The position numbers and the translations under genes were made by a program. Below the pieces are notes generated by a model, which did no database searches, was not told the DNA's origin, and saw only the letters and a list, made by a program, of their open reading frames with translations. This document shows positions 1 through 54,102 of a stretch of 54,102 nt of DNA, in pieces. This DNA is from Pseudoxanthomonas mexicana. GTDB lineage: Bacteria; Pseudomonadota; Gammaproteobacteria; Xanthomonadales; Xanthomonadaceae. Where the stretch lies: contig NZ_PDWV01000023.1 in the NCBI RefSeq assembly GCF_010093385.1, positions 1 to 54,102 on the forward strand, written 5' to 3'. The stretch's first letter is position 1. Each line of letters opens with the position of its first letter.

Positions 1-288
1 CGTCAGGAATCGTTGACCCCGCTGCGCCGGCCGCGTGCCGCCCGGGAGCGGCGACAGGCGCCCGCCTGCTTGTTGTTGAGCAGCGGTGGTGCGCTGGAGC
101 AGGTCCTGGCCCAGCTTCCCGAAGCGCTTCGCACGCGGCTCAGAAAGGCCGTTGTCGTCGCCGCCAGCGCGCGCTTGGCCGACGCGGCGCGAACGGCGGG
201 CTTCGTCCGCGTCGTCCAGGCCGAAGGCCCGCGCCCGGCACAGCTGATGAAAGCGGCGTGCACGATCCGCCCGGCCGGCATCCGGTAG
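1..288 (+). CDS. hemD: Uroporphyrinogen-III synthase, C-terminal fragment
   Basis: The reading frame is open from the window edge, so only the last 95 residues are present and the true start lies upstream. HemD cyclises hydroxymethylbilane to uroporphyrinogen III in the cytoplasm, in the heme and siroheme pathway. The visible part has the family's C-terminal pattern: a predicted helix, a strand ending in VVVAASARLADAARTAGF, then VVQAEGP and a final helix. Sequence similarity alone would be weak for this poorly conserved enzyme. The call rests mainly on the position immediately before hemX and hemY, the usual proteobacterial order. The end overlaps the region just before the hemX start. Confidence 0.72.
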   Translation, partial: RQESLTPLRRPRAARERRQAPACLLLSSGGALEQVLAQLPEALRTRLRKAVVVAASARLADAARTAGFVRVVQAEGPRPAQLMKAACTIRPAGIR

Positions 289-326
289 CATCTGCGGCCT
301 CCATCACGTTTCGTCCCGCGACCAGG

Positions 327-1352
327 ATGCTTGTGAACGACGAACCCACCTCCCCCCGCCGCACCTTCGGTGCCGGCCGCCTCATCGCGCTGGCCATCCG
401 GGTGCTGGTGGTCGGCCTGGCGGCCTGGCGTGGCTGGGCGTGGTGGCAGGCCCAGGGCGAAGGGAAACGGGACGAGCAGGCCATGATCGCGCAGCGCCTG
501 GAGGCGCTGGAGGCCCGTGCCGAAGCCCTGCGGCGCGACCAGCGCGCGCAGGCGCAGCGCCTGCTGGACGCCGCGGCCACCAACCGCGTGCTGCGCGACG
601 AAGTCCTGGGCCTGGGCCACCGCGGCGCCCTGCTCGAGGAAAGCGTCGCCAAGCTGACCGACCCCGACCGCCACGGCGCGCAGGCCTTGCGGCTGGACGA
701 GGTGGAACTGCTGCTGTCCCTGGCGGCGCAGCGGCTGGAGATCGCCCATGCCCCGGCCGGGGCCCGACGCGCGTATGCACTGGCCGCCGGCGTCCTGGAC
801 GGCCTGGACGACCATCGGCTGCTGAACCTGAAGCAGGCGCTGGCGCAGGAACGCGTCGCCGTCGACGCGCTCGGCGCCGGTGCGCGCGCAGACGCGTTCG
901 CCCGCCTGGATTCCCTGGCGGATGCGATCGCCGGCCTGCCCCGCCAAGCACCGGCGGCAGCGCCGGGACAGGTGCGCCCCGCGTGGCAGCGGTGGCTGGC
1001 ACCTTTGGTCGACGTGCGGCCTTCGCGCGACACCACGCTGGTGGCGCCCGACCAGCGGGCCGCGGCGGACGTGGCGTTGCAGATCGAGATCGGGCTGGCG
1101 CGGGCCGCCCTCGAGCGAGGCGACGACGCTGCGTACCGCGCCGCGCTGGCCCGTGTGGACGGATGGCTGCCACGGCTGTGGCCGGACTCGCCGGCACGAC
1201 GTCAGGTTCACGCACGGCTGCGCACATTGCAGCAGGCGCAAGCGCCCGCGCGCCCGGCGGAAGTGGGCAGCACGCTGCAGCAGTTGCGCGCGCTGCGCAG
1301 CGCCGGCATGCGGCTGCGCCCGACCAGGGAGACGCCGGAGGTGATGCCATGA
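327..1352 (+). CDS. hemX: HemX family protein (uroporphyrinogen-III C-methyltransferase-like, membrane anchored)
   Basis: A 341-residue protein with a short basic N-terminus, one membrane segment (about residues 18-38, IALAIRVLVVGLAAW), then a long Ala/Arg/Glu-rich helical, probably coiled-coil, periplasmic region. This is the HemX layout. Despite the database name, HemX lacks the methyltransferase domain of CysG, and its role in heme synthesis is not settled. The ATG at 327 is chosen because it places the membrane anchor near the N-terminus. An upstream ATG at 258 in the same frame would overlap hemD and add 23 residues unlike the family. The stop overlaps the hemY start in an ATGA, which suggests translational coupling. 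Confidence 0.82.
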   Translation: MLVNDEPTSPRRTFGAGRLIALAIRVLVVGLAAWRGWAWWQAQGEGKRDEQAMIAQRLEALEARAEALRRDQRAQAQRLLDAAATNRVLRDEVLGLGHRGALLEESVAKLTDPDRHGAQALRLDEVELLLSLAAQRLEIAHAPAGARRAYALAAGVLDGLDDHRLLNLKQALAQERVAVDALGAGARADAFARLDSLADAIAGLPRQAPAAAPGQVRPAWQRWLAPLVDVRPSRDTTLVAPDQRAAADVALQIEIGLARAALERGDDAAYRAALARVDGWLPRLWPDSPARRQVHARLRTLQQAQAPARPAEVGSTLQQLRALRSAGMRLRPTRETPEVMP

Positions 1353-2608
1353 AAACGTTCCGCACCGTGGTGGTGATGCTGGTGCTGATGCTGGCCGGCG
1401 TGCAGGCGGCGCAGTGGATGGCCGGTACCGACCGCGACCTGGGCGAGGTGTTCATCCGCTTTGCCGGCTACGACCTGCATACCAACGTGCCGCGGGCCGT
1501 GCTGGCGCTTCTGCTGGCCGGCGGTGTGGCGTGGCTGCTCTGGCGGGTGCTCACGCTGCCGTTCCGTGCCTGGGGCCGGCACCGCCGCAAGCAGGCGCGC
1601 GCACGGCTCATCGACGGCCTGGACGCGCTGCATGCCGGCCACTGGCAGAAGGCCGAGAAGCTGCTTGAACGCGCCGCCGACGATCAAGAAGTCGGCGCGG
1701 TCGCGCGTGTCGCCGCGGCGAGTGCAGCGCAGGCCCGCGGCGACGAGGCGGCGATGCAACGCCAGCTTGCGGCGCTGCGCGAACGGTCGGGACCCGCGCA
1801 CGCGATCCTTGCCGCGCAGATCGCACTGGACGCGGGACGTCCGCAGGACGCGCTGGCGGTGCTCGACGCCGCCGACGTGCAGCCACTGCCGCCGCGCGGC
1901 CTGGCCCTGCGTGCCGAGGCCCTGGCGGACACGGCGCAGGCCGGAGAGGCTTACGGCCTGCTGGGCGCATTGAAGCAGCAGCAGGCCGTGGCGCCCGCTG
2001 CCCTGGATACGCTGGAGACGCGCCTGGCGACCCAGTCGCTGCGTGAAGCAGCCGACCCCAACGTGCTGGCCGAGCGCTGGGAGGCCCTCACCAAGCCGTT
2101 GCGGCAACAATCACCCGTGGTCGCCGCCTATGCCGAACGCGCGGCCGCCTTGCGCTGGGAAGACGCGGCCACGCGCAGCATCGAACAGGCCTTGGAGGCC
2201 CGCTGGGATGAAGATCTGGTGGCGCTCTACGGCCGGCTGCCGGTGGCCAAGCTGGATTCGCGCCGCGCCAGCGCCCAGCATTGGCTGCAGACCCGCGCGG
2301 CCAGCCCCGCGCTGCTGGTAACCCTGGGACGCCTGGCCCGCCAGCAGGGGCAATGGACGCAGGCGCAAGAGTTCCTGCATCGCGCGGTCGCGCAGGGTGC
2401 AGGCGCCGACGCCTGGGAGGAACTGGGCACGGGCTTCGCCGACGCCGGCGACGCCGCATCGGCCCAGCAGTGCTATGCCAACGCGCTGAAGACGAAGCGC
2501 GGCGAAGCGGCCACGCAGCTCGCCGTGCGCGACATGAAGCAGGCCATCCACGACGAAGCCGTCATGGAAGAACGCGACGCGCACGGACTGCCACGCCTGA
2601 AGGACTGA
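1349..2608 (+). CDS. hemY: HemY family protein (heme biosynthesis-associated TPR membrane protein)
   Basis: A 419-residue protein. The N-terminus carries two membrane segments (about residues 3-22 and 50-70, the second LALLLAGGVAWLLWRVL), followed by a basic stretch and helical TPR-like repeats to the end. This is the proteobacterial HemY-type protein and is unrelated to the Bacillus protoporphyrinogen oxidase also called HemY. The start is fixed by the 4-base overlap with hemX. The function is unproven; it is usually described as a scaffold acting late in heme synthesis. The C-terminal TPR pairs around residues 320-395 (LVTLGRLARQQGQWTQAQEF and following) are clear. Confidence 0.85.
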   Translation: MKTFRTVVVMLVLMLAGVQAAQWMAGTDRDLGEVFIRFAGYDLHTNVPRAVLALLLAGGVAWLLWRVLTLPFRAWGRHRRKQARARLIDGLDALHAGHWQKAEKLLERAADDQEVGAVARVAAASAAQARGDEAAMQRQLAALRERSGPAHAILAAQIALDAGRPQDALAVLDAADVQPLPPRGLALRAEALADTAQAGEAYGLLGALKQQQAVAPAALDTLETRLATQSLREAADPNVLAERWEALTKPLRQQSPVVAAYAERAAALRWEDAATRSIEQALEARWDEDLVALYGRLPVAKLDSRRASAQHWLQTRAASPALLVTLGRLARQQGQWTQAQEFLHRAVAQGAGADAWEELGTGFADAGDAASAQQCYANALKTKRGEAATQLAVRDMKQAIHDEAVMEERDAHGLPRLKD

Positions 2609-2708
2609 ACGCGCGGCGCGCTCAACCGGCGTTCGGCTTCCGCGGCGGCGACCGCTCTGCAGCCGCAGGCCACAGCATGCGGAACGGCGGCACACCGATC
2701 ATGGAACC

Positions 2709-3629
2709 TCAGGCTTCGTCGAAGTAGTCCGAATCCAGCCGCTTGACCACGTAGGTCGCCACCGGCGTGACGCCCACGCCATGGTCGATCATCAGATTCG
2801 CGATCTGGATGCCATCTAGCAGGACGACCTTGACGTCGATGTGCGAAACATAGTCCCGCGCATCGGCCGAGAACCCGCTCGTCGTCATGAAGACGCCTTT
2901 GCGGGCACGCTGACCATGAAGCGCACCCACGAACTTCTGGATTTCGGGACGACCCACCGTTCCCTGCCATCGCTTGGCCTGGATGTATATGACATCCAGG
3001 CCAAGCCGATCTTCCTTGATGATCCCGTCTATTCCGCCATCGCCGGATCGTCCAATGCGCTCGCCAGCACCCCGCCGGGACCCGCCATAGCCCATGACGA
3101 CCAGCAGTTCCACGACGAGTTGCTCGAAAAACTCGGGGCTCACCTGCAGCAATCGCTCCAAGACTTGCGAGGCTAGTTCGCTGCGCAACTGCTGATAAGC
3201 GCCTTGCAGGGCCTCATCCGGCGTGGTGTGCTCTGCCGTCGACGGAACAAGCGTTTGCGTCGTACCCCCGACGGACTCCGCCGAGGCCCCCGTGAGGAAT
3301 TCCCGGAACTCCGGAAAGCCTGCGAGGAAAGCCTTGTCGATGTTGGGGGGCGGGGACTTCAAGACGTCCCGCCCACGATCGGTGATCTCGAAGTATCCGC
3401 GCTTCGGCTTGACCAGCAGACCCGCCTTCATCAAGTAGAAACTGGCCCAGCCTGTTCGATTTCTCAACGCGGTCTGCTGACCGCTCGGAAGCATCGTCGC
3501 ACGCTCTTCGTGCGTCAGACCAAACTCGTCGCCCAGGAGCTTCTCGGCCGTGGGCAGGTCGCTGGCGCGGTGCGCTCCCGCCAGTCGCAGTAGCGGGAGC
3601 ATCAGTTGATCATATGTCGGAATCGCCAT
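2709..3629 (-). CDS. mrr: Mrr-type modification-dependent restriction endonuclease
   Basis: The protein has 306 residues, close to the usual Mrr length. An N-terminal winged-helix domain (about 1-90, MAIPTYDQLMLPLLRLA) is followed by a C-terminal PD-(D/E)XK nuclease domain. Catalytic elements are GDGGIDGII, then LGLDVIYIQAKRW (the D...QAK motif) and VGRPEIQKFVGAL. E. coli Mrr is a type IV enzyme that cuts DNA carrying foreign methylation. The ATG at 3629 is preceded by GGAGG at a good distance; an in-frame ATG at 3686 has no such support and overlaps the end of fadI. No methyltransferase or specificity gene is adjacent, consistent with a solitary type IV system. It stands convergent to hemY, and its base composition looks slightly lower in GC than its neighbours. 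Confidence 0.9.
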   Translation of the reverse strand: MAIPTYDQLMLPLLRLAGAHRASDLPTAEKLLGDEFGLTHEERATMLPSGQQTALRNRTGWASFYLMKAGLLVKPKRGYFEITDRGRDVLKSPPPNIDKAFLAGFPEFREFLTGASAESVGGTTQTLVPSTAEHTTPDEALQGAYQQLRSELASQVLERLLQVSPEFFEQLVVELLVVMGYGGSRRGAGERIGRSGDGGIDGIIKEDRLGLDVIYIQAKRWQGTVGRPEIQKFVGALHGQRARKGVFMTTSGFSADARDYVSHIDVKVVLLDGIQIANLMIDHGVGVTPVATYVVKRLDSDYFDEA

Positions 3630-3660
3630 GCAGCCTCCGTGCTCGCCCTTCCGACTCCCG

Positions 3661-4941
3661 TCAGCGCTCGATGATCGCCACCACACCCATGCCGCCGGCG
3701 GTGCAGATGGAGACCAGCGCGCGGCCGCCGCCGCGCTGCTTCAGTTCCTTCGCGACCGTGGCGACGATGCGGGCGCCGGTGGCGGCGAACGGATGGCCCG
3801 TGGCCAGCGAGGAGCCGTTGGGATTCATCTTCGCCGGATCGATCTTGCCGAGTGGCGCGTCCAGGCCCAGGCGGTTGCGGCAGTAGTCCTCGCTCTCCCA
3901 CGCGCGCAGTGTGCACAGCACCTGCGCGGCGAACGCCTCGTGGATCTCGTAGATGTCGAAGTCCTGCAGGGTCAGGCCGTTGCGCTTGAGCATTTCCGGC
4001 ACCGCGACCGTGGGCGCCATCAGCAGGCCTTCGCCGTGCACGAAATCGACGGCGGCCACCTGCGCATCCCGGAGGTAGGCCAGCGGCTCGTGGCCGTGCG
4101 CCTTCGCCCACTCCTCGCTGGACAGCAGCACCGCGGCGGCGCCATCGGTCAGCGGCGTGGAGTTGGCGGCCGTCAGCGTGCCGCGGCCGGAGGTCTTGTC
4201 GAAGGCCGGCTTCAGCGTGGCCAGCTTTTCCAGCGACGTGTCGGGGCGCAGGATGTTGTCGCGCTCCTGGCCACGGAACGGGGCGACCAGATCGTCGAAG
4301 AACCCGCGCTCGTAGGCGGCGGCCAGCTTCTTGTGCGAGGCCACCGCCAGCTCATCCTGCGAGTCGCGCGAGATGTTCCACTCCTTCGCCATGTCCTCGC
4401 AGTGGTCGCCCATGCTCTTGCCGGTGCGCGGCTCGGCCACGCCGGGGAACTCGGGCTTCAGCTCGCCGAACTTGAAGCCGCTCACCAGCGCCTTCAGCTT
4501 GTCCTGCGTGGTCTTGGCGCGGTTGGCGGCCAGCAGGCGCGCGCGCAGCTTCTTGCCGTAGACGATCGGCACTTCCGAGGTGGTGTCCGACCCGCCGCCG
4601 ATGCCCGATTCGATCTGCCCCAGCGCGATCTTGTTGCCGATGTGGATGATGGTGTCCAGGCTGGTGCCGCAGGCGCGCTGCAGCGTGATGCCCGGGGTCA
4701 GCGGCGACAGGCCGGATGAGAGGGCGGCTTCGCGGCCCAGGTTCCAGTCGGACGAATGCTTGATCACCGCGCCCATCGCCACTTCGCCCAGCTGCTGGCC
4801 GTGCAGGCCGAAGCGCTCGACCAGCGCGCCCAGCGTGCGCACCGACATGCCCAGGTTCCCCACATCCGCGTAGGCCGTGTTCTGGCGACAGAACGGAATG
4901 CGGACGCCGCCGAGGATGGCGACGGGGCGGGGACCGGGCAT
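3661..4941 (-). CDS. fadI: Acetyl-CoA C-acyltransferase (3-ketoacyl-CoA thiolase), FadI type
   Basis: A 426-residue thiolase. The nucleophile cysteine lies in LQRACGTSLDTI (about residue 90), the catalytic His in YEIHEAFAAQVL, the second His in GHPFAATGAR and the second Cys in CTAGGMG near the C-terminus. It cleaves 3-ketoacyl-CoA with CoA in fatty acid beta-oxidation. The long inserts and the sequence NPNGSSLATGHPFAATGAR fit the FadI/trifunctional-protein beta subunit branch rather than short biosynthetic thiolases. The ATG at 4941 has AGAGGT upstream; the frame extends to 5064 but that part is not thiolase-like. No fadJ partner is adjacent. It lies divergent to the gene at 5049. Confidence 0.9.
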   Translation of the reverse strand: MPGPRPVAILGGVRIPFCRQNTAYADVGNLGMSVRTLGALVERFGLHGQQLGEVAMGAVIKHSSDWNLGREAALSSGLSPLTPGITLQRACGTSLDTIIHIGNKIALGQIESGIGGGSDTTSEVPIVYGKKLRARLLAANRAKTTQDKLKALVSGFKFGELKPEFPGVAEPRTGKSMGDHCEDMAKEWNISRDSQDELAVASHKKLAAAYERGFFDDLVAPFRGQERDNILRPDTSLEKLATLKPAFDKTSGRGTLTAANSTPLTDGAAAVLLSSEEWAKAHGHEPLAYLRDAQVAAVDFVHGEGLLMAPTVAVPEMLKRNGLTLQDFDIYEIHEAFAAQVLCTLRAWESEDYCRNRLGLDAPLGKIDPAKMNPNGSSLATGHPFAATGARIVATVAKELKQRGGGRALVSICTAGGMGVVAIIER

Positions 4942-5000
4942 GGGGACCTCTTGGCGTTGGCGATGAAGGGAGGGGTGAAGATGCGCCCGCGTACGGCAGG

Positions 5001-5006
5001 CATAAT
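5001..5006 (+). promoter_or_regulatory. Possible -10 element for the gene at 5049
   Basis: CATAAT stands about 40 bases before the ATG at 5049 in the fadI divergent intergenic region. No convincing -35 is visible at the expected spacing, so this is a weak call from composition alone. Confidence 0.3.
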
Positions 5007-5048
5007 GGGGGAGTGTAATGCGCCCCTCCACCGCCTCCAACCGCTGAC

Positions 5049-5933
5049 ATGACTCGATCCCCAACCGGCCCCGTCGTCATGGGCGTGATGGCCCTGGAAC
5101 TGATGGCGGGCAGCACCCCGCGCAACGCGGCCCTGACGGCTGCCCAGGCGAGTGCCTTGGCCGAGAAACTGGGACGCGACCTGGCATCGCTTGTTCCTCA
5201 GGTGCGTGACCTGGATCTCGTCTTGGCGGCGGCGCACTTCGATCCGGCCGAAGCGTTGCGACCCGGCTGGTCGCTGCACCAGCGCCTGCGCGAGCTGCAC
5301 CAGCGCGCGCCCGGACGCGGCGAAGGTCCACGCGTGATCGCCTTCGGCGCCGATGAGACGGGCGACATCCCCCTGCCGCTGCAGGCCGATGAAGGCCTGG
5401 GCGGCGGCCTGCTGCGCGTGGTGCCCTTCCTGCTGGCCGGCGACGACCATACGGTCGATGCCGTGGGCGAACGGTTGGAAAGCGTGCTGCTGGAAACGGG
5501 CATGGCCCAGCCCGATACCGCGCTACTCGCGCAGACCGCATTCGGCGCGCAGATCGAACATGCGCGCTACATGACGCTGCACGACCTGGCCGCGATGACC
5601 GCGATGCAGTACGAGCACGGCGGGCTGGGCGCGCTGTGGCCGGTGATCGAGACCGCCCTGGTGGCACCCGCGGAAGAGCAGTGGCTGGATGCGCCGCCGG
5701 AACCGCTGCTGCGCTACGCGAATGGCGAAGTGCACATCGCACTGTTCGAACCGATGGCCTGGCGCGCGCGTTATGCGCCGCAGGAAGCGACCGACGAGCG
5801 GCTGGAACGCGCCTACCAGCACTTCCAGGCGCGCCAGCAGCAGATCGCCGCCGTGCTGGAAGCGCACGGCATCCCGGTGACGTTCGCGCATTGCCCGGGC
5901 AAGACCGACGCGCGGGAAACGCTGCAGTCGTAG
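5049..5933 (+). CDS. Unknown protein, 294 residues, probably cytoplasmic
   Basis: I do not recognise a family. There is no signal peptide and no membrane segment. The protein is Ala/Leu/Glu rich with an alternating helix-strand pattern. It contains VIAFGADETGDIPLPLQADE, a GGGLLRVVPFLLAGDD segment and a helical C-terminus (ATDERLERAYQHFQARQQQ). Normal codon usage and the expected third-position GC over the whole frame support a real gene. It is divergent from fadI across about 107 bases and stands alone. Its TAG stop codon is the GTAG head of the REP pair that follows. Confidence 0.7.
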   Translation: MTRSPTGPVVMGVMALELMAGSTPRNAALTAAQASALAEKLGRDLASLVPQVRDLDLVLAAAHFDPAEALRPGWSLHQRLRELHQRAPGRGEGPRVIAFGADETGDIPLPLQADEGLGGGLLRVVPFLLAGDDHTVDAVGERLESVLLETGMAQPDTALLAQTAFGAQIEHARYMTLHDLAAMTAMQYEHGGLGALWPVIETALVAPAEEQWLDAPPEPLLRYANGEVHIALFEPMAWRARYAPQEATDERLERAYQHFQARQQQIAAVLEAHGIPVTFAHCPGKTDARETLQS

Positions 5934-5998
5934 CGTGCGCCATGCGCACGACCACGAGAAACACACATCGTGCGGTCGTGCGCGTGGCGCACGCTACG
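5929..5998. repeat. GTAG-type REP pair (REPIN-like inverted repeat)
   Basis: Two arms of about 28-30 bases, beginning CGTAGCGTGCGCCA and its reverse complement, are inverted around a short A-rich spacer (agaaacacac). They match with one substitution and a small offset near the spacer. The outer GTAG tetranucleotide is the known head of REP elements associated with Xanthomonadaceae RAYT transposases. The element fills the space between two convergent genes (unknown gene and sodC), so its transcript could also act as a bidirectional terminator. Confidence 0.75.
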
Positions 5999-6008
5999 GT
6001 CTTGGGTG

Positions 6009-6581
6009 TTATTGCGTGACCTTGATGATGCCGCAGGCCACCCGCGCACCGGCGTTGCCGGCCGGCTGGCTGGCGTAGTCGTCCGGAGCCGCATGTACGA
6101 TCAGCGCGCGGCCTGCCACATCGTTGATGGCGCCGCCGCCCAGGGTGACGCCTTCGATGTGCGCGTCGACCTTGGCCACGCCCTCGGCGTTGGCGGTGAG
6201 GTTGTTCATGTCGCCGGCGTGGTGCGCGCCACTTCCCGCCTTGCCGTGCGCGGTATTGAACGGGTTGAAGTGCGGACCGGCGCTGCTGGCGTCGGCGGCG
6301 CTGCAGTCGCCCTTCTCGTGGATATGGAACGCATGCGCGCTGTTGGCCTGCAGCCCACCGATCTCGCCGGTCAGATGCAAGCCTTTACCCATCGGGGTGA
6401 GCGTGACGCTGCCGCTGACCAGACTGCCGGAGGCGGACGCCAGCACGGCGACCGCCTGTTTGGCGGTGCTGGTGGTGGGAACGACGGCGCTCTGGGATGA
6501 CGGCGGCGAAGACGAGGACGGCGTGGTGTTGCATGCCGCCAGAGTGAGGGCGGACGCGGCGGCCAGCAGGGCGATGCGCAT
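6009..6581 (-). CDS. sodC: Cu/Zn superoxide dismutase, lipoprotein
   Basis: The protein has 190 residues. A lipoprotein signal ends in LTLAAC (Cys at about 16), followed by a Ser/Pro-rich tether and then the beta-barrel enzyme. Metal ligands are visible in HAFHIHEKGDC, GPHFNPFNTAHG, GSGAHHAGDMNN and ALIVHAAPDDY. The disulfide cysteines lie in GDC and GARVACGII. It dismutates superoxide in the periplasm, probably anchored to the outer membrane. It lies 80 bases downstream of ntrC on the same strand, and nothing suggests nitrogen control. The downstream side meets the REP pair. Confidence 0.93.
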   Translation of the reverse strand: MRIALLAAASALTLAACNTTPSSSSPPSSQSAVVPTTSTAKQAVAVLASASGSLVSGSVTLTPMGKGLHLTGEIGGLQANSAHAFHIHEKGDCSAADASSAGPHFNPFNTAHGKAGSGAHHAGDMNNLTANAEGVAKVDAHIEGVTLGGGAINDVAGRALIVHAAPDDYASQPAGNAGARVACGIIKVTQ

Positions 6582-6661
6582 GGGGAAACTCCTGTTGCAG
6601 GGCGTGGCCTGTTACCGTAACCACCGCAGCCTTCACGTTCAATGAAAGCGCCGCCGCGCAC

Positions 6662-8098
6662 TCATCCGCGCTTGCGGCCGGGCCCCAGTTTGCGGGTGAC
6701 GGTGTTCCTGCCCACGCCAAGACGGGCCGCGGCTTCCGCGCGGCGTCCGTGGGTCAGTTCCAGCGCGACCTGGAGCAGCGTCCGGTCGAGCCGCTCACGC
6801 GCTTCGGCATGCAGCGATTCGGCGCCTTCCAGCAGGCGCCGGCGCGCCCATTCGCCCAGCGCGTGGTCCCACTCGCCCCGCCCCCCGGCCAGCGGCGCGT
6901 GCGACAGCGCGCCCTGCAGGTCGGTGGTATTGATGACATCGGCAGGCGCCAGCGCCGCCAGACGCCAGCAGACGTTCTCCAGCTCGCGTACGTTGCCCGG
7001 CCAGTCGTGGGCCTGCAGCAGGTCCAGCGCAGCATTGCTGAAGCGCTTGGGCGCGATGTCCAGCTTGCGCGTGGCCATGGCCAGGAAGTTTTCGGCCAGC
7101 TGCGGCACGTCGGCGCGGCGTTCGCGCAGCGGCGGCAGTTGCAGTCGCACTACGTTCAACCGGTGCAGCAAGTCGGCACGGAAGCGGCCTTCCGCGACCA
7201 GTCCGTCAAGGTCCTGGTGGGTGGCGGCGATGACGCGCACGTCCACGCGGATCAGTTCGCGCCCGCCTACGCGGAAGAACTCGCCCTCGGCCAGCACCCG
7301 CAGCAGCCGCGTCTGCAGCGGCAGCGGCATGTCGCCGATTTCGTCCAGGAACAGCGTGCCGCCATCGGCCTGCTCGAAGCGACCGATGTGGCGCTTCTGC
7401 GCGCCGGTGAAGGCGCCGGCTTCGTGGCCGAACAGTTCGCTCTCCAGCAGCTCCGACGGAATCGCGGCGGTGTTCAGCGCGACGAACGGCTTGCGCGAAC
7501 GCGGCGACTCGTGGTGCAGCGCATGCGCGACCAGTTCCTTGCCGGTGCCAGTCTCGCCGGTGATCAGTACCGACAGCGGCGCCTGCGCCAGGCGGCCGAT
7601 CGCGCGGAACAGCGCGCGCATCGCCGGCGTGTCGCCGATCAGCTGGGGCGTGGGCGCGGCATCGCCGTCCTGTGCGGCTTCGGCGGCTTCTTCCGCGTCC
7701 GGCAAGGTGCGTGCGGCCAGCGCCACGGCATCGTCCAGGTCGAACGGCTTGGACAGGAATTCATGCGCACCGCCGCGGAACGCCCCGGCCGTGCTGGCAA
7801 CGTCGGTGTACGCCGACATCACGATCACCGGCAACTGCGGGTGCGTGGCCTTCAGCTTGTCCAGCAGCACCAGGCCGTCGTCGCCGGGCATGCGCACATC
7901 GGTGAACAGCAGGTCGGGTGCACCACGCGCACCCAGGGCCTGCAGGGCGGCGGCGGCGCTGTCGAAACCGTCCACCGTGTAGCCCGCATCGCGCAGGGCG
8001 GTGGCCAGCACGAAGCGTACCGAACGGTCGTCGTCGACCACCCAGATGCGGCGTGTGTCGGCGGTGCTGCCGGAAGCGGCCAGGCGATCAGTGGACAT
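6662..8098 (-). CDS. ntrC: Nitrogen regulator NtrC (sigma-54-dependent response regulator)
   Basis: A 478-residue protein with a receiver domain (phospho-acceptor Asp67 in LLFTDVRMPG), an AAA+ sigma-54 activation domain (Walker A GETGTGKE at 181-188, GAFTGA loop at 228-233, Walker B GGTLFLDE at 246-253) and a C-terminal Fis-type helix-turn-helix (EAAARLGVGRNTVTRKL). Phosphorylated NtrC drives transcription from sigma-54 promoters under nitrogen limitation. The start overlaps the end of ntrB by 11 bases, so the two are translationally coupled. A probable target promoter lies 5 kb away upstream of glnA. Confidence 0.95.
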   Translation of the reverse strand: MSTDRLAASGSTADTRRIWVVDDDRSVRFVLATALRDAGYTVDGFDSAAAALQALGARGAPDLLFTDVRMPGDDGLVLLDKLKATHPQLPVIVMSAYTDVASTAGAFRGGAHEFLSKPFDLDDAVALAARTLPDAEEAAEAAQDGDAAPTPQLIGDTPAMRALFRAIGRLAQAPLSVLITGETGTGKELVAHALHHESPRSRKPFVALNTAAIPSELLESELFGHEAGAFTGAQKRHIGRFEQADGGTLFLDEIGDMPLPLQTRLLRVLAEGEFFRVGGRELIRVDVRVIAATHQDLDGLVAEGRFRADLLHRLNVVRLQLPPLRERRADVPQLAENFLAMATRKLDIAPKRFSNAALDLLQAHDWPGNVRELENVCWRLAALAPADVINTTDLQGALSHAPLAGGRGEWDHALGEWARRRLLEGAESLHAEARERLDRTLLQVALELTHGRRAEAAARLGVGRNTVTRKLGPGRKRG

Positions 8099-9164
8099 GA
8101 CGTTCCTCGTCGGGGTCGTGCGACGACTGCGGCAGCAGCAGGGTGAAGACCGTATGGCCGGGGCGCGAGCGGTAGGTCAGCGACCCCCGGTGTTCTCGTG
8201 CCACCTGCTGCGACAGCGCCAGGCCCAGGCCGCTGCCTTCGGCACGGCCGCTGACCAGCGGCAGGAACAAGTGCTCGGCGAGCGCTTCGGGCACGCCGCG
8301 GCCGTCGTCGACGATCTCCACCCGCAGCGCCATGGCGTGCAGATGGTCGTGGATGCGCGCGCCGTGTTCGACACGGGTGCGCAGGATGATGTTGGCGGCG
8401 CCCGCCTGCAGGGCGTTGCGCACCAGGTTCCAGACCGCCTGGGTCAGGCGGTCGGCGTCGCCGGACAGTTCCGGCAGGCTGGGGTCGTAGTCGCGCTGCA
8501 GGCGCACCGACCAGCCGCCTTCGTTCTCGGCCAGGCGCAGGACGCGCTCCAGCACGGTGTGGATGTTCAGCGGTGCGTGCGGACGCTGTGGTGAAGGCGA
8601 CAGCAGCTGTTCCAGCAAACTGTTGAGGCGGTTGATCTCGGATTCGATCAGTTCGATCAGTTCGCGCTCGTCGTCGTTGTCGTTGCGATGGGCGGCCCGG
8701 CGCGCCAGCAACTGCGCCGCGCCCTTCAGGCCGGCCAGCGGATTGCGCAGCTCGTGCGCCAGGCCCTTCAGCGCGGCGCTCAGGGCATTGGGCAGGACCT
8801 GGGTGGGATCCAGCGCGGGGAACTCGTCCACCGGGTGCGCTTCCAGCAACCAGCCGCCGCCGTCCAGCCGCGACAGCCAGCCTTCGGCAAAGCAGGGCGA
8901 CTCGCCGGGCATGCCCAAGGCCATGCGGTGCAGGCGCAGGACGTCGCGGTCGGTGTTGTCCAGGAAGCGCGCCATGGCGTCGCCTTCGATCTCCAGGGCC
9001 GCCAGCGGTTGCCCGATCAGGCGGCGGGTGCTGACGCCCAGCCAGCGGGCGAAGGCCGGATTGAGGCCGAGGATCAGGCCATCGGTATCCGCCCACGCCA
9101 CCGGCGTGCTGAGCGCGTCGGTGGCGGGTTCGAAATGCATGCGGGACGGGGCCGGGAACGACAT
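8088..9164 (-). CDS. ntrB: Nitrogen sensor kinase/phosphatase NtrB
   Basis: The protein has 358 residues. An N-terminal PAS domain (about 15-110) is followed by the dimerisation/phosphoacceptor helix with His137 in GLAHELRNPLAG. A HATPase domain contains the N box NLVRNALQAG, the G1 box VDDGRGVP and the G2 box GSGLGLAL. There are no membrane segments, as expected for a cytosolic partner of PII. The first ATG (9164) lies inside an NtrC-like palindrome; an in-frame ATG at 9140 is an alternative start that would clear it. Neither has a strong ribosome binding site. The gene sits 37 bases after amtB. Confidence 0.94.
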   Translation of the reverse strand: MSFPAPSRMHFEPATDALSTPVAWADTDGLILGLNPAFARWLGVSTRRLIGQPLAALEIEGDAMARFLDNTDRDVLRLHRMALGMPGESPCFAEGWLSRLDGGGWLLEAHPVDEFPALDPTQVLPNALSAALKGLAHELRNPLAGLKGAAQLLARRAAHRNDNDDERELIELIESEINRLNSLLEQLLSPSPQRPHAPLNIHTVLERVLRLAENEGGWSVRLQRDYDPSLPELSGDADRLTQAVWNLVRNALQAGAANIILRTRVEHGARIHDHLHAMALRVEIVDDGRGVPEALAEHLFLPLVSGRAEGSGLGLALSQQVAREHRGSLTYRSRPGHTVFTLLLPQSSHDPDEERHVH

Positions 9165-9182
9165 TGCACCAGTTTAGTGCAA
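9164..9182. promoter_or_regulatory. NtrC-type binding site over the ntrB start
   Basis: TTGCACCAGTTTAGTGCAA contains the NtrC pattern TGCAC(C/T)-N5-(G/A)GTGCA with intact 6-base arms. It lies between amtB and ntrB and covers the first possible ntrB start codon. In enteric bacteria the promoter just before ntrBC carries NtrC sites used for autorepression; the same is inferred here. Confidence 0.7.
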
Positions 9183-9201
9183 AGCCGTCCCCGGGGTTCC
9201 A

Positions 9202-10764
9202 TCAGGCCTCGTAGGCCGATTCGCCGTGGGAAGTGATGTCCAGACCCTCGCGCTCGGCCTCTTCAGGCACGCGCAGACCGACCGTGTACTTCACGATCAG
9301 GTACGACACCAGGGCCACCACGCTGGACAGCACCACCGTGATCAGCACGCCCTGCGCCTGGATCCACACCTGCGAGCCGATGGAGTACTCGGCCACGCCG
9401 GTCTCGGTGACGTAGTCCCAGATGCCTGCGCCACCCAGCGACGGCGCCGCGAACACGCCGGTCAGCAGCGCGCCGGTGATGCCGCCCACGCCATGCACGC
9501 CGAATACGTCCAGGCTGTCGTCCGCGCCCAGCATCTTCTTCAGGCCGCTGACGCCCCACAGGCACAGGACGCCGGCGATGGCGCCGATGGCCAGCGCGCC
9601 GTTCAGGCCCACCAGGCCGGCGGCGGGAGTGATGGCGACCAGACCGGCCACCGCGCCCGAAGCCGCACCCAGCAGCGACGGCTTGCCCTTGGTGATCCAC
9701 TCCACCAGCAGCCAGGCCACCACTGCCGCGGCCGTGGCCAGGAAGGTGTTGACGAAGGCGATCGCGGCCACGCCACCGGCTTCCAGCGCGGAACCGGCGT
9801 TGAAGCCGAACCAGCCCACCCACAGGATCGAGGCGCCGACCATGGTCAGGGTCAGGTTGTGCGGCTTGATGGCTTCACGCCCGTAGCCGGTGCGCTTGCC
9901 GATCACGTACGCACCCACCAGACCGGCGATCGCCGCATTGATGTGCACGACGGTGCCGCCGGCGAAGTCCAGCGCACCCTTCGCCCACAGGTAGCCCGAC
10001 TTGGCCAGCACTTCCGGCACCACTTCGTTGCTGGTGAACGCGTCCGGGCCGGGGAAGAACCACACCATGTGCGCCATCGGCAGGTAGGCGAAGGTGAACC
10101 ACAGCACGGTGAACAGCATCACGCCGGCGAACTTCACGCGCTCGGCGAACGCACCGACGATCAGCGCGCAGGTGATGCAGGCGAAGGCGCCCTGGAACAC
10201 GAAGAACGCCAGTTCCGGAATGTAGACGCCCTTGGTGAACGTCGCGCCGATGGACGATGCATTCAGGCCCGCCGCGAACAGGCGATCGGTGCCGCCGATG
10301 AAGGCGTTGCCCTCGGTGAACGCGAAGCTGTAGCCGTACACCGCCCACAGCACCGCCACCAGCGAGAACACGGCCAGGTTCTGGATCAGGATCGACAGCA
10401 CGTTCTTCGAACGCACCAGGCCGCCATAGAACAGCGCCAGGCCTGGCAGCGTCATGAAGATCACCAGTACCGCCGATAACAGCACCCACACGGTGTCGGG
10501 CTTGCTGATGGTCGGGGCCGGCGCCTCCTCGGCCGGAGCTTCTTCGGCGGGTGCCTCAGCCGGGGCCGCCACGGCTTCCGCAGGTGCGGCGGCTTCTACC
10601 GGCGCAGGCGCGGCGTCGGTGGCGGGTGCTTCGGTCGCGGGAGGCGCGGTGTCCTGCGCGGCGAACGCCGTCGAGGCCACACCTGCCGTCATCAGGCCGC
10701 ACAACGCGGCCAGGCACAACATCTGCGCACGGGTCTTCCACCCGGAGAACAGTCGAGTCTTCAT
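9202..10764 (-). CDS. amtB: Ammonium transporter AmtB
   Basis: A 520-residue protein. A cleavable signal (about 1-35, ending STAFAAQD) is followed by an unusual Ala/Pro/Glu-rich stretch of about 60 residues, then eleven membrane spans. Signatures are DFAGGTVVHINAAIAGLVGA with the first pore His, WVGWFGFNAGS, and FGVHGVGGITGALLTGVFA with the second pore His. AmtB conducts ammonium across the inner membrane and is closed by unmodified GlnK. It is 16 bases downstream of glnK in the usual glnK-amtB order. The proline-rich periplasmic N-terminus makes it about 100 residues longer than E. coli AmtB. Confidence 0.95.
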   Translation of the reverse strand: MKTRLFSGWKTRAQMLCLAALCGLMTAGVASTAFAAQDTAPPATEAPATDAAPAPVEAAAPAEAVAAPAEAPAEEAPAEEAPAPTISKPDTVWVLLSAVLVIFMTLPGLALFYGGLVRSKNVLSILIQNLAVFSLVAVLWAVYGYSFAFTEGNAFIGGTDRLFAAGLNASSIGATFTKGVYIPELAFFVFQGAFACITCALIVGAFAERVKFAGVMLFTVLWFTFAYLPMAHMVWFFPGPDAFTSNEVVPEVLAKSGYLWAKGALDFAGGTVVHINAAIAGLVGAYVIGKRTGYGREAIKPHNLTLTMVGASILWVGWFGFNAGSALEAGGVAAIAFVNTFLATAAAVVAWLLVEWITKGKPSLLGAASGAVAGLVAITPAAGLVGLNGALAIGAIAGVLCLWGVSGLKKMLGADDSLDVFGVHGVGGITGALLTGVFAAPSLGGAGIWDYVTETGVAEYSIGSQVWIQAQGVLITVVLSSVVALVSYLIVKYTVGLRVPEEAEREGLDITSHGESAYEA

Positions 10765-10780
10765 GTGGGGGCTCCGAGTG

Positions 10781-11299
<519 letters not shown>

Positions 11300-11388
11300 T
11301 CATGGACCTCTCCTGTGTTTCCCCAGTTGCAGCGTTGGTGCGATCTCCAGGAATCGAAGACGGGTGTTGCCCCGGTTCCCCAACCGGG

Positions 11389-11415
11389 CCGACGCATCGC
11401 AGCGCGATGCGTCGG
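11389..11415. other. Perfect 12-bp stem-loop downstream of glnA
   Basis: Arms CCGACGCATCGC and GCGATGCGTCGG are exact reverse complements around the loop AGC. In the glnA direction a second, shorter stem (CCCGGTT / AACCGGG) follows, but no T-run, so it is not a classical intrinsic terminator. It could stabilise the glnA transcript 3' end or weaken read-through into glnK. Confidence 0.55.
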
Positions 11416-11551
11416 AGAAGGTGCGGCGATGGCGACGGGTGGGAGGGGAGATCCGTCGCCATCGCCGCGAGAACTCAGCGCGCTGCCGCTGCGGTGCGGA
11501 GGACCGATGCCTGGCCCTCCGCGTGCATGGCGATGTGCGCGTGCGCCCGCA

Positions 11552-12961
11552 TCAGCTGGCGTAATACAGCTGGTATTCCAGCGGATGCGTGGCCGCGCGG
11601 AACTTGGTCACTTCCTGCATCTTCAGCGCGATGTAGGCATCGATGAAGTCGTCGCTCATCACGCCGCCGGCCTTGAGGAAGTCGCGGTCCTTGTCCAGCG
11701 CGTCCAGCGCCTGGTCCAGGCTGGAGCAGACCTGCGGGATGTTCTTCTCTTCTTCCGGCGGCAGGTCGTACAGGTCCTTGTCGCTCGGCGCGCCCGGATC
11801 GATCTGGTTCTTGATGCCGTCCAGGCCGGCCATCATCAGCGCGGTGAAGGTCAGGTAGCCGGACTGCAGCGGATCGGGGAAGCGCATCTCGATGCGGCGC
11901 GCCTTCGGGTTGGCCACCCACGGGATGCGGCACGAGGCCGAACGGTTGCGCGCCGAGTAGGCCAGCATCACCGGCGCCTCGAATCCCGGCACCAGGCGCT
12001 TGTAGCTGTTGGTGCCCGAGTTGGAGAAGGCGTTGATCGCCCGGGCATGCTTGAAGATGCCGCCGATGTACCACAGCGCCAGCTGCGACAGGCCACCGTA
12101 GCCGTCGCCGGAGAACAGGTTCTGGCCGCCCTTGGCCAGCGACTGGTGCACGTGCATGCCGCTGCCGTTGTCGCCGACGATCGGCTTGGGCATGAAGGTG
12201 ACGGTCTTGCCGTTGCGGTGGGCCACGTTGCGCACCACGTACTTCATGCGCTGCAGTTCGTCGGCCTTCTTGACCAGCGTGTTGAACTTGGCGCCGATCT
12301 CGCACTGGCCGGCGGTGGCGACTTCATGATGGTGCACTTCGACTTCGATGCCGACCTGTTCCAGCGTCTTGCACATCTCGGCGCGCAGGTCGTGCAGCGA
12401 ATCGGTCGGCGGCACCGGGAAGTAGCCGCCCTTGATGCCCGGACGGTAGCCGCTGTTGGCGCCGTCGTAGCTCTTGCCGCTGTTCCAGGCGCCTTCTTCG
12501 GAATTGACCTTGAAGAAGGTGTTGCCCATCTCGTTGGCGAACTGCACCGAATCGAAGATGAAGAACTCCGGCTCCGGGCCGAAGAACGCCATGTCGGCCA
12601 CGCCACTGGACTTCAGGTACGCCTCGGCGCGCTTGGCGATGCCGCGCGGATCGCGCGAGTAGCCCTGCATGGTGGCCGGATCCAGGATGTCGCAGACCAG
12701 GACCAGGGTCGGGTCGGCGTAGAACGGGTCGATGTAGGCCGAGGTCGGGTCGGGCAGGAGCACCATGTCCGATTCGTTGATGCCCTTCCAGCCCGAGATC
12801 GACGAACCGTCGAACATCTTGCCGTCCTCGAACAGCGACGCATCCACGATGCTGACCGGGAAGGTGACGTGCTGCTCGATGCCGCGCATGTCGACGAAAC
12901 GCAGGTCGACGAACTCGACCTTGTGGTCCTTGATCAGCTTCTCAACGTTGTCCAGGGACAT
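11552..12961 (-). CDS. glnA: Glutamine synthetase type I
   Basis: 469 residues, the typical GSI-beta length. Signatures are the beta-grasp N-domain with DGSSISGW, the metal-binding [12 protein letters not shown], the ATP motif [17 protein letters not shown], and the adenylylation site Tyr398 in [16 protein letters not shown]. It condenses glutamate and ammonia to glutamine with ATP in the cytoplasm. The frame continues upstream to 13099, but homology begins at the ATG at 12961, which lies downstream of the sigma-54 promoter. Tyr398 implies control by a GlnE adenylyltransferase not in this window. Confidence 0.97.
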
Positions 12962-13001
12962 CTCGGAACCTCGGGTTGGATAAGGGTTGTGGCAGAGACA
13001 C

Positions 13002-13017
13002 AGCAATCCCCGTGCCA
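13002..13017 (-). promoter_or_regulatory. Sigma-54 promoter of glnA
   Basis: On the minus strand TGGCACG, four bases, then TTGCT: a full match to the -24/-12 consensus. The start of transcription would be near 12992, giving a leader of about 31 bases to the glnA ATG. Confidence 0.9.
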
Positions 13018-13077
13018 ACTCCACTATCGCCATAACCCATTGATTCAGAAGGCAGCAAAAAGCGATGGCATGGCTGA

Positions 13078-13127
13078 TGATCCCCAAATTGGGGATCAAA
13101 TCCCGCGCAATGCACCAATGTGGGATT
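13078..13127. promoter_or_regulatory. Tandem enhancer-like sites for glnA (probable NtrC sites)
   Basis: A perfect 21-base palindrome at 13078-13098 (arms TGATCCCCAA and TTGGGGATCA around one A) is centred about 96 bases before the predicted glnA start site. A second site at 13111-13127 begins with the exact NtrC half TGCACC and has a divergent second half. The centres are 31 bases apart, about three helical turns, as for the paired NtrC sites of enteric glnA. The first site departs from the NtrC consensus (CCCC for GCAC), so its identity is inferred from position. Confidence 0.6.
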
Positions 13128-13215
13128 GTGCGCCGGGGGCCGGCGACGGCGCGCGCTTGCCTCGCACCGGCCGGGCGGAGAACATGCGCTCCCTTCTTTC
13201 CGGAACCGGCCCCGC

Positions 13216-13506
13216 ATGGACCTGCTGTCGCTCGAGCACTTCTCCGGCTGCCTCAACGAGACCTTCTCGGCGGACCTGCAGGGCATGCAGGCGGCCTTCG
13301 TGCTGGTGGAGGCGCAGCCGCTGCCCGTGCGCAGCCCGGATGCCCTGCGCGCGCCTTTCTCGCTGGTGTTCCACAACGCCTCCGCGCTGCTCTTCCCCCA
13401 GCAGACCTACCGGATGCACCACCCGCGGCTGGGCAGCACCGAGATCTTCCTGGTGCCGGTGGCGCAGGACAAAACGGGCTTCCTCTACCAGGCCGTCTTC
13501 AACTGA
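13216..13506 (+). CDS. Small DUF6916-like protein of the MdpB neighbourhood
   Basis: 96 residues beginning [17 protein letters not shown]. The body reads as a small beta-rich domain ([51 protein letters not shown]). From memory it resembles the DUF6916 family found beside collar-type proteins; its function is unknown. The ATG at 13216 is chosen because the family-like sequence starts there; the frame is open from 13120. No signal peptide. It ends by overlapping the convergent acetyltransferase gene by 8 bases and is not on the strand of the collar genes. Confidence 0.72.
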
Positions 13507-14062
13507 CCGACTGCGCGCGCCAGTCCATCCTCGAGTAAGGAAACGCGGCCTCGGAGGCGACGAATCCCAGCCGCTCATAGAGACGGCGCGCCCCGGTGTT
13601 GTGCTGCAGCACGTGCAGGGTCATGCCGCATCCCTGGGCGGCGGCGGCCTGCTGGGCGGCCCCGATCAGCGACGCACCGATCCCGCGGCCACGGGCGGCG
13701 GGGAACAGACTGATGTCGACGAGCAGGTGGTCGGGGGGCGACCGCAGCAGGTAGAGCCGTCCCAGCGGACCGCGCTCGTCGCACACGGCCAGGAAGTCGG
13801 CGTCGGCATGGACCTGCAGGTAGTGCCGGTGCTGGGCCTCGAACTGCTGGTCGAGGAAGGCGCGCCTGTGCGTCTCGGGCCACGGCACCTGCGCCATTTC
13901 CTCCTCGCGCGTGCTGGCGTACAGGTCGCGCAGCCAGCGCTGGTCGTCGTCGCACAGGGCCCGCAGCGCGACTCCGCATGCGACGAGGGACGCGGGCGTC
14001 CGCATGCGGTCGGGCAGTTCCGGCGGGAAGGGCGCCAGCCGCGATGACGTTGGCATGGTCAC
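13499..14062 (-). CDS. GNAT family N-acetyltransferase
   Basis: 187 residues. The acetyl-CoA loop is ARGRGIGASLIGAA (about residues 125-138), preceded by the beta-4 strand HLLVDISLFP and followed by MTLHVLQHNTGARRLYERLGF, the usual GNAT C-terminal motif. The substrate cannot be told from sequence. It is the last gene of a minus-strand set with three MdpB-type collar genes, one base downstream of the first of them, so it is probably co-transcribed. A modification role on the collar proteins is only a guess. Two ATGs (14062, 14056) are possible. Confidence 0.85.
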   Translation of the reverse strand: MTMPTSSRLAPFPPELPDRMRTPASLVACGVALRALCDDDQRWLRDLYASTREEEMAQVPWPETHRRAFLDQQFEAQHRHYLQVHADADFLAVCDERGPLGRLYLLRSPPDHLLVDISLFPAARGRGIGASLIGAAQQAAAAQGCGMTLHVLQHNTGARRLYERLGFVASEAAFPYSRMDWRAQSVS

Positions 14063-14063
14063 C

Positions 14064-14606
14064 TCAAGGGAACGACGGGTAGATCCCTTGCAAGGCGATG
14101 CTGAAGTTGACGCCCAGATACGGCTGTTGGTTCTGGTGCGGCTGGCCGCCGCCCTGATTGGGTTGGACCATGTTGGGCGCCAGCTGGGTGTTCAGCGGCG
14201 CCGCGATGAAGGTCCGCGAAGACGTGCTGGTGGCCAGGAAGGAAAGGCCGCCGTTGGCGACCGGGACGTGGCTGCCGCTGCCTGGCGCGGTCTGCGAGTA
14301 GGCGTTGACCCCATGGCTGTGCTGCGGGATCTGGTTGCTGGTGAGCGTCACGGTGTTGACGCCGAAGGTGTCGCCCAGGCTGCGCGGCGACAACCCCGGT
14401 CCATTGCCTTGCTGGCACCCTGCACGACCGGCGAAGTTCGGCAGCTGGAACGTGGTTTGTCCGTTGCCACCGTAGATCGTGCCGATGAGTGAAAAGAGTG
14501 CGGTGTTCTGCGAAATGGGCAGTGTGGTGCCATTGCAGAACGCCCAACCCCGCGGCGCGAAGTTGAAGCCGAACAGCTGGATCTGGCCGATGGAGGGTTC
14601 CGTCAT
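14064..14606 (-). CDS. MdpB/phage tail-collar domain protein, copy 1
   Basis: 180 residues with the tail-collar fold seen in microcystin-dependent (MdpB) family proteins. An N-terminal block has IGQIQLFGFNFAPRGWAFCN and LPISQNTALFSLIGTIYGGN, then FQLPNFAGRAGCQQGNGPG, a Ser/Gly/Thr-rich middle with IPQHSHGVNA, and a C-terminal block HQNQQPYLGVNFSIALQGIY. No signal peptide is seen. Phage versions sit at the end of tail fibres; the function of the cellular MdpB trios is not established. It lies 73 bases downstream of copy 2 and one base before the GNAT gene. Confidence 0.88.
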   Translation of the reverse strand: MTEPSIGQIQLFGFNFAPRGWAFCNGTTLPISQNTALFSLIGTIYGGNGQTTFQLPNFAGRAGCQQGNGPGLSPRSLGDTFGVNTVTLTSNQIPQHSHGVNAYSQTAPGSGSHVPVANGGLSFLATSTSSRTFIAAPLNTQLAPNMVQPNQGGGQPHQNQQPYLGVNFSIALQGIYPSFP

Positions 14607-14679
14607 GATCAGGTTCCTGCGAGGAAGGGTGACGTCGCCATGCGGCGATGGCGCCCACGGGGCGCAATGGGTGCGGCGA

Positions 14680-15216
14680 TCAGGCCTGCGAGGGGAAGAT
14701 GCCGTTGGTGGCGATGCAGAACTGCACCGTCAGCGTGGGCATGCAGTTCTCGTGCGGCTGGCTGCCGCCGGCCGCGGTCAGCATCTGCGATGACATCGGC
14801 GCAGCGTTGTTGCCGGTGACGGTATTGACGTAGAAGGTGTCGCCGCTCACCGCGCCCGGCAGCAGGCTGCCGCCCGGCGTCACCGCGGTCGAGGCGGCGG
14901 TGGTCGCCACCAGCGTGTGGGTGTGCGCCGGCATCTGGGTCGGCAACACGGTGACGGTCTCCGTGCCGGCCCGCTGGCCGATGACGTAGTTGCTCAGGCC
15001 GGGCCCCGCGCCCTGGTGAATCGGCAGACGGCCACGCAGGTCCGGCACCGCGAAGGTGGTCTGGCCGTCGCCGCCGTAGGTGGTGCCGATCAGCGCGAAA
15101 AGCGCGTCGTTTTCCGAGATCGGCAACAGGCTGCCGTCGCACGCCTGCCAGCCGAGGGGGGCGCCTCGGGTTCCGAAGGCGAACATGCGGATTTCGCCAA
15201 GATAGGGTTCTGCCAT
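14680..15216 (-). CDS. MdpB/phage tail-collar domain protein, copy 2
   Basis: 178 residues with the same order of blocks as its neighbours: YLGEIRMFAFGTRGAPLGWQ, LPISENDALFALIGTTYGGD, FAVPDLRGRLPIHQGAGPGL, MPAHTHTLVA, and HENCMPTLTVQFCIATNGIF. It is clearly diverged from copies 1 and 3, so this is an old duplication rather than a recent one. Gaps of 51 and 73 bases to the neighbours, all in one direction, suggest one operon led by copy 3. Confidence 0.88.
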   Translation of the reverse strand: MAEPYLGEIRMFAFGTRGAPLGWQACDGSLLPISENDALFALIGTTYGGDGQTTFAVPDLRGRLPIHQGAGPGLSNYVIGQRAGTETVTVLPTQMPAHTHTLVATTAASTAVTPGGSLLPGAVSGDTFYVNTVTGNNAAPMSSQMLTAAGGSQPHENCMPTLTVQFCIATNGIFPSQA

Positions 15217-15267
15217 GAAAGTGCTCCGTGGTCGTTCGGTGGCCGGCGGCCGTTACGCCAGCCTGCT

Positions 15268-15816
15268 TCAGTTGCGCGACGGGAAAATGCCCTGCAACGC
15301 GATGCAGAAATTGACGACGCTGTAGGGCTGGATGTTCGGATGCGGCTGGTTGCCACCGGCCGGAACGACGGTCGCCGGATTCAGCGGCACCGGCGGGCCG
15401 CCCGACGTGGCATAGGTCGGAATGGCGCTGCCTGCGCTGTTGGTACTGGTGGCGAAGACGCGATTCGACGGAATGCGGCTGTTGCCATTGGTGGTCGATG
15501 CATTCACCGCATGGTTGTGCGCCGGCAGGTTGGTCGACAGCAGGGTCACCTGTTCCACGCCGCCGGCCTGGCCGATCTGTACCGACGGTGGCTGCCAACT
15601 CGGATCGACGGAAGAGGCATAGCCGACCGGTGTCCGACTGCGCAGGTCCGGCAAGGCGAAGTTGGTGGTGCCGTTGCCACCGTACTGCGTTCCCAGCAAC
15701 GAGAAGAGTGCCTGGTTCTGGTTGATCGGCAGCAGCTGGCCGTTGCACGACGCCCAATATCTGGGCGCGAAGTTGAAGCCGGCCATCATGATCTGGCCGA
15801 TGAAAAAATCGCTCAT
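15268..15816 (-). CDS. MdpB/phage tail-collar domain protein, copy 3 (first of the operon)
   Basis: 182 residues with IGQIMMAGFNFAPRYWASCN, LPINQNQALFSLLGTQYGGN, FALPDLRSRTPVGYASS, LPAHNHAVNA and PNIQPYSVVNFCIALQGIF. The ATG at 15816 follows GGGGAAGA at a good distance; the frame upstream to 15933 is not family-like. It is transcribed away from the giant autotransporter across a 281-base spacer, so the two units may share control. The last residues (GIFPSRN) parallel the ends of copies 1 and 2. Confidence 0.88.
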   Translation of the reverse strand: MSDFFIGQIMMAGFNFAPRYWASCNGQLLPINQNQALFSLLGTQYGGNGTTNFALPDLRSRTPVGYASSVDPSWQPPSVQIGQAGGVEQVTLLSTNLPAHNHAVNASTTNGNSRIPSNRVFATSTNSAGSAIPTYATSGGPPVPLNPATVVPAGGNQPHPNIQPYSVVNFCIALQGIFPSRN

Positions 15817-15937
15817 CGATATCTTCCCCAAGGACGTGCGCGCGACGGCACCGCGTACCGTGCTGCGCGTACTCTGACCTGCATCGGCGTCGGCCACAAG
15901 GCCTTCCGGTGGCGCTCGGTCCCGCCATCGCATCCCG

Positions 15938-15968
15938 ACAGGGGCTTCCGCTCGGCCGGGAAGCCTGT
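15938..15968. other. Imperfect hairpin in the collar/autotransporter divergent spacer
   Basis: ACAGG-n2-CTTCC and GGAAG-n-CCTGT are inverted around a GC-rich loop. It is the only structured element I see in the spacer 15817-16097. It could be an operator or an RNA stem; support is modest. Confidence 0.3.
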
Positions 15969-16097
15969 TCCAATGGTGTGGGGACTACGCCCGGGGAGTG
16001 GCGGCGTCGTCCCGCAAGGATTTCCGTTGCATTCGCGCAGACCGTCAGGCCTGCCGTAGGCCCGTGTCGGACGGGCATTCTTCAGGGGAACTGGAAC

Positions 16098-19000
16098 ATG
16101 TATACGTCTTCGAACCGCCCGTCGGGCCGTCGCCCTGCCGCCGCATTCGCGCTTCTGCTGTTCGCGCTGGCGCTGTTCTGGCCGGCGCTGGCGTGGGCGC
16201 AGAGCTCCACGTACTGCCCGACGCCGTTGACGGCCACGGTGGCGTGGGGCGGCTCGGCGAATGTCGACGTTACGGGATGCCAAAGTGGTTTTGGCGGCGT
16301 AAGTGGCCCGTTCGCACCGTTCGCGCAGCACGGCACCGTGACCCTGGGCCCAGCCACCGGGGGACCGCAATCGCTCACCTACGCGCACAACGGCAGCACG
16401 CCCGTCGGCGGCGGCGCCGACGTCATCTGGCTGGAGGACGACGAGGGCGGCACGGTGCGTGTCGACATCACGATCAGCGCCCCGACGTCCGCAATCACCG
16501 TTTCTCCGGCGACCCTGCCGACCCTGACCGCCGGCACGCCCTTCAGCCAGACCCTGACGTCCAGCGGTGGCACGAGTCCCTATACCTACGTGCTGGAATC
16601 GGGGCCGCTGCCGGTCGGCCTCAGCCTGACCGGTGGCGGCGTGCTCAGCGGCACACCCACCCAGCGCGGTGGCTACAGCTTCAGCGTCCGCTCCACCGAT
16701 TCGACCGCGCCGACGGCCGACACCGTCGTCAAGAGCTACACCGGCACGGTGCAGAACCCGACACTCACCCTGACCACGCCCAGCGGCACCGCGATCCAGG
16801 GCGCGCCCTTCTCGCAGACCCTTTCCACCACCGGTGGCGTCGCGCCGCACACCTACCAGCTCGAGACCGGCTCCTTCCCCGCCGGCATCAGCATTTCCAG
16901 CGCCGGCGTCGTCAGCGGCACCACCGCCGCGGCGCCGGGCAACTACCCGGTCACGCTGCGCGTGACCGACGCCAGCACCGGCCCCGGCGTCTACTTCGAA
17001 CTCGAGAGCTACACCCTCACCGTCAGCCCGCCGCCGAGCGTCTCCATCGCGGTGTCGCCGGCGTCGGTCAGCGAAGATGGTGCGACCAACCTGACCTACA
17101 CGGTTACCCGCAGCCTCAACCTGACGTCGCCGACGACGGTCAACATCACCACCTCCGGCACAGCGACCTCCGGCGTCGATTACACCGGAGGCGTCGCCAC
17201 CGTGGTTATCCCGGCCGGCGCGACCACCGCGACGATCACCATCGATCCGACCGTCGATGGCACTGTCGAAGCCGACGAGACCGTGATCCTGACGGTCGCC
17301 GCCGGCACCGGCTATACCGTCGGCGCCCCGGCCAGCGCGACCGGCAACATCCTCAACGACGACGTGCCGAGCGCGACGATCAGCGTGAGTCCAGCGAACG
17401 TCGCAGAAGACGGTGCGCCGAACCTCGTCTACACGGTCTCGCTGAACCAGGCATCGTTCTCCGCGCTCTCGATCAACTACACGATTGGCGGCACTGCGAC
17501 CAATGGCACGGACTACGCGACGATCGCCTCGCCGCTGGTCATTCCGGCGGGCAACACCACCGGCACGATCACCGTCAACCCGACCGCCGATGCCACCATC
17601 GAAGCCAACGAAACCGTCATCCTGACCCTGAATGCCGGTGCCGGCTACACCGTCGGCGTGCCCAACAGCGCCACCGGCACGATCCTCAACGACGACCTGC
17701 CGAACCTGGCGATCAACGACGTCACGGCGAACGAAGGCAATGCCGGCATCCCCAACTTCACCTTCACGGTCAGCCTGAGCGCGCCGGCAGGTCCGGGCGG
17801 CGCGACGTTCGACATCGCCCCCGCCAACGGCTCCGCCACCGCCGGCGTCGACTACGTGACCAGCAGTCTGACCGGCCAGACCATCCCGGCCGGCAGCAGC
17901 ACCTACACCTTCACGGTGCAGGTCAACGGCGACACCGCCAACGAGCCAAGCGAAACCTTCTTCGTCAACGTCACCAACGTGGTGAACGCCGTGGTCGTGG
18001 ACGGCCAGGGCGTGGGTACCGTCGTCAATGACGATCCGCTGCCGAGCCTGTCGATCGACGACGTCAGCGTGGTCGAAGGCAATGCCGGCACGGTCAACGC
18101 GGTGTTCACCGTGACCCTCAGCGCCGCCAGCGGCCAGACCGCCACGGTCCTCTATGCCACGGCCGACGGCACTGCGACCCAGCCGGCGGACTACACCAGC
18201 ACATCCGGCAGCCTGACCTTCACGCCTGGCCAGACCACCCGCACCCTCACCGTGCCGGTGATCGGCGAGACGGTGCCGGAGGCGAACGAGACCTTCTTCG
18301 TCAATCTCAGCGGTGCGGCCAACGCGACGATCAGCGACAACCAGGGCGTGGGCACGATCACCAATGACGATGTCCCGGTGACGGTCAGCCCGGGCACGCT
18401 GCCCAATGGCGCCGTGGCCACCGCCTACAGCCAGACGATCACGGCCAGCGGCGGCACCGGTCCCTACAGCTTCGCGGTCACTGCGGGCGCGTTGCCTGCC
18501 GGCCTGACGCTGTCGGTCGGCGGCGCGCTGACCGGTACCCCGACCGCTGGCGGCAGCTTCAACTTCACCGTCACCGCGACCGACGGCAGTGCGTTCCCCG
18601 GTCCGTTCTCGGGCAGCCAGGCGTACACGCTGACCATCGCCGCACCGACCCTCGCGCTGCCGGCGACCCCCCTGGCCGGCGGCACGCTGGGCACGGCGTA
18701 CTCGGCTGCGATCACCCCGGCCTCGGGCGGCACGGCGCCCTATTCGTACGCCGTCACCGCCGGCGCACTGCCGGGCGGCCTGACGCTCAATGCCTCGACC
18801 GGTGCCGTCTCCGGCACGCCGAGCGCGCTGGGCACCTTCAACTTCAGCATCACCGCCACCGACAGCAGTACCGGCACGGGGCCGTACACGGCCACCCAGG
18901 CTTACGCGATCACCGTGATCGACGAGCCGCCGACGGGTGGCAGCTCGTCGCTGACCCTGGCCTACAACGCCCCGGCCACGAACGTGCCGCTGACGCTCAG

Positions 19001-21965
19001 CGGCGGTGCGCCCACGTCGCTGGCCATCGGCACGCCGCCCGCGAACGGTACTGCCATCGTCAGCGGCACCACCATCACCTACCAGCCGAACGCCGGGTAC
19101 GCAGGGCCTGACAGCTTCACCTACACCGCCACCAACAGCGGCGGCACGTCGGCGCCCGCAACCGTGAGCGTGACGGTGCAGGATGCGGTGATCACCATCA
19201 CCGCCAGCGGCGGATTCGCCGCCACGGTGGCCGCGCCGTACACGCAGACTTTCACCTTCAACGGCGGCACACCGCCGTGGAGCGGCTACCAGGTCACCAA
19301 CCTGCCGGCCGGCGTGGCCATCACCGGCACCACCGCGAACACCGTGACGATCTCCGGCACGCCGACGCAGGCGGGCACGTTCAACCTCAACGTGTCGGCG
19401 ACCGACGGCAGCACCGGCAACGGTCCCTACACCGTGGGCCAGGCGTTCACGCTGACGGTGGCCGGACCGACGCTGACGCTGACTCCGGCATCACCTGCAC
19501 TGAATGCCACCTACGCGACGGCATTCACCCAGGCGTTCTCGACCACAGGCGGCGTGGGGCCCTACACCTATGCCGTGAGCGGTACGCTGCCGGCAGGCGT
19601 GAGCCTGAGCGGCGCTACCCTTTCCGGCACGCCCACGGCGCCCGGCAGCTACAGCTTCACCATCACCGCGACCGATGCAGGTGCAAGTGGTGTCGGCGCT
19701 CCTTTCACCCCCAGCCGCGCGTACACGCTGGAGGTGGCAGCCCCGACATTGACGTTGCCGCCCGCGACGCTGCCCGCCTCGACCGCGGGCACGGTGTACA
19801 CCCAGGCGTTGTCGGCCAGTGGAGGCGTTGCTCCGTATTCGTTTGCGCTCTCCGCCGGTACCCTGCCGGCCGGACTGACCCTGACCGGTTCGGGCACGCT
19901 CTCGGGTACGCCAACCGAATCGGGGACGTTCAACGTGTCCGTCACGGCCACGGACACCTACGGTCAGGCCGTGACCCGCGCGTATGCGCTCGACGTGGCG
20001 CAACCCACGCTCGCGCTGGCGCCCGGCGGCGGCGCGTTGCCCAACGCTACGGCCGGCGTGGCATTCAGCCAGTCGCTGGTGGTGAGCGGCGGTATCGCGC
20101 CCTACACGGCGACCCTCAGCGGTACGCTTCCGACGGGCGTCACCTTCAATCCCGCCACGCTGGCATTCGCCGGTACACCGACCCAGTCCGGCACCTTCAC
20201 GTTCGACGTGACGGCGACGGACAGCACCGGCGGTACGCCCGGCACCGTGACGGCCACGTATTCGCTGACCGTCCTGGTGCCGACGCTCTCGCTGTCGCCG
20301 GAAACGGTGCAGGGCGCAACGGCGGGCGTGACCTATGCGCAGGCCTTCGTTGCCACGGGAGGCGTCGCTCCTTACCAGTACACACTGGGCGCGGGCACCC
20401 TGCCGGCAGGTCTGACGCTCGACGTTTCCACCGGCCAGCTTGCGGGCACGCCGACCGAAGCGGGCAGCTTCGACTTCAGCATCACCGCCACCGACAGCAC
20501 GATCGGTACCGCCGCGTCCGTGACGCGCGCGTACACGCTGGCCATCTCGGCCCCGACGATCGTGGTGGATCCCGACACGCTGCCGACCGCGCTGCAGTCG
20601 GTGGAGTACACGCAAGCCTTGTCCGCCCGCGGCGGCACCGCGCCGTACACGTTCACGCTGGATGCGGGCACGCTGCCGACCGGCATGACGCTGACGGCCG
20701 AGGGTGCGCTGTCGGGCACGCCGACCGCGACCGGCAGCTTCGAGGTGACCATCCGCGCCACCGACGCGCTGGGTTTCAGCGGCACGCGAGCCTATGCCCT
20801 CACCGTGATCGCACGCCCCGACCCGACGCGTGACCCGGAAGTGCGCGGACTGCTGGAAGCGCAGGCCGAAGCGACGCGTCGCTTCGCCGCAGGCCAGATC
20901 GCCAACTTCCAGCAGCGTCTGGAGCAGCTGCATGGCGGCGCGACGGCGGAAGGCATGCGCAACGGCGTGTCGTTCACCACCCGCGAACGGTGCCAGGACA
21001 ACCGTGCCTACACGGACCTAGATGCCTGCGGTGCCAGCGCGCGCGCCGCCGATGCCAGGCGGAACGCGGCGGGCGAGCAGCGCCTGTCCGGCGGCGCCAG
21101 TCCGGATGAGGAAGGGACGGCCTCGCAGGCGGATGCCGCCGCATTCGGCTTCTGGACCGGGGGCACGCTGCGCTCGGGCAATTTCGACGGACGCGCCGGC
21201 AGCAACAGCCTGGGTTTCGAAACCGAAGGCGTGAGCGCCGGCGCCGACCGCCGCTTCCGTCCGGACTTCGTGGCGGGCTTGGGCTTCGGTTACGGTCAGG
21301 ACAGCACGGCGATCGGCAACAACGGCACCCAGCTCGATGGCAAGGCGTGGACGCTGGCGATGTACGGCAGCTATCACCCCGGCGAGCGCCTGTTCGTCGA
21401 TGGCCTGCTGGGCTACCAGCGCCTGTCGTACGACCTGGAACGCTTCGTCACCGCCAACGACGGCCGTGTCCGCGGTTCGCGCGATGGCGACCAGTGGTTC
21501 GCGTCGCTGTCCATCGGTACCGACCTCACGCGCGGTGCCGCGCAGCTGACGCCCTATGCACGCGTGGACGCGATGCGGGCCACGCTGGATCCGTACACGG
21601 AGCGCGGCGATGCCATCTATGCGCTGACCTACGGCGAACAGGACGTGGACACCACCACCGGCAACATCGGCCTGCGCATGGCGTTCCGCCGCAACGCGAC
21701 CTGGGGTGCGTTCTCGCCGCAGGCGCGCCTGGAGTACCAGCACGACTTCACGGCGGACAGCCGCACGTTCATGCAGTACGCCGACCTGCTGGGCCCGACC
21801 TATGCGACCTCGGTCAGCGGCTACGACCGCAGCCGGTTCATGCTGGGGCTGGGCGTGCTGTTCGACTTCGGCGCGTACTCGCTGCAGGTCGACTACCGCG
21901 GCGTGGTGGGCAGCAGCGACCAGCGCGACAACGCCCTGCAGGTGATGTTCCAGGCAGGCCGGTGA
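16098..21965 (+). CDS. Giant Ig-repeat autotransporter adhesin (He_PIG and Calx-beta repeats)
   Basis: 1955 residues. A signal peptide ends near AWA-Q (cut after about residue 34). A Cys-containing N-terminal beta domain (40-130) follows, then two He_PIG-type Ig repeats (130-312), four Calx-beta repeats each ending in a variant of NDD (315-760), and a long run of about eight more He_PIG repeats (760-1575) with one Big_9-like unit around 950-1030 (YQPNAGYAGPDSFTYTATNS). Repeats carry motifs such as GTLPAGLTL and LSGTPT. A helical linker (1575-1680) leads to a C-terminal autotransporter beta-barrel (about 1680-1955, from FGFWTGGTLRSG). The ATG at 16098 has AGGGGA upstream and starts the signal peptide. 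A role in surface attachment is inferred from architecture. The amine oxidase gene follows after 47 bases. Confidence 0.92.
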   Translation: MYTSSNRPSGRRPAAAFALLLFALALFWPALAWAQSSTYCPTPLTATVAWGGSANVDVTGCQSGFGGVSGPFAPFAQHGTVTLGPATGGPQSLTYAHNGSTPVGGGADVIWLEDDEGGTVRVDITISAPTSAITVSPATLPTLTAGTPFSQTLTSSGGTSPYTYVLESGPLPVGLSLTGGGVLSGTPTQRGGYSFSVRSTDSTAPTADTVVKSYTGTVQNPTLTLTTPSGTAIQGAPFSQTLSTTGGVAPHTYQLETGSFPAGISISSAGVVSGTTAAAPGNYPVTLRVTDASTGPGVYFELESYTLTVSPPPSVSIAVSPASVSEDGATNLTYTVTRSLNLTSPTTVNITTSGTATSGVDYTGGVATVVIPAGATTATITIDPTVDGTVEADETVILTVAAGTGYTVGAPASATGNILNDDVPSATISVSPANVAEDGAPNLVYTVSLNQASFSALSINYTIGGTATNGTDYATIASPLVIPAGNTTGTITVNPTADATIEANETVILTLNAGAGYTVGVPNSATGTILNDDLPNLAINDVTANEGNAGIPNFTFTVSLSAPAGPGGATFDIAPANGSATAGVDYVTSSLTGQTIPAGSSTYTFTVQVNGDTANEPSETFFVNVTNVVNAVVVDGQGVGTVVNDDPLPSLSIDDVSVVEGNAGTVNAVFTVTLSAASGQTATVLYATADGTATQPADYTSTSGSLTFTPGQTTRTLTVPVIGETVPEANETFFVNLSGAANATISDNQGVGTITNDDVPVTVSPGTLPNGAVATAYSQTITASGGTGPYSFAVTAGALPAGLTLSVGGALTGTPTAGGSFNFTVTATDGSAFPGPFSGSQAYTLTIAAPTLALPATPLAGGTLGTAYSAAITPASGGTAPYSYAVTAGALPGGLTLNASTGAVSGTPSALGTFNFSITATDSSTGTGPYTATQAYAITVIDEPPTGGSSSLTLAYNAPATNVPLTLSGGAPTSLAIGTPPANGTAIVSGTTITYQPNAGYAGPDSFTYTATNSGGTSAPATVSVTVQDAVITITASGGFAATVAAPYTQTFTFNGGTPPWSGYQVTNLPAGVAITGTTANTVTISGTPTQAGTFNLNVSATDGSTGNGPYTVGQAFTLTVAGPTLTLTPASPALNATYATAFTQAFSTTGGVGPYTYAVSGTLPAGVSLSGATLSGTPTAPGSYSFTITATDAGASGVGAPFTPSRAYTLEVAAPTLTLPPATLPASTAGTVYTQALSASGGVAPYSFALSAGTLPAGLTLTGSGTLSGTPTESGTFNVSVTATDTYGQAVTRAYALDVAQPTLALAPGGGALPNATAGVAFSQSLVVSGGIAPYTATLSGTLPTGVTFNPATLAFAGTPTQSGTFTFDVTATDSTGGTPGTVTATYSLTVLVPTLSLSPETVQGATAGVTYAQAFVATGGVAPYQYTLGAGTLPAGLTLDVSTGQLAGTPTEAGSFDFSITATDSTIGTAASVTRAYTLAISAPTIVVDPDTLPTALQSVEYTQALSARGGTAPYTFTLDAGTLPTGMTLTAEGALSGTPTATGSFEVTIRATDALGFSGTRAYALTVIARPDPTRDPEVRGLLEAQAEATRRFAAGQIANFQQRLEQLHGGATAEGMRNGVSFTTRERCQDNRAYTDLDACGASARAADARRNAAGEQRLSGGASPDEEGTASQADAAAFGFWTGGTLRSGNFDGRAGSNSLGFETEGVSAGADRRFRPDFVAGLGFGYGQDSTAIGNNGTQLDGKAWTLAMYGSYHPGERLFVDGLLGYQRLSYDLERFVTANDGRVRGSRDGDQWFASLSIGTDLTRGAAQLTPYARVDAMRATLDPYTERGDAIYALTYGEQDVDTTTGNIGLRMAFRRNATWGAFSPQARLEYQHDFTADSRTFMQYADLLGPTYATSVSGYDRSRFMLGLGVLFDFGAYSLQVDYRGVVGSSDQRDNALQVMFQAGR

Positions 21966-22012
21966 TGCTGAGCGCACCGGCCCGCGAAACCCTGACCAAG
22001 GAATAGACGGAC

Positions 22013-23635
22013 ATGACACGTTCTGACTGGATGGCCCAGGTACTGCGATTGGCCCGCATCGGCCAGACATGCGCACGCACCGGCGAGGAGGTGGGCGAAG
22101 CCGTGGCCCGCGGCACGCCCGACAGCCAGGACCGCCGCCGCCTGATGCAGGCGGCCGTGGGCGGCGTCGCGGCAGCAGGGCTCGGCGCGATGGCGCCGCC
22201 CCTGCTCGCCGCCACCGCACAGGACGCGCGCGCCGTGTATGCGCGCCTGACCAACACGCGCGGGGTGGCCGTCGTGGGCGCAGGCCTGGCCGGCCTGGCC
22301 TGCGCGACCGAACTGACCCGTCTTGGCGTGCCGGCGAAGGTGTTCGAATCGGCCCAACGCGTCGGCGGTCGCTGCTGGTCGGCCCGCAACGTGTTCCCGG
22401 GTCAGGTGGCCGAACGCGGCGCCGAGTTCATCGGCAGCTCCCATCACGCCATGCTGGGCTACGCGCGCGCGCTGGGCTTACCGCTGGAGGCGGTCGACGG
22501 CGGCGGCGGCCGCAGCACCTTCCACCTCTTCGCCGGCCAGCGTCATAGCGATGCGGAGATCGCGGACGAGTTCCGTGCGTTCGCCGATTTCATCCGCGAA
22601 GACCTGGAGCCATTGGGTGCACCGCACGCGGAACGCTTCTGCGCACGCGCCGAAGCGCTCGACTTCATGACGCTGGACGAATACCTCACGCTGTACGGCG
22701 CCAGCGGCCTGCTGCGCAGCGTGCTGGGCAATGCCTTCCTGGGCGAGTTCGGCAGCGACCTGGACGAAGTCAGCGCGCTGGCTTTCCTGCGTTTCGTCTA
22801 CGGCGACCGGCGTAGCAAGTTTGCCCTGCAGGGCACCGGCGAATCGCTGCGCGTGGTCGGCGGCAACGACCTGATCGCCACCGGACTGGCGCAGAAGCTG
22901 CCGCAGCCGGTGCAGCTGGGCCACCGGCTGGTGGCCGTGACCCGCCGCCTGGGCGGCACGGTGCGGCTGACGTTCGACCTGCGCGGCAAGTACGTGCAGC
23001 GCGATTTCGATGCCGTGGTGCTGGCGATGCCTTTCAGCGTGCTGCGCGACGTGGAAATGCGTGGCGTGGAGATGTCGGCGTGGAAGCGCCAGGCGATCGA
23101 CAAATCGGAGATGGGCGACAGCAGCCGGCTACTCGTCGGGTTCTCGCGCCCGTACTGGCGCGAAGCCGGCGCCAGCGGCAGCGGCAAAGCGGACCTGCCG
23201 AACCTCCAGAATGCGTGGGAAACCAATCCCTCGCGTGCCGGTCGGGCCGGTGCCGTCATCGCGCACCAGGTGGGCGGCCAGGCCGCACGCAGCCTGCTGC
23301 CCGCCAGCCTGCAGATGGATGCGGTGGGCTTCGTGGCGTCGCTGGAGGAAGTGCTGCCCGGCGCGATGCAGGCGGTCTCGCGCGATCGCCGCGGCAGGAT
23401 CCTCGCCACCAGCCAGAACTGGAGCACCGATCCCAACAGCCGCGGCGCCTTCCCGCGGCCGCAGCCGGGCTACTTCACCCGCATCGCGCACGCGGAAGCC
23501 GGTGCCGTGGACAACCTGCTGTTCGCCGGCGACCACACCAGCAGCTTCTACGAATGGCAGGGCTTCATGGAAGGCGCAGTGCTGTCGGGCCTGCGTGCGG
23601 CCGGCGAGGCCAGCACGCTGTTCCGCGGCGGCTGA
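22013..23635 (+). CDS. Flavin monoamine oxidase family protein, Tat-exported
   Basis: 540 residues. A twin-arginine signal lies unusually far in (RRRLMQAAVGGVAAAGLGAM, about residues 42-61, cut near LLAAT). The FAD dinucleotide motif is VVGAGLAGLACATELTRLG (about 83-101), followed by VGGRCWSARNVFPGQVAERG. The C-terminal flavin motif is LLFAGDHTSSFYEWQGFMEG. The family oxidises primary amines to aldehyde, ammonia and peroxide; the substrate is unknown. AAGGA precedes the ATG. It is probably co-transcribed with the autotransporter, placing a periplasmic, possibly peroxide- or crosslink-forming enzyme beside a surface adhesin. Confidence 0.9.
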   Translation: MTRSDWMAQVLRLARIGQTCARTGEEVGEAVARGTPDSQDRRRLMQAAVGGVAAAGLGAMAPPLLAATAQDARAVYARLTNTRGVAVVGAGLAGLACATELTRLGVPAKVFESAQRVGGRCWSARNVFPGQVAERGAEFIGSSHHAMLGYARALGLPLEAVDGGGGRSTFHLFAGQRHSDAEIADEFRAFADFIREDLEPLGAPHAERFCARAEALDFMTLDEYLTLYGASGLLRSVLGNAFLGEFGSDLDEVSALAFLRFVYGDRRSKFALQGTGESLRVVGGNDLIATGLAQKLPQPVQLGHRLVAVTRRLGGTVRLTFDLRGKYVQRDFDAVVLAMPFSVLRDVEMRGVEMSAWKRQAIDKSEMGDSSRLLVGFSRPYWREAGASGSGKADLPNLQNAWETNPSRAGRAGAVIAHQVGGQAARSLLPASLQMDAVGFVASLEEVLPGAMQAVSRDRRGRILATSQNWSTDPNSRGAFPRPQPGYFTRIAHAEAGAVDNLLFAGDHTSSFYEWQGFMEGAVLSGLRAAGEASTLFRGG

Positions 23636-23725
23636 GGCCGGGCCCACGCCGGCGGAGGGCGCTGGGCGGGCACGGGACGGACGGGCTTTCCGTTATCCTG
23701 CCCGTCCCCCGTCCGAAGCCCGCCC

Positions 23726-24520
23726 ATGACCGACCTGCTCGCCGCGCTGCTGCTCGGCATCCTCGAAGGCCTGACCGAATTCCTGCCCATCTCCAGCACG
23801 GGCCACCTGCTGATCGCGCAGCACTGGCTGGGCCAGCGCTCGGACTTCTTCAATATCGTCATCCAGGCTGGCGCGATCCTGGCCACCACGCTGGTGTTCC
23901 GCCGGCGCATCTGGGAACTGGCCACCGGCTGGCGCGACGACGCCACCCGCGACTACGCGCTCAAGCTGGCGGTGGCCTTCCTGGTGACCGCCCTCGTCGG
24001 CCTGCCGGTGCGGCTGGCCGGTTGGGAACTGCCCGAGACCGTCACCCCGGTGGCGTGGGCACTGATCCTGGGCGGCGTGTGGATGCTGGCGGCGGAGCAC
24101 TTCGCCGAGAAGCGCGGCGACGTGGCCGACATCACGTGGAAAGTGGCGGTGCTGGTGGGGCTGGCGCAGGTGGTGGCCGGCGTCTTCCCGGGCACCTCGC
24201 GCTCGGCGGCGGCCATCTTCATGGCGATGCTGGCCGGCACCAGCCGGCGCTCGTCGGCGGCGGAGTTCGTGTTCCTGGTCGGCATCCCCACCATGTTCGC
24301 GGCCAGCGGCTATGCGTTCCTCGAACTGGTGAAGGACGATGCGCTGGGCAGCGAGAACTGGGGCGAAGTGGCCCTGGCCTTCGTCGCCGCCACCGCCACC
24401 GGCTTCGTGGTGGTGAAATGGCTGCTGGGTTTCATCAAGGCCCATCGCTTCACCGGATTCGCGCTCTACCGCATCGTGCTGGGCGCGCTGCTGCTGTTGC
24501 TGATGCCGGCCGGCAGCTGA
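23726..24520 (+). CDS. uppP: Undecaprenyl-diphosphate phosphatase UppP (BacA)
   Basis: 264 residues, an integral membrane protein with the two family motifs: EGLTEFLPISSTGHLLI near the N-terminus and VFPGTSRSAAAIFMAMLAG around residues 153-171. It dephosphorylates undecaprenyl pyrophosphate at the inner membrane, recycling the lipid carrier for peptidoglycan and other wall polymers, and confers bacitracin tolerance when abundant. A TTATCC element about 35 bases before the ATG may be its -10. Monocistronic by appearance; the following lipoprotein gene has its own ribosome site. Confidence 0.96.
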   Translation: MTDLLAALLLGILEGLTEFLPISSTGHLLIAQHWLGQRSDFFNIVIQAGAILATTLVFRRRIWELATGWRDDATRDYALKLAVAFLVTALVGLPVRLAGWELPETVTPVAWALILGGVWMLAAEHFAEKRGDVADITWKVAVLVGLAQVVAGVFPGTSRSAAAIFMAMLAGTSRRSSAAEFVFLVGIPTMFAASGYAFLELVKDDALGSENWGEVALAFVAATATGFVVVKWLLGFIKAHRFTGFALYRIVLGALLLLLMPAGS

Positions 24521-24590
24521 GCCCGGCCCGGTCTTCACCCCGTTCCGACCCCTCGCGCGTTTGCATAAGCCACCCCTGACGGAGGACGTC

Positions 24591-25415
24591 ATGAAACGAC
24601 TGCTGCTGCTTGCCCTTCCCCTGGCCCTGGCCGGCTGCCCCAAGCCCGCGGAACAGGCCGCCACCCCGGCGGCACCGGCATCGGCCCCGGCACCTGAAAC
24701 ACCCGCACCCTCGTCCGTCGACGCGCCTGCGCTGCTCCCGCAGTACCACTGGCGACTCACGGATGCGAACGACGCGCAGGGCAAGCGCATCGACGCCCTG
24801 TTCGCGCGCGCCGACAAGCCCGTGCAGCTCGATTTCAGGGACGGCCGCCTGGGCGTGTCCAACACCTGCAACCGCATGGGGGGCAGCTACACCCTGTCGG
24901 CCACCAGCCTCACCATCGGCCGCCTGGCCTCCACCCTGATGGCCTGCACCGACAGCGCCCTGATGGCGCTGGACCAGGAAGTGGGCAAGCGGCTGGAAGG
25001 AACGCTGAAGCTCGCCGCGACGCAGGACGATGCGGCCCGGCTGACGCTCACCACGGCGACCGGCGACACGCTGGTGTTCACCGGCGACCCGACCGCCGAA
25101 ACCCGCTATGGCGGCGCCGGCGAGCGCGTGTTCCTGGAAGTGGCGGCCGAGACCAGGCCCTGCAGCCACCCGCTGATCCCCGACAAGCAATGCCTGCAGG
25201 TGCGCGAGATCCAGTACGACGACAAGGGCCTGAAGGTCGGTACGCCCGGCGCATTCGAGCACTTCTACGACAGCATCGAGGGCTACACGCACGAGCCCGG
25301 CATCCGCAACGTGCTGCGCGTGGACCGCTACACCGTGAAGAACCCGCCTGCCGATGCATCGTCCAGCGCCTACGTACTGGACATGGTGGTGGAGTCGGCG
25401 AACGAGAAGAAATGA
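24591..25415 (+). CDS. META and DUF4377 domain lipoprotein
   Basis: 274 residues. A lipoprotein signal ends ALPLALAGC (Cys16), followed by an Ala/Pro-rich tether to about residue 45. A META (HslJ-like) domain covers about 50-165 (YHWRLTDA, LGVSNTCNRMGGSYTLS, LASTLMACTDSALMALD). The C-terminal part (about 180-274) matches DUF4377 (TRPCSHPLIPDKQCLQVREI, FEHFYDSIEGYTHEPGI, LDMVVES). The META family is linked to heat- and novobiocin-tolerance phenotypes in enteric bacteria; the molecular role is unknown. GGAGG lies before the ATG at 24591. Confidence 0.88.
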   Translation: MKRLLLLALPLALAGCPKPAEQAATPAAPASAPAPETPAPSSVDAPALLPQYHWRLTDANDAQGKRIDALFARADKPVQLDFRDGRLGVSNTCNRMGGSYTLSATSLTIGRLASTLMACTDSALMALDQEVGKRLEGTLKLAATQDDAARLTLTTATGDTLVFTGDPTAETRYGGAGERVFLEVAAETRPCSHPLIPDKQCLQVREIQYDDKGLKVGTPGAFEHFYDSIEGYTHEPGIRNVLRVDRYTVKNPPADASSSAYVLDMVVESANEKK

Positions 25416-25476
25416 TGCCGCCGGCGGTGGCCGCGTCGCCGCTATAGTGGCGCGCCACCGTAGCCCACGCACCCCG

Positions 25477-26892
25477 ATGAAGCCTTTCGCACGGAATGCG
25501 ACCCTCTCCTGGCTCGCCGTCTCTCTATTGGGCGTCGCGGCGTTCGCCCTCTGGGTGCCGGCGCTGTGGACGCCTTTCTGGGGCGACGACTACGTCTTCC
25601 TGCACGGCGCGCACGCGACCAATGCGTCCGGTGCGCCGTGGTGGTCGGATTTCTGGCCCGCCTCGCCGGTGCGCTTCTGGCGCCCACTCTCGCAGGAGGC
25701 CTACTGGCGCTTCGTCGACGCCGTGTTGCACGGCAATGCCTTTGCGGCACACGGGGTGAATCTGGCGTTGCACGTGTCGGCGTCGTCGGGCGTAGCACTG
25801 TTGGCGCATCGCGTGGCACGCGCCTGCGCCTGGACCGATGCCGGCAGGATCGCCGCACTCGCCGGCGTCGCCTACGCTGCATTGACGATGCACCTGCTGC
25901 CGGTGCATTGGGTCGCCGCCGCCAACACCGCCCTGCTGACCCTGTTCACCGCCTTGGCGCTGGCCGCGTGGGTCAGCGCGCGCGATGTCCGCGGCATCAC
26001 GCGCGTCGCCCTGCTCACGTCGGTGCCGGTGCTGTTGGTCCTGGCCCTGCTCTGCAAGGAGTCCGCCGCCCTCACGCCGGGATTGATGCTGGTGGTGGCC
26101 GCGTTCGTCGGCCTTCGCCGCCCTTTCAAGGGCGAGATCGCCACCTGGCTGACCACCGTCGTCGTCGTGCTTGCATGGCTGGTGCTGCGCGCGCGCTTCA
26201 CGGCGAACACCGATGCCGCGTACGAACTGAGCCTTGGCGGCCACGTGGTGCGCAACACCGCCTCGTTTGCGGCATGGCTGCTGAATGTCCCGCGTGAAGC
26301 CATGCGCATGGCGATCGCGGGCGACCGGCTGCCGGGCCTGGCATGGATCGCCGCGACGGCGCTGCCGATGCTGGCCGCCTGGGCTCTCGCGCTCTGGCGC
26401 TGCCGCGCCGCACTGGCACCGCGGCAATGGCTGGCACTGCCGGCCTTCGCGGTGCTGGCTTACGCCCCCTATTTCCTCTTCGCATGGAACAGCTACGAGT
26501 ACTACGCCACCGTCGCTGTCATCCTTCCGATCATCGCACTGGCACGCGGCATCGTGGATACGCCGCGCGCGCCCGTGGTCGCCGCACTCATCGCCATGTC
26601 GTCATGGATCGCCGTGGAAGGCACGCGCCGCCTCGACCATCCCGGGCTGATCGGACGCGCGCGCTGGGCGGAAGCGACGTTGCAGGCGCTCGAACGCCAG
26701 CCGCCGCCGGCCCTGCCCCTGCATGTCAGCGTCGCGGACGAGCAGCGCTTCTATGCCATCGGCGCATGGGGCCTGGCATGGCGTCTCGATATACCGTTGC
26801 AGAGCATCGGCATCGCGCGCGAATGCCCGACGACCGGACCTTGCCTCGTCATCGATGACCAAGGCGTCGTTCAATGGCGGGAAGCGCACTGA
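25477..26892 (+). CDS. Polytopic membrane protein, GT-C glycosyltransferase-like
   Basis: 471 residues with about 10-11 membrane segments. The first periplasmic loop has FWGDDYVFLHGAH, and the acidic pair just after the first span is what GT-C fold (PMT/ArnT-like) glycosyltransferases use for metal or catalysis. The C-terminal part after residue 390 is soluble. Homology to a named family is not certain, so the activity is inferred from topology and the DD motif. TATAGT at 25442-25447, about 30 bases before the ATG, is a plausible -10. No glycan-synthesis neighbours are present to indicate a substrate. Confidence 0.65.
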   Translation: MKPFARNATLSWLAVSLLGVAAFALWVPALWTPFWGDDYVFLHGAHATNASGAPWWSDFWPASPVRFWRPLSQEAYWRFVDAVLHGNAFAAHGVNLALHVSASSGVALLAHRVARACAWTDAGRIAALAGVAYAALTMHLLPVHWVAAANTALLTLFTALALAAWVSARDVRGITRVALLTSVPVLLVLALLCKESAALTPGLMLVVAAFVGLRRPFKGEIATWLTTVVVVLAWLVLRARFTANTDAAYELSLGGHVVRNTASFAAWLLNVPREAMRMAIAGDRLPGLAWIAATALPMLAAWALALWRCRAALAPRQWLALPAFAVLAYAPYFLFAWNSYEYYATVAVILPIIALARGIVDTPRAPVVAALIAMSSWIAVEGTRRLDHPGLIGRARWAEATLQALERQPPPALPLHVSVADEQRFYAIGAWGLAWRLDIPLQSIGIARECPTTGPCLVIDDQGVVQWREAH

Positions 26893-26935
26893 CGCGCCGG
26901 CTCGCGCTTACACGGACGCCCGAGGCTCTGCCGTT

Positions 26936-27550
26936 TCAGCCGCGCAGCGCAGTATTGAGCGTATATGTGCCGTGGACCGCCGCTTCGGCCAGTACGTGAC
27001 CCTGCATCGCGCGTTCGACATCGGCCGCGGTGAAGCGCTCCGGCAGGTCGAGGGCTGCCACGTCCAGCGCGAACAGGCGGAAGAAGTAGCGGTGCACGCG
27101 CAGGTCGTTGAACGGCGGATACGGGCCGTCGTAGCCGGAATAGTCGCCGCCCATCTGCGCGTCGCCCGCGAACCAGCCGGTGTAGTCGTTCAGTCCCTGG
27201 CGTGCGCCGGCGGGGCCCGCCGGCTGCCGCTTGCCACGCACGGTGACGCCGTCGCTGCAGCTGCCGACGGCGATCGTGCGCACGTCGGGGGTGATGTCCG
27301 CCATCGCCCAGTGGATGAAGTGCGCACGCGGCTGTTCGACCGGGATCTGCACATCGTCGCGACCGACCGTTTCGGGAACGGGCGGTGCATCCGGGTCGAT
27401 GCAGAGCAGCGCGAACGACCGCGTGCCGTCCGGTACGTCGGACCACGCCAGATGTGGGTTGCGGTTGGGCGCGAACCCGTCCGGCTGCCCCATCGCGAAC
27501 TCCGCCGGGATCGGACGGGCATTCTCGAAACTGTCGCTCCAAAGGCGCAT
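26936..27550 (-). CDS. YbhB/YbcL family phosphatidylethanolamine-binding protein-like
   Basis: 204 residues. Family features are NPHLAWSDVPDGTRSFALLC (ligand-site DP in CIDPDAP), FIHWAMADI, and GYDGPYPPFNDLRVHRYFFRLFALD. E. coli YbhB and YbcL are related; the ligand in bacteria is not known. No signal peptide, so it is cytoplasmic. CAGGAG precedes the ATG at 27550, which rules out the longer frame to 27850. It follows the TPR-sulfotransferase gene after 26 bases and may be co-transcribed. Confidence 0.9.
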   Translation of the reverse strand: MRLWSDSFENARPIPAEFAMGQPDGFAPNRNPHLAWSDVPDGTRSFALLCIDPDAPPVPETVGRDDVQIPVEQPRAHFIHWAMADITPDVRTIAVGSCSDGVTVRGKRQPAGPAGARQGLNDYTGWFAGDAQMGGDYSGYDGPYPPFNDLRVHRYFFRLFALDVAALDLPERFTAADVERAMQGHVLAEAAVHGTYTLNTALRG

Positions 27551-27576
27551 GTGCGGCTCCTGTCGAAAGGGGATGA

Positions 27577-29652
27577 TCAAGCCTCGGGATATCCCAGGCG
27601 CACGGCGACCGGCGTGAGGGTGGCGAACGGGCCGGCAAGGGCCTGCGCGTACTGGCGCCAGTGACCGGCCGGGAAGCCCACGCTGCCTTGCTCCTGCGGG
27701 ACTGCGAAACGTGCGCCGCCCAAGGCCTGGCTCAACATCTCGGCGATCTTCGAGGGCGAACGCTCGATGCCATCGAGCCGTACGACCGTAGCCGGGTAAA
27801 GACCCTGCTCCAGACCCGTCGCAACATGGTCGAGCACGGCGGCCAACCACGCGGCTGCATCATCTGCCGACGTGATCGCATACATGGCCGGCGATCCGAA
27901 CGCCAGCCATTCCAGCAACATATCCCGAGGATCCCGCAGCACCGCCAGCAAACGCCCCTCCGGCAAATGGGGACGCAGGTCATGAAGCAGTGCATTGTCC
28001 CACCAGACCAGCCAGTCGATCACATTGCCGTCCGGTATGCCGCGTGCAGGCAGGGCAGCGCGCCAATCCGCCACAAGCCGGGTCCCAGGCTGGGTTCCGG
28101 TCGCCAGTTCATGCACGGTGCCGTAGCGCTGAAAACCATCCCGGGGCCCACGGCGCGACAGACGATCATTCCTCAGCGGCGCACCGCTGGCGACGAACAC
28201 CGATGCGACGCGTTCGACTCCGGATCCCGGCGGCCCCCACAGCATCAGCGGCCTTGTTGGCGTTTCCGGCGTGATGGCACCGCGTTCGGGCCATGCCTGG
28301 ACCGGCGCACTGGGGGCGTGAGGCGGCAGGTTCACGGACAGGTAGCCCTCCGCCCGCTTCAGCCAGCTGCCGACCGCTTCTACGCGCAAGCCGGCGCGAT
28401 CCTGCGCCAAGGCCAACCAACCCAGCAGCGTCTGCCGGATCTCGTCTTGCTTGACCTGCTGCAACAGATTCTCCACATGGGCGACCGCCGCCGCCGGATC
28501 CCTCTCAACCAGCGCATTGACCTTGCGTGCCTGCGCGTCGCTGTGGCCGGGCACGAGAACGAGGATACGGTCGGCAATGGCGTCCGCATCCTTGGCACGC
28601 CCGGCGTGGTTGAGCGCCGCCATCTGGGCTTCCAGCGCAGGCACGGACTCCGGCGCCACATGCACCCAGCGCGCGGCGACGGCAAGCGCAGCCTCACTGC
28701 CCATGTCTTCCAACGCCAGTCGCGCCAGCCACAGATCGGCCGTCTGCGGATTCAGTGCCAGGCATGCTTCGAGCAGAGCACGCCCCTGCTCCTGCTGGCC
28801 ATGGGCGTGCCACAGTTGAAGCAGTGCGGACAAGCTGGCGCGGTCATGGGCGCCTTGGCCTACGGCGTCTTCGAGCAGGGGCTGCGCCTGCTCGAGCTGG
28901 CCCGCGCGCAGGCGCAGATGGCCCGCCAGGCGCTTCAGGGCAGGCGTTGCGCGCGCGGGATCGGTAAACAACGTGTCCAGCGCATCGGCCGCTTCGTCGA
29001 AACGGCCCTGCCGACCCAGCAGGTCGGCGATCAGGCCCCACAGGCTGGAGGCGGCGGGATTCTTTTCCACGATGGCGCGGAAGGCCTGTTCGGCGAAGGC
29101 GAGATGTCCCTTGGCCATGTAGATGAAGCCCAGCACGTAGCGCAGCTGCGCGTCGTCCGGCGCCGTCTCGATGGCCTGCGACACCCGCTTCAATGCGGTA
29201 TCGGCTTCGCCTCGCTGCAACGCGACCATGCCTTCCACCACCGCCAGCTGCGGATGGTTGGGCGCCACGCGCTCGGCGAGGCGGTTGACCCTTTCGGCTT
29301 CTTCGAGGTCGCCGCGCGCCAATGCCAACTGCGCCTGCGAGAGATAGGCGCCGAACTGGTTCGGGTCCAGCACGGTGGCCTGGTCCAGCGCCGCCTGGGC
29401 ATCGCCCGGGCGGCGGCTGGCCATGAGCACACCCGCCCGTGCCAAGTGGAGTTCGGCGTCTTCCGGGGCCAGCGCGATGGCGCGGTCGATGCTGGCCAGC
29501 GCCGCATCGGCCTGGCCGCTCTGCAGCTGGGCGGCTGAAAGCCAGCGCAGCGCCTGGGCGTCGTCGGGGCGCTCGGACGCCAGGGCTTCCGCCGCGGCCA
29601 GGGCTTCGGCCACCGCACCACGGCGGAGGTCGTTGAGGATCGGGTCGTACAT
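27577..29652 (-). CDS. TPR protein with C-terminal sulfotransferase-like domain
   Basis: 691 residues. About ten TPR repeats fill residues 1-400, for example AQLQSGQADAALASIDRAIA and AIETAPDDAQLRYVLGFIYM. The C-terminal part (about 450-691) looks like a sulfotransferase fold: P-loop-like LMLWGPPGSGVERVASVF and a PAPS-type loop LLAVLRDPRDMLLEWLAFGS. Such fusions occur in Xanthomonadaceae; an acceptor is not known. The P-loop lacks the classical 5'-PSB residue pattern of well-studied enzymes, so activity is uncertain. Start chosen at MYDPILNDL; an ATG seven codons earlier exists. Confidence 0.78.
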   Translation of the reverse strand: MYDPILNDLRRGAVAEALAAAEALASERPDDAQALRWLSAAQLQSGQADAALASIDRAIALAPEDAELHLARAGVLMASRRPGDAQAALDQATVLDPNQFGAYLSQAQLALARGDLEEAERVNRLAERVAPNHPQLAVVEGMVALQRGEADTALKRVSQAIETAPDDAQLRYVLGFIYMAKGHLAFAEQAFRAIVEKNPAASSLWGLIADLLGRQGRFDEAADALDTLFTDPARATPALKRLAGHLRLRAGQLEQAQPLLEDAVGQGAHDRASLSALLQLWHAHGQQEQGRALLEACLALNPQTADLWLARLALEDMGSEAALAVAARWVHVAPESVPALEAQMAALNHAGRAKDADAIADRILVLVPGHSDAQARKVNALVERDPAAAVAHVENLLQQVKQDEIRQTLLGWLALAQDRAGLRVEAVGSWLKRAEGYLSVNLPPHAPSAPVQAWPERGAITPETPTRPLMLWGPPGSGVERVASVFVASGAPLRNDRLSRRGPRDGFQRYGTVHELATGTQPGTRLVADWRAALPARGIPDGNVIDWLVWWDNALLHDLRPHLPEGRLLAVLRDPRDMLLEWLAFGSPAMYAITSADDAAAWLAAVLDHVATGLEQGLYPATVVRLDGIERSPSKIAEMLSQALGGARFAVPQEQGSVGFPAGHWRQYAQALAGPFATLTPVAVRLGYPEA

Positions 29653-29700
29653 GGGACTACCGGTTGCGGGCAAACCCCGATTGTAACGGCCGCCCCGGTC

Positions 29701-30693
29701 TTACGCGTCGCCGCCGGACAGCCGCTCCGCCACCCAGCGTTCGGCGTAGCCATCGCAGGCGGCGTTCTCGATGAAGCCGCAATGCCCGCCCCACGGAGCG
29801 CTTTCCAGCGTGGCATGCGCCGGCAGCGCCCAGTCGCGGAAGGTGTCGAAGGGGATGACCGGGTCGTCCTCGGCCATCAGGATGTGCGCCGGCACCGTCA
29901 GCGCCGCCAGGCGGTCGCCGGCGATGGCGTAGCCGTCGAAGTAGGCCTCCAGCGTGCCGAAGGCGGTATGGCGCTGCACCAGCCAGTCGGTCAGCGCGCG
30001 GATGTCCAGCGCCAGCACGGTGTCGTCGAAATCGTGGCGCTGCGGGAACAGGCTGCGCTTGCGCTGCAGCGAGCGGCGCCACTTGCGGGCGAAGTACCAG
30101 TCGTACAGCGGCAGGCCGCTTTCGATGCGGTCCATCGTCGTGGCCGGGTCCAGCAGCGGACACACCGCGGCCACCTGCGCCAGCGCCAGCCCGGAGTCCG
30201 GTGCGCGCAGCGCAAGCCGCAGCGCGAAGTTGCCGCCCAGCGAATAGCCGGCCACCCGCATCGGCACGTCGCCGGCGAAGCGTCGCGACACGTCCAGCGC
30301 CGCGTGCACCACTTCGTCGAGCCGGTTGGAGTGGAACAGGTCTTCGTTCAGGTGATGGGTGTCGCCGTGGTCGCGGAAGTTCAGCCGGAACACGTCGAAT
30401 CCGCGCCGAAGCAGCTGCGCGGCCGTCAGGCGCATGTAGCTGGAATCGGCGCTGCCCTCCCATCCGTGCAGCAGCAGCACCAGCCCGCGCGGTGCGCGGT
30501 CCGGCATGCGGCTGAGGAAACCCTGCAGGCGTACGCCGTCGCCGCCATCGACGATATGTTCCACCGTCACCGCACCGCTGCCCAGCAGCGCGCGCAGGCC
30601 GCGACGGCGGCGCAGTGCGCTGGAACCCAGCACCGACTGCAGGTGCGGATTGCGCAGCCAGCGCGGCGGTCGGTAGTCGGCGGCAGTGATCAT
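29701..30693 (-). CDS. YheT-type alpha/beta hydrolase
   Basis: 330 residues. The N-terminus YRPPRWLRNPHLQSVLGS is diagnostic for the YheT/UPF0017 family. The oxyanion region is VLLLHGWEGSADSSYM, the nucleophile elbow VAGYSLGGNFAL, the acid MAEDDPVIP and the His in WGGHCGFIE. It is probably a cytoplasmic esterase of unknown substrate. The ATG at 30693 is preferred because the family N-terminus starts there. It lies 87 bases downstream of the acyltransferase gene on the same strand. Confidence 0.92.
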   Translation of the reverse strand: MITAADYRPPRWLRNPHLQSVLGSSALRRRRGLRALLGSGAVTVEHIVDGGDGVRLQGFLSRMPDRAPRGLVLLLHGWEGSADSSYMRLTAAQLLRRGFDVFRLNFRDHGDTHHLNEDLFHSNRLDEVVHAALDVSRRFAGDVPMRVAGYSLGGNFALRLALRAPDSGLALAQVAAVCPLLDPATTMDRIESGLPLYDWYFARKWRRSLQRKRSLFPQRHDFDDTVLALDIRALTDWLVQRHTAFGTLEAYFDGYAIAGDRLAALTVPAHILMAEDDPVIPFDTFRDWALPAHATLESAPWGGHCGFIENAACDGYAERWVAERLSGGDA

Positions 30694-30780
30694 GGGGTCG
30701 TCGCGGCAGCGTCCGGGCAAGGGTGGCACCGGTGGCTCGAGTATTCCCTCGAATCCGTCACCATGCCATCACGTCGCCCG

Positions 30781-31578
30781 TCAGGCCTGTGCCATGGCCT
30801 GCACGATGCGCTCGCGCGACAGGTCGGCGATGCGGCGACGGCCTTCGACATCGGTCACCTGGATGGGTTCCAGGAAGCAGATGTCGGCCGTGCGCGCGGG
30901 TTCGCCCAGAAGACGCACGAAGTTGGCGAAGAAGCTTTCCTTCGGCCCGAACGCCACCACCGGCTGCGCGCTGCCGCGCGCACCGTAGCGCAGGGCCACC
31001 GGCTGCACCGGCACGCCCGCCTCGACGGCGGCCAGGAAAATGCGCGCATGGAAGGGCCCGACCGCATGCCCGTCCCGGGTACGTCCTTCGGGAAACACGC
31101 CCACCGAGCGCCCCTCGCGCAGGCGCCGCATCATCGCCTGCAGCACCCCGCCCAGCGATTCCTGGCTGCCGCGCTGGTGGAAGATGGTCTGGCCCTGCGC
31201 CGCCAGCCAGCCGACCACCGGCCAGCCGCGGATCTCGTGCTTGGCGACGAAACCCATCATGCGCTGGCTGTGCAGCGCCTCGATGTCGATCCAGCTGACG
31301 TGGTTGGCCACGAACAGCGTGGGGCCGGGCAACGGCTTGCCCACGCGCCGCAGCCGGAAGCCGAAGATGCGCATCAGGCCCCCCGACCACCAGCGCACGG
31401 CCACATCGCCGGCGTTCTCGTCGCCCACGCGGATCCACACCAGCAGCGGCGACAGGCACAACAGCGTGACCGGCAGGAAGACCAACAGGTGGACCAGCAG
31501 CAGCGGCACGCGGTACAGGTAGCGAAAGACCCGCGCCACGCCGCTGCCGCCAGCAACATGAACAGGGGGCGGCGTCAT
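30781..31578 (-). CDS. 1-acyl-sn-glycerol-3-phosphate acyltransferase (PlsC family)
   Basis: 265 residues. Two N-terminal membrane segments (about 17-55) are followed by the acyltransferase domain: HX4D motif NHVSWIDIEAL (about residue 93), the second block QGQTIFHQRGS and the third block VGVFPEGRTRDG. It transfers acyl chains to lysophosphatidic acid or related lipids at the inner membrane. Whether it is the essential PlsC or an accessory paralogue (for example an OlsA-like enzyme) cannot be told here. It lies 51 bases downstream of the thioesterase gene. Confidence 0.9.
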   Translation of the reverse strand: MTPPPVHVAGGSGVARVFRYLYRVPLLLVHLLVFLPVTLLCLSPLLVWIRVGDENAGDVAVRWWSGGLMRIFGFRLRRVGKPLPGPTLFVANHVSWIDIEALHSQRMMGFVAKHEIRGWPVVGWLAAQGQTIFHQRGSQESLGGVLQAMMRRLREGRSVGVFPEGRTRDGHAVGPFHARIFLAAVEAGVPVQPVALRYGARGSAQPVVAFGPKESFFANFVRLLGEPARTADICFLEPIQVTDVEGRRRIADLSRERIVQAMAQA

Positions 31579-31629
31579 CCCATCACGATACCGGATGGAT
31601 CGCCGCAGCGGAATGCGTCCGTGCGGGTC

Positions 31630-32058
31630 TCAGGATTTCGGCAGCGGTACGACGGCCAGCGTCAGCCGCGATACGCAGACCAGCTTGCCCTCGTCGTTCT
31701 CGATGCGGATCTCCCACAGCTGCGTGCTTCGGCCCACATGCAGCGCACGCGCCGTGCCCGTGACCCTGCCGCCACGCATCGCGCGGACATGGTTGGCGTT
31801 GATCTCCAGGCCCACCACCATCTCCTTCATCGTGTCCACGCACAGGTTGCCGGCCACGCTGCCCAGCGTCTCGGCCAGCGCCACCGAGGCGCCGCCATGC
31901 AGGATGCCGTACGGCTGCACCGTGCGCGCATCCACCGGCATGGTGCCGCGCAGCCAGTCGTCGCCGGCTTCGGTGATGACGATGCCCAGGTGCGACACCA
32001 GGGTGTCGGCCGCATGGGCGTTGACGGCAGCGAGATCGACGGGAGCGCGGAAAGCCAT
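31630..32058 (-). CDS. Hotdog-fold acyl-CoA thioesterase (YdiI/PaaI-like)
   Basis: 142 residues. The catalytic segment is GILHGGASVALAETLGS (Glu as general base), with EINANHVRAMRGGRVTGTA and the strand TQLWEIRIENDEGKLVCVS. The family hydrolyses aryl- or acyl-CoA esters, for example 1,4-dihydroxy-2-naphthoyl-CoA in YdiI. AAGGA stands before the ATG at 32058. The frame upstream to 32184 is made of the GAGTGAG inverted repeat and is not coding in my view. It lies in a lipid-metabolism run with PlsC and the PLD protein. Confidence 0.9.
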   Translation of the reverse strand: MAFRAPVDLAAVNAHAADTLVSHLGIVITEAGDDWLRGTMPVDARTVQPYGILHGGASVALAETLGSVAGNLCVDTMKEMVVGLEINANHVRAMRGGRVTGTARALHVGRSTQLWEIRIENDEGKLVCVSRLTLAVVPLPKS

Positions 32059-32070
32059 GGCAAGTCCTTG

Positions 32071-32157
32071 GAGCGAGGAGTGAGGGGAGAGAAGTGAGTG
32101 TGCGGGAGGGTCAGAGCGTGCGCCTTCGCTCACTCCTCCCTCTGCACTCACTTCCGC
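32071..32157. repeat. GAGTGAG-type inverted repeat, copy 1
   Basis: A left arm rich in GAGGAGTGAGG and GAAGTGAGTG faces a right arm CACTCCTCCC and CACTCACTTCC. The core motif GGAGTGAGCGAAGGC (on the minus strand) recurs exactly in copy 2 near 35.9 kb. It separates the PLD gene from the thioesterase gene. Confidence 0.65.
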
Positions 32158-32158
32158 A

Positions 32159-34129
32159 TTACAGGATCGGCACCAGTCCCGCACCGAACGCGGTCAGCAC
32201 CCGCGTGTACAGCCATTTCGGCCCGACGTTGACCTCGGGGAAATCGCCGACCGCCACATAGCATCGATGGAACGCGGGATCCTTCGGGGCCACCGGCAGC
32301 GGGCAGTCGGGGCCCGGCCGGAACTCGTAGCTGGTGGCGTAGCGCCAGGGCCAGATATCGAACACGGGCAACGCCTCGGACACCTTGCCCAGACTGTAGT
32401 CCAGCCCCGAGAACACCGGCGGCTTGGCCCGCGGGGCGATCACCCATGCATTCTGCGGGGACATGTCGCGGCGGATGCTGTCGGCCAGCGCCTGCGCGAA
32501 AGCCGGGTCGTCGATCACGACCGCCGCCTCGGTGTTGTAGTTCTCCGAGCGCGGGTCGAAGTTGTGCGTGCCGATCACCGCCGTCTCGCCGTCGATCACC
32601 ATCGACTTGGCGTGCAGGCCCATGCGCACGCCGGCGCGCTTGAGCGGCAGCGGCTCGGACGCGGCGCCGCTGCTGAGGAACGACGGCCGCGATTCGGTAC
32701 GCTGCAGGCGGCGGGTGGTCTCGCCCTGCGAGCCGGCCGACGGCCCGATCGATCCGGACGGTCCACGGATGCGGCCGCTGCCGCTGCCTGCCGCGGCACG
32801 CCCGTCTTCCGACAGCGCCACCGGCGGCCCTTCCGGCATCAGCGCGGCGTAGTCCACCGGCGCGTCCTCCGGGAAGGGCTTGTACTCGTGGATGCGGAAG
32901 CCGAATTCGCGCAGGTAGCGGCGCTTGTACTTGAACGACATCGAATAGACGACCGGGTTGTCCGTCGCCGCCAGGCTGTTGGTGGACACCACTACCTGCG
33001 GTGGCGGCTCGCGCTTGCGCATGTCGCGGAACATCGCCTGCGCCTGCTTGGACATGACCAGGTACGGCGTCTGCAGCAGCACCTCCTTCTGCGCGCTGCG
33101 GATCAGCGCTTCCAGTTCGGGGGCGGCGGGCGCATCGTCGTCGCGGCGTTCGCGGCGGTGCTTCTGCGGCAGGTCGGCGATGTAGCGCACCGCGCCGACC
33201 GGGAACGCCGGCTCGACGAAACGCTCCCGTACCAGGTCCGCATCGCTCGCCTCGGCGCGCGCCGCCTGCACGCGCTCCGGCCGCAGGTAGCGCGGCACCG
33301 GCATCGCCGGCACGCCCTCGCGCAGCAGCGTCCGGCCGACATCGTTCAGGCGCTCGGCGGGCACGCTGCGCCGCGCCTCCCAGAACGCCTGGAAATTGGC
33401 CGCCATCGCCGCCGCCTCCGGACCCGCGACCAGCACGTCGCGGTCGCGGAAGTTATATTCGGCGTCCCAGTCGAAGTAGTCGTCCTGGTAGTTGCGCCCG
33501 CCGCTGATGCCGATGCGGTCGTCCACCAGCAGCAGCTTGGTATGCATGCGCTGGTTGAAGCGGCGGAAGCAGCACAGCACGCTGCCCGCGTAGTCCAGGT
33601 AGTTCAGCTTGGCCTTGCCGAAGCTGGGGTTGTAGATGCGGATGGCAAAGTTCTGGTGCGCACCGGACAGCGCGGCCAGGATCTCCAGGTCGGCGATCGC
33701 CGACAGCTGGTCGATCAGCACCCGCACCTTCACGCCGCGCCGCGCCGCGGCCAGCAGCTCGTCCAGCACCAGCCGCGCGCTGTCGTCCTTGTCGAAGATG
33801 TAGGTCTGCAGGTCGATGCGTTCGCGCGCGCTGCGGATCAGGTTCAGCCGTGCCAGCAGCGCGTCCGAGCCCTGGTCCAGGATCACCGCGTAGTGGCGCG
33901 GCGCCTCCGGCGTGGACGCCGCGCGCGCCTGTCCGGCCAGGTCGTAGAGCGGCGACGACAGCGCGCAGGCATCGGCCTGTTCGCACTCGATCACCGTCGA
34001 GCGGGCGCCAGCGGCGATGCCGGCCGCACGATCGCGCTGGCGGTCGGACAGGCTGGCGCAGGCGCTGCACAGCAGCGCCAGCCACAGGACCGCGCAGCGC
34101 GCGGCGATCACGGCACTGCGACGGGTCAC
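32159..34129 (-). CDS. Phospholipase D superfamily lipoprotein (cardiolipin synthase ClsC-like)
   Basis: 656 residues from a GTG at 34129, which has AAGGA upstream and overlaps the yceI stop as GTGA. The signal peptide ends LALLCSAC, probably a lipobox with an unusual -3 residue. Two HKD motifs are present: HTKLLLVDDRIGISGGRN and HAKSMVIDGETAVIGTHNFD. The family makes or cleaves phosphodiesters; ClsC-type enzymes make cardiolipin. Just before the second HKD lies a Ser/Gly/Arg-rich low-complexity insert of about 45 residues (around 475-520), which helps explain the length over ClsC. The C-terminal 100 residues are family-like (RRDMSPQNAWVIAPR). Confidence 0.88.
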   Translation of the reverse strand: MTRRSAVIAARCAVLWLALLCSACASLSDRQRDRAAGIAAGARSTVIECEQADACALSSPLYDLAGQARAASTPEAPRHYAVILDQGSDALLARLNLIRSARERIDLQTYIFDKDDSARLVLDELLAAARRGVKVRVLIDQLSAIADLEILAALSGAHQNFAIRIYNPSFGKAKLNYLDYAGSVLCCFRRFNQRMHTKLLLVDDRIGISGGRNYQDDYFDWDAEYNFRDRDVLVAGPEAAAMAANFQAFWEARRSVPAERLNDVGRTLLREGVPAMPVPRYLRPERVQAARAEASDADLVRERFVEPAFPVGAVRYIADLPQKHRRERRDDDAPAAPELEALIRSAQKEVLLQTPYLVMSKQAQAMFRDMRKREPPPQVVVSTNSLAATDNPVVYSMSFKYKRRYLREFGFRIHEYKPFPEDAPVDYAALMPEGPPVALSEDGRAAAGSGSGRIRGPSGSIGPSAGSQGETTRRLQRTESRPSFLSSGAASEPLPLKRAGVRMGLHAKSMVIDGETAVIGTHNFDPRSENYNTEAAVVIDDPAFAQALADSIRRDMSPQNAWVIAPRAKPPVFSGLDYSLGKVSEALPVFDIWPWRYATSYEFRPGPDCPLPVAPKDPAFHRCYVAVGDFPEVNVGPKWLYTRVLTAFGAGLVPIL

Positions 34130-34710
34130 GGCGTCCTTGCGCTCCTGATGCGCGCGCGCAGCACGAACACCACGCGGTCGCTGACGGCCAGCATCCAGTC
34201 GTCCATGTCGTAGTCGCTGCGGCGCACCGCGCCGGTGGCCACCACATCGCAGCCGACCGCCGGGCGCGGACAGGTCGCCGGCGCCACCTCCAGGCTGCGC
34301 GGGCGGCTGATGCCCTTGATGCTCAATTCGCCCTCCAGCTTGCCGCCGTCGTACAGCAGCAGCGGATCGTAGGGCCTGGACGTGAACGTGACCACCGGAT
34401 AGCGGTCGGCATCGAAGAACTGCTCGCTGCGCGCCCACTCGCTGTAACGGGGGTGGCCGACGATCTCGACATCGCGGGTGTACATGCGCAGGCGCACCTG
34501 CTGGCGCCCGTCCGGCAGGTGCTCCACCGAGCCTTCGTAGTGGCGGAACACGCCGTCCAGCACTTGGCCCCAGCGCGTGCGCAGTTCGAATCCCAGCCGC
34601 GTGTTGTCCGGGTCGAAGTCGTTGCGCCCCTGCGCCAGCACGGGTACGGCCAACAGCACGCCCACCGCCAGCGCGGCCAGGCGCAGGCCGGCGGCCGTCG
34701 CCTGCGTCAT
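34126..34710 (-). CDS. YceI family protein, secreted
   Basis: 194 residues. The signal peptide ends near AVPVLAQG (cut after about 27). The YceI lipocalin-like barrel follows: DPDNTRLGFELRTRWGQ, SVEHLPDGRQQVRLRM, FFDADRYPVVTFTS, KLEGELSIKGISRP. Relatives bind polyisoprenoid lipids; this branch is more diverged than E. coli YceI and contains two extra Cys (ATCPRPAVGCD). Its start overlaps the sixA stop (ATGA) and its stop overlaps the PLD start, giving a tightly coupled sixA-yceI-pld operon. Confidence 0.85.
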   Translation of the reverse strand: MTQATAAGLRLAALAVGVLLAVPVLAQGRNDFDPDNTRLGFELRTRWGQVLDGVFRHYEGSVEHLPDGRQQVRLRMYTRDVEIVGHPRYSEWARSEQFFDADRYPVVTFTSRPYDPLLLYDGGKLEGELSIKGISRPRSLEVAPATCPRPAVGCDVVATGAVRRSDYDMDDWMLAVSDRVVFVLRARIRSARTP

Positions 34711-35183
34711 GGCCACCAGAAGGCGGAGAGCTGCGCCACGCCGGGTTCGAAGGAGGCGTCGGCCGGCAGCGTCAGCACCACCACGCCGGCGGGCGGCATG
34801 CCGCGGTACTCGCTGGTCACGCCGGAGTACATCAGCGCGGCCAGTTGCTCCAGCCCCGGGTTGTGTCCCACCAGCAGCAGGCGCTCGGCCTCGCGGTGCT
34901 GGTCGGCCAGGTCGGCCAGCGTGCCGGGCGTGGCCTCGTAGATGCGCTCTTCCAGCCGCTGCTCCACATAGCCGATCGCGTCCATGACTGCTTCCAGCGT
35001 CTCGCGGGTGCGGCGGGCCGGCGAACACAGCACGCGGTCCGGCACCAGGCCCTGCTCCTTCAGCCAGCGCGCGACGGCCTCGGCCTCGGCCAGGCCCTGC
35101 GGGGAGAGGGGACGGTCCAGGTCGGACTGCCCGGTGGTGGCCGGTTCGGCATGGGCATGGCGCAGCAGGATCAGTTCACGCAT
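34707..35183 (-). CDS. sixA: Phosphohistidine phosphatase SixA-type
   Basis: 158 residues. The RHG motif is LILLRHAHAEPATTGQSDLD, then RPLSPQGLAEAEAVARWL, CSPARRTRETLEAV and the second catalytic His in LLLVGHNPGLEQLAALM. The small size and HA rather than HG after the Arg place it in the SixA branch, which dephosphorylates His-phosphorylated proteins such as phosphotransfer proteins. It lies 14 bases after the ParA-like gene and overlaps yceI by four bases. Confidence 0.88.
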   Translation of the reverse strand: MRELILLRHAHAEPATTGQSDLDRPLSPQGLAEAEAVARWLKEQGLVPDRVLCSPARRTRETLEAVMDAIGYVEQRLEERIYEATPGTLADLADQHREAERLLLVGHNPGLEQLAALMYSGVTSEYRGMPPAGVVVLTLPADASFEPGVAQLSAFWWP

Positions 35184-35197
35184 GGGACGCTTGCTCC

Positions 35198-35830
35198 TTA
35201 GGCTTTCTTGATCCACTTCAACAACGGTTCCCAGTCCGCCTGATGCTCGCGCACCTGCGCCGAACGGTAGTCGAACAGGCTGCGGCCCAGGCCCGCCATC
35301 ACCACGTAGGCCTGGGTATCGCGCAGCTGGGTGATGACCGGGTAAGGCCAGGTCTTCAGCATCTCCACCGCCTGCTGCGACGCATTCGTCCACGGCTTGC
35401 TGCGGTTGACCACCAGGCCCACGGGCAGCTTGCGCTTGTGCACCCGCGGCACCTTGGCCAGGGTGTTCAGGAAGCCGACCGTGGCCTCGATGTCCAGGGC
35501 GGACGGCAGCACCGGCACCACCACGGCGTCGGCGTGCTCCAGGAAACTGCCCAGGTCGTCGGCCATCGCGCCCGCCGGGGCGTCCACCACCACGCGCTCG
35601 GCGTCCTCCGGCAGCCACGCGCGCCAGGCGCGCCGGCCGCTGGCGTCGATCGGCAGTACGGCCGACTCCAGTTCCGCCCGGCGCTCGGCCCAGCGGGTGG
35701 AGGAATGCTGCGGATCGGCGTCCACCAGCACCGTGCGCTTGCCATCAAGTGCGAAATACGCGGCCAGATTGGTCGCCAGGGTGGTCTTTCCCGCGCCGCC
35801 CTTGGAGCTGGCGACCAGAATCGTCTTCAT
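35198..35830 (-). CDS. Orphan ParA-family ATPase
   Basis: 210 residues. The deviant Walker A is SSKGGAGKTTLATNLAAYFA with the signature Lys, followed by VLVDADPQHSSTRWAERR and the Walker B-like VVVDAPAG. The short length and lack of an N-terminal DNA-binding domain match small chromosomal ParA/MinD-like proteins. No parB or parS-like repeat is seen nearby, so this is unlikely to be the chromosome segregation locus. Cargo of orphan ParAs varies (plasmids, chemotaxis clusters, carboxysomes); here it is unknown. It heads the sixA-yceI-pld operon. Confidence 0.9.
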   Translation of the reverse strand: MKTILVASSKGGAGKTTLATNLAAYFALDGKRTVLVDADPQHSSTRWAERRAELESAVLPIDASGRRAWRAWLPEDAERVVVDAPAGAMADDLGSFLEHADAVVVPVLPSALDIEATVGFLNTLAKVPRVHKRKLPVGLVVNRSKPWTNASQQAVEMLKTWPYPVITQLRDTQAYVVMAGLGRSLFDYRSAQVREHQADWEPLLKWIKKA

Positions 35831-35890
35831 GCGCGCACCTCGTTGCCCGGGGAGCCCGCAGGGTACACCGGGGGAGGTGAAGCAGAAAGA

Positions 35891-35976
35891 CAGGAGTGAG
35901 GGGGAGGAGTGAGGAGTGAGGAGTGAGCGAAGGCAAGACCCGGCTTCCCCTCACTCCTCACTCCTCCCCACTCACT
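35891..35976. repeat. GAGTGAG-type inverted repeat, copy 2
   Basis: A left arm with tandem GGAGTGA units ending GAGTGAGCGAAGGC is followed by a short spacer and a right arm of CACTCCT units. It lies in the divergent space between the ParA-like gene and the AAA+ gene. Shares GGAGTGAGCGAAGGC with copy 1. Confidence 0.65.
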
Positions 35977-36016
35977 GCTTGCTGTTATCGTTCCGTCCCC
36001 ACGGACCGGACGCCCC

Positions 36017-37516
36017 ATGAACGAGCTGCAGGACCTCACCGCGCTGATCCGCGCCAACACCCCGCTGATCGTCATCGAGACCCAGGACGAGGCGCGCGTG
36101 GTCGACCTGTTCCGGCAGGCCCTGGGCCAGGTGTGGCGGGCGCTGTTCCGCTGGAGCATCACCGAGGGCCTGCGCCGGCTGGACATGGACCGCGAGGACG
36201 ACGCCGTCGGCCCGCCCGACGCCAGTGCCGCCCTGCAGGCCATCAAGCAGGCCGAGCAGCGCGGCATCTACCTGCTGCTGGATTTCCACCCTTACCTGGG
36301 CTACGCCAGCAGCCAGCGCCAGCTGCGCGACATCCTGCAACGCCGGCACAGCCTGCCGCACGTGGTAGTGCTGGTGGGCGCGAAGATCGAACTGCCGGCC
36401 GAACTGGACGCGCTGGCGGTGCGTTTCAGCCCGCGCCTGCCCGACGGCAATGCCCTGTTGAAGATGGTCCGCGAGGAAGCCGAGCACTACGCCCGCGAGC
36501 ACGGCGGCCGGCGCGTCGAGGCCGATGGCGAGGCGGTGAAGCAGATCGTGCGCAACCTGCAGGGCCTGAGCCTGGTGGACGCACGCCGCATCGCGCGGCA
36601 GCTGATCTTCGCCGACGGCGCCCTGACCGCCAGCGACCTGCCCGCGCTGAACAAACTGAAGTTCGAGCTGCTCAACCGCAGCGGGCATCTGCACTACGAG
36701 TACGACACGGCGAAGTTCGCCGACGTGGCCGGTGCGTCGCGGCTGAAGCGCTGGATCGAACAGCGGCGTGCGGTGTTCGTGTCCGGCAATCCGCCACCGG
36801 GGCTGGACCTGCCCAAGGGCGTGCTGCTGCTGGGCGTGCAGGGCTGCGGCAAGTCGATGCTGGCCAAGGCCACGGCCGCCGGCTTCGGCGTGCCGCTGCT
36901 GCGGCTGGATTTCGGCACGCTGTACGACAAGTACCACGGCGAGACCGAGAAGAACCTGCGCGCGGCGCTGGCCTCGGCCGAGCAACTGGCGCCCTGCGTG
37001 CTGTGGATCGACGAGATCGAGAAGGGCCTGGCCAGCGGCGGCGACGAGGATGGCGGCGTGTCGCGCCGCGTACTCGGCTACCTGCTCACGTGGATGGCCG
37101 AGCGCAAGGCCGGCGCGGGCAGCGGGCAAGTCTTCCTGGTCGCCACCGCCAACCAGGTGCAGGACCTGCCGCCGGAGCTGCTGCGCAAGGGCCGTTTCGA
37201 CGAGATCTTCTTCGTCGACCTGCCTTCGCCCGAGGCGCGCGTGGAGGTGCTGCGCGTGCACCTGGCACGCCGGCATCTGGATCCGGACGCCTTCAACCTG
37301 CCCGCACTCGCCGCCGCGGCCAACGGTTTCTCCGGCGCCGAGCTGGAGCAGGCCATCGTCTCGGCGCTGTACGCCGCGCATGCCGAGCAGAAACCGCTCG
37401 ACACCGACCTCGTTATGCACGAGATCCGCAGCACCCGCCCGCTGTCGGTCCTGATGGGCGAACAGGTGCAGGCGCTGCGCGACTGGGCGCGGGAGCGGAC
37501 GGTGCCGGCGGGTTGA
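36017..37516 (+). CDS. AAA+ ATPase, Ycf46/FtsH-like single-domain type
   Basis: 499 residues. The N-terminal half (1-240) begins ELQDLTALIRANTPLIVIET and includes an inactive nucleotide-binding-like segment. The AAA+ domain follows: Walker A LLGVQGCGKSMLAKATA (about 272-288), Walker B CVLWIDEIEKGL, sensor 1 FLVATANQVQ, Arg fingers in RKGRFDEIFFVDLP and the C-terminal lid. The N-terminus and layout match the Ycf46 family of cyanobacteria and proteobacteria, whose function is unclear. No protease or membrane domain. It stands alone, divergent from the ParA-like gene and followed by REP elements. Confidence 0.88.
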   Translation: MNELQDLTALIRANTPLIVIETQDEARVVDLFRQALGQVWRALFRWSITEGLRRLDMDREDDAVGPPDASAALQAIKQAEQRGIYLLLDFHPYLGYASSQRQLRDILQRRHSLPHVVVLVGAKIELPAELDALAVRFSPRLPDGNALLKMVREEAEHYAREHGGRRVEADGEAVKQIVRNLQGLSLVDARRIARQLIFADGALTASDLPALNKLKFELLNRSGHLHYEYDTAKFADVAGASRLKRWIEQRRAVFVSGNPPPGLDLPKGVLLLGVQGCGKSMLAKATAAGFGVPLLRLDFGTLYDKYHGETEKNLRAALASAEQLAPCVLWIDEIEKGLASGGDEDGGVSRRVLGYLLTWMAERKAGAGSGQVFLVATANQVQDLPPELLRKGRFDEIFFVDLPSPEARVEVLRVHLARRHLDPDAFNLPALAAAANGFSGAELEQAIVSALYAAHAEQKPLDTDLVMHEIRSTRPLSVLMGEQVQALRDWARERTVPAG

Positions 37517-37568
37517 GCCGTCGGGCCGTGCACTGAGGCACCAGGTTCCGCACTCGGGAAGCGCGGCC

Positions 37569-37590
37569 GTGGGAGCGACGTAAGTCGCGA
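37569..37590 (+). repeat. Single REP unit, GTGGGAGCGACG family
   Basis: The unit begins GTGGGAGCGACGTAAGTCGC and repeats, with few changes, both arms of the inverted pair at 49067-49133. It lies about 50 bases after the AAA+ gene. Confidence 0.6.
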
Positions 37591-37643
37591 GCTTTTAGCG
37601 GCAGCGTGCGCCCCGGCAGTCGACACGTCCGTGTCCTGAGACC

Positions 37644-37786
37644 GTACGGTGGGTTGAGTCGCAGCCCCATCGCATGTCAATTGGAAGCGCGGTGCGATTG
37701 ACGTTCCGACACCGGATTCTTTGCATAAAGCCCCCGACGAGGGCGCTAACGATGATGGGTATCGCCTGCGGCTCAACCCATCCTAC
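37644..37786. repeat. REP pair, GTAGGATGGGT family, first copy
   Basis: A degenerate plus-strand unit (37644-37671, GTACGGTGGGTTGAG...) faces a well-preserved inverted unit (37754-37786; minus strand GTAGGATGGGTTGAGCC... ending GATACCCATC). The spacer is about 80 bases. The better arm ends a few bases before the stop codon of the minus-strand gene at 37791. Confidence 0.7.
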
Positions 37787-37790
37787 GGGC

Positions 37791-38507
37791 TCAATCGGCG
37801 AGTTCGCGCGTGTCCGATTCCAGTTCGGCGATCCACCTTGAAACGTCCGCATGCAAGGCGGTGGCGTTGCGTGCATCTTCTTTGCTCAACGAATCCAGCG
37901 CATTCACCAGACCGACGATCTTGTGTGCGCGTGTGCCGGGCGCGGGCGACCAGGCGAATGCGCATTTATCGTCGTACCGCAGGATGTACGTGATCCCATC
38001 AAGCCCCATCGATCCGGCAGCATCCGCATGATCTATTTCCGCTTTCAGCGTCTCCAGTGCGCGCGCTCCGAGTGCTTGCGGCAGGACGACGGGCGGGAAC
38101 GTCTTGTACGTGGGTGCTAGCGGCTCAATAGCCTGATTCACTTCGGCACGCCCAGGTGGCGGAGGAGGTGGCGGCAGGTAACCGGCGGCAGAGACCCCCG
38201 CATGGCCCGACAAGGATGCATGGGAAAGCCGGAATCCCTCCGGCGCAGCGAACTCCGGGAATACGTCTACCCCGATTTCACCGGGCCTGAGTGCAAGCTC
38301 CTTGATACCGGTTGAATCGACCTTCCCGGGGCACGGTTCAAGGCGCGCCCGATACAGCGCCACCCTTTCAGCCTGGATCGCATCAAGACGCTCTCGCCTG
38401 TCTTCCCAGCGCTCCAGTGCGACTGGGACGACTACAGCGGCGCACAACATGAGCGCCAAAGGCGCCACCATCAGCAGAATGCGTTTTGCGTGGATGCCTG
38501 CTTTCAT
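37791..38507 (-). CDS. Unknown membrane-anchored protein
   Basis: 238 residues. A basic N-terminus and one membrane segment (about 10-30, LLMVAPLALMLCAAVVVPVA) are followed by a short coiled-coil-like helix (ERWEDRRERLDAIQAERVAL) and a periplasmic domain with a run of eight prolines (about 112-119). Two Cys are present in that domain (EPCPGK and DDKCAFAW). I do not recognise a family. GGGGAGGGG precedes the ATG at 38507. It is bracketed by two REP pairs. Confidence 0.68.
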   Translation of the reverse strand: MKAGIHAKRILLMVAPLALMLCAAVVVPVALERWEDRRERLDAIQAERVALYRARLEPCPGKVDSTGIKELALRPGEIGVDVFPEFAAPEGFRLSHASLSGHAGVSAAGYLPPPPPPPGRAEVNQAIEPLAPTYKTFPPVVLPQALGARALETLKAEIDHADAAGSMGLDGITYILRYDDKCAFAWSPAPGTRAHKIVGLVNALDSLSKEDARNATALHADVSRWIAELESDTRELAD

Positions 38508-38831
38508 TCGTGCCCCTCCCCGTCCCCATCCTCAGTCTAACGCGATGCTCTGAAAGGATATGGCGTTCTCCGCGAGGCAAGCAGAGCAACTGGACCCGAC
38601 CACAGCGGCGCGGGACGACTGAAGCGGCGCATTCGCCGACGAATCCGTACGGTTGAGCCGAAGGCGATACCCATCACGTGCAATCCGGAAAGCCCAGCGC
38701 GAACGAGCTATCGAGCGTGCGGCCGCTGCAGTATGCCTTCCTGCGAATGGTGCGGGTGATGGGTATCGCCTTCGGCTCGACCCATCCTACTCGCTAAGAA
38801 GTAAGGGGACGAGTCTCCGAGAACGAGCAAC
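38508..38831. other. Intergenic region with REP elements
   Basis: No gene is visible in these 324 bases. They hold the second GTAGGATGGGT-family REP pair (38647-38790). The right end marks the start of the lower-GC stretch. Confidence 0.6.
38647..38790. repeat. REP pair, GTAGGATGGGT family, second copy
   Basis: A plus-strand unit (38647-38675, ...GAGCCGAAGGCGATACCCATC) faces an inverted unit (38758-38790; minus strand GTAGGATGGGTCGAGCC...). The shared core GAGCCGAAGGCGATACCCAT is identical between the arms. Spacer about 80 bases, as in the first copy. Confidence 0.75.
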
Positions 38832-39194
38832 CTATGACGTTCCATCGATCAGGATGCCGCCGAATAGCCAAGACCCTACTACACCGGTCAGAGTAATCAG
38901 ATGCAGGATGGATAGCCCTGTGCTCCGCAACGCCACAACAGAAGGAGCCAACAGCAACAGAGGCACGGCCGAAGCCACTGCATGTAACCACAGGATAGAG
39001 TCAGAAGCGGGTGGCCGAGACCAATGCGATGCCAGAACGGTAGCGATGTAAACAACTGCGCCAAGCAAGCCAGGTGATGCTGCGATGAGCTTACGATCTT
39101 GGCGGGCACCGTGTAGCAAGAAGGGCACGGGCAACAGAAGGGGCAAGAGGGGCAGAAGCCCAAATGCCAAGCCAGAAATGGCATTGAGACTCAT
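38832..39194 (-). CDS. Small four-helix membrane protein, unknown
   Basis: 120 residues with about four hydrophobic segments (ISGLAFGLLPLLPLLLPVPF, AVVYIATVLASHW, AVASAVPLLLLAPSVV, LHLITLTGVVGSWLFGGILI). No family recognised. No ribosome binding site is visible before the ATG at 39194, which lies only 15 bases beyond the presumed edge of the attC-like site of the next gene. Base composition is below the window average. It could be a second cassette gene or a native gene at the insertion point. Confidence 0.55.
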   Translation of the reverse strand: MSLNAISGLAFGLLPLLPLLLPVPFLLHGARQDRKLIAASPGLLGAVVYIATVLASHWSRPPASDSILWLHAVASAVPLLLLAPSVVALRSTGLSILHLITLTGVVGSWLFGGILIDGTS

Positions 39195-39208
39195 GGATGT
39201 ATCACTGC

Positions 39209-39276
39209 TCCCGACGCCTTATGCCTTCCGATGATCCGTGCCGCGAAGCGAGTTCGGCTTGACTGAATTGTTAAGC
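39209..39276 (-). repeat. attC-like integron recombination site (partly degraded)
   Basis: On the minus strand it starts with GCTTAAC, an inverse core site of the form RYYYAAC, which contains the TAA stop of the AbiTii-like gene. AATTCAGTCAAGCCG and a CGCTTCGCGG hairpin tip follow, as in many attC sites. The other half is eroded and ends GGCGTCGGGA where GGCGTTRRRY would be expected. Confidence 0.62.
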
Positions 39277-40302
39277 TGCAGGCCTAGCAAGCTTGAGAAG
39301 ATCCGCAACGAGCATGTAGGTGTATACGACATAGCGATCTGCCTCATCGCGTATTGATATGGTCGCGTGCGAACCCTTTTGAGCTGCCCTGAACAGCGAG
39401 TCTAGGCGATCACCCAAGTACGCTAGTTGAGAGCCAATAATTTCTTCTGATCGCCCTGAGGTGGAATTGTCCTCTGTGAAGCAGACTAGGCGGTTGATGT
39501 AGTTGTCTGCTCCAAGAGCGATACGAACGTCCCTGCCATTAACCGACTTGACGCGCGGCGTATCAGTGGCCGGGAATAGGTGGTCTGCCAAATCCTGCAG
39601 GATCCTCCGGCAGCTATGGACAGCATTAGACCAATCCTCTGGGTTGTCGGATTGCAAGTTCTCATAAATGGCGACAAACTTTTGAGCGGCAGACGGGACT
39701 GTAAGGCCAATAAGCTCATCTGCTGCTAAGCGAATTCTAGAAAATGCGTCTCCTGCTATGCCGGAGAACTTCAACTCTAGATTCTTTTGAAGCACATATG
39801 CGTAGATGAATGATCTGCGTGAGCTTAGCTTTGCAGAGGACTCCCTAATCGACTGGTGCAATCTGCTTCGTTCGACCCAGTTGCCGTGCCCGGAGCCTAC
39901 GTACTGATTGGGGTTGGCGGAAGAGATCGAAACATTCGGATCCCTGGCTGCGTCGATTCCTAGTTTTGAAGCCTCCAACGAGGCCTCAAGCTGTTCAATT
40001 GATTCAGTTCTCGCGTAGGTCTTGACCTCTTCCTTGTCTTTCTTTTGGTAGGTCCTTCCTGCGAGCGTTGCAAGGCGCCACACCTCTGGGGATACGCCAG
40101 TAGCAGAATATGGGTATCCGCCGCTCTCGTACTCGAAAATCTTCTGATGGTCGAAGTCGTTCAGGAGCCTCGCGAGACGAGAAGCCATCAAAGCGATGTT
40201 GGTAAGTGGGGCCTGCGATAGCTCGATCGCCCGGAGCAGATCCTCTGACAAGCCAAGGGCTTCAGCTAGCGCCTTAGCGGATGGCTTCACTTCGGGTTCC
40301 AC
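39271..40302 (-). CDS. AbiTii-like protein, candidate anti-phage gene in an integron cassette
   Basis: 343 residues from a GTG at 40302, chosen because AGGAGA lies 9-10 bases before it; the open frame to 40473 has no such site. Residues about 10-190 resemble the AbiTii domain: SQAPLTNIALMASRLARLLN followed by FEYESGGYP. The C-terminal half (about 195-343) contains a helical segment NPEDWSNAVHSCRRILQDLA and then YINRLVCFTEDN. I do not know an activity for it and no HEPN RxxxxH or nuclease motif is evident. The stop codon lies inside an attC-like core and a GTTAGGC core stands 17 bases before the start, as in gene cassettes. Composition is AT-rich relative to its neighbours. The AbiTii assignment is from pattern memory and needs a profile search. 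Confidence 0.7.
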   Translation of the reverse strand: MEPEVKPSAKALAEALGLSEDLLRAIELSQAPLTNIALMASRLARLLNDFDHQKIFEYESGGYPYSATGVSPEVWRLATLAGRTYQKKDKEEVKTYARTESIEQLEASLEASKLGIDAARDPNVSISSANPNQYVGSGHGNWVERSRLHQSIRESSAKLSSRRSFIYAYVLQKNLELKFSGIAGDAFSRIRLAADELIGLTVPSAAQKFVAIYENLQSDNPEDWSNAVHSCRRILQDLADHLFPATDTPRVKSVNGRDVRIALGADNYINRLVCFTEDNSTSGRSEEIIGSQLAYLGDRLDSLFRAAQKGSHATISIRDEADRYVVYTYMLVADLLKLARPAA

Positions 40303-40319
40303 TAGATGTGTCTCCTGCA

Positions 40320-40326
40320 GCCTAAC
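40320..40326 (-). promoter_or_regulatory. Integron core site (GTTRRRY) before the AbiTii-like gene
   Basis: The minus strand reads GGGGCGTTAGGC, with GTTAGGC fitting the core consensus. It is 17 bases upstream of the GTG start and is followed directly by the ribosome site. No second attC arm is found further upstream. Confidence 0.5.
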
Positions 40327-40504
40327 GCCCCATCCCCGGGGGACGACATGGATGTTCACGTTCCACCCAGCGCGCGTCAAGGCAGACGGTACATGTCTGC
40401 ATAGGGGTCGTGGGAACATGCCAGGACGCAGGGTGCGCAAGCGCCAGCTGCGTGGTTCGCTCGTGAACATCACCCGCTAACCCGGGGTGCCAGCTCCTTC
40501 TTTC

Positions 40505-41443
40505 TTAGATCGCTATCGTCCCTCTATTAAGCCGACTTAAGAAGGACACGGACCCGTTGGCGTGATCTGGGGTCGCAACCGCCCATCGGCAGAGATCGAC
40601 GCAATCCCCCTCCCCAATCTCCACCGCAGTCCCACTCACCCTTACCCCCTCGCTTACATCCACCGGCACGTCCACCCGCAACACACTCGGTCGCCCGAGG
40701 TCGTGTCCCTGGTGGATGGTGAACCTGCGGTCGTCAGGCAGCCGGTCCTGCGCCGCCAGATACGCACCCAACGCCGCGGCCGCGGCGCCAGTGGCCGGAT
40801 CTTCCACCACGCCGCCGGGTGGGAACGGATTGCGCGCGTGCAGCGTGTGCGCGTCTTCGCGCCGCACCAGATTGATCGTGGTCCAGCCGCGCGATGCCAT
40901 CAGCGCGGCCAGTGCATCGAAGTCGTAGTGCAGATCGGCCAACCGCGCGCGCGTGGCGACGGCGATGACCGGATGCCACGCACCGGCATACGCGACCGCG
41001 GGCGGAAGCACGGGGTCGAGTTCGTCGCGATGCCAGCGCAACGTGCCCAGCACGCCATCCAGATCAGCGGCATCCAATGCGTCCACGAGCGGCGGCACGC
41101 TGGTCAGGGTGGCGAACAAACCGGCATCGACCGTCACGCGCACGCGCCCCGCCTGCGTGTGCAGCACGAAGTCGCCCGGACCCTGCCGGCGGGCGTGCGC
41201 GACCATCGCCGCGATCGTCGCGTGGCCGCAGAAGCTGACTTCGGCCAGCGGGCTGAAGTAGCGCACCTCGAGCTCGCCATCCGCGCGTGGCAGCAGGAAC
41301 GCGGTTTCCGAATAGCCCACGTCCGCGGCGATGCGCTGCATGGCGTTGTCGGACAGACCGCGCGCATCCAGCACCGCGCCGGCGGGATTGCCGCCGCTCG
41401 GGTCGGTCGTGAAGGCGCTGTAGCGCAGGACCGCGGACGTCAT
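40505..41443 (-). CDS. PhzF family isomerase-like protein
   Basis: 312 residues. Family marks are FTTDPSGGNPAGAVL near the N-terminus, the catalytic Glu in VGYSETAFLL, FCGHATIAAM, and VVEDPATGAAAAALGAYL with the second-domain Asp. Relatives include phenazine isomerase PhzF and many uncharacterised epimerase-like proteins; the substrate is unknown. The normal domain seems to end near SGTAVEIGEG; the last 30 or so residues (CRWAVATPDHANGSVSF...) lie in AT-richer DNA and look like an unrelated extension. It overlaps yczE by four bases (ATGA). Confidence 0.88.
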   Translation of the reverse strand: MTSAVLRYSAFTTDPSGGNPAGAVLDARGLSDNAMQRIAADVGYSETAFLLPRADGELEVRYFSPLAEVSFCGHATIAAMVAHARRQGPGDFVLHTQAGRVRVTVDAGLFATLTSVPPLVDALDAADLDGVLGTLRWHRDELDPVLPPAVAYAGAWHPVIAVATRARLADLHYDFDALAALMASRGWTTINLVRREDAHTLHARNPFPPGGVVEDPATGAAAAALGAYLAAQDRLPDDRRFTIHQGHDLGRPSVLRVDVPVDVSEGVRVSGTAVEIGEGDCVDLCRWAVATPDHANGSVSFLSRLNRGTIAI

Positions 41444-42120
41444 CGTGTTTCTCCTCTCAGCGCAACGGTCGCAGGCGCGTCCAGGCGCACCACCAGATGG
41501 CGCAGGAAGAACTGCGTGAGCGGCCCCACGCCGAAGGCGAATACCAGGGTGCCCACGCCCACGACGCCGCCGAGCAGCACGCCGATGGCCAGCACCGTGA
41601 CTTCGATCAGCGTGCGGATGCGGCGGATCGACCAGCCGGTGCGGCGCGCCAGCCCCGTCATCAGTCCGTCGCGCGGACCCGGCCCCAGCTGGGCGCCGAT
41701 GTACAGCGCGGTGGCGACGGCGCACAGCACCACGCCGGCCAGCAGGTAGGCGCAGCGCAGCGGCAAGCCCTCGGGCGTCGCCAGCCAGGCGAGGTTGAGG
41801 TCGGCGAACGGCCCCAGCAGCAGCGTATTGGCCAGCGTGCCCAGGCCGGGCATCTGCCGCAGCGGAACCCACGCCAGCAGCACGCCTACCGCGGCGAGGA
41901 TCATCACCGTGCCGAACGACAGCGGCAGGTGGCGCGACACACCCAGGTGGAACACGTCCCAGGGCGAGGCGCCCACGGCACCTTCGATCATCAGGGCGAT
42001 GGCCAGGCCGTACAGCCACAGGCCGACGAGCAGGCGCAGCACGCGTTCGGGCAGGCGCCCGGCCTTGAGTTGGGCGAGGGGGCCGAGGTTGGCCAGGCCG
42101 ATGGAAGAGGCAGGTTTCAT
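41440..42120 (-). CDS. YczE-type membrane protein
   Basis: 226 residues with five membrane segments. The first carries RLLVGLWLYGLAIALMIEGAVGASPWDVFHLG, broken here for description into RLLVGLWLYGLAIALM and GASPWDVFHLGVS, and the middle has YIGAQLGPGPRDGLMTGLAR, both typical of YczE/YitT-like proteins. Transport substrate unknown. AAGGTGG stands before the ATG at 42120. It is divergent from a MocR regulator, a pairing known as YczE-YczR in other bacteria, so it is most likely the regulator's target. Confidence 0.88.
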   Translation of the reverse strand: MKPASSIGLANLGPLAQLKAGRLPERVLRLLVGLWLYGLAIALMIEGAVGASPWDVFHLGVSRHLPLSFGTVMILAAVGVLLAWVPLRQMPGLGTLANTLLLGPFADLNLAWLATPEGLPLRCAYLLAGVVLCAVATALYIGAQLGPGPRDGLMTGLARRTGWSIRRIRTLIEVTVLAIGVLLGGVVGVGTLVFAFGVGPLTQFFLRHLVVRLDAPATVALRGETR

Positions 42121-42136
42121 GGGGCCACCTTCACCC

Positions 42137-42165
42137 CGATTGGCTCTTTTCGATAGAGCCAATCG
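42137..42165. promoter_or_regulatory. Operator palindrome between yczE and the MocR gene
   Basis: CGATTGGCTC and GAGCCAATCG are perfect 10-base inverted arms separated by 9 bases. It occupies the centre of the 60-base divergent spacer, ending 15 bases before the MocR start. It is the likely binding site for the MocR-type regulator and would control both directions. Confidence 0.75.
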
Positions 42166-42180
42166 TGCGATAGTGGCCTC

Positions 42181-43632
42181 ATGAACCGCGTATTGGCCCC
42201 TGATCGCCTCGCCCCGCTGGTAGGCGACTTCCCCCGGTCGCCCGCCTACCGCGGGCTGCGCCAGGCGCTACAGGAGTTGATCGGCGACGGCCGCATCCCG
42301 CTGGACACCCGCCTGCCCAGCGAACGTGCCGTCAGCGAAGCGCTCGGCGTGTCGAGGAACACCGTCACCCGTGCCTATGCGGACCTGGTGGCCGCCGGCT
42401 TCGCCACCGCCCGGCAGGGCGCGGGCACGTTCGCCACGGCGCCGCTCGACCGACGCCGCGCGCACGACCACGCACTGCATGCCGTCGGCACGGCACCTTC
42501 ATCGGGTGTCGCCATCGACCTCAACTGCGCGGCCGGCGCGGCCACGCCCGGCGTCGCGGCCGCCTACGCGCGCGCGCTGGAGGCATTGCCCGCCTACCTG
42601 GCCAGCGACGGCTATCTGCCTTCCGGTCTGCCCGCGCTGCGCGCCCGCGTCGCGGCGACATACACGCAGCGCGGCCTGCCCACCACGCCCGAGCAGATCG
42701 TGATCACCTCGGGCGCGCTGTCGGCCATCGCGATCATCGCCCGTGCGCTGAGCCGCCCGGGCGACCGCCTCATGATCGAGTCGCCGGTGTATTCGAATGC
42801 GATCGAGGCGCTGCGCCTCGGCGGCGCGCGCCTGGTCAGCGCGCCGATGGGCGACCCGCTGGGCGAGGACGGCTGGGACCTTGCCGCCATCGAGGCGACA
42901 TTGCGGCAGACCTCGCCGCGGCTGGCGTACCTCATTCCGGATTTCCAGAACCCCACCGGCTTCCTGATGGGGGGAACGCAACGCGCGCACTATGCCGCTG
43001 CGCTGCGCACCACGCGCACGATCGCCATCGTCGACGAAACCCTGCAATCCACCTGCCTGTCCGATGCGTCGATGCCGGTACCGTTCGCCGCGTTCGCAAC
43101 CGATGCGTTCACCATCGGCAGTGCGTCCAAACTCTGCTGGGGCGGCCTGCGCGTGGGCTGGATCCGTGCGCCGCGCGAACACATCGAACGCCTCATCGCC
43201 CCGCGCGTGCAGATGGACCTGGGCAGCTCCCTGTTCGACCAGTTGGTGGTGGCGGAGATGCTGGACGCCCACGGCGCACTCGCCGCGCGACGCGCCCAGA
43301 TGCGGGAACGACGCGACACCCTGGCGCAGGCCCTGCGCGAGCACCTGCCCGACTGGCGCTTCCGCCTGCCCGAAGGCGGCCTGTCGCTGTGGGTTCGGAT
43401 GCCGCACGGCAGCGCCACCGCACTGGCGGCGGACGTGGAACGCAAGGGCGTGTACCTCGCGCCGGGCCCGGTCTTCAGCGTGGAAGGCGGCAACGACCAG
43501 TGGCTGCGCATTCCCTATGCCAAGCCCGAAGCCACGCTGGTGCAGGCGGTGCAGGTGATAGCTGAAACCTGGAAGGCGCATCCGCGCGATGCACGACATC
43601 AGCGCGACGCGGTGAAACGCCTGATCGCCTGA
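42181..43632 (+). CDS. MocR/YczR-type transcription regulator (GntR domain plus aminotransferase fold)
   Basis: 483 residues. The GntR winged helix covers about 15-85 (YRGLRQALQELIGDGRIPLD, LPSERAVSEALGVSRNTVTR). The aminotransferase-like domain covers about 110-470, with the PLP lysine in TIGSASKLCWGGLRVGW and the Asp/Asn pocket in LIPDFQNPTGF. MocR proteins use PLP as an effector sensor rather than for catalysis. The ATG lies close to the operator palindrome, so the mRNA leader must be short or absent. Confidence 0.92.
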   Translation: MNRVLAPDRLAPLVGDFPRSPAYRGLRQALQELIGDGRIPLDTRLPSERAVSEALGVSRNTVTRAYADLVAAGFATARQGAGTFATAPLDRRRAHDHALHAVGTAPSSGVAIDLNCAAGAATPGVAAAYARALEALPAYLASDGYLPSGLPALRARVAATYTQRGLPTTPEQIVITSGALSAIAIIARALSRPGDRLMIESPVYSNAIEALRLGGARLVSAPMGDPLGEDGWDLAAIEATLRQTSPRLAYLIPDFQNPTGFLMGGTQRAHYAAALRTTRTIAIVDETLQSTCLSDASMPVPFAAFATDAFTIGSASKLCWGGLRVGWIRAPREHIERLIAPRVQMDLGSSLFDQLVVAEMLDAHGALAARRAQMRERRDTLAQALREHLPDWRFRLPEGGLSLWVRMPHGSATALAADVERKGVYLAPGPVFSVEGGNDQWLRIPYAKPEATLVQAVQVIAETWKAHPRDARHQRDAVKRLIA

Positions 43633-43636
43633 GGCG

Positions 43637-44107
43637 CTAGCCGTTGTCGGGGCGCTTGGCGACACGCCGCTCCAGCCATGCCAGCACCGACAGCACGGCG
43701 AACGTCAGCAGCGTCGCCAGCAACGCCAGCCAGCCATGGCCGAAGCCGACGGCCACGCCGATCACCGCCACCATCAGCAGCGACGCCGCCGTGGTGATGC
43801 CGGCGACCACGCGGCCGCGGTGGGCGATCATCGTGCCGGCACCGATGAAGGCGACGCCGGCGATCACGGCTTCGACCAGCCTGAACGGATCGATCTGCAC
43901 GCGCTCGTCGCCCGCGTGCTGCGCCAGCGCCAGCATCATGTCGCCCATACCGGTCAGCATGGCCGCCGCACCGGCCACCAGCATGTGTGTGCGGAAGCCG
44001 GCAGGGCGGTCCTTCATCTCGCGCTCCAGCCCGATGGCGCCGCCCAGCAGCATCGCGAACGCGATGCGCCCGACCACCGGCGCCTGTGCTTCCCATCCGT
44101 CGAACAT
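43637..44107 (-). CDS. MgtC/SapB family inner membrane protein
   Basis: 156 residues with about five membrane segments. The family signature is MLLGGAIGLEREMKDRPAGF, then RTHMLVAGAAAMLT and AGVAFIGAGTMIA. Only the membrane domain is present; the C-terminal ACT-like domain of Salmonella MgtC is missing, as in SapB/YhiD-type members. Function in the family ranges from Mg limitation survival to control of ATP synthase. Convergent with the MocR gene (gap 4 bases). Confidence 0.9.
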   Translation of the reverse strand: MFDGWEAQAPVVGRIAFAMLLGGAIGLEREMKDRPAGFRTHMLVAGAAAMLTGMGDMMLALAQHAGDERVQIDPFRLVEAVIAGVAFIGAGTMIAHRGRVVAGITTAASLLMVAVIGVAVGFGHGWLALLATLLTFAVLSVLAWLERRVAKRPDNG

Positions 44108-44165
44108 GGCATGACCTCCTGCGCCGATGCTTCCACCAGCGCGGTCAACGCGATGCGAAGGCAGC

Positions 44166-45296
44166 TCAGGGTGCGGTGGGCGGTTCGCCGGTCAACAGGG
44201 CACGATGTTCCGGGCTGTCGGGCAACCAACCGGCGGGCGGCTCGCCCGCAATGCCGTTGGCCTGCAGTTGATGGCGCATGGCGGCGAGTTCGCCGTTGCG
44301 CAGGAAGACATCGACGTAATCGGCCGGCAGATGTCGCGCGGGCGCAGGTCGCTGGTACAACCGCATGACGTTTTCGTACACCCACGCGAACTGGCGCAGG
44401 CGCTCGCGCGCCGCCTCGCGCTCCACATCGCCGTCGGCCCACTGCCCCAGCTGCGGCAGCGCGATGGCCGGCCCGATCATGATCGAGTCGTCGGCGGCCA
44501 GCAGCGTGTAGATCCGCTTGCAGGCGGTGCGTGCGTCAGCGGGCAGTGCACCGACCCGGGCCCGGCAGCGCTGCATGATCGGCTGCAGGGTCGGGACCGC
44601 GATGGCCGCAGTGATGGCCATGACCGCCACATCCGCCATGTCCTGCGGCGTGGCAGCCCGGCCGATCCCGAGATCCTCGCCGATGGCGGCTGCCAGCGCG
44701 GGATCCAGTGGCGGTGCCGGCACCTGTCGCAGCGTCGTGGCCATCAGCAGGCCGACGTCGCTGAAGTGCGTGCGGTAGTGGGTCGCCGCGGCGGCCGCCT
44801 GCCAGTACCGCTCGGCGGCGGCCATGTCCCTGCGTTGGACGGCGTCGGCATAGGCCGCAAGCAGGCGTTCGGCATTGCCCGGATCGGCGGCCATCAGGCG
44901 TTGCAGCAGCAGGCTGCGGTCGCAGCGGGCGTCGTTCGTCGCGCAGGCGTCCAGCAGTGCCCAGTCCACCAGCGGATCGTCGCCCCTGGACGCGGCGTGG
45001 GCGGCCTGGAGCCATGCGCGCGCCTGGGTGTCCGCGTCATCGTTACTCCGCGGCCACAGCCAGCCGGCCACCAGCAGGTCACGCGCCGTGCCGCGCGCGG
45101 CGACGGTGCGCAGATGCGCTTCGACGTGGGCGCGCCATGCGTCATGCCAGGCCCGGCTGGCAGCGGCCAGCTGCGGATCGGATTCGACCCGGCCCGGCAC
45201 CTCCGGGGGCGGACCGTCCTGCGCCAGAGAGAGCGATGAAGCCAGCACCGACGCCATCAACACCAGCCACGTACACACCTGGATTGTCGTGCGCAT
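44166..45296 (-). CDS. Unknown exported protein, helical repeats
   Basis: 376 residues. A signal peptide covers about 1-26 (VLMASVLASSLSLAQDG). The rest is Ala-rich and helical, with TPR- or SEL1-like spacing (ARAWLQAAHAASRGDDPLVD, LLAAYADAVQRRDMAAAERY). Four Cys form likely pairs (LLDACATNDARCDRS, QRC and TACKR). No family recognised. It is probably periplasmic. No operon partner is evident; the gene downstream on this strand (MgtC) starts 58 bases later. Confidence 0.7.
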   Translation of the reverse strand: MRTTIQVCTWLVLMASVLASSLSLAQDGPPPEVPGRVESDPQLAAASRAWHDAWRAHVEAHLRTVAARGTARDLLVAGWLWPRSNDDADTQARAWLQAAHAASRGDDPLVDWALLDACATNDARCDRSLLLQRLMAADPGNAERLLAAYADAVQRRDMAAAERYWQAAAAATHYRTHFSDVGLLMATTLRQVPAPPLDPALAAAIGEDLGIGRAATPQDMADVAVMAITAAIAVPTLQPIMQRCRARVGALPADARTACKRIYTLLAADDSIMIGPAIALPQLGQWADGDVEREAARERLRQFAWVYENVMRLYQRPAPARHLPADYVDVFLRNGELAAMRHQLQANGIAGEPPAGWLPDSPEHRALLTGEPPTAP

Positions 45297-45361
45297 CGCC
45301 CACTCCTGTCGGGAACGACTTCAACGTTCGCACGAACGCGGCACCACGCGCCAGCGCCCGC

Positions 45362-46279
45362 CTATGCGGCCAGGCGCCCCACCACCCACGCCCACATCGG
45401 CAGCGTCGCCAGCGACAGCAGGATGCCGTAGCCGACCAGCGCGGCGGCCAGGCGCGGGGCAAGCTGGTGCGAAATGGCCAGCGCGGCGGCCGTGATCATG
45501 GTCGGCATGGCCGACTCCAGCACATTGGCCTGCAGCATCTCGCCGGACATGCCGAAGGCCAGCGACAGCGGCAACGCCAGCGCCGGCATCACCAGCAGGC
45601 GCAACAGCAGGCCGACCGCCAGTGGCTTCACCTCGTCGCGCGGCAGTTTCAGCTGGATGGTCAGGCCCACCGCCAGCATCACCAGCGGCAGCAATGCATC
45701 GGCCAGCTTCTGCCGGGCCCCGCCGATCCAGGCCGGGGGCTGCTCCGGCATCAGCGTCAGTCCGACCAGCAGGGCCCACACCGGCGGGAACTTCAGGATG
45801 CGCAGGCCGATCTCGCGTGCGGTGGGGGGCGCATCGCCGCCATAGCGCGCCAGCACGTACAGGCCGAACGTGGACAGCAGGACGAAGGTGCCGAACTGGT
45901 CGTACACCACCGCGTACGGCAGCGCGTGTTCGCCCAGCAGCGCGCGCACCATCGGGTATCCGATGAAGCTGCTGTTGCACAGGGCCACGCACAGCAGCAG
46001 TACCGCATGCTCGTCGCGACGGAAGCCGAACAGGCGCGTGGCCAGGGCGACCAGGGCGATGGTCGCGGCGGTCAGAATCCAAGGGGTGACGACCACGCCC
46101 AGCAGCGAAGCGTCCACGTGCAGGCGCGGCACGTAGGTCAGCACCGCGGCCGGCAGGCAGACATACAGCACCACGCGGTTCAGGACGTCGGCGGCATTGT
46201 CGGGAAACACCCGCAGGCGCGCGAACACAATGCCCAGGGCCAGCATGGTCAGGATCAGGGCGAAGGCATCGAATGCCAT
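45362..46279 (-). CDS. AEC family transporter (auxin efflux carrier-like)
   Basis: 305 residues with about ten membrane segments in two five-helix halves. Features are FALILTMLALGIVFARLRVF, LYVCLPAAVLTYVP, LCNSSFIGYPMVRALLG (the conserved NxxFxGxP-like turn) and ESAMPTMITAAALA in the second half. Bacterial members such as MdcF or YfdV-type proteins export organic acids; the substrate here is unknown. The ATG at 46279 starts the first membrane helix; the longer open frame upstream is antisense to the next gene. Confidence 0.9.
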   Translation of the reverse strand: MAFDAFALILTMLALGIVFARLRVFPDNAADVLNRVVLYVCLPAAVLTYVPRLHVDASLLGVVVTPWILTAATIALVALATRLFGFRRDEHAVLLLCVALCNSSFIGYPMVRALLGEHALPYAVVYDQFGTFVLLSTFGLYVLARYGGDAPPTAREIGLRILKFPPVWALLVGLTLMPEQPPAWIGGARQKLADALLPLVMLAVGLTIQLKLPRDEVKPLAVGLLLRLLVMPALALPLSLAFGMSGEMLQANVLESAMPTMITAAALAISHQLAPRLAAALVGYGILLSLATLPMWAWVVGRLAA

Positions 46280-46408
46280 GGTGCGGCGGGAGCGGCGTGG
46301 GGCTGCGCAGGATCGCATACCCCGCCGCGCGTCGCGCTTGGGCTTTGGTCGGTGGTCGCGCCGATTCCAGCACGACCTCGTTGCGGCGCAAGGCTTATCA
46401 TGGGCGCC

Positions 46409-47071
46409 ATGACGAACCCCGCCGCCTTTCCCACCGCGTCCGGCCCGATCACCCTGGACGGCCCCGAAGGGCCTCTGGAAGCCCATGTCGACTGGCCGGA
46501 AGACGGCGAGCCGGTAAAGCCGGTCACCGCGGTGATCTGCCATCCCCTGCCCACCGAGGGCGGCACCATGCACAACAAGGTGGTGGTGATGGCCGCGCGC
46601 AGCCTGCGCGAACTCGGTGCGGTGACGGTGCGCTTCAACTTCCGCGGCACGGGCGCTTCGGCCGGCCTGTTCGACCATGGCGACGGCGAAGTGGACGACC
46701 TGCGCGCGGTCGTGGCCTGGGTGCGCGCCCAGCGTCCCGGCACCCAGCTGTGGCTGGCGGGCTTCAGCTTCGGCGCCTACGTATCGCTGCGCGCCAGCGA
46801 CAGCCTGCAGCCGGATGCGCTGGTGTCGATCGCGCCGCCGGCAGGCCGGTGGGATTTCGCTTCGATCACGCCCCCCACGTGCCCGTGGCTGATGATCCAG
46901 GGCGAAGAGGACGAAATCGTCGAGCCACAGGCCGTGTACGACTGGATCGACACGCTGAAACAGCCGCCCGAACTGATCCGCATGCCCGAGACCAGCCATT
47001 TCTTCCACCGCAAGCTGATGGACCTGCGCGGCGCCATCAAGCATGCGATGAAAGCCTACGTACCGGCGTGA
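46409..47071 (+). CDS. Alpha/beta hydrolase, dienelactone hydrolase-like small type
   Basis: 220 residues. Features are AVICHPLPTEGGTMHNKVV, then FNFRGTGASAGLFDHGDGE, the nucleophile elbow LAGFSFGAYVSL, MIQGEEDEIV with the acid and ETSHFFHRKL with the catalytic His. The HPLP...GGTMHNKV pattern marks a conserved proteobacterial subfamily of unknown substrate. ATG 46409 or 46400 could be the start; the second has AAGG six bases before it. The stop shares one base with the zapE start. Confidence 0.9.
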   Translation: MTNPAAFPTASGPITLDGPEGPLEAHVDWPEDGEPVKPVTAVICHPLPTEGGTMHNKVVVMAARSLRELGAVTVRFNFRGTGASAGLFDHGDGEVDDLRAVVAWVRAQRPGTQLWLAGFSFGAYVSLRASDSLQPDALVSIAPPAGRWDFASITPPTCPWLMIQGEEDEIVEPQAVYDWIDTLKQPPELIRMPETSHFFHRKLMDLRGAIKHAMKAYVPA

Positions 47072-48222
47072 TGACGGACGACGCTCGGGAGACGGCCCCG
47101 ACGCCGTCGCAGGTCTACGCACGCGGCGCCTCCGAAGGCCAATGGCAGAACGATCCGGCGCAACATCCCGCGCTGGCCGAACTCGACCGCATCCATGCGG
47201 CCTTGCTGGCGGAGCCGCCGTCGCCCGGCCTGTTCGGCAGGCTGTTCGGCAAGCCACCGGAAACCGTCAAGGGCCTGTACTACTGGGGCGAAGTCGGGCG
47301 CGGCAAGACCTTCCTGGTGGACCTGTTCTACGACACCCTGCCGTTGCCGACGTACTCGGTTTCGCAGAACAAGGCGCATGGCGAAGGCGGCGGCAAGTAC
47401 CGCACCCACTTCCACCGCTTCATGCGCGGCGTGCACGAGCGCCTGCGCCTGCACGCCGGCGAGAGCGATCCGCTGGCGAAGATCGTGCGTGAAGTCCGCG
47501 GCAAGCTGCGCGTGCTGGTGCTGGACGAGTTCTTCGTCACCGACATCGGCGATGCGATGCTGCTGGCGCGCCTGCTGGAGCGCATGTTCGCCGAAGGCAT
47601 CCCCCTGGTGACGCCCTCCAATCCCGCGCCGCAGAACCTGTACAAGGACGGCCTGCAGCGCGCGGGCTTCCTGCCGGCGATCGCCCTGCTGCAGACATAC
47701 TGCGTGGTGCTGCGCTCGGACGGGCAGGAAGACTACCGCCTGCGCGCGCTGACCCGCTCGCCGGTGTACCGGATGCCACTGGACGGCGCGGCCGACGACT
47801 GGCTGGCGATGCGCTGGCGCGAACTCAGCAGTGGCGAAGCCGCGCACGGCGGCAACATCGAGATCGACAGCCGCAAGATCCCGGTGCGTGGCCGTGGCAA
47901 AAGCATCGCCTGGTTCGATTTCGCGGCGCTGTGCGAGGGCCCGCGCGGCACCACGGACTACATCGAGATCGCGCACGAGTTCAACACGGTGCTGGTGGGC
48001 GGCATCCCCCGCTTCGATGCCTTGAACGAAGACGCTGCGCGCCGCTTCGTCAACCTGATCGACGAACTGTACGACCGCCACGTCAACCTGGTGTGCACCG
48101 CCGCGGACGCGCCGACGGCGCTGTACACCGGCACGCGCCTGCAGGGCGCGTTCGAGCGGACCGCCTCGCGCCTGATCGAGATGCAGAGCGCCGAGTACCT
48201 GGCCACGCCGCACAAGGCCTGA
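47071..48222 (+). CDS. zapE: Cell division ATPase ZapE (AFG1 family)
   Basis: 383 residues. Walker A is YYWGEVGRGKTFLVDLFYD (about 68-86), with the family segments THFHRFMRGVHERL and LVLDEFFVTDIGDAMLL as Walker B, and TPSNPAPQNLYKDGLQR. It belongs to the AFG1/ZapE P-loop ATPases; in E. coli ZapE associates with the Z ring under stress. It overlaps the hydrolase stop by one base and is followed by the sirtuin gene after four bases, so the three form one operon. Confidence 0.95.
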   Translation: MTDDARETAPTPSQVYARGASEGQWQNDPAQHPALAELDRIHAALLAEPPSPGLFGRLFGKPPETVKGLYYWGEVGRGKTFLVDLFYDTLPLPTYSVSQNKAHGEGGGKYRTHFHRFMRGVHERLRLHAGESDPLAKIVREVRGKLRVLVLDEFFVTDIGDAMLLARLLERMFAEGIPLVTPSNPAPQNLYKDGLQRAGFLPAIALLQTYCVVLRSDGQEDYRLRALTRSPVYRMPLDGAADDWLAMRWRELSSGEAAHGGNIEIDSRKIPVRGRGKSIAWFDFAALCEGPRGTTDYIEIAHEFNTVLVGGIPRFDALNEDAARRFVNLIDELYDRHVNLVCTAADAPTALYTGTRLQGAFERTASRLIEMQSAEYLATPHKA

Positions 48223-48226
48223 GCGG

Positions 48227-48979
48227 ATGGACGTGGTGCCCGCTGCGATCGACGATGCGCTGCACCGGACGATCGACAACGGCGGCCGTGTCTGCGTGCT
48301 GACCGGCGCCGGCATGTCGGCCGAGAGCGGCATCCCCACCTTTCGCGGCACGCACGACAGCTTGTGGTCGCGCTTCGATCCGATGCGGCTGGCGACGGCC
48401 GAGGCGTGGCGCGAGGATCCCGCGCTGGTCTGGGGCTGGTACCGCTGGCGCATGCAACTCGTCCGCGATGCGCAGCCGAATGCCGGTCATCGTGCGCTGG
48501 CGGCGCTGGCGCAACGCGTGCCGCTGTCGCTGGTCACCCAGAACGTCGACGACCTGCACGAACCCGCCGGCAGCGCCGTGGATGCGCATGTGCATGGCAG
48601 CCTGTTCGCTCTGCGCTGCTTCGCCTGCGGGCGCGCGCATGACGGCCCGCTCGACGACTACGTCGACGGCGTGCAGCGTATCGAGCCGATGCGCTGCGCG
48701 GCCTGCGGCGACCGGGTGCGTCCGGGCGTGGTGTGGTTCGGCGAAGCCTTGCCCGACGACGCCTGGGACGCGGCGGCTGATGCGGCGACGCGCTGTTCGC
48801 TGATGCTGGTCGTGGGTACGTCGGGGCTTGTCTATCCTGCCGCCGGCCTGCCCGCGCTGGCCCGTCGCCACGGCGCGACCGTGGTGGAAATCAATCCGGA
48901 GCCGACCGCGCTGTCCGCGGAGGCGGACCACGTCTGGCGGGCGCCCGCAGCGCAGGCGTTGCCGTTGCTGGTGCGCTAG
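48227..48979 (+). CDS. NAD-dependent protein deacylase (sirtuin, CobB-like)
   Basis: 250 residues. NAD site is VLTGAGMSAESGIPTFRG, then SLVTQNVDDLHEPAG with the catalytic His123 in AHVHGSLF. Zinc cysteines are CFAC and CAAC. Tyr72 and Arg75 (WYRWR) fit the YxxR pair of class III sirtuins, which prefer succinyl or malonyl groups, so a desuccinylase-type activity is likely. WFGEALPDDAW and VVGTSGLVYPAA complete the fold. Four bases after zapE; a perfect stem-loop follows the stop. Confidence 0.94.
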   Translation: MDVVPAAIDDALHRTIDNGGRVCVLTGAGMSAESGIPTFRGTHDSLWSRFDPMRLATAEAWREDPALVWGWYRWRMQLVRDAQPNAGHRALAALAQRVPLSLVTQNVDDLHEPAGSAVDAHVHGSLFALRCFACGRAHDGPLDDYVDGVQRIEPMRCAACGDRVRPGVVWFGEALPDDAWDAAADAATRCSLMLVVGTSGLVYPAAGLPALARRHGATVVEINPEPTALSAEADHVWRAPAAQALPLLVR

Positions 48980-48994
48980 GCACTGCTACTTTTC

Positions 48995-49016
48995 TTCTCC
49001 CCGCTGGCGGGGAGAA
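48995..49016. terminator. Stem-loop after the sirtuin gene
   Basis: TTCTCCCCGC and GCGGGGAGAA are perfect 10-base arms around TG, starting 16 bases after the stop codon. There is no T-run behind the stem on the plus strand, so termination is plausible but not certain; the element could also be a dispersed repeat. Confidence 0.5.
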
Positions 49017-49066
49017 AGTGCCCGAAGAACCTGCCCTCGCTTGATCCGGGGAACAAGGTGCGCTGT

Positions 49067-49133
49067 CGTGGGAGCGACGCAAGTCGTGATCGGTTACCGG
49101 TAACGCTTCATCGCGACTCACGTCGCTCCCACG
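49067..49133. repeat. REP pair, GTGGGAGCGACG family
   Basis: Left arm CGTGGGAGCGACGCAAGTCG and the reverse complement of the right arm agree except at a few positions. They are separated by a loop containing CGGTTACCGG. A single unit of the same family lies at 37569. It sits between two convergent genes. Confidence 0.75.
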
Positions 49134-49143
49134 GTGGCAGGGG

Positions 49144-50052
49144 CTAGTTCACATGGCGCTGCACGAACGCATCCACCGACGTGGTGTAGGCGGACGGCGC
49201 ACCCAGCAGGTGATTCACCTCGCCATGCGAGAGGTCTTCCGGCAGCACCTCCATCGCGACCCCCAGCGTCTTCGCCTTCTCCACCATCGCGCGACCCTGT
49301 GGGCAGGCATCCTGCCGGCGCGAGGAGCAGACGAACAGCATCGGCACCGCGTCGCGGGTGAGCTGGTGGTATGGCGAAGCGGCGATCCAGTCGACCGGAT
49401 TCCTGCCGAAAGCCGCGTCGTAGATGCGCGGCAGCGGGGGCTTCTTCATCGTCTGCGGCACATCGAGCGCGCCGCTGTCCAGCGAGACCACACCTCGCGG
49501 ACGGGCGGCGCCCGCCTCGCGCCACAGCGAGGATGAGGCACCCACCAGCGCGGCGAGATGCGCCCCCGCGGAGTGACCCATCAGCAGCACGTTCGCCGGA
49601 TCGGCGTTCCACGACGGTGCGCGCTTCTGCACGTCGGCCAGGGCGCGCGCCACGTCGCGGGCCTGGTCGATGGGCGCGGTGTCCGGTCGCATGCGGTAGT
49701 TGATCGAGACCAGCACGTAGCCCTTCGGCAGCCAGTACGCGGCCTTGTTCTCGACCACGCCGGGATTGTCCTTGTTGCCGTTGGCCCAGCCGCCGCCGTG
49801 CACGAACAGGATCACCGGCGCGCGCTGCGGCTGCGCCGGCAGGTAGACGTCGTAGCGCTGGCGCGGGTCGTCGCCGTAGGCGACATCGCGCAGCGCACGG
49901 GCGCCGGCGGGCAACGCCGGTGGGCTTGCAGCCGGCTGGCGCGAGGCGTCGCGCGCCTGCTGCAGGCGTTCGCGGAAGGTCTGCGCGGCCAGCGGCAGCG
50001 CAGCGGTCAGGACGCAGGCCAGCAGGCCCGTGCGGAACAGCATCGTCTTCAT
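49144..50052 (-). CDS. Secreted alpha/beta hydrolase (esterase/lipase)
   Basis: 302 residues. The signal peptide ends near LPLAAQ (cut after about 23). The oxyanion motif is FVHGGGWANG (about 83-92) and the nucleophile Ser161 lies in LMGHSAGAHLAAL; the His is in LSHGEVNHLLG. HGGGW places it with the hormone-sensitive lipase / carboxylesterase-like group. Periplasmic or secreted; substrate unknown. AAGGTGATG precedes the ATG at 50052. It begins 22 bases after the kinase gene on the same strand, so it may belong to that transcription unit. Confidence 0.88.
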   Translation of the reverse strand: MKTMLFRTGLLACVLTAALPLAAQTFRERLQQARDASRQPAASPPALPAGARALRDVAYGDDPRQRYDVYLPAQPQRAPVILFVHGGGWANGNKDNPGVVENKAAYWLPKGYVLVSINYRMRPDTAPIDQARDVARALADVQKRAPSWNADPANVLLMGHSAGAHLAALVGASSSLWREAGAARPRGVVSLDSGALDVPQTMKKPPLPRIYDAAFGRNPVDWIAASPYHQLTRDAVPMLFVCSSRRQDACPQGRAMVEKAKTLGVAMEVLPEDLSHGEVNHLLGAPSAYTTSVDAFVQRHVN

Positions 50053-50074
50053 CGCATCACCTTGTTGGGGGAGA

Positions 50075-51339
50075 TCAACCGGCCCGCAGCCACAGTTGCG
50101 CGCGCAGGCCTTGGGGCGTATTCGGCAGCAGGCGCAGTTCGCCGCCGTGCTGGCGGGCCACGCGGTCGACGATGGGCAGGCCCAGGCCGCTGCCGCCGCC
50201 TGCCTGGTCGTGGACGAACGGCTGGCGTGCGCGCTCGGCGGCTTCGGCGGACAGGCCAGGGCCACCGTCGGCCACCTCGACCACCCACGCCGGACCTTCG
50301 GCCCACAGCCGCAACGACAGCGGCAACGCGCCATGCCGCTCGGCGTTGACCAGCAGATTCTCGACCGCGCGCAGCAGCGCCATCGGCTTGCCCGGCAGCA
50401 GCGCGTGCTCCGGCGGTTCCACACGCCAGCCTTTCGAGGCCGCGGCGACCGCCTGGCGGCAGATCGCGGCCAGGTCGACCGTTTCGCTGCCTTCGTCGCG
50501 GCCATCGCGGGCGAAGGCGATGAACTGGCCCAGGATCGCATCCATTTCCATGATGTCGCGCTGCATGCTGCGGGTCAGGTCGGGATCGGTGTCGGGCACC
50601 ATCTCCAGCGCGAACTGCAGGCGGGTCAGCGGCGTGCGCAGGTCGTGCGAGATGCCGGCCAGCAGCAGCGCACGCTCTTCGGCCGCCGCGCGCACGTCGC
50701 CGCTGGCTTCGCCCAGCGCCTGTGCCAGGCCGGCGACTTCGCGCGGCGCACGCGCCGGGACGATCGGCGGGGCGTCGCCGCGCACGATGGCCGGCGCCGC
50801 GGCCGCGAGCTGGCGCAACGGCTGCACCAGCCGGCGCGCGAAGTACGCGGCGGCCAGCCACACCAGCGCCACGCACCCGATCAGCATGAACACCGAGAAG
50901 CGGCGCATGCCGGTGCCCGGGCGGTCGTAGGCGAACGACACCCACAGCGGTTCGCGCGTGGCAGGTTTCAGCCAGATCACCCGCAGCCCGCGGCCGGCGT
51001 CCATCCGCAGCTCGCGACCGGCGCCCAGCGTGCCGGCGGCCCGTTCGCGCAGTTCACGCAGCAAGGGCGCGAAACGCGGCCGGGCATCGGCGGGCGGCGT
51101 GCTGCGCACTTCCAGCCCGGCATCCCGCAGCTGCGCGACCGTGCGCGCATGCGGCTGGTGCTGATCGAGCGCTTCGACCACTTCGGCGAAGCCCTGCATC
51201 GCGCGCAGCAGCTGTTCGGCCGCCGGCCGCGTAGCGAGTTCGCGCCCGAGCAGGAGCGCCAGCACGCCCGCGCCAGCCAACACCAGGGCGATGACCAGCG
51301 CAGCTGGCCGAACACGCTGCGCGGCAGCGGCGCCCTCAT
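50075..51339 (-). CDS. EnvZ-type sensor histidine kinase with apparent frameshift near the start
   Basis: About 420 residues. Two membrane segments bracket a periplasmic domain, then HAMP (RRLVQPLRQLAAAA), the phosphoacceptor LLAGISHDLRTPLTRLQ and a HATPase domain (NLLVNAERHG, DGGPGLS, GGGSGLGLPIV). The expected start is the ATG at 51339, which overlaps the regulator stop as ATGA and encodes MRAPLPRSVFGQL. That frame then runs out, and the kinase continues in another frame from ALVIALVLAGAG. One missing base near 51301 would join them. Without it the kinase frame must start at 51367 inside the regulator gene or at an internal GTG/TTG. Either a sequencing error or a real mutation. Confidence 0.85.
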
Positions 51340-52055
51340 GGCGTGGCCTCCGGCGGCACGAACACATAGCCCACGCCCCAGACCGTCTGGATCAGGCGCG
51401 GCTGGCGCGGATCGTCTTCCAGCAGGCGGCGCAGGCGCGCGATGGTGACGTCCATGCTGCGTTCGAAGGCCTCGTGCTCGCGGCCGCGCGCCAGACTCAT
51501 CAGGCGGTCGCGGCTCAGCGGCTGGCGTGGATGCCGCAGCAACACCGACAGCACCGCGAATTCGCCGCTGGTCAGCCGCAACAGCGCGCCGTCGCGGGTG
51601 AGCTCGCGCCGGCCCAGGTCCAGCGTGAAAGGCCCGAACACCACCTCACCGCCGTCGGGTTGCGGCGCACCGGGCGCGGGGCGCGTGCGCCGCAGCACCG
51701 AACGGATGCGCGCCAGCAGCTCGCGCGGATTCACCGGCTTGGGCACGTAGTCGTCGGCGCCGATCTCCAGTCCGACGATGCGGTCGATCTCGTCGCCCTT
51801 CGCCGTCAGCATCACGATGGGCGTGGCGTCGCCCTGGCCGCGCAGGCGGCGGCAGATCTCCAGGCCGTTCTCGCCGGGCAGCATCAGGTCCAGCACGATC
51901 AGGTCGAAGTGGCCGCGATCCAGCGACTGCCGCATCTGCGCGGCATCGCCCACGCCGCGCACCTCGAAGCCCTGCGATTGCAGGTATCGCTGCAGCAGCT
52001 CGCGCAACCGCACGTCGTCGTCCACCAGCAGCACGCGGGGCAGGGTCTCGTCCAT
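51336..52055 (-). CDS. OmpR-family response regulator
   Basis: 239 residues, the OmpR length. Receiver with the acidic pair VDDD, Asp56 in LIVLDLMLPGENG and Lys in DDYVPKPVNPRELLARI; winged-helix output from about 135 (TSGEFAVLSVLLRHPRQPLS, RSMDVTIARLRRLLEDDPRQ, IQTVWGVGYVFV). The sequence AFERSMDVTIARLRR and the partner kinase match the OmpR/EnvZ branch, but target genes are unknown. It overlaps the kinase start by four bases and is divergent from a small exported-protein gene. Confidence 0.92.
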   Translation of the reverse strand: MDETLPRVLLVDDDVRLRELLQRYLQSQGFEVRGVGDAAQMRQSLDRGHFDLIVLDLMLPGENGLEICRRLRGQGDATPIVMLTAKGDEIDRIVGLEIGADDYVPKPVNPRELLARIRSVLRRTRPAPGAPQPDGGEVVFGPFTLDLGRRELTRDGALLRLTSGEFAVLSVLLRHPRQPLSRDRLMSLARGREHEAFERSMDVTIARLRRLLEDDPRQPRLIQTVWGVGYVFVPPEATP

Positions 52056-52114
52056 GCGGCCACTATCGCCCGCCGCCGCGACGCCCGGCAAACCCCGTTT
52101 CCAGCCGGTTTGTA

Positions 52115-52152
52115 AGCAGATGTTTCCGGCGCAGGCGGCAGACACATCTGCT
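52115..52152. promoter_or_regulatory. Inverted repeat in the regulator/exported-protein spacer
   Basis: AGCAGATGT and ACATCTGCT are perfect 9-base arms with 20 bases between them, in the 192-base divergent spacer. GGTTTGTAAGCAGATGTTTC on the left also holds a short direct repeat. It could be the binding region of the adjacent response regulator. Confidence 0.4.
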
Positions 52153-52247
52153 GTCAACCGCGACACACCTGCCGCCGTTGCCCGCCCTACCTTGGCCCTG
52201 CCGCCGCTTCCCCGTGCGGCCACCCCCACCCCGATGAGGATTCCGCC

Positions 52248-52772
52248 ATGAGCAAGACCCCGCTGCTGATCGCCACCGCTTTCGCCTTGTGCGCCACCAC
52301 CCTGATCGCCGACCAGGCCGAAGCCCGCGAACGCAGCCGCGCCGTGCAGCGTACCGCCCAGGGCGGCAGCGTCGCCGTCGAGCGCAGCAATGCCCGCTTC
52401 GACAGCCAGCGCCAACGGGGCTGGCAGGCCGATGGCCAGGGCAATGCCAGCGCCGCGCGCAGCGGCAGCATCAGCGGTGCCAACGGCGGCAATGCCGGTT
52501 ACGACCGCAGCACCTACCGCAACGCCGACGGCAGTGCCGGCCGCCAGGGCAGCGCGTATGCCAACGGACCGAACGGCGGAACCGCCAGCACCAGCGGCGG
52601 CATCAGCCGCGACGCGGACGGCAACGTGACCGGTGCGCGCAGCACCACCGCCACCGGCGCGAACGGCAATAGCTACACCGGCAGTACGACCGTCTCGGAC
52701 GGCACGCTGGTGCATACGCGCACCTGCACCAATGCCGCCGGTGACGCCATCGCCTGTCCGCGCGGCCACTGA
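52248..52772 (+). CDS. Small exported Gly/Ala/Ser/Asn-rich protein
   Basis: 174 residues. Signal peptide of about 26 residues (LLIATAFALCATTLIADQAEA). The mature part is low in hydrophobic residues and built from loosely repeated units such as GNASAARSGSISGANGGNAG and GSAYANGPNGGTASTSGGIS, ending with two Cys (TRTCTNAAGDAIACPRGH). I do not know a function; proteins of this kind occur in Xanthomonadaceae. GAGG lies before the ATG. Divergent from the OmpR-type regulator. Confidence 0.72.
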   Translation: MSKTPLLIATAFALCATTLIADQAEARERSRAVQRTAQGGSVAVERSNARFDSQRQRGWQADGQGNASAARSGSISGANGGNAGYDRSTYRNADGSAGRQGSAYANGPNGGTASTSGGISRDADGNVTGARSTTATGANGNSYTGSTTVSDGTLVHTRTCTNAAGDAIACPRGH

Positions 52773-52888
52773 CCGACCGGCTGCACCCTTTCCCGCAGGC
52801 GCGGCGGCCTGGCACCTCCCCTGCCGCAAGGACGCATTCCCGACCCGCCGCGCCTGCACCTGTTCCTTCCCTCACCCGGAGATTCCCG

Positions 52889-53182
52889 ATGTCCCGATCC
52901 ATCCTGCTTCCCCTCGCCACCGCCCTGTCCGTATGCGCGCTGGTGGCGCCCGCCCACGCGCAGCAGCGCACCCTGACCGACGAACAGAAAGCCACGCTGC
53001 AGGAACGCCTGAAAGCCGCCGATGCCAACGGCGACGGTCTGATCGACAAGGCCGAGGCCGACGCAAAGCTGCCGCGCATCGCCAAGCGCTTCGACACCCT
53101 GGATGCCGACGGCGACGGCAAGCTCTCGCCCGATGAAATGCGTGCAGCCGGCCAGAAGATGGCCGCGCGTCGCACGCGCTGA
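52889..53182 (+). CDS. Small periplasmic EF-hand protein
   Basis: 97 residues. A signal peptide ends in VAPAHAQQ (cut after about 24), followed by two canonical EF-hand loops: DANGDGLIDKAE and DADGDGKLSPDE. Both have the full set of calcium-liganding positions. It is likely a periplasmic or secreted calcium binder. GGAG precedes the ATG. It lies 116 bases after the Gly-rich protein gene and 9 bases before the hydroxylase gene, so it may be co-transcribed with either. Confidence 0.9.
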   Translation: MSRSILLPLATALSVCALVAPAHAQQRTLTDEQKATLQERLKAADANGDGLIDKAEADAKLPRIAKRFDTLDADGDGKLSPDEMRAAGQKMAARRTR

Positions 53183-53191
53183 GGCGGTAGG

Positions 53192-54055
53192 ATGGACGGC
53201 TTCCGCCTGTTCGCCGGCCTGCCCCTGCTGGTGCTGGTCGCCGTCGCCGCCGTGGAAGCCGCGTGGCTGATGCGACGCGGCGTCCGTTACGACTGGAAGG
53301 GCTATTGGGCGTCCTTCGGCGATGCCGCCGGCCGTGCGCTGCTGGGCGTGCTGATCCAGGGTGGCGTGGTTGCCGTACTGCTGTTCACGATCTGGGAGTT
53401 CCGCCTGACCACGATCGCGATGGACCGCCCCTGGCACTGGCTGGCGCTCTTCGTCGGCCAGGAGTTCTGCTACTACTGGATGCACCGCGCCGATCACCGC
53501 GTGCGCTGGTTCTGGCTGAACCACTCGGTCCACCACTCGGCCACGCAGTACAACCTGTCCACCGCGTACCGGCTGGGGTGGACCGGCAAGCTCACGGGTG
53601 CGGCGGTGTTCTTCGGTCCGCTGGTGTGGCTGGGCTTCCCGGTGCCGTACGTGGTCGGCGCGCTGGCGCTGAACCTGCTGTACCAGTACTGGCTGCACAC
53701 GGAACTGGTGCCGCGTCTGCCGCGCCCTGTCGAGTTCGTGTTCAACACGCCGGCGCACCACCGTGTGCACCACGCCAGCAATCCGGAATATCTGGACTGC
53801 AACTACGGCGGCGTGCTGATCGTGTTCGACCGCCTGTTCGGCACCTGTCGCGACGAACGCCCGGACGTGCCGATCCGCTACGGCCTGGTGGATCCGGTCC
53901 ACAGCTACAACCCGGTGACCATCGCCTTCCACGCCTGGGTGAAACTGGCCCGCGACCTGCGCCGCGCGCGCGGCGTCAGGCAGGTCGCCATGACGCTCTT
54001 CGGGCCGCCTGGATACATCCCGGGAAGCGCGAAAAAGGTCCGCCCGGGGCACTGA
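53192..54055 (+). CDS. Sterol desaturase / fatty acid hydroxylase family protein
   Basis: 287 residues. Four or so membrane segments and the three-part histidine cluster of diiron membrane hydroxylases: HRADH, HSVHHS and HRVHHASN. FNTPAHHRVHH and NYGGVLIVFDRLFGT are typical of the bacterial branch. It would hydroxylate or desaturate a lipid at the inner membrane; substrate unknown. The last 15 or so codons and the stop lie inside the long inverted repeat at the window end, so the extreme C-terminus should be treated with caution. Confidence 0.9.
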   Translation: MDGFRLFAGLPLLVLVAVAAVEAAWLMRRGVRYDWKGYWASFGDAAGRALLGVLIQGGVVAVLLFTIWEFRLTTIAMDRPWHWLALFVGQEFCYYWMHRADHRVRWFWLNHSVHHSATQYNLSTAYRLGWTGKLTGAAVFFGPLVWLGFPVPYVVGALALNLLYQYWLHTELVPRLPRPVEFVFNTPAHHRVHHASNPEYLDCNYGGVLIVFDRLFGTCRDERPDVPIRYGLVDPVHSYNPVTIAFHAWVKLARDLRRARGVRQVAMTLFGPPGYIPGSAKKVRPGH

Positions 54056-54102
54056 GAGTGGCCCGGGCGGACCTTTTTCGCGCTTCCCGGGATGTATCCA
54101 GG
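54008..54102. terminator. Perfect 41-bp inverted repeat at the window end (terminator core plus extended arms)
   Basis: Bases 54008-54048 and 54062-54102 are exact reverse complements. The inner part (AAAAAGGTCCGCCCGGG, loop with the TGA stop, CCCGGGCGGACCTTTTT) has the shape of a bidirectional intrinsic terminator. The outer 20 or so base pairs extend into codons of the hydroxylase gene and run to the very last base of the window. Confidence 0.75.

Follow-up and report, generated by a model that had tools for sequence, protein, structure and literature searches.

An AbiTii gene cassette of Pseudoxanthomonas, probably captured at an attI site without an integrase gene

The AbiTii gene in the window, that is, the whole 54,102-nucleotide stretch of Pseudoxanthomonas mexicana DNA analyzed here, is a gene cassette by origin, with a left end at a G/TTRRRY core (the slash marks the cut) and an attC at its stop codon. 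It was very likely captured at an orphan attI that has its own cassette promoter (Pc) and lies in the interval between a phzF gene and an AAA ATPase gene; both recombination sites would have decayed later, and the cassette is now probably fixed. The earlier note had spoken of a mobile cassette, which stands for its origin and probably not for its present state, the attC being without a fold.

The AbiTii gene and its attC

The gene runs on the minus strand from a GTG start at 40302 to 39271 (343 aa, stop included) and is preceded by a ribosome site, AGGAG, at 40312-40316. Its product exceeds the gathering cut-off of Pfam PF18864 (39.5 bits against 27.6, E 9e-10) with an AbiTii domain at residues 18-172 (39787-40251, minus strand), and it also has a PADLOC match (E 2.5e-14). 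The AbiTii likeness claimed in the earlier note is thus borne out by profile searches, and we regard the gene as a probable anti-phage gene. As for the C-terminal half, which had been thought possibly new, HEPN domains are its top matches in fold comparison (residues 196-341, 39280-39717, minus strand), in line with the AbiTii fusions with HEPN described in the relevant passages of PMC3710099. Among 49 aligned sequences, K309, G310, and S311 are invariant and H312 is almost invariant; no conserved R precedes H312 at the spacing that the Rx4-6H catalytic motif of HEPN requires. The AbiTii + c2405-family HEPN fusion treated in those passages of PMC3710099 likewise joins an N-terminal AbiTii to a C-terminal HEPN-like fold with a conserved H and no canonical R. 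This likeness is one of domain layout, apparent fold, and residues, and the gene in the window differs in that it rides an integron cassette. Across 198 genomes of the family, AbiTii was found in two, own genome counted. As had been proposed, the gene is AT-richer than its surroundings, with a GC content of 52.5% compared to 69.5% in the two upstream genes; the next gene (38832-39194) has 56%.

The stop codon (39271-39273) lies inside GCTTAAC (39270-39276), which is followed on the minus strand by AATTCA, GTCAAGCCG, and CGCTTCGCG. Scanning the window, with filters off, with a covariance model (R2) derived from 27 attC in the own genome yielded a single significant match, at 39276-39216 on the minus strand (24.0 bits, E 3.6e-4; runner-up 11.9 bits, E 1.6), which begins within the last codons of the gene. 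This is exactly where an attC-like half site had been claimed; the attC was confirmed, but it is not a half site since it aligns over all 60 positions. Its 5' half is canonical, its 3' half is mutated, and the core at the downstream junction has ATA instead of the expected GTT. The bottom strand has no fold (-3.8 kcal/mol, z +0.9); an intact attC elsewhere in this genome reaches -15.4 kcal/mol (z -4.8), and the 27 sites of the genome range from -7.7 to -25.5. The idea that a complete attC is rebuilt when GTTAGGC is joined to GGCG did not survive, the R2 match ending at 39216, before that G, and the rebuilt attC having no fold (-4.0 kcal/mol, z +1.2) where the intact site has one. With one attC in 54 kb and, in agreement with the earlier note, no intI match in the window, the locus belongs with the CALIN/SALIN, that is, a cluster of attC or a single attC lacking an integron-integrase, as defined in the relevant passages of PMC12444791, PMC9024848, and PMC12690207.

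The cassette had been taken to be a single one. However, a second AT-rich and rarely found gene of 120 aa (38832-39194, minus strand) starts right after the attC. Since it has few homologues (13 at E<=0.01 among 332 candidates), directly follows the attC, and is not covered by any genus DNA match among those listed, it fits a second cassette body; the R2 scan of the window found no attC after it.

We also looked at AbiTii genes elsewhere. Because R2 is specific to the genus Pseudoxanthomonas, it found attC at just two (L235 and L247) of 54 distant AbiTii loci, and a border test was therefore used in its stead. Once seven loci with incomplete flanks were dropped, exactly complementary GTTnnnn/nnnnAAC borders were present in 12 of 47 loci (one of the 12, L242, being a doubtful member), as against 2.1% in swapped-flank controls. 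AbiTii homologues in Saccharibacillus and Paenibacillus (L262, L265, and L269) have exactly complementary, attC-like GTTAnAT / ATnTAAC borders; these are Firmicutes, in which integrons are very rare according to the relevant passages of PMC9024848.

The flank ahead of the cassette

On the left, the GTTAGGC core (40320-40326, minus strand), cut between 40326 and 40325, lies 17 nt before the GTG, as the earlier note had seen. Comparing the DNA of 40300-40560 with 38 whole genomes gave five matches besides the own genome, of which four (G208, G205, G219, and G117) lie just beyond an orthologue of the phzF-family gene of the window (40505-41398, minus strand; TIGR00654, E 8.5e-51) and the fifth (G206) lies elsewhere. 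Three of the four phzF-linked matches stop at 40327-40328, the G/TT junction, and that of G117 stops at 40335, which supports the proposed insertion at a G/TT core. With G218 added from synteny, there are five phzF-linked relatives, in each of which the phzF orthologue precedes the same attI. When aligned, they read TTGACGC, a spacer, GAACAT, and ..GGGG(T/C)CTACTGGGCG/TTAGG, with small variations, and past TTAGG each continues with a different sequence.

These phzF-linked sites are built like the attI found next to intI in the genus, which read GATTGACGC..GAATACT..CACCCC..GGGGTCTACTAGGTG/TTAGG. A profile built from 21 intI-linked attI of the genus (R1) finds them in the whole genomes of G218 (E 1.7e-8), G205 (2.3e-6), G208 (2.7e-6), and G117 (0.0028); it misses that of G219 in the whole genome and gives E 0.011 in the fetched stretch. 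On the whole window with default filters R1 has no match, and in a restricted, filter-off search it has a weak one that ends at the G of GTT (40381-40326; 4.9 bits, E 0.0077 in 311 nt). Built from the five phzF-linked sites instead, a profile matches the window at 40406-40325 on the minus strand with 51.0 bits (E 4.3e-15; next best E 0.33). Both alignments leave a 9-nt gap in the core box, at 40327-40328, where the window has lost bases relative to the relatives, and the phzF-site alignment has a single-base gap elsewhere. Neither the window nor the phzF site of any of the five relatives was found to contain intI or a remnant of it.

Since the phzF-site profile matches the flank and R1 finds the sites of those relatives, the flank (40325-40406, minus strand) is, judged by its sequence, a decayed orthologue of an integrase-less attI. 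Its putative Pc consists of a -35 box TTGACG (40375-40380, minus strand), of the TTGAC type common to linked and orphan attI, and a -10 box GAACAT (40352-40357, minus strand) apparent from the alignment of relatives, with a spacer of 17 nt. Because the attI core is short of 9 nt and the attC is mutated and unfolded, the cassette is probably immobilized under the promoter of this platform.

On the other side, the interval is bordered by a conserved AAA ATPase gene (36017-37516, plus strand; PF00004, E 1e-30), which is present in six of 16 fetched stretches from relatives, the others ending too early or being without it. The ATPase is 97% identical to a cluster named Pseudoxanthomonas sp. PXM01, in keeping with the genus. 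Between phzF and the ATPase gene, the loci compared (L023-L033) are hypervariable: the shortest interval measures about 0.55 kb (L029) and the longest at least 9.8 kb (L027), and as many as two orphan attI, plus defence-like genes, occur there. In the window, this interval also holds a gene of unknown function (37791-38507, minus strand) common to G218 at 86% identity, and inverted and direct copies of a REP-like GATGGGTATCGCC..GGCTCAACCCATCCTACG repeat (37753-37791, 38651-38682, and 38751-38795) that has many matches across the genus. Neither a match in Rfam at gathering scores nor a tRNA or tmRNA that could anchor an island was found in the window. An empty site in relatives had been proposed; it is not among the matches listed (eight candidates scored per genome), in which 38796-39205 stays uncovered, and in relatives that have the attI this place is taken by other sequence.

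The first gene at the phzF attI encodes AbiV in G208 (PF18728, E 6.2e-32) and has a Mrr_cat match below cut-off in G205 (E 9.3e-4), where the interval has another orphan attI, which carries PDC-S19/DUF3644. No family matched the first genes of G218 and G219, and the scan leaves out G117, where the 191-aa protein scanned lies after the first attC. Taken alone, this is suggestive of a site for defence genes.

Orphan attI in the genus and the family

The own genome (115 contigs) has one full-length intI, at C18:40230-41168 (474.5 bits, cut-off 265), attC arrays on C18, C55, and C65, and a single attC on C83. It also has a second orphan attI, L071 (G000:C65:21466-23079; E 2.6e-15). The cassettes that follow L071 are equally spaced (367 nt), start similarly, and have homologues in intI-linked arrays.

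Over 38 Pseudoxanthomonas genomes, R1 found 85 attI at E<=1e-4. A full-length intI adjoins 24 of these; the other 61, which have none beside them, are spread over 28 of the genomes. We fetched 60 stretches, which together with L071 hold all 61 orphan sites plus three weaker ones. As far as intI is concerned, nothing beyond fragments was found in them, and these, of about 43-98 aa, occur in 10 of the 58 stretches whose orphan site is strong. At an nhmmer score of at least 15 bits there are 62 orphan attI, and 56 of them are followed within 1.5 kb by an attC (>=20 bits) in the same orientation; in five of the 62, less than 700 nt of contig remain. Within that distance, attC scoring at least 20 bits with nhmmer number 130 downstream on the same strand, none downstream on the opposite strand, and one upstream. 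The covariance model also gives weaker opposite-strand matches at the coordinates of strong attC, as expected since attC are palindromic, and none of these is left at the nhmmer threshold. A reversed attI profile gave no match of at least 15 bits among 11, whereas the real profile gave 62 among 71. Gaps in the assemblies do not generally explain the orphan sites, since six single-contig genomes (G117, G214, G216, G217, G218, and G225) have nine orphan and four linked attI at E<=1e-4. Moreover, at least 1.8 kb of sequence lies upstream of the attI in 57 genus stretches, the exception being L185 (756 nt), where an intI fragment ends before the contig end.

In the family as a whole (198 genomes), 73 of the 150 matches listed are linked to intI and 77 are not, contig ends left out of account. 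Among these matches, unlinked attI occur in at least 52 genomes from at least 19 genera, and at least 38 of these genomes have an intI match elsewhere. Some genomes depart from the common arrangement. In G220 (C5 and C4; L171, L176, L183, L193, L195, L197, and L205) there are nine attI at E<=1e-4, a full-length intI was not found, and N-terminal intI fragments lie beside attI in three stretches. In G117 (C1:1650311; L097 and L301), the sequence upstream of a full-length intI has no recognizable attI and an attC-like sequence instead. Second intI, scoring below the usual intI of the genus, occur in G214 (C1:980090-981028, 378 bits) and G158 (C18:1686-2624, 373 bits) and are perhaps from a mobile integron.

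We then compared the contents of the arrays. When 256 orphan-array cassettes were set against 276 from intI-linked arrays, 31 of the former proved to have a homologue (>=75% identity at comparable length), which for 11 lies in the same genome; the best same-genome pairs are 100% identical over 299 bp (G211), 99.5% over 184 bp (G217), and 99.2% over 366 bp (G210). In first position, just 6 of 55 orphan cassettes have a homologue in a fetched linked array. This sharing fits an exchange between platforms, with IntI as its possible agent. As for defence genes, PADLOC matched two of 53 first-position proteins of orphan arrays and at most two of 100 proteins of linked arrays (the first 100 of 136 picked from 237). 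No enrichment in first position is seen in this comparison, and we therefore claim none.

Competing explanations and significance

The reading that we prefer is that the AbiTii cassette entered at the G/TT of an orphan attI with its own cassette promoter, between phzF and the AAA ATPase gene on a Pseudoxanthomonas chromosome, through an IntI that would have come from elsewhere, such as the full-length one on C18. Decay would then have cost the attI core 9 nt and deprived the attC of a folding 3' half and a GTT core, leaving the cassette probably fixed in first position and transcribed from the predicted Pc. Its product would most likely be an abortive-infection protein with an N-terminal AbiTii and a C-terminal HEPN-like domain, of which the former may sense infection and the latter may harm the RNA of the infected cell or otherwise stop growth. 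The earlier note had instead seen an insertion at a secondary site, that is, a circular cassette inserted at a random attG-type G/TT, the conserved flank being the end of the phzF unit. Such insertions are documented in the relevant passages of PMC12444791 and PMC12901181, and a 7-bp core alone would suffice for one. However, the sequence left of the cut is a decayed attI with a predicted Pc, and five further species have it at the corresponding position; there, the consensus is kept up to GGCG/TTAGG and different sequence follows. Since a random site would not be reused, we rejected this candidate as very improbable. That the gene is an ordinary one of a genomic island, with attC-like and attI-like sequences arisen by chance or convergence, would suit its place in a hypervariable interval beside repeats and the imperfection of both sites; it is scarcely credible given the E values of the attC and of the phzF-site profile and the failure of the reversed profile.

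The locus could also be the relic of a complete integron at phzF whose intI was deleted, a fossil CALIN with its old attI and no activity in trans. The intI fragments in 10 of the 58 orphan stretches make deletion a real route, and the phzF sites are more decayed than most other orphan sites. Yet the window and the phzF sites of the five relatives show no such fragment, and orphan arrays in G211, G217, G210, and G205 have cassettes that are 97.9-100% identical to ones in the intI-linked array of their own genome; some orphan arrays have therefore joined recent traffic. We consider a relic of this kind unlikely, although it deserves to be kept in mind, and retain capture at an orphan attI. Stray attI across many related genomes suggest that one integrase may serve several sites. 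More tentatively, as a real possibility that we would not yet call probable, Pseudoxanthomonas and probably much of the family may have a distributed integron, in which one IntI would act in trans on dispersed attI platforms, each with a Pc, so that several first-position cassettes could be expressed simultaneously and selected platforms could serve as places where defence genes are parked and become fixed.

How does this arrangement relate to known systems? It shares Pc, attI, insertion at G/TT, attC arrays, and an IntI in the genome with sedentary chromosomal integrons, in contrast to which the platform has no intI, there are several platforms per genome, and a genome such as G220 has its many attI with no full-length intI found. 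With CALIN and SALIN as treated in the relevant passages of PMC12444791, PMC9024848, and PMC12690207, it shares cassettes or attC away from intI, a proposed mobilization in trans by an IntI elsewhere, and conserved loci in Xanthomonas (CALINs at seven loci, and mobilizable in trans, per PMC12444791), but the array in the window is headed by an attI with a putative Pc. Insertion at G/TT outside an integron likens it to attG, which passages of PMC12444791 and PMC12901181 describe as having diverged from both attI and attC; the site in the window, by contrast, is recognizable as attI via relatives, has a predicted Pc, and is reused across species. The Delta-attI gene cassettes of mobile integrons (PMC12901181) also have attI pieces away from the usual place, but there, in the passages concerned, the piece replaces the attC downstream of a gene, whereas the attI in the window lies upstream of the array and keeps its Pc. 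IntegronFinder does not detect attI outside class 1, according to the relevant passages of PMC9024848. We found no description of attI platforms without intI in the openly licensed literature on orphan, multiple, or integrase-less attI or on Pseudoxanthomonas integrons, as far as the relevant passages go, nor in those of PMC12444791, PMC12901181, PMC9892861, PMC9024848, PMC11089894, PMC12690207, and PMC3710099. As far as our search extends, the genus-wide set of such platforms is new; their function in trans is proposed on the grounds of sequence.

The textbook integron has one integrase, one attI, and one promoter, and expression is therefore limited to the first few cassettes of a single array; integrase-less arrays are commonly taken for relics. 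The case in the window suggests that a mobile defence cassette can turn into a fixed chromosomal gene via loss of both recombination sites. If dozens of attI-Pc platforms were served in trans, many supposed relics would be live expression slots, the capacity for cassette expression would be several-fold larger, and the anti-phage content of integrons would need a recount.
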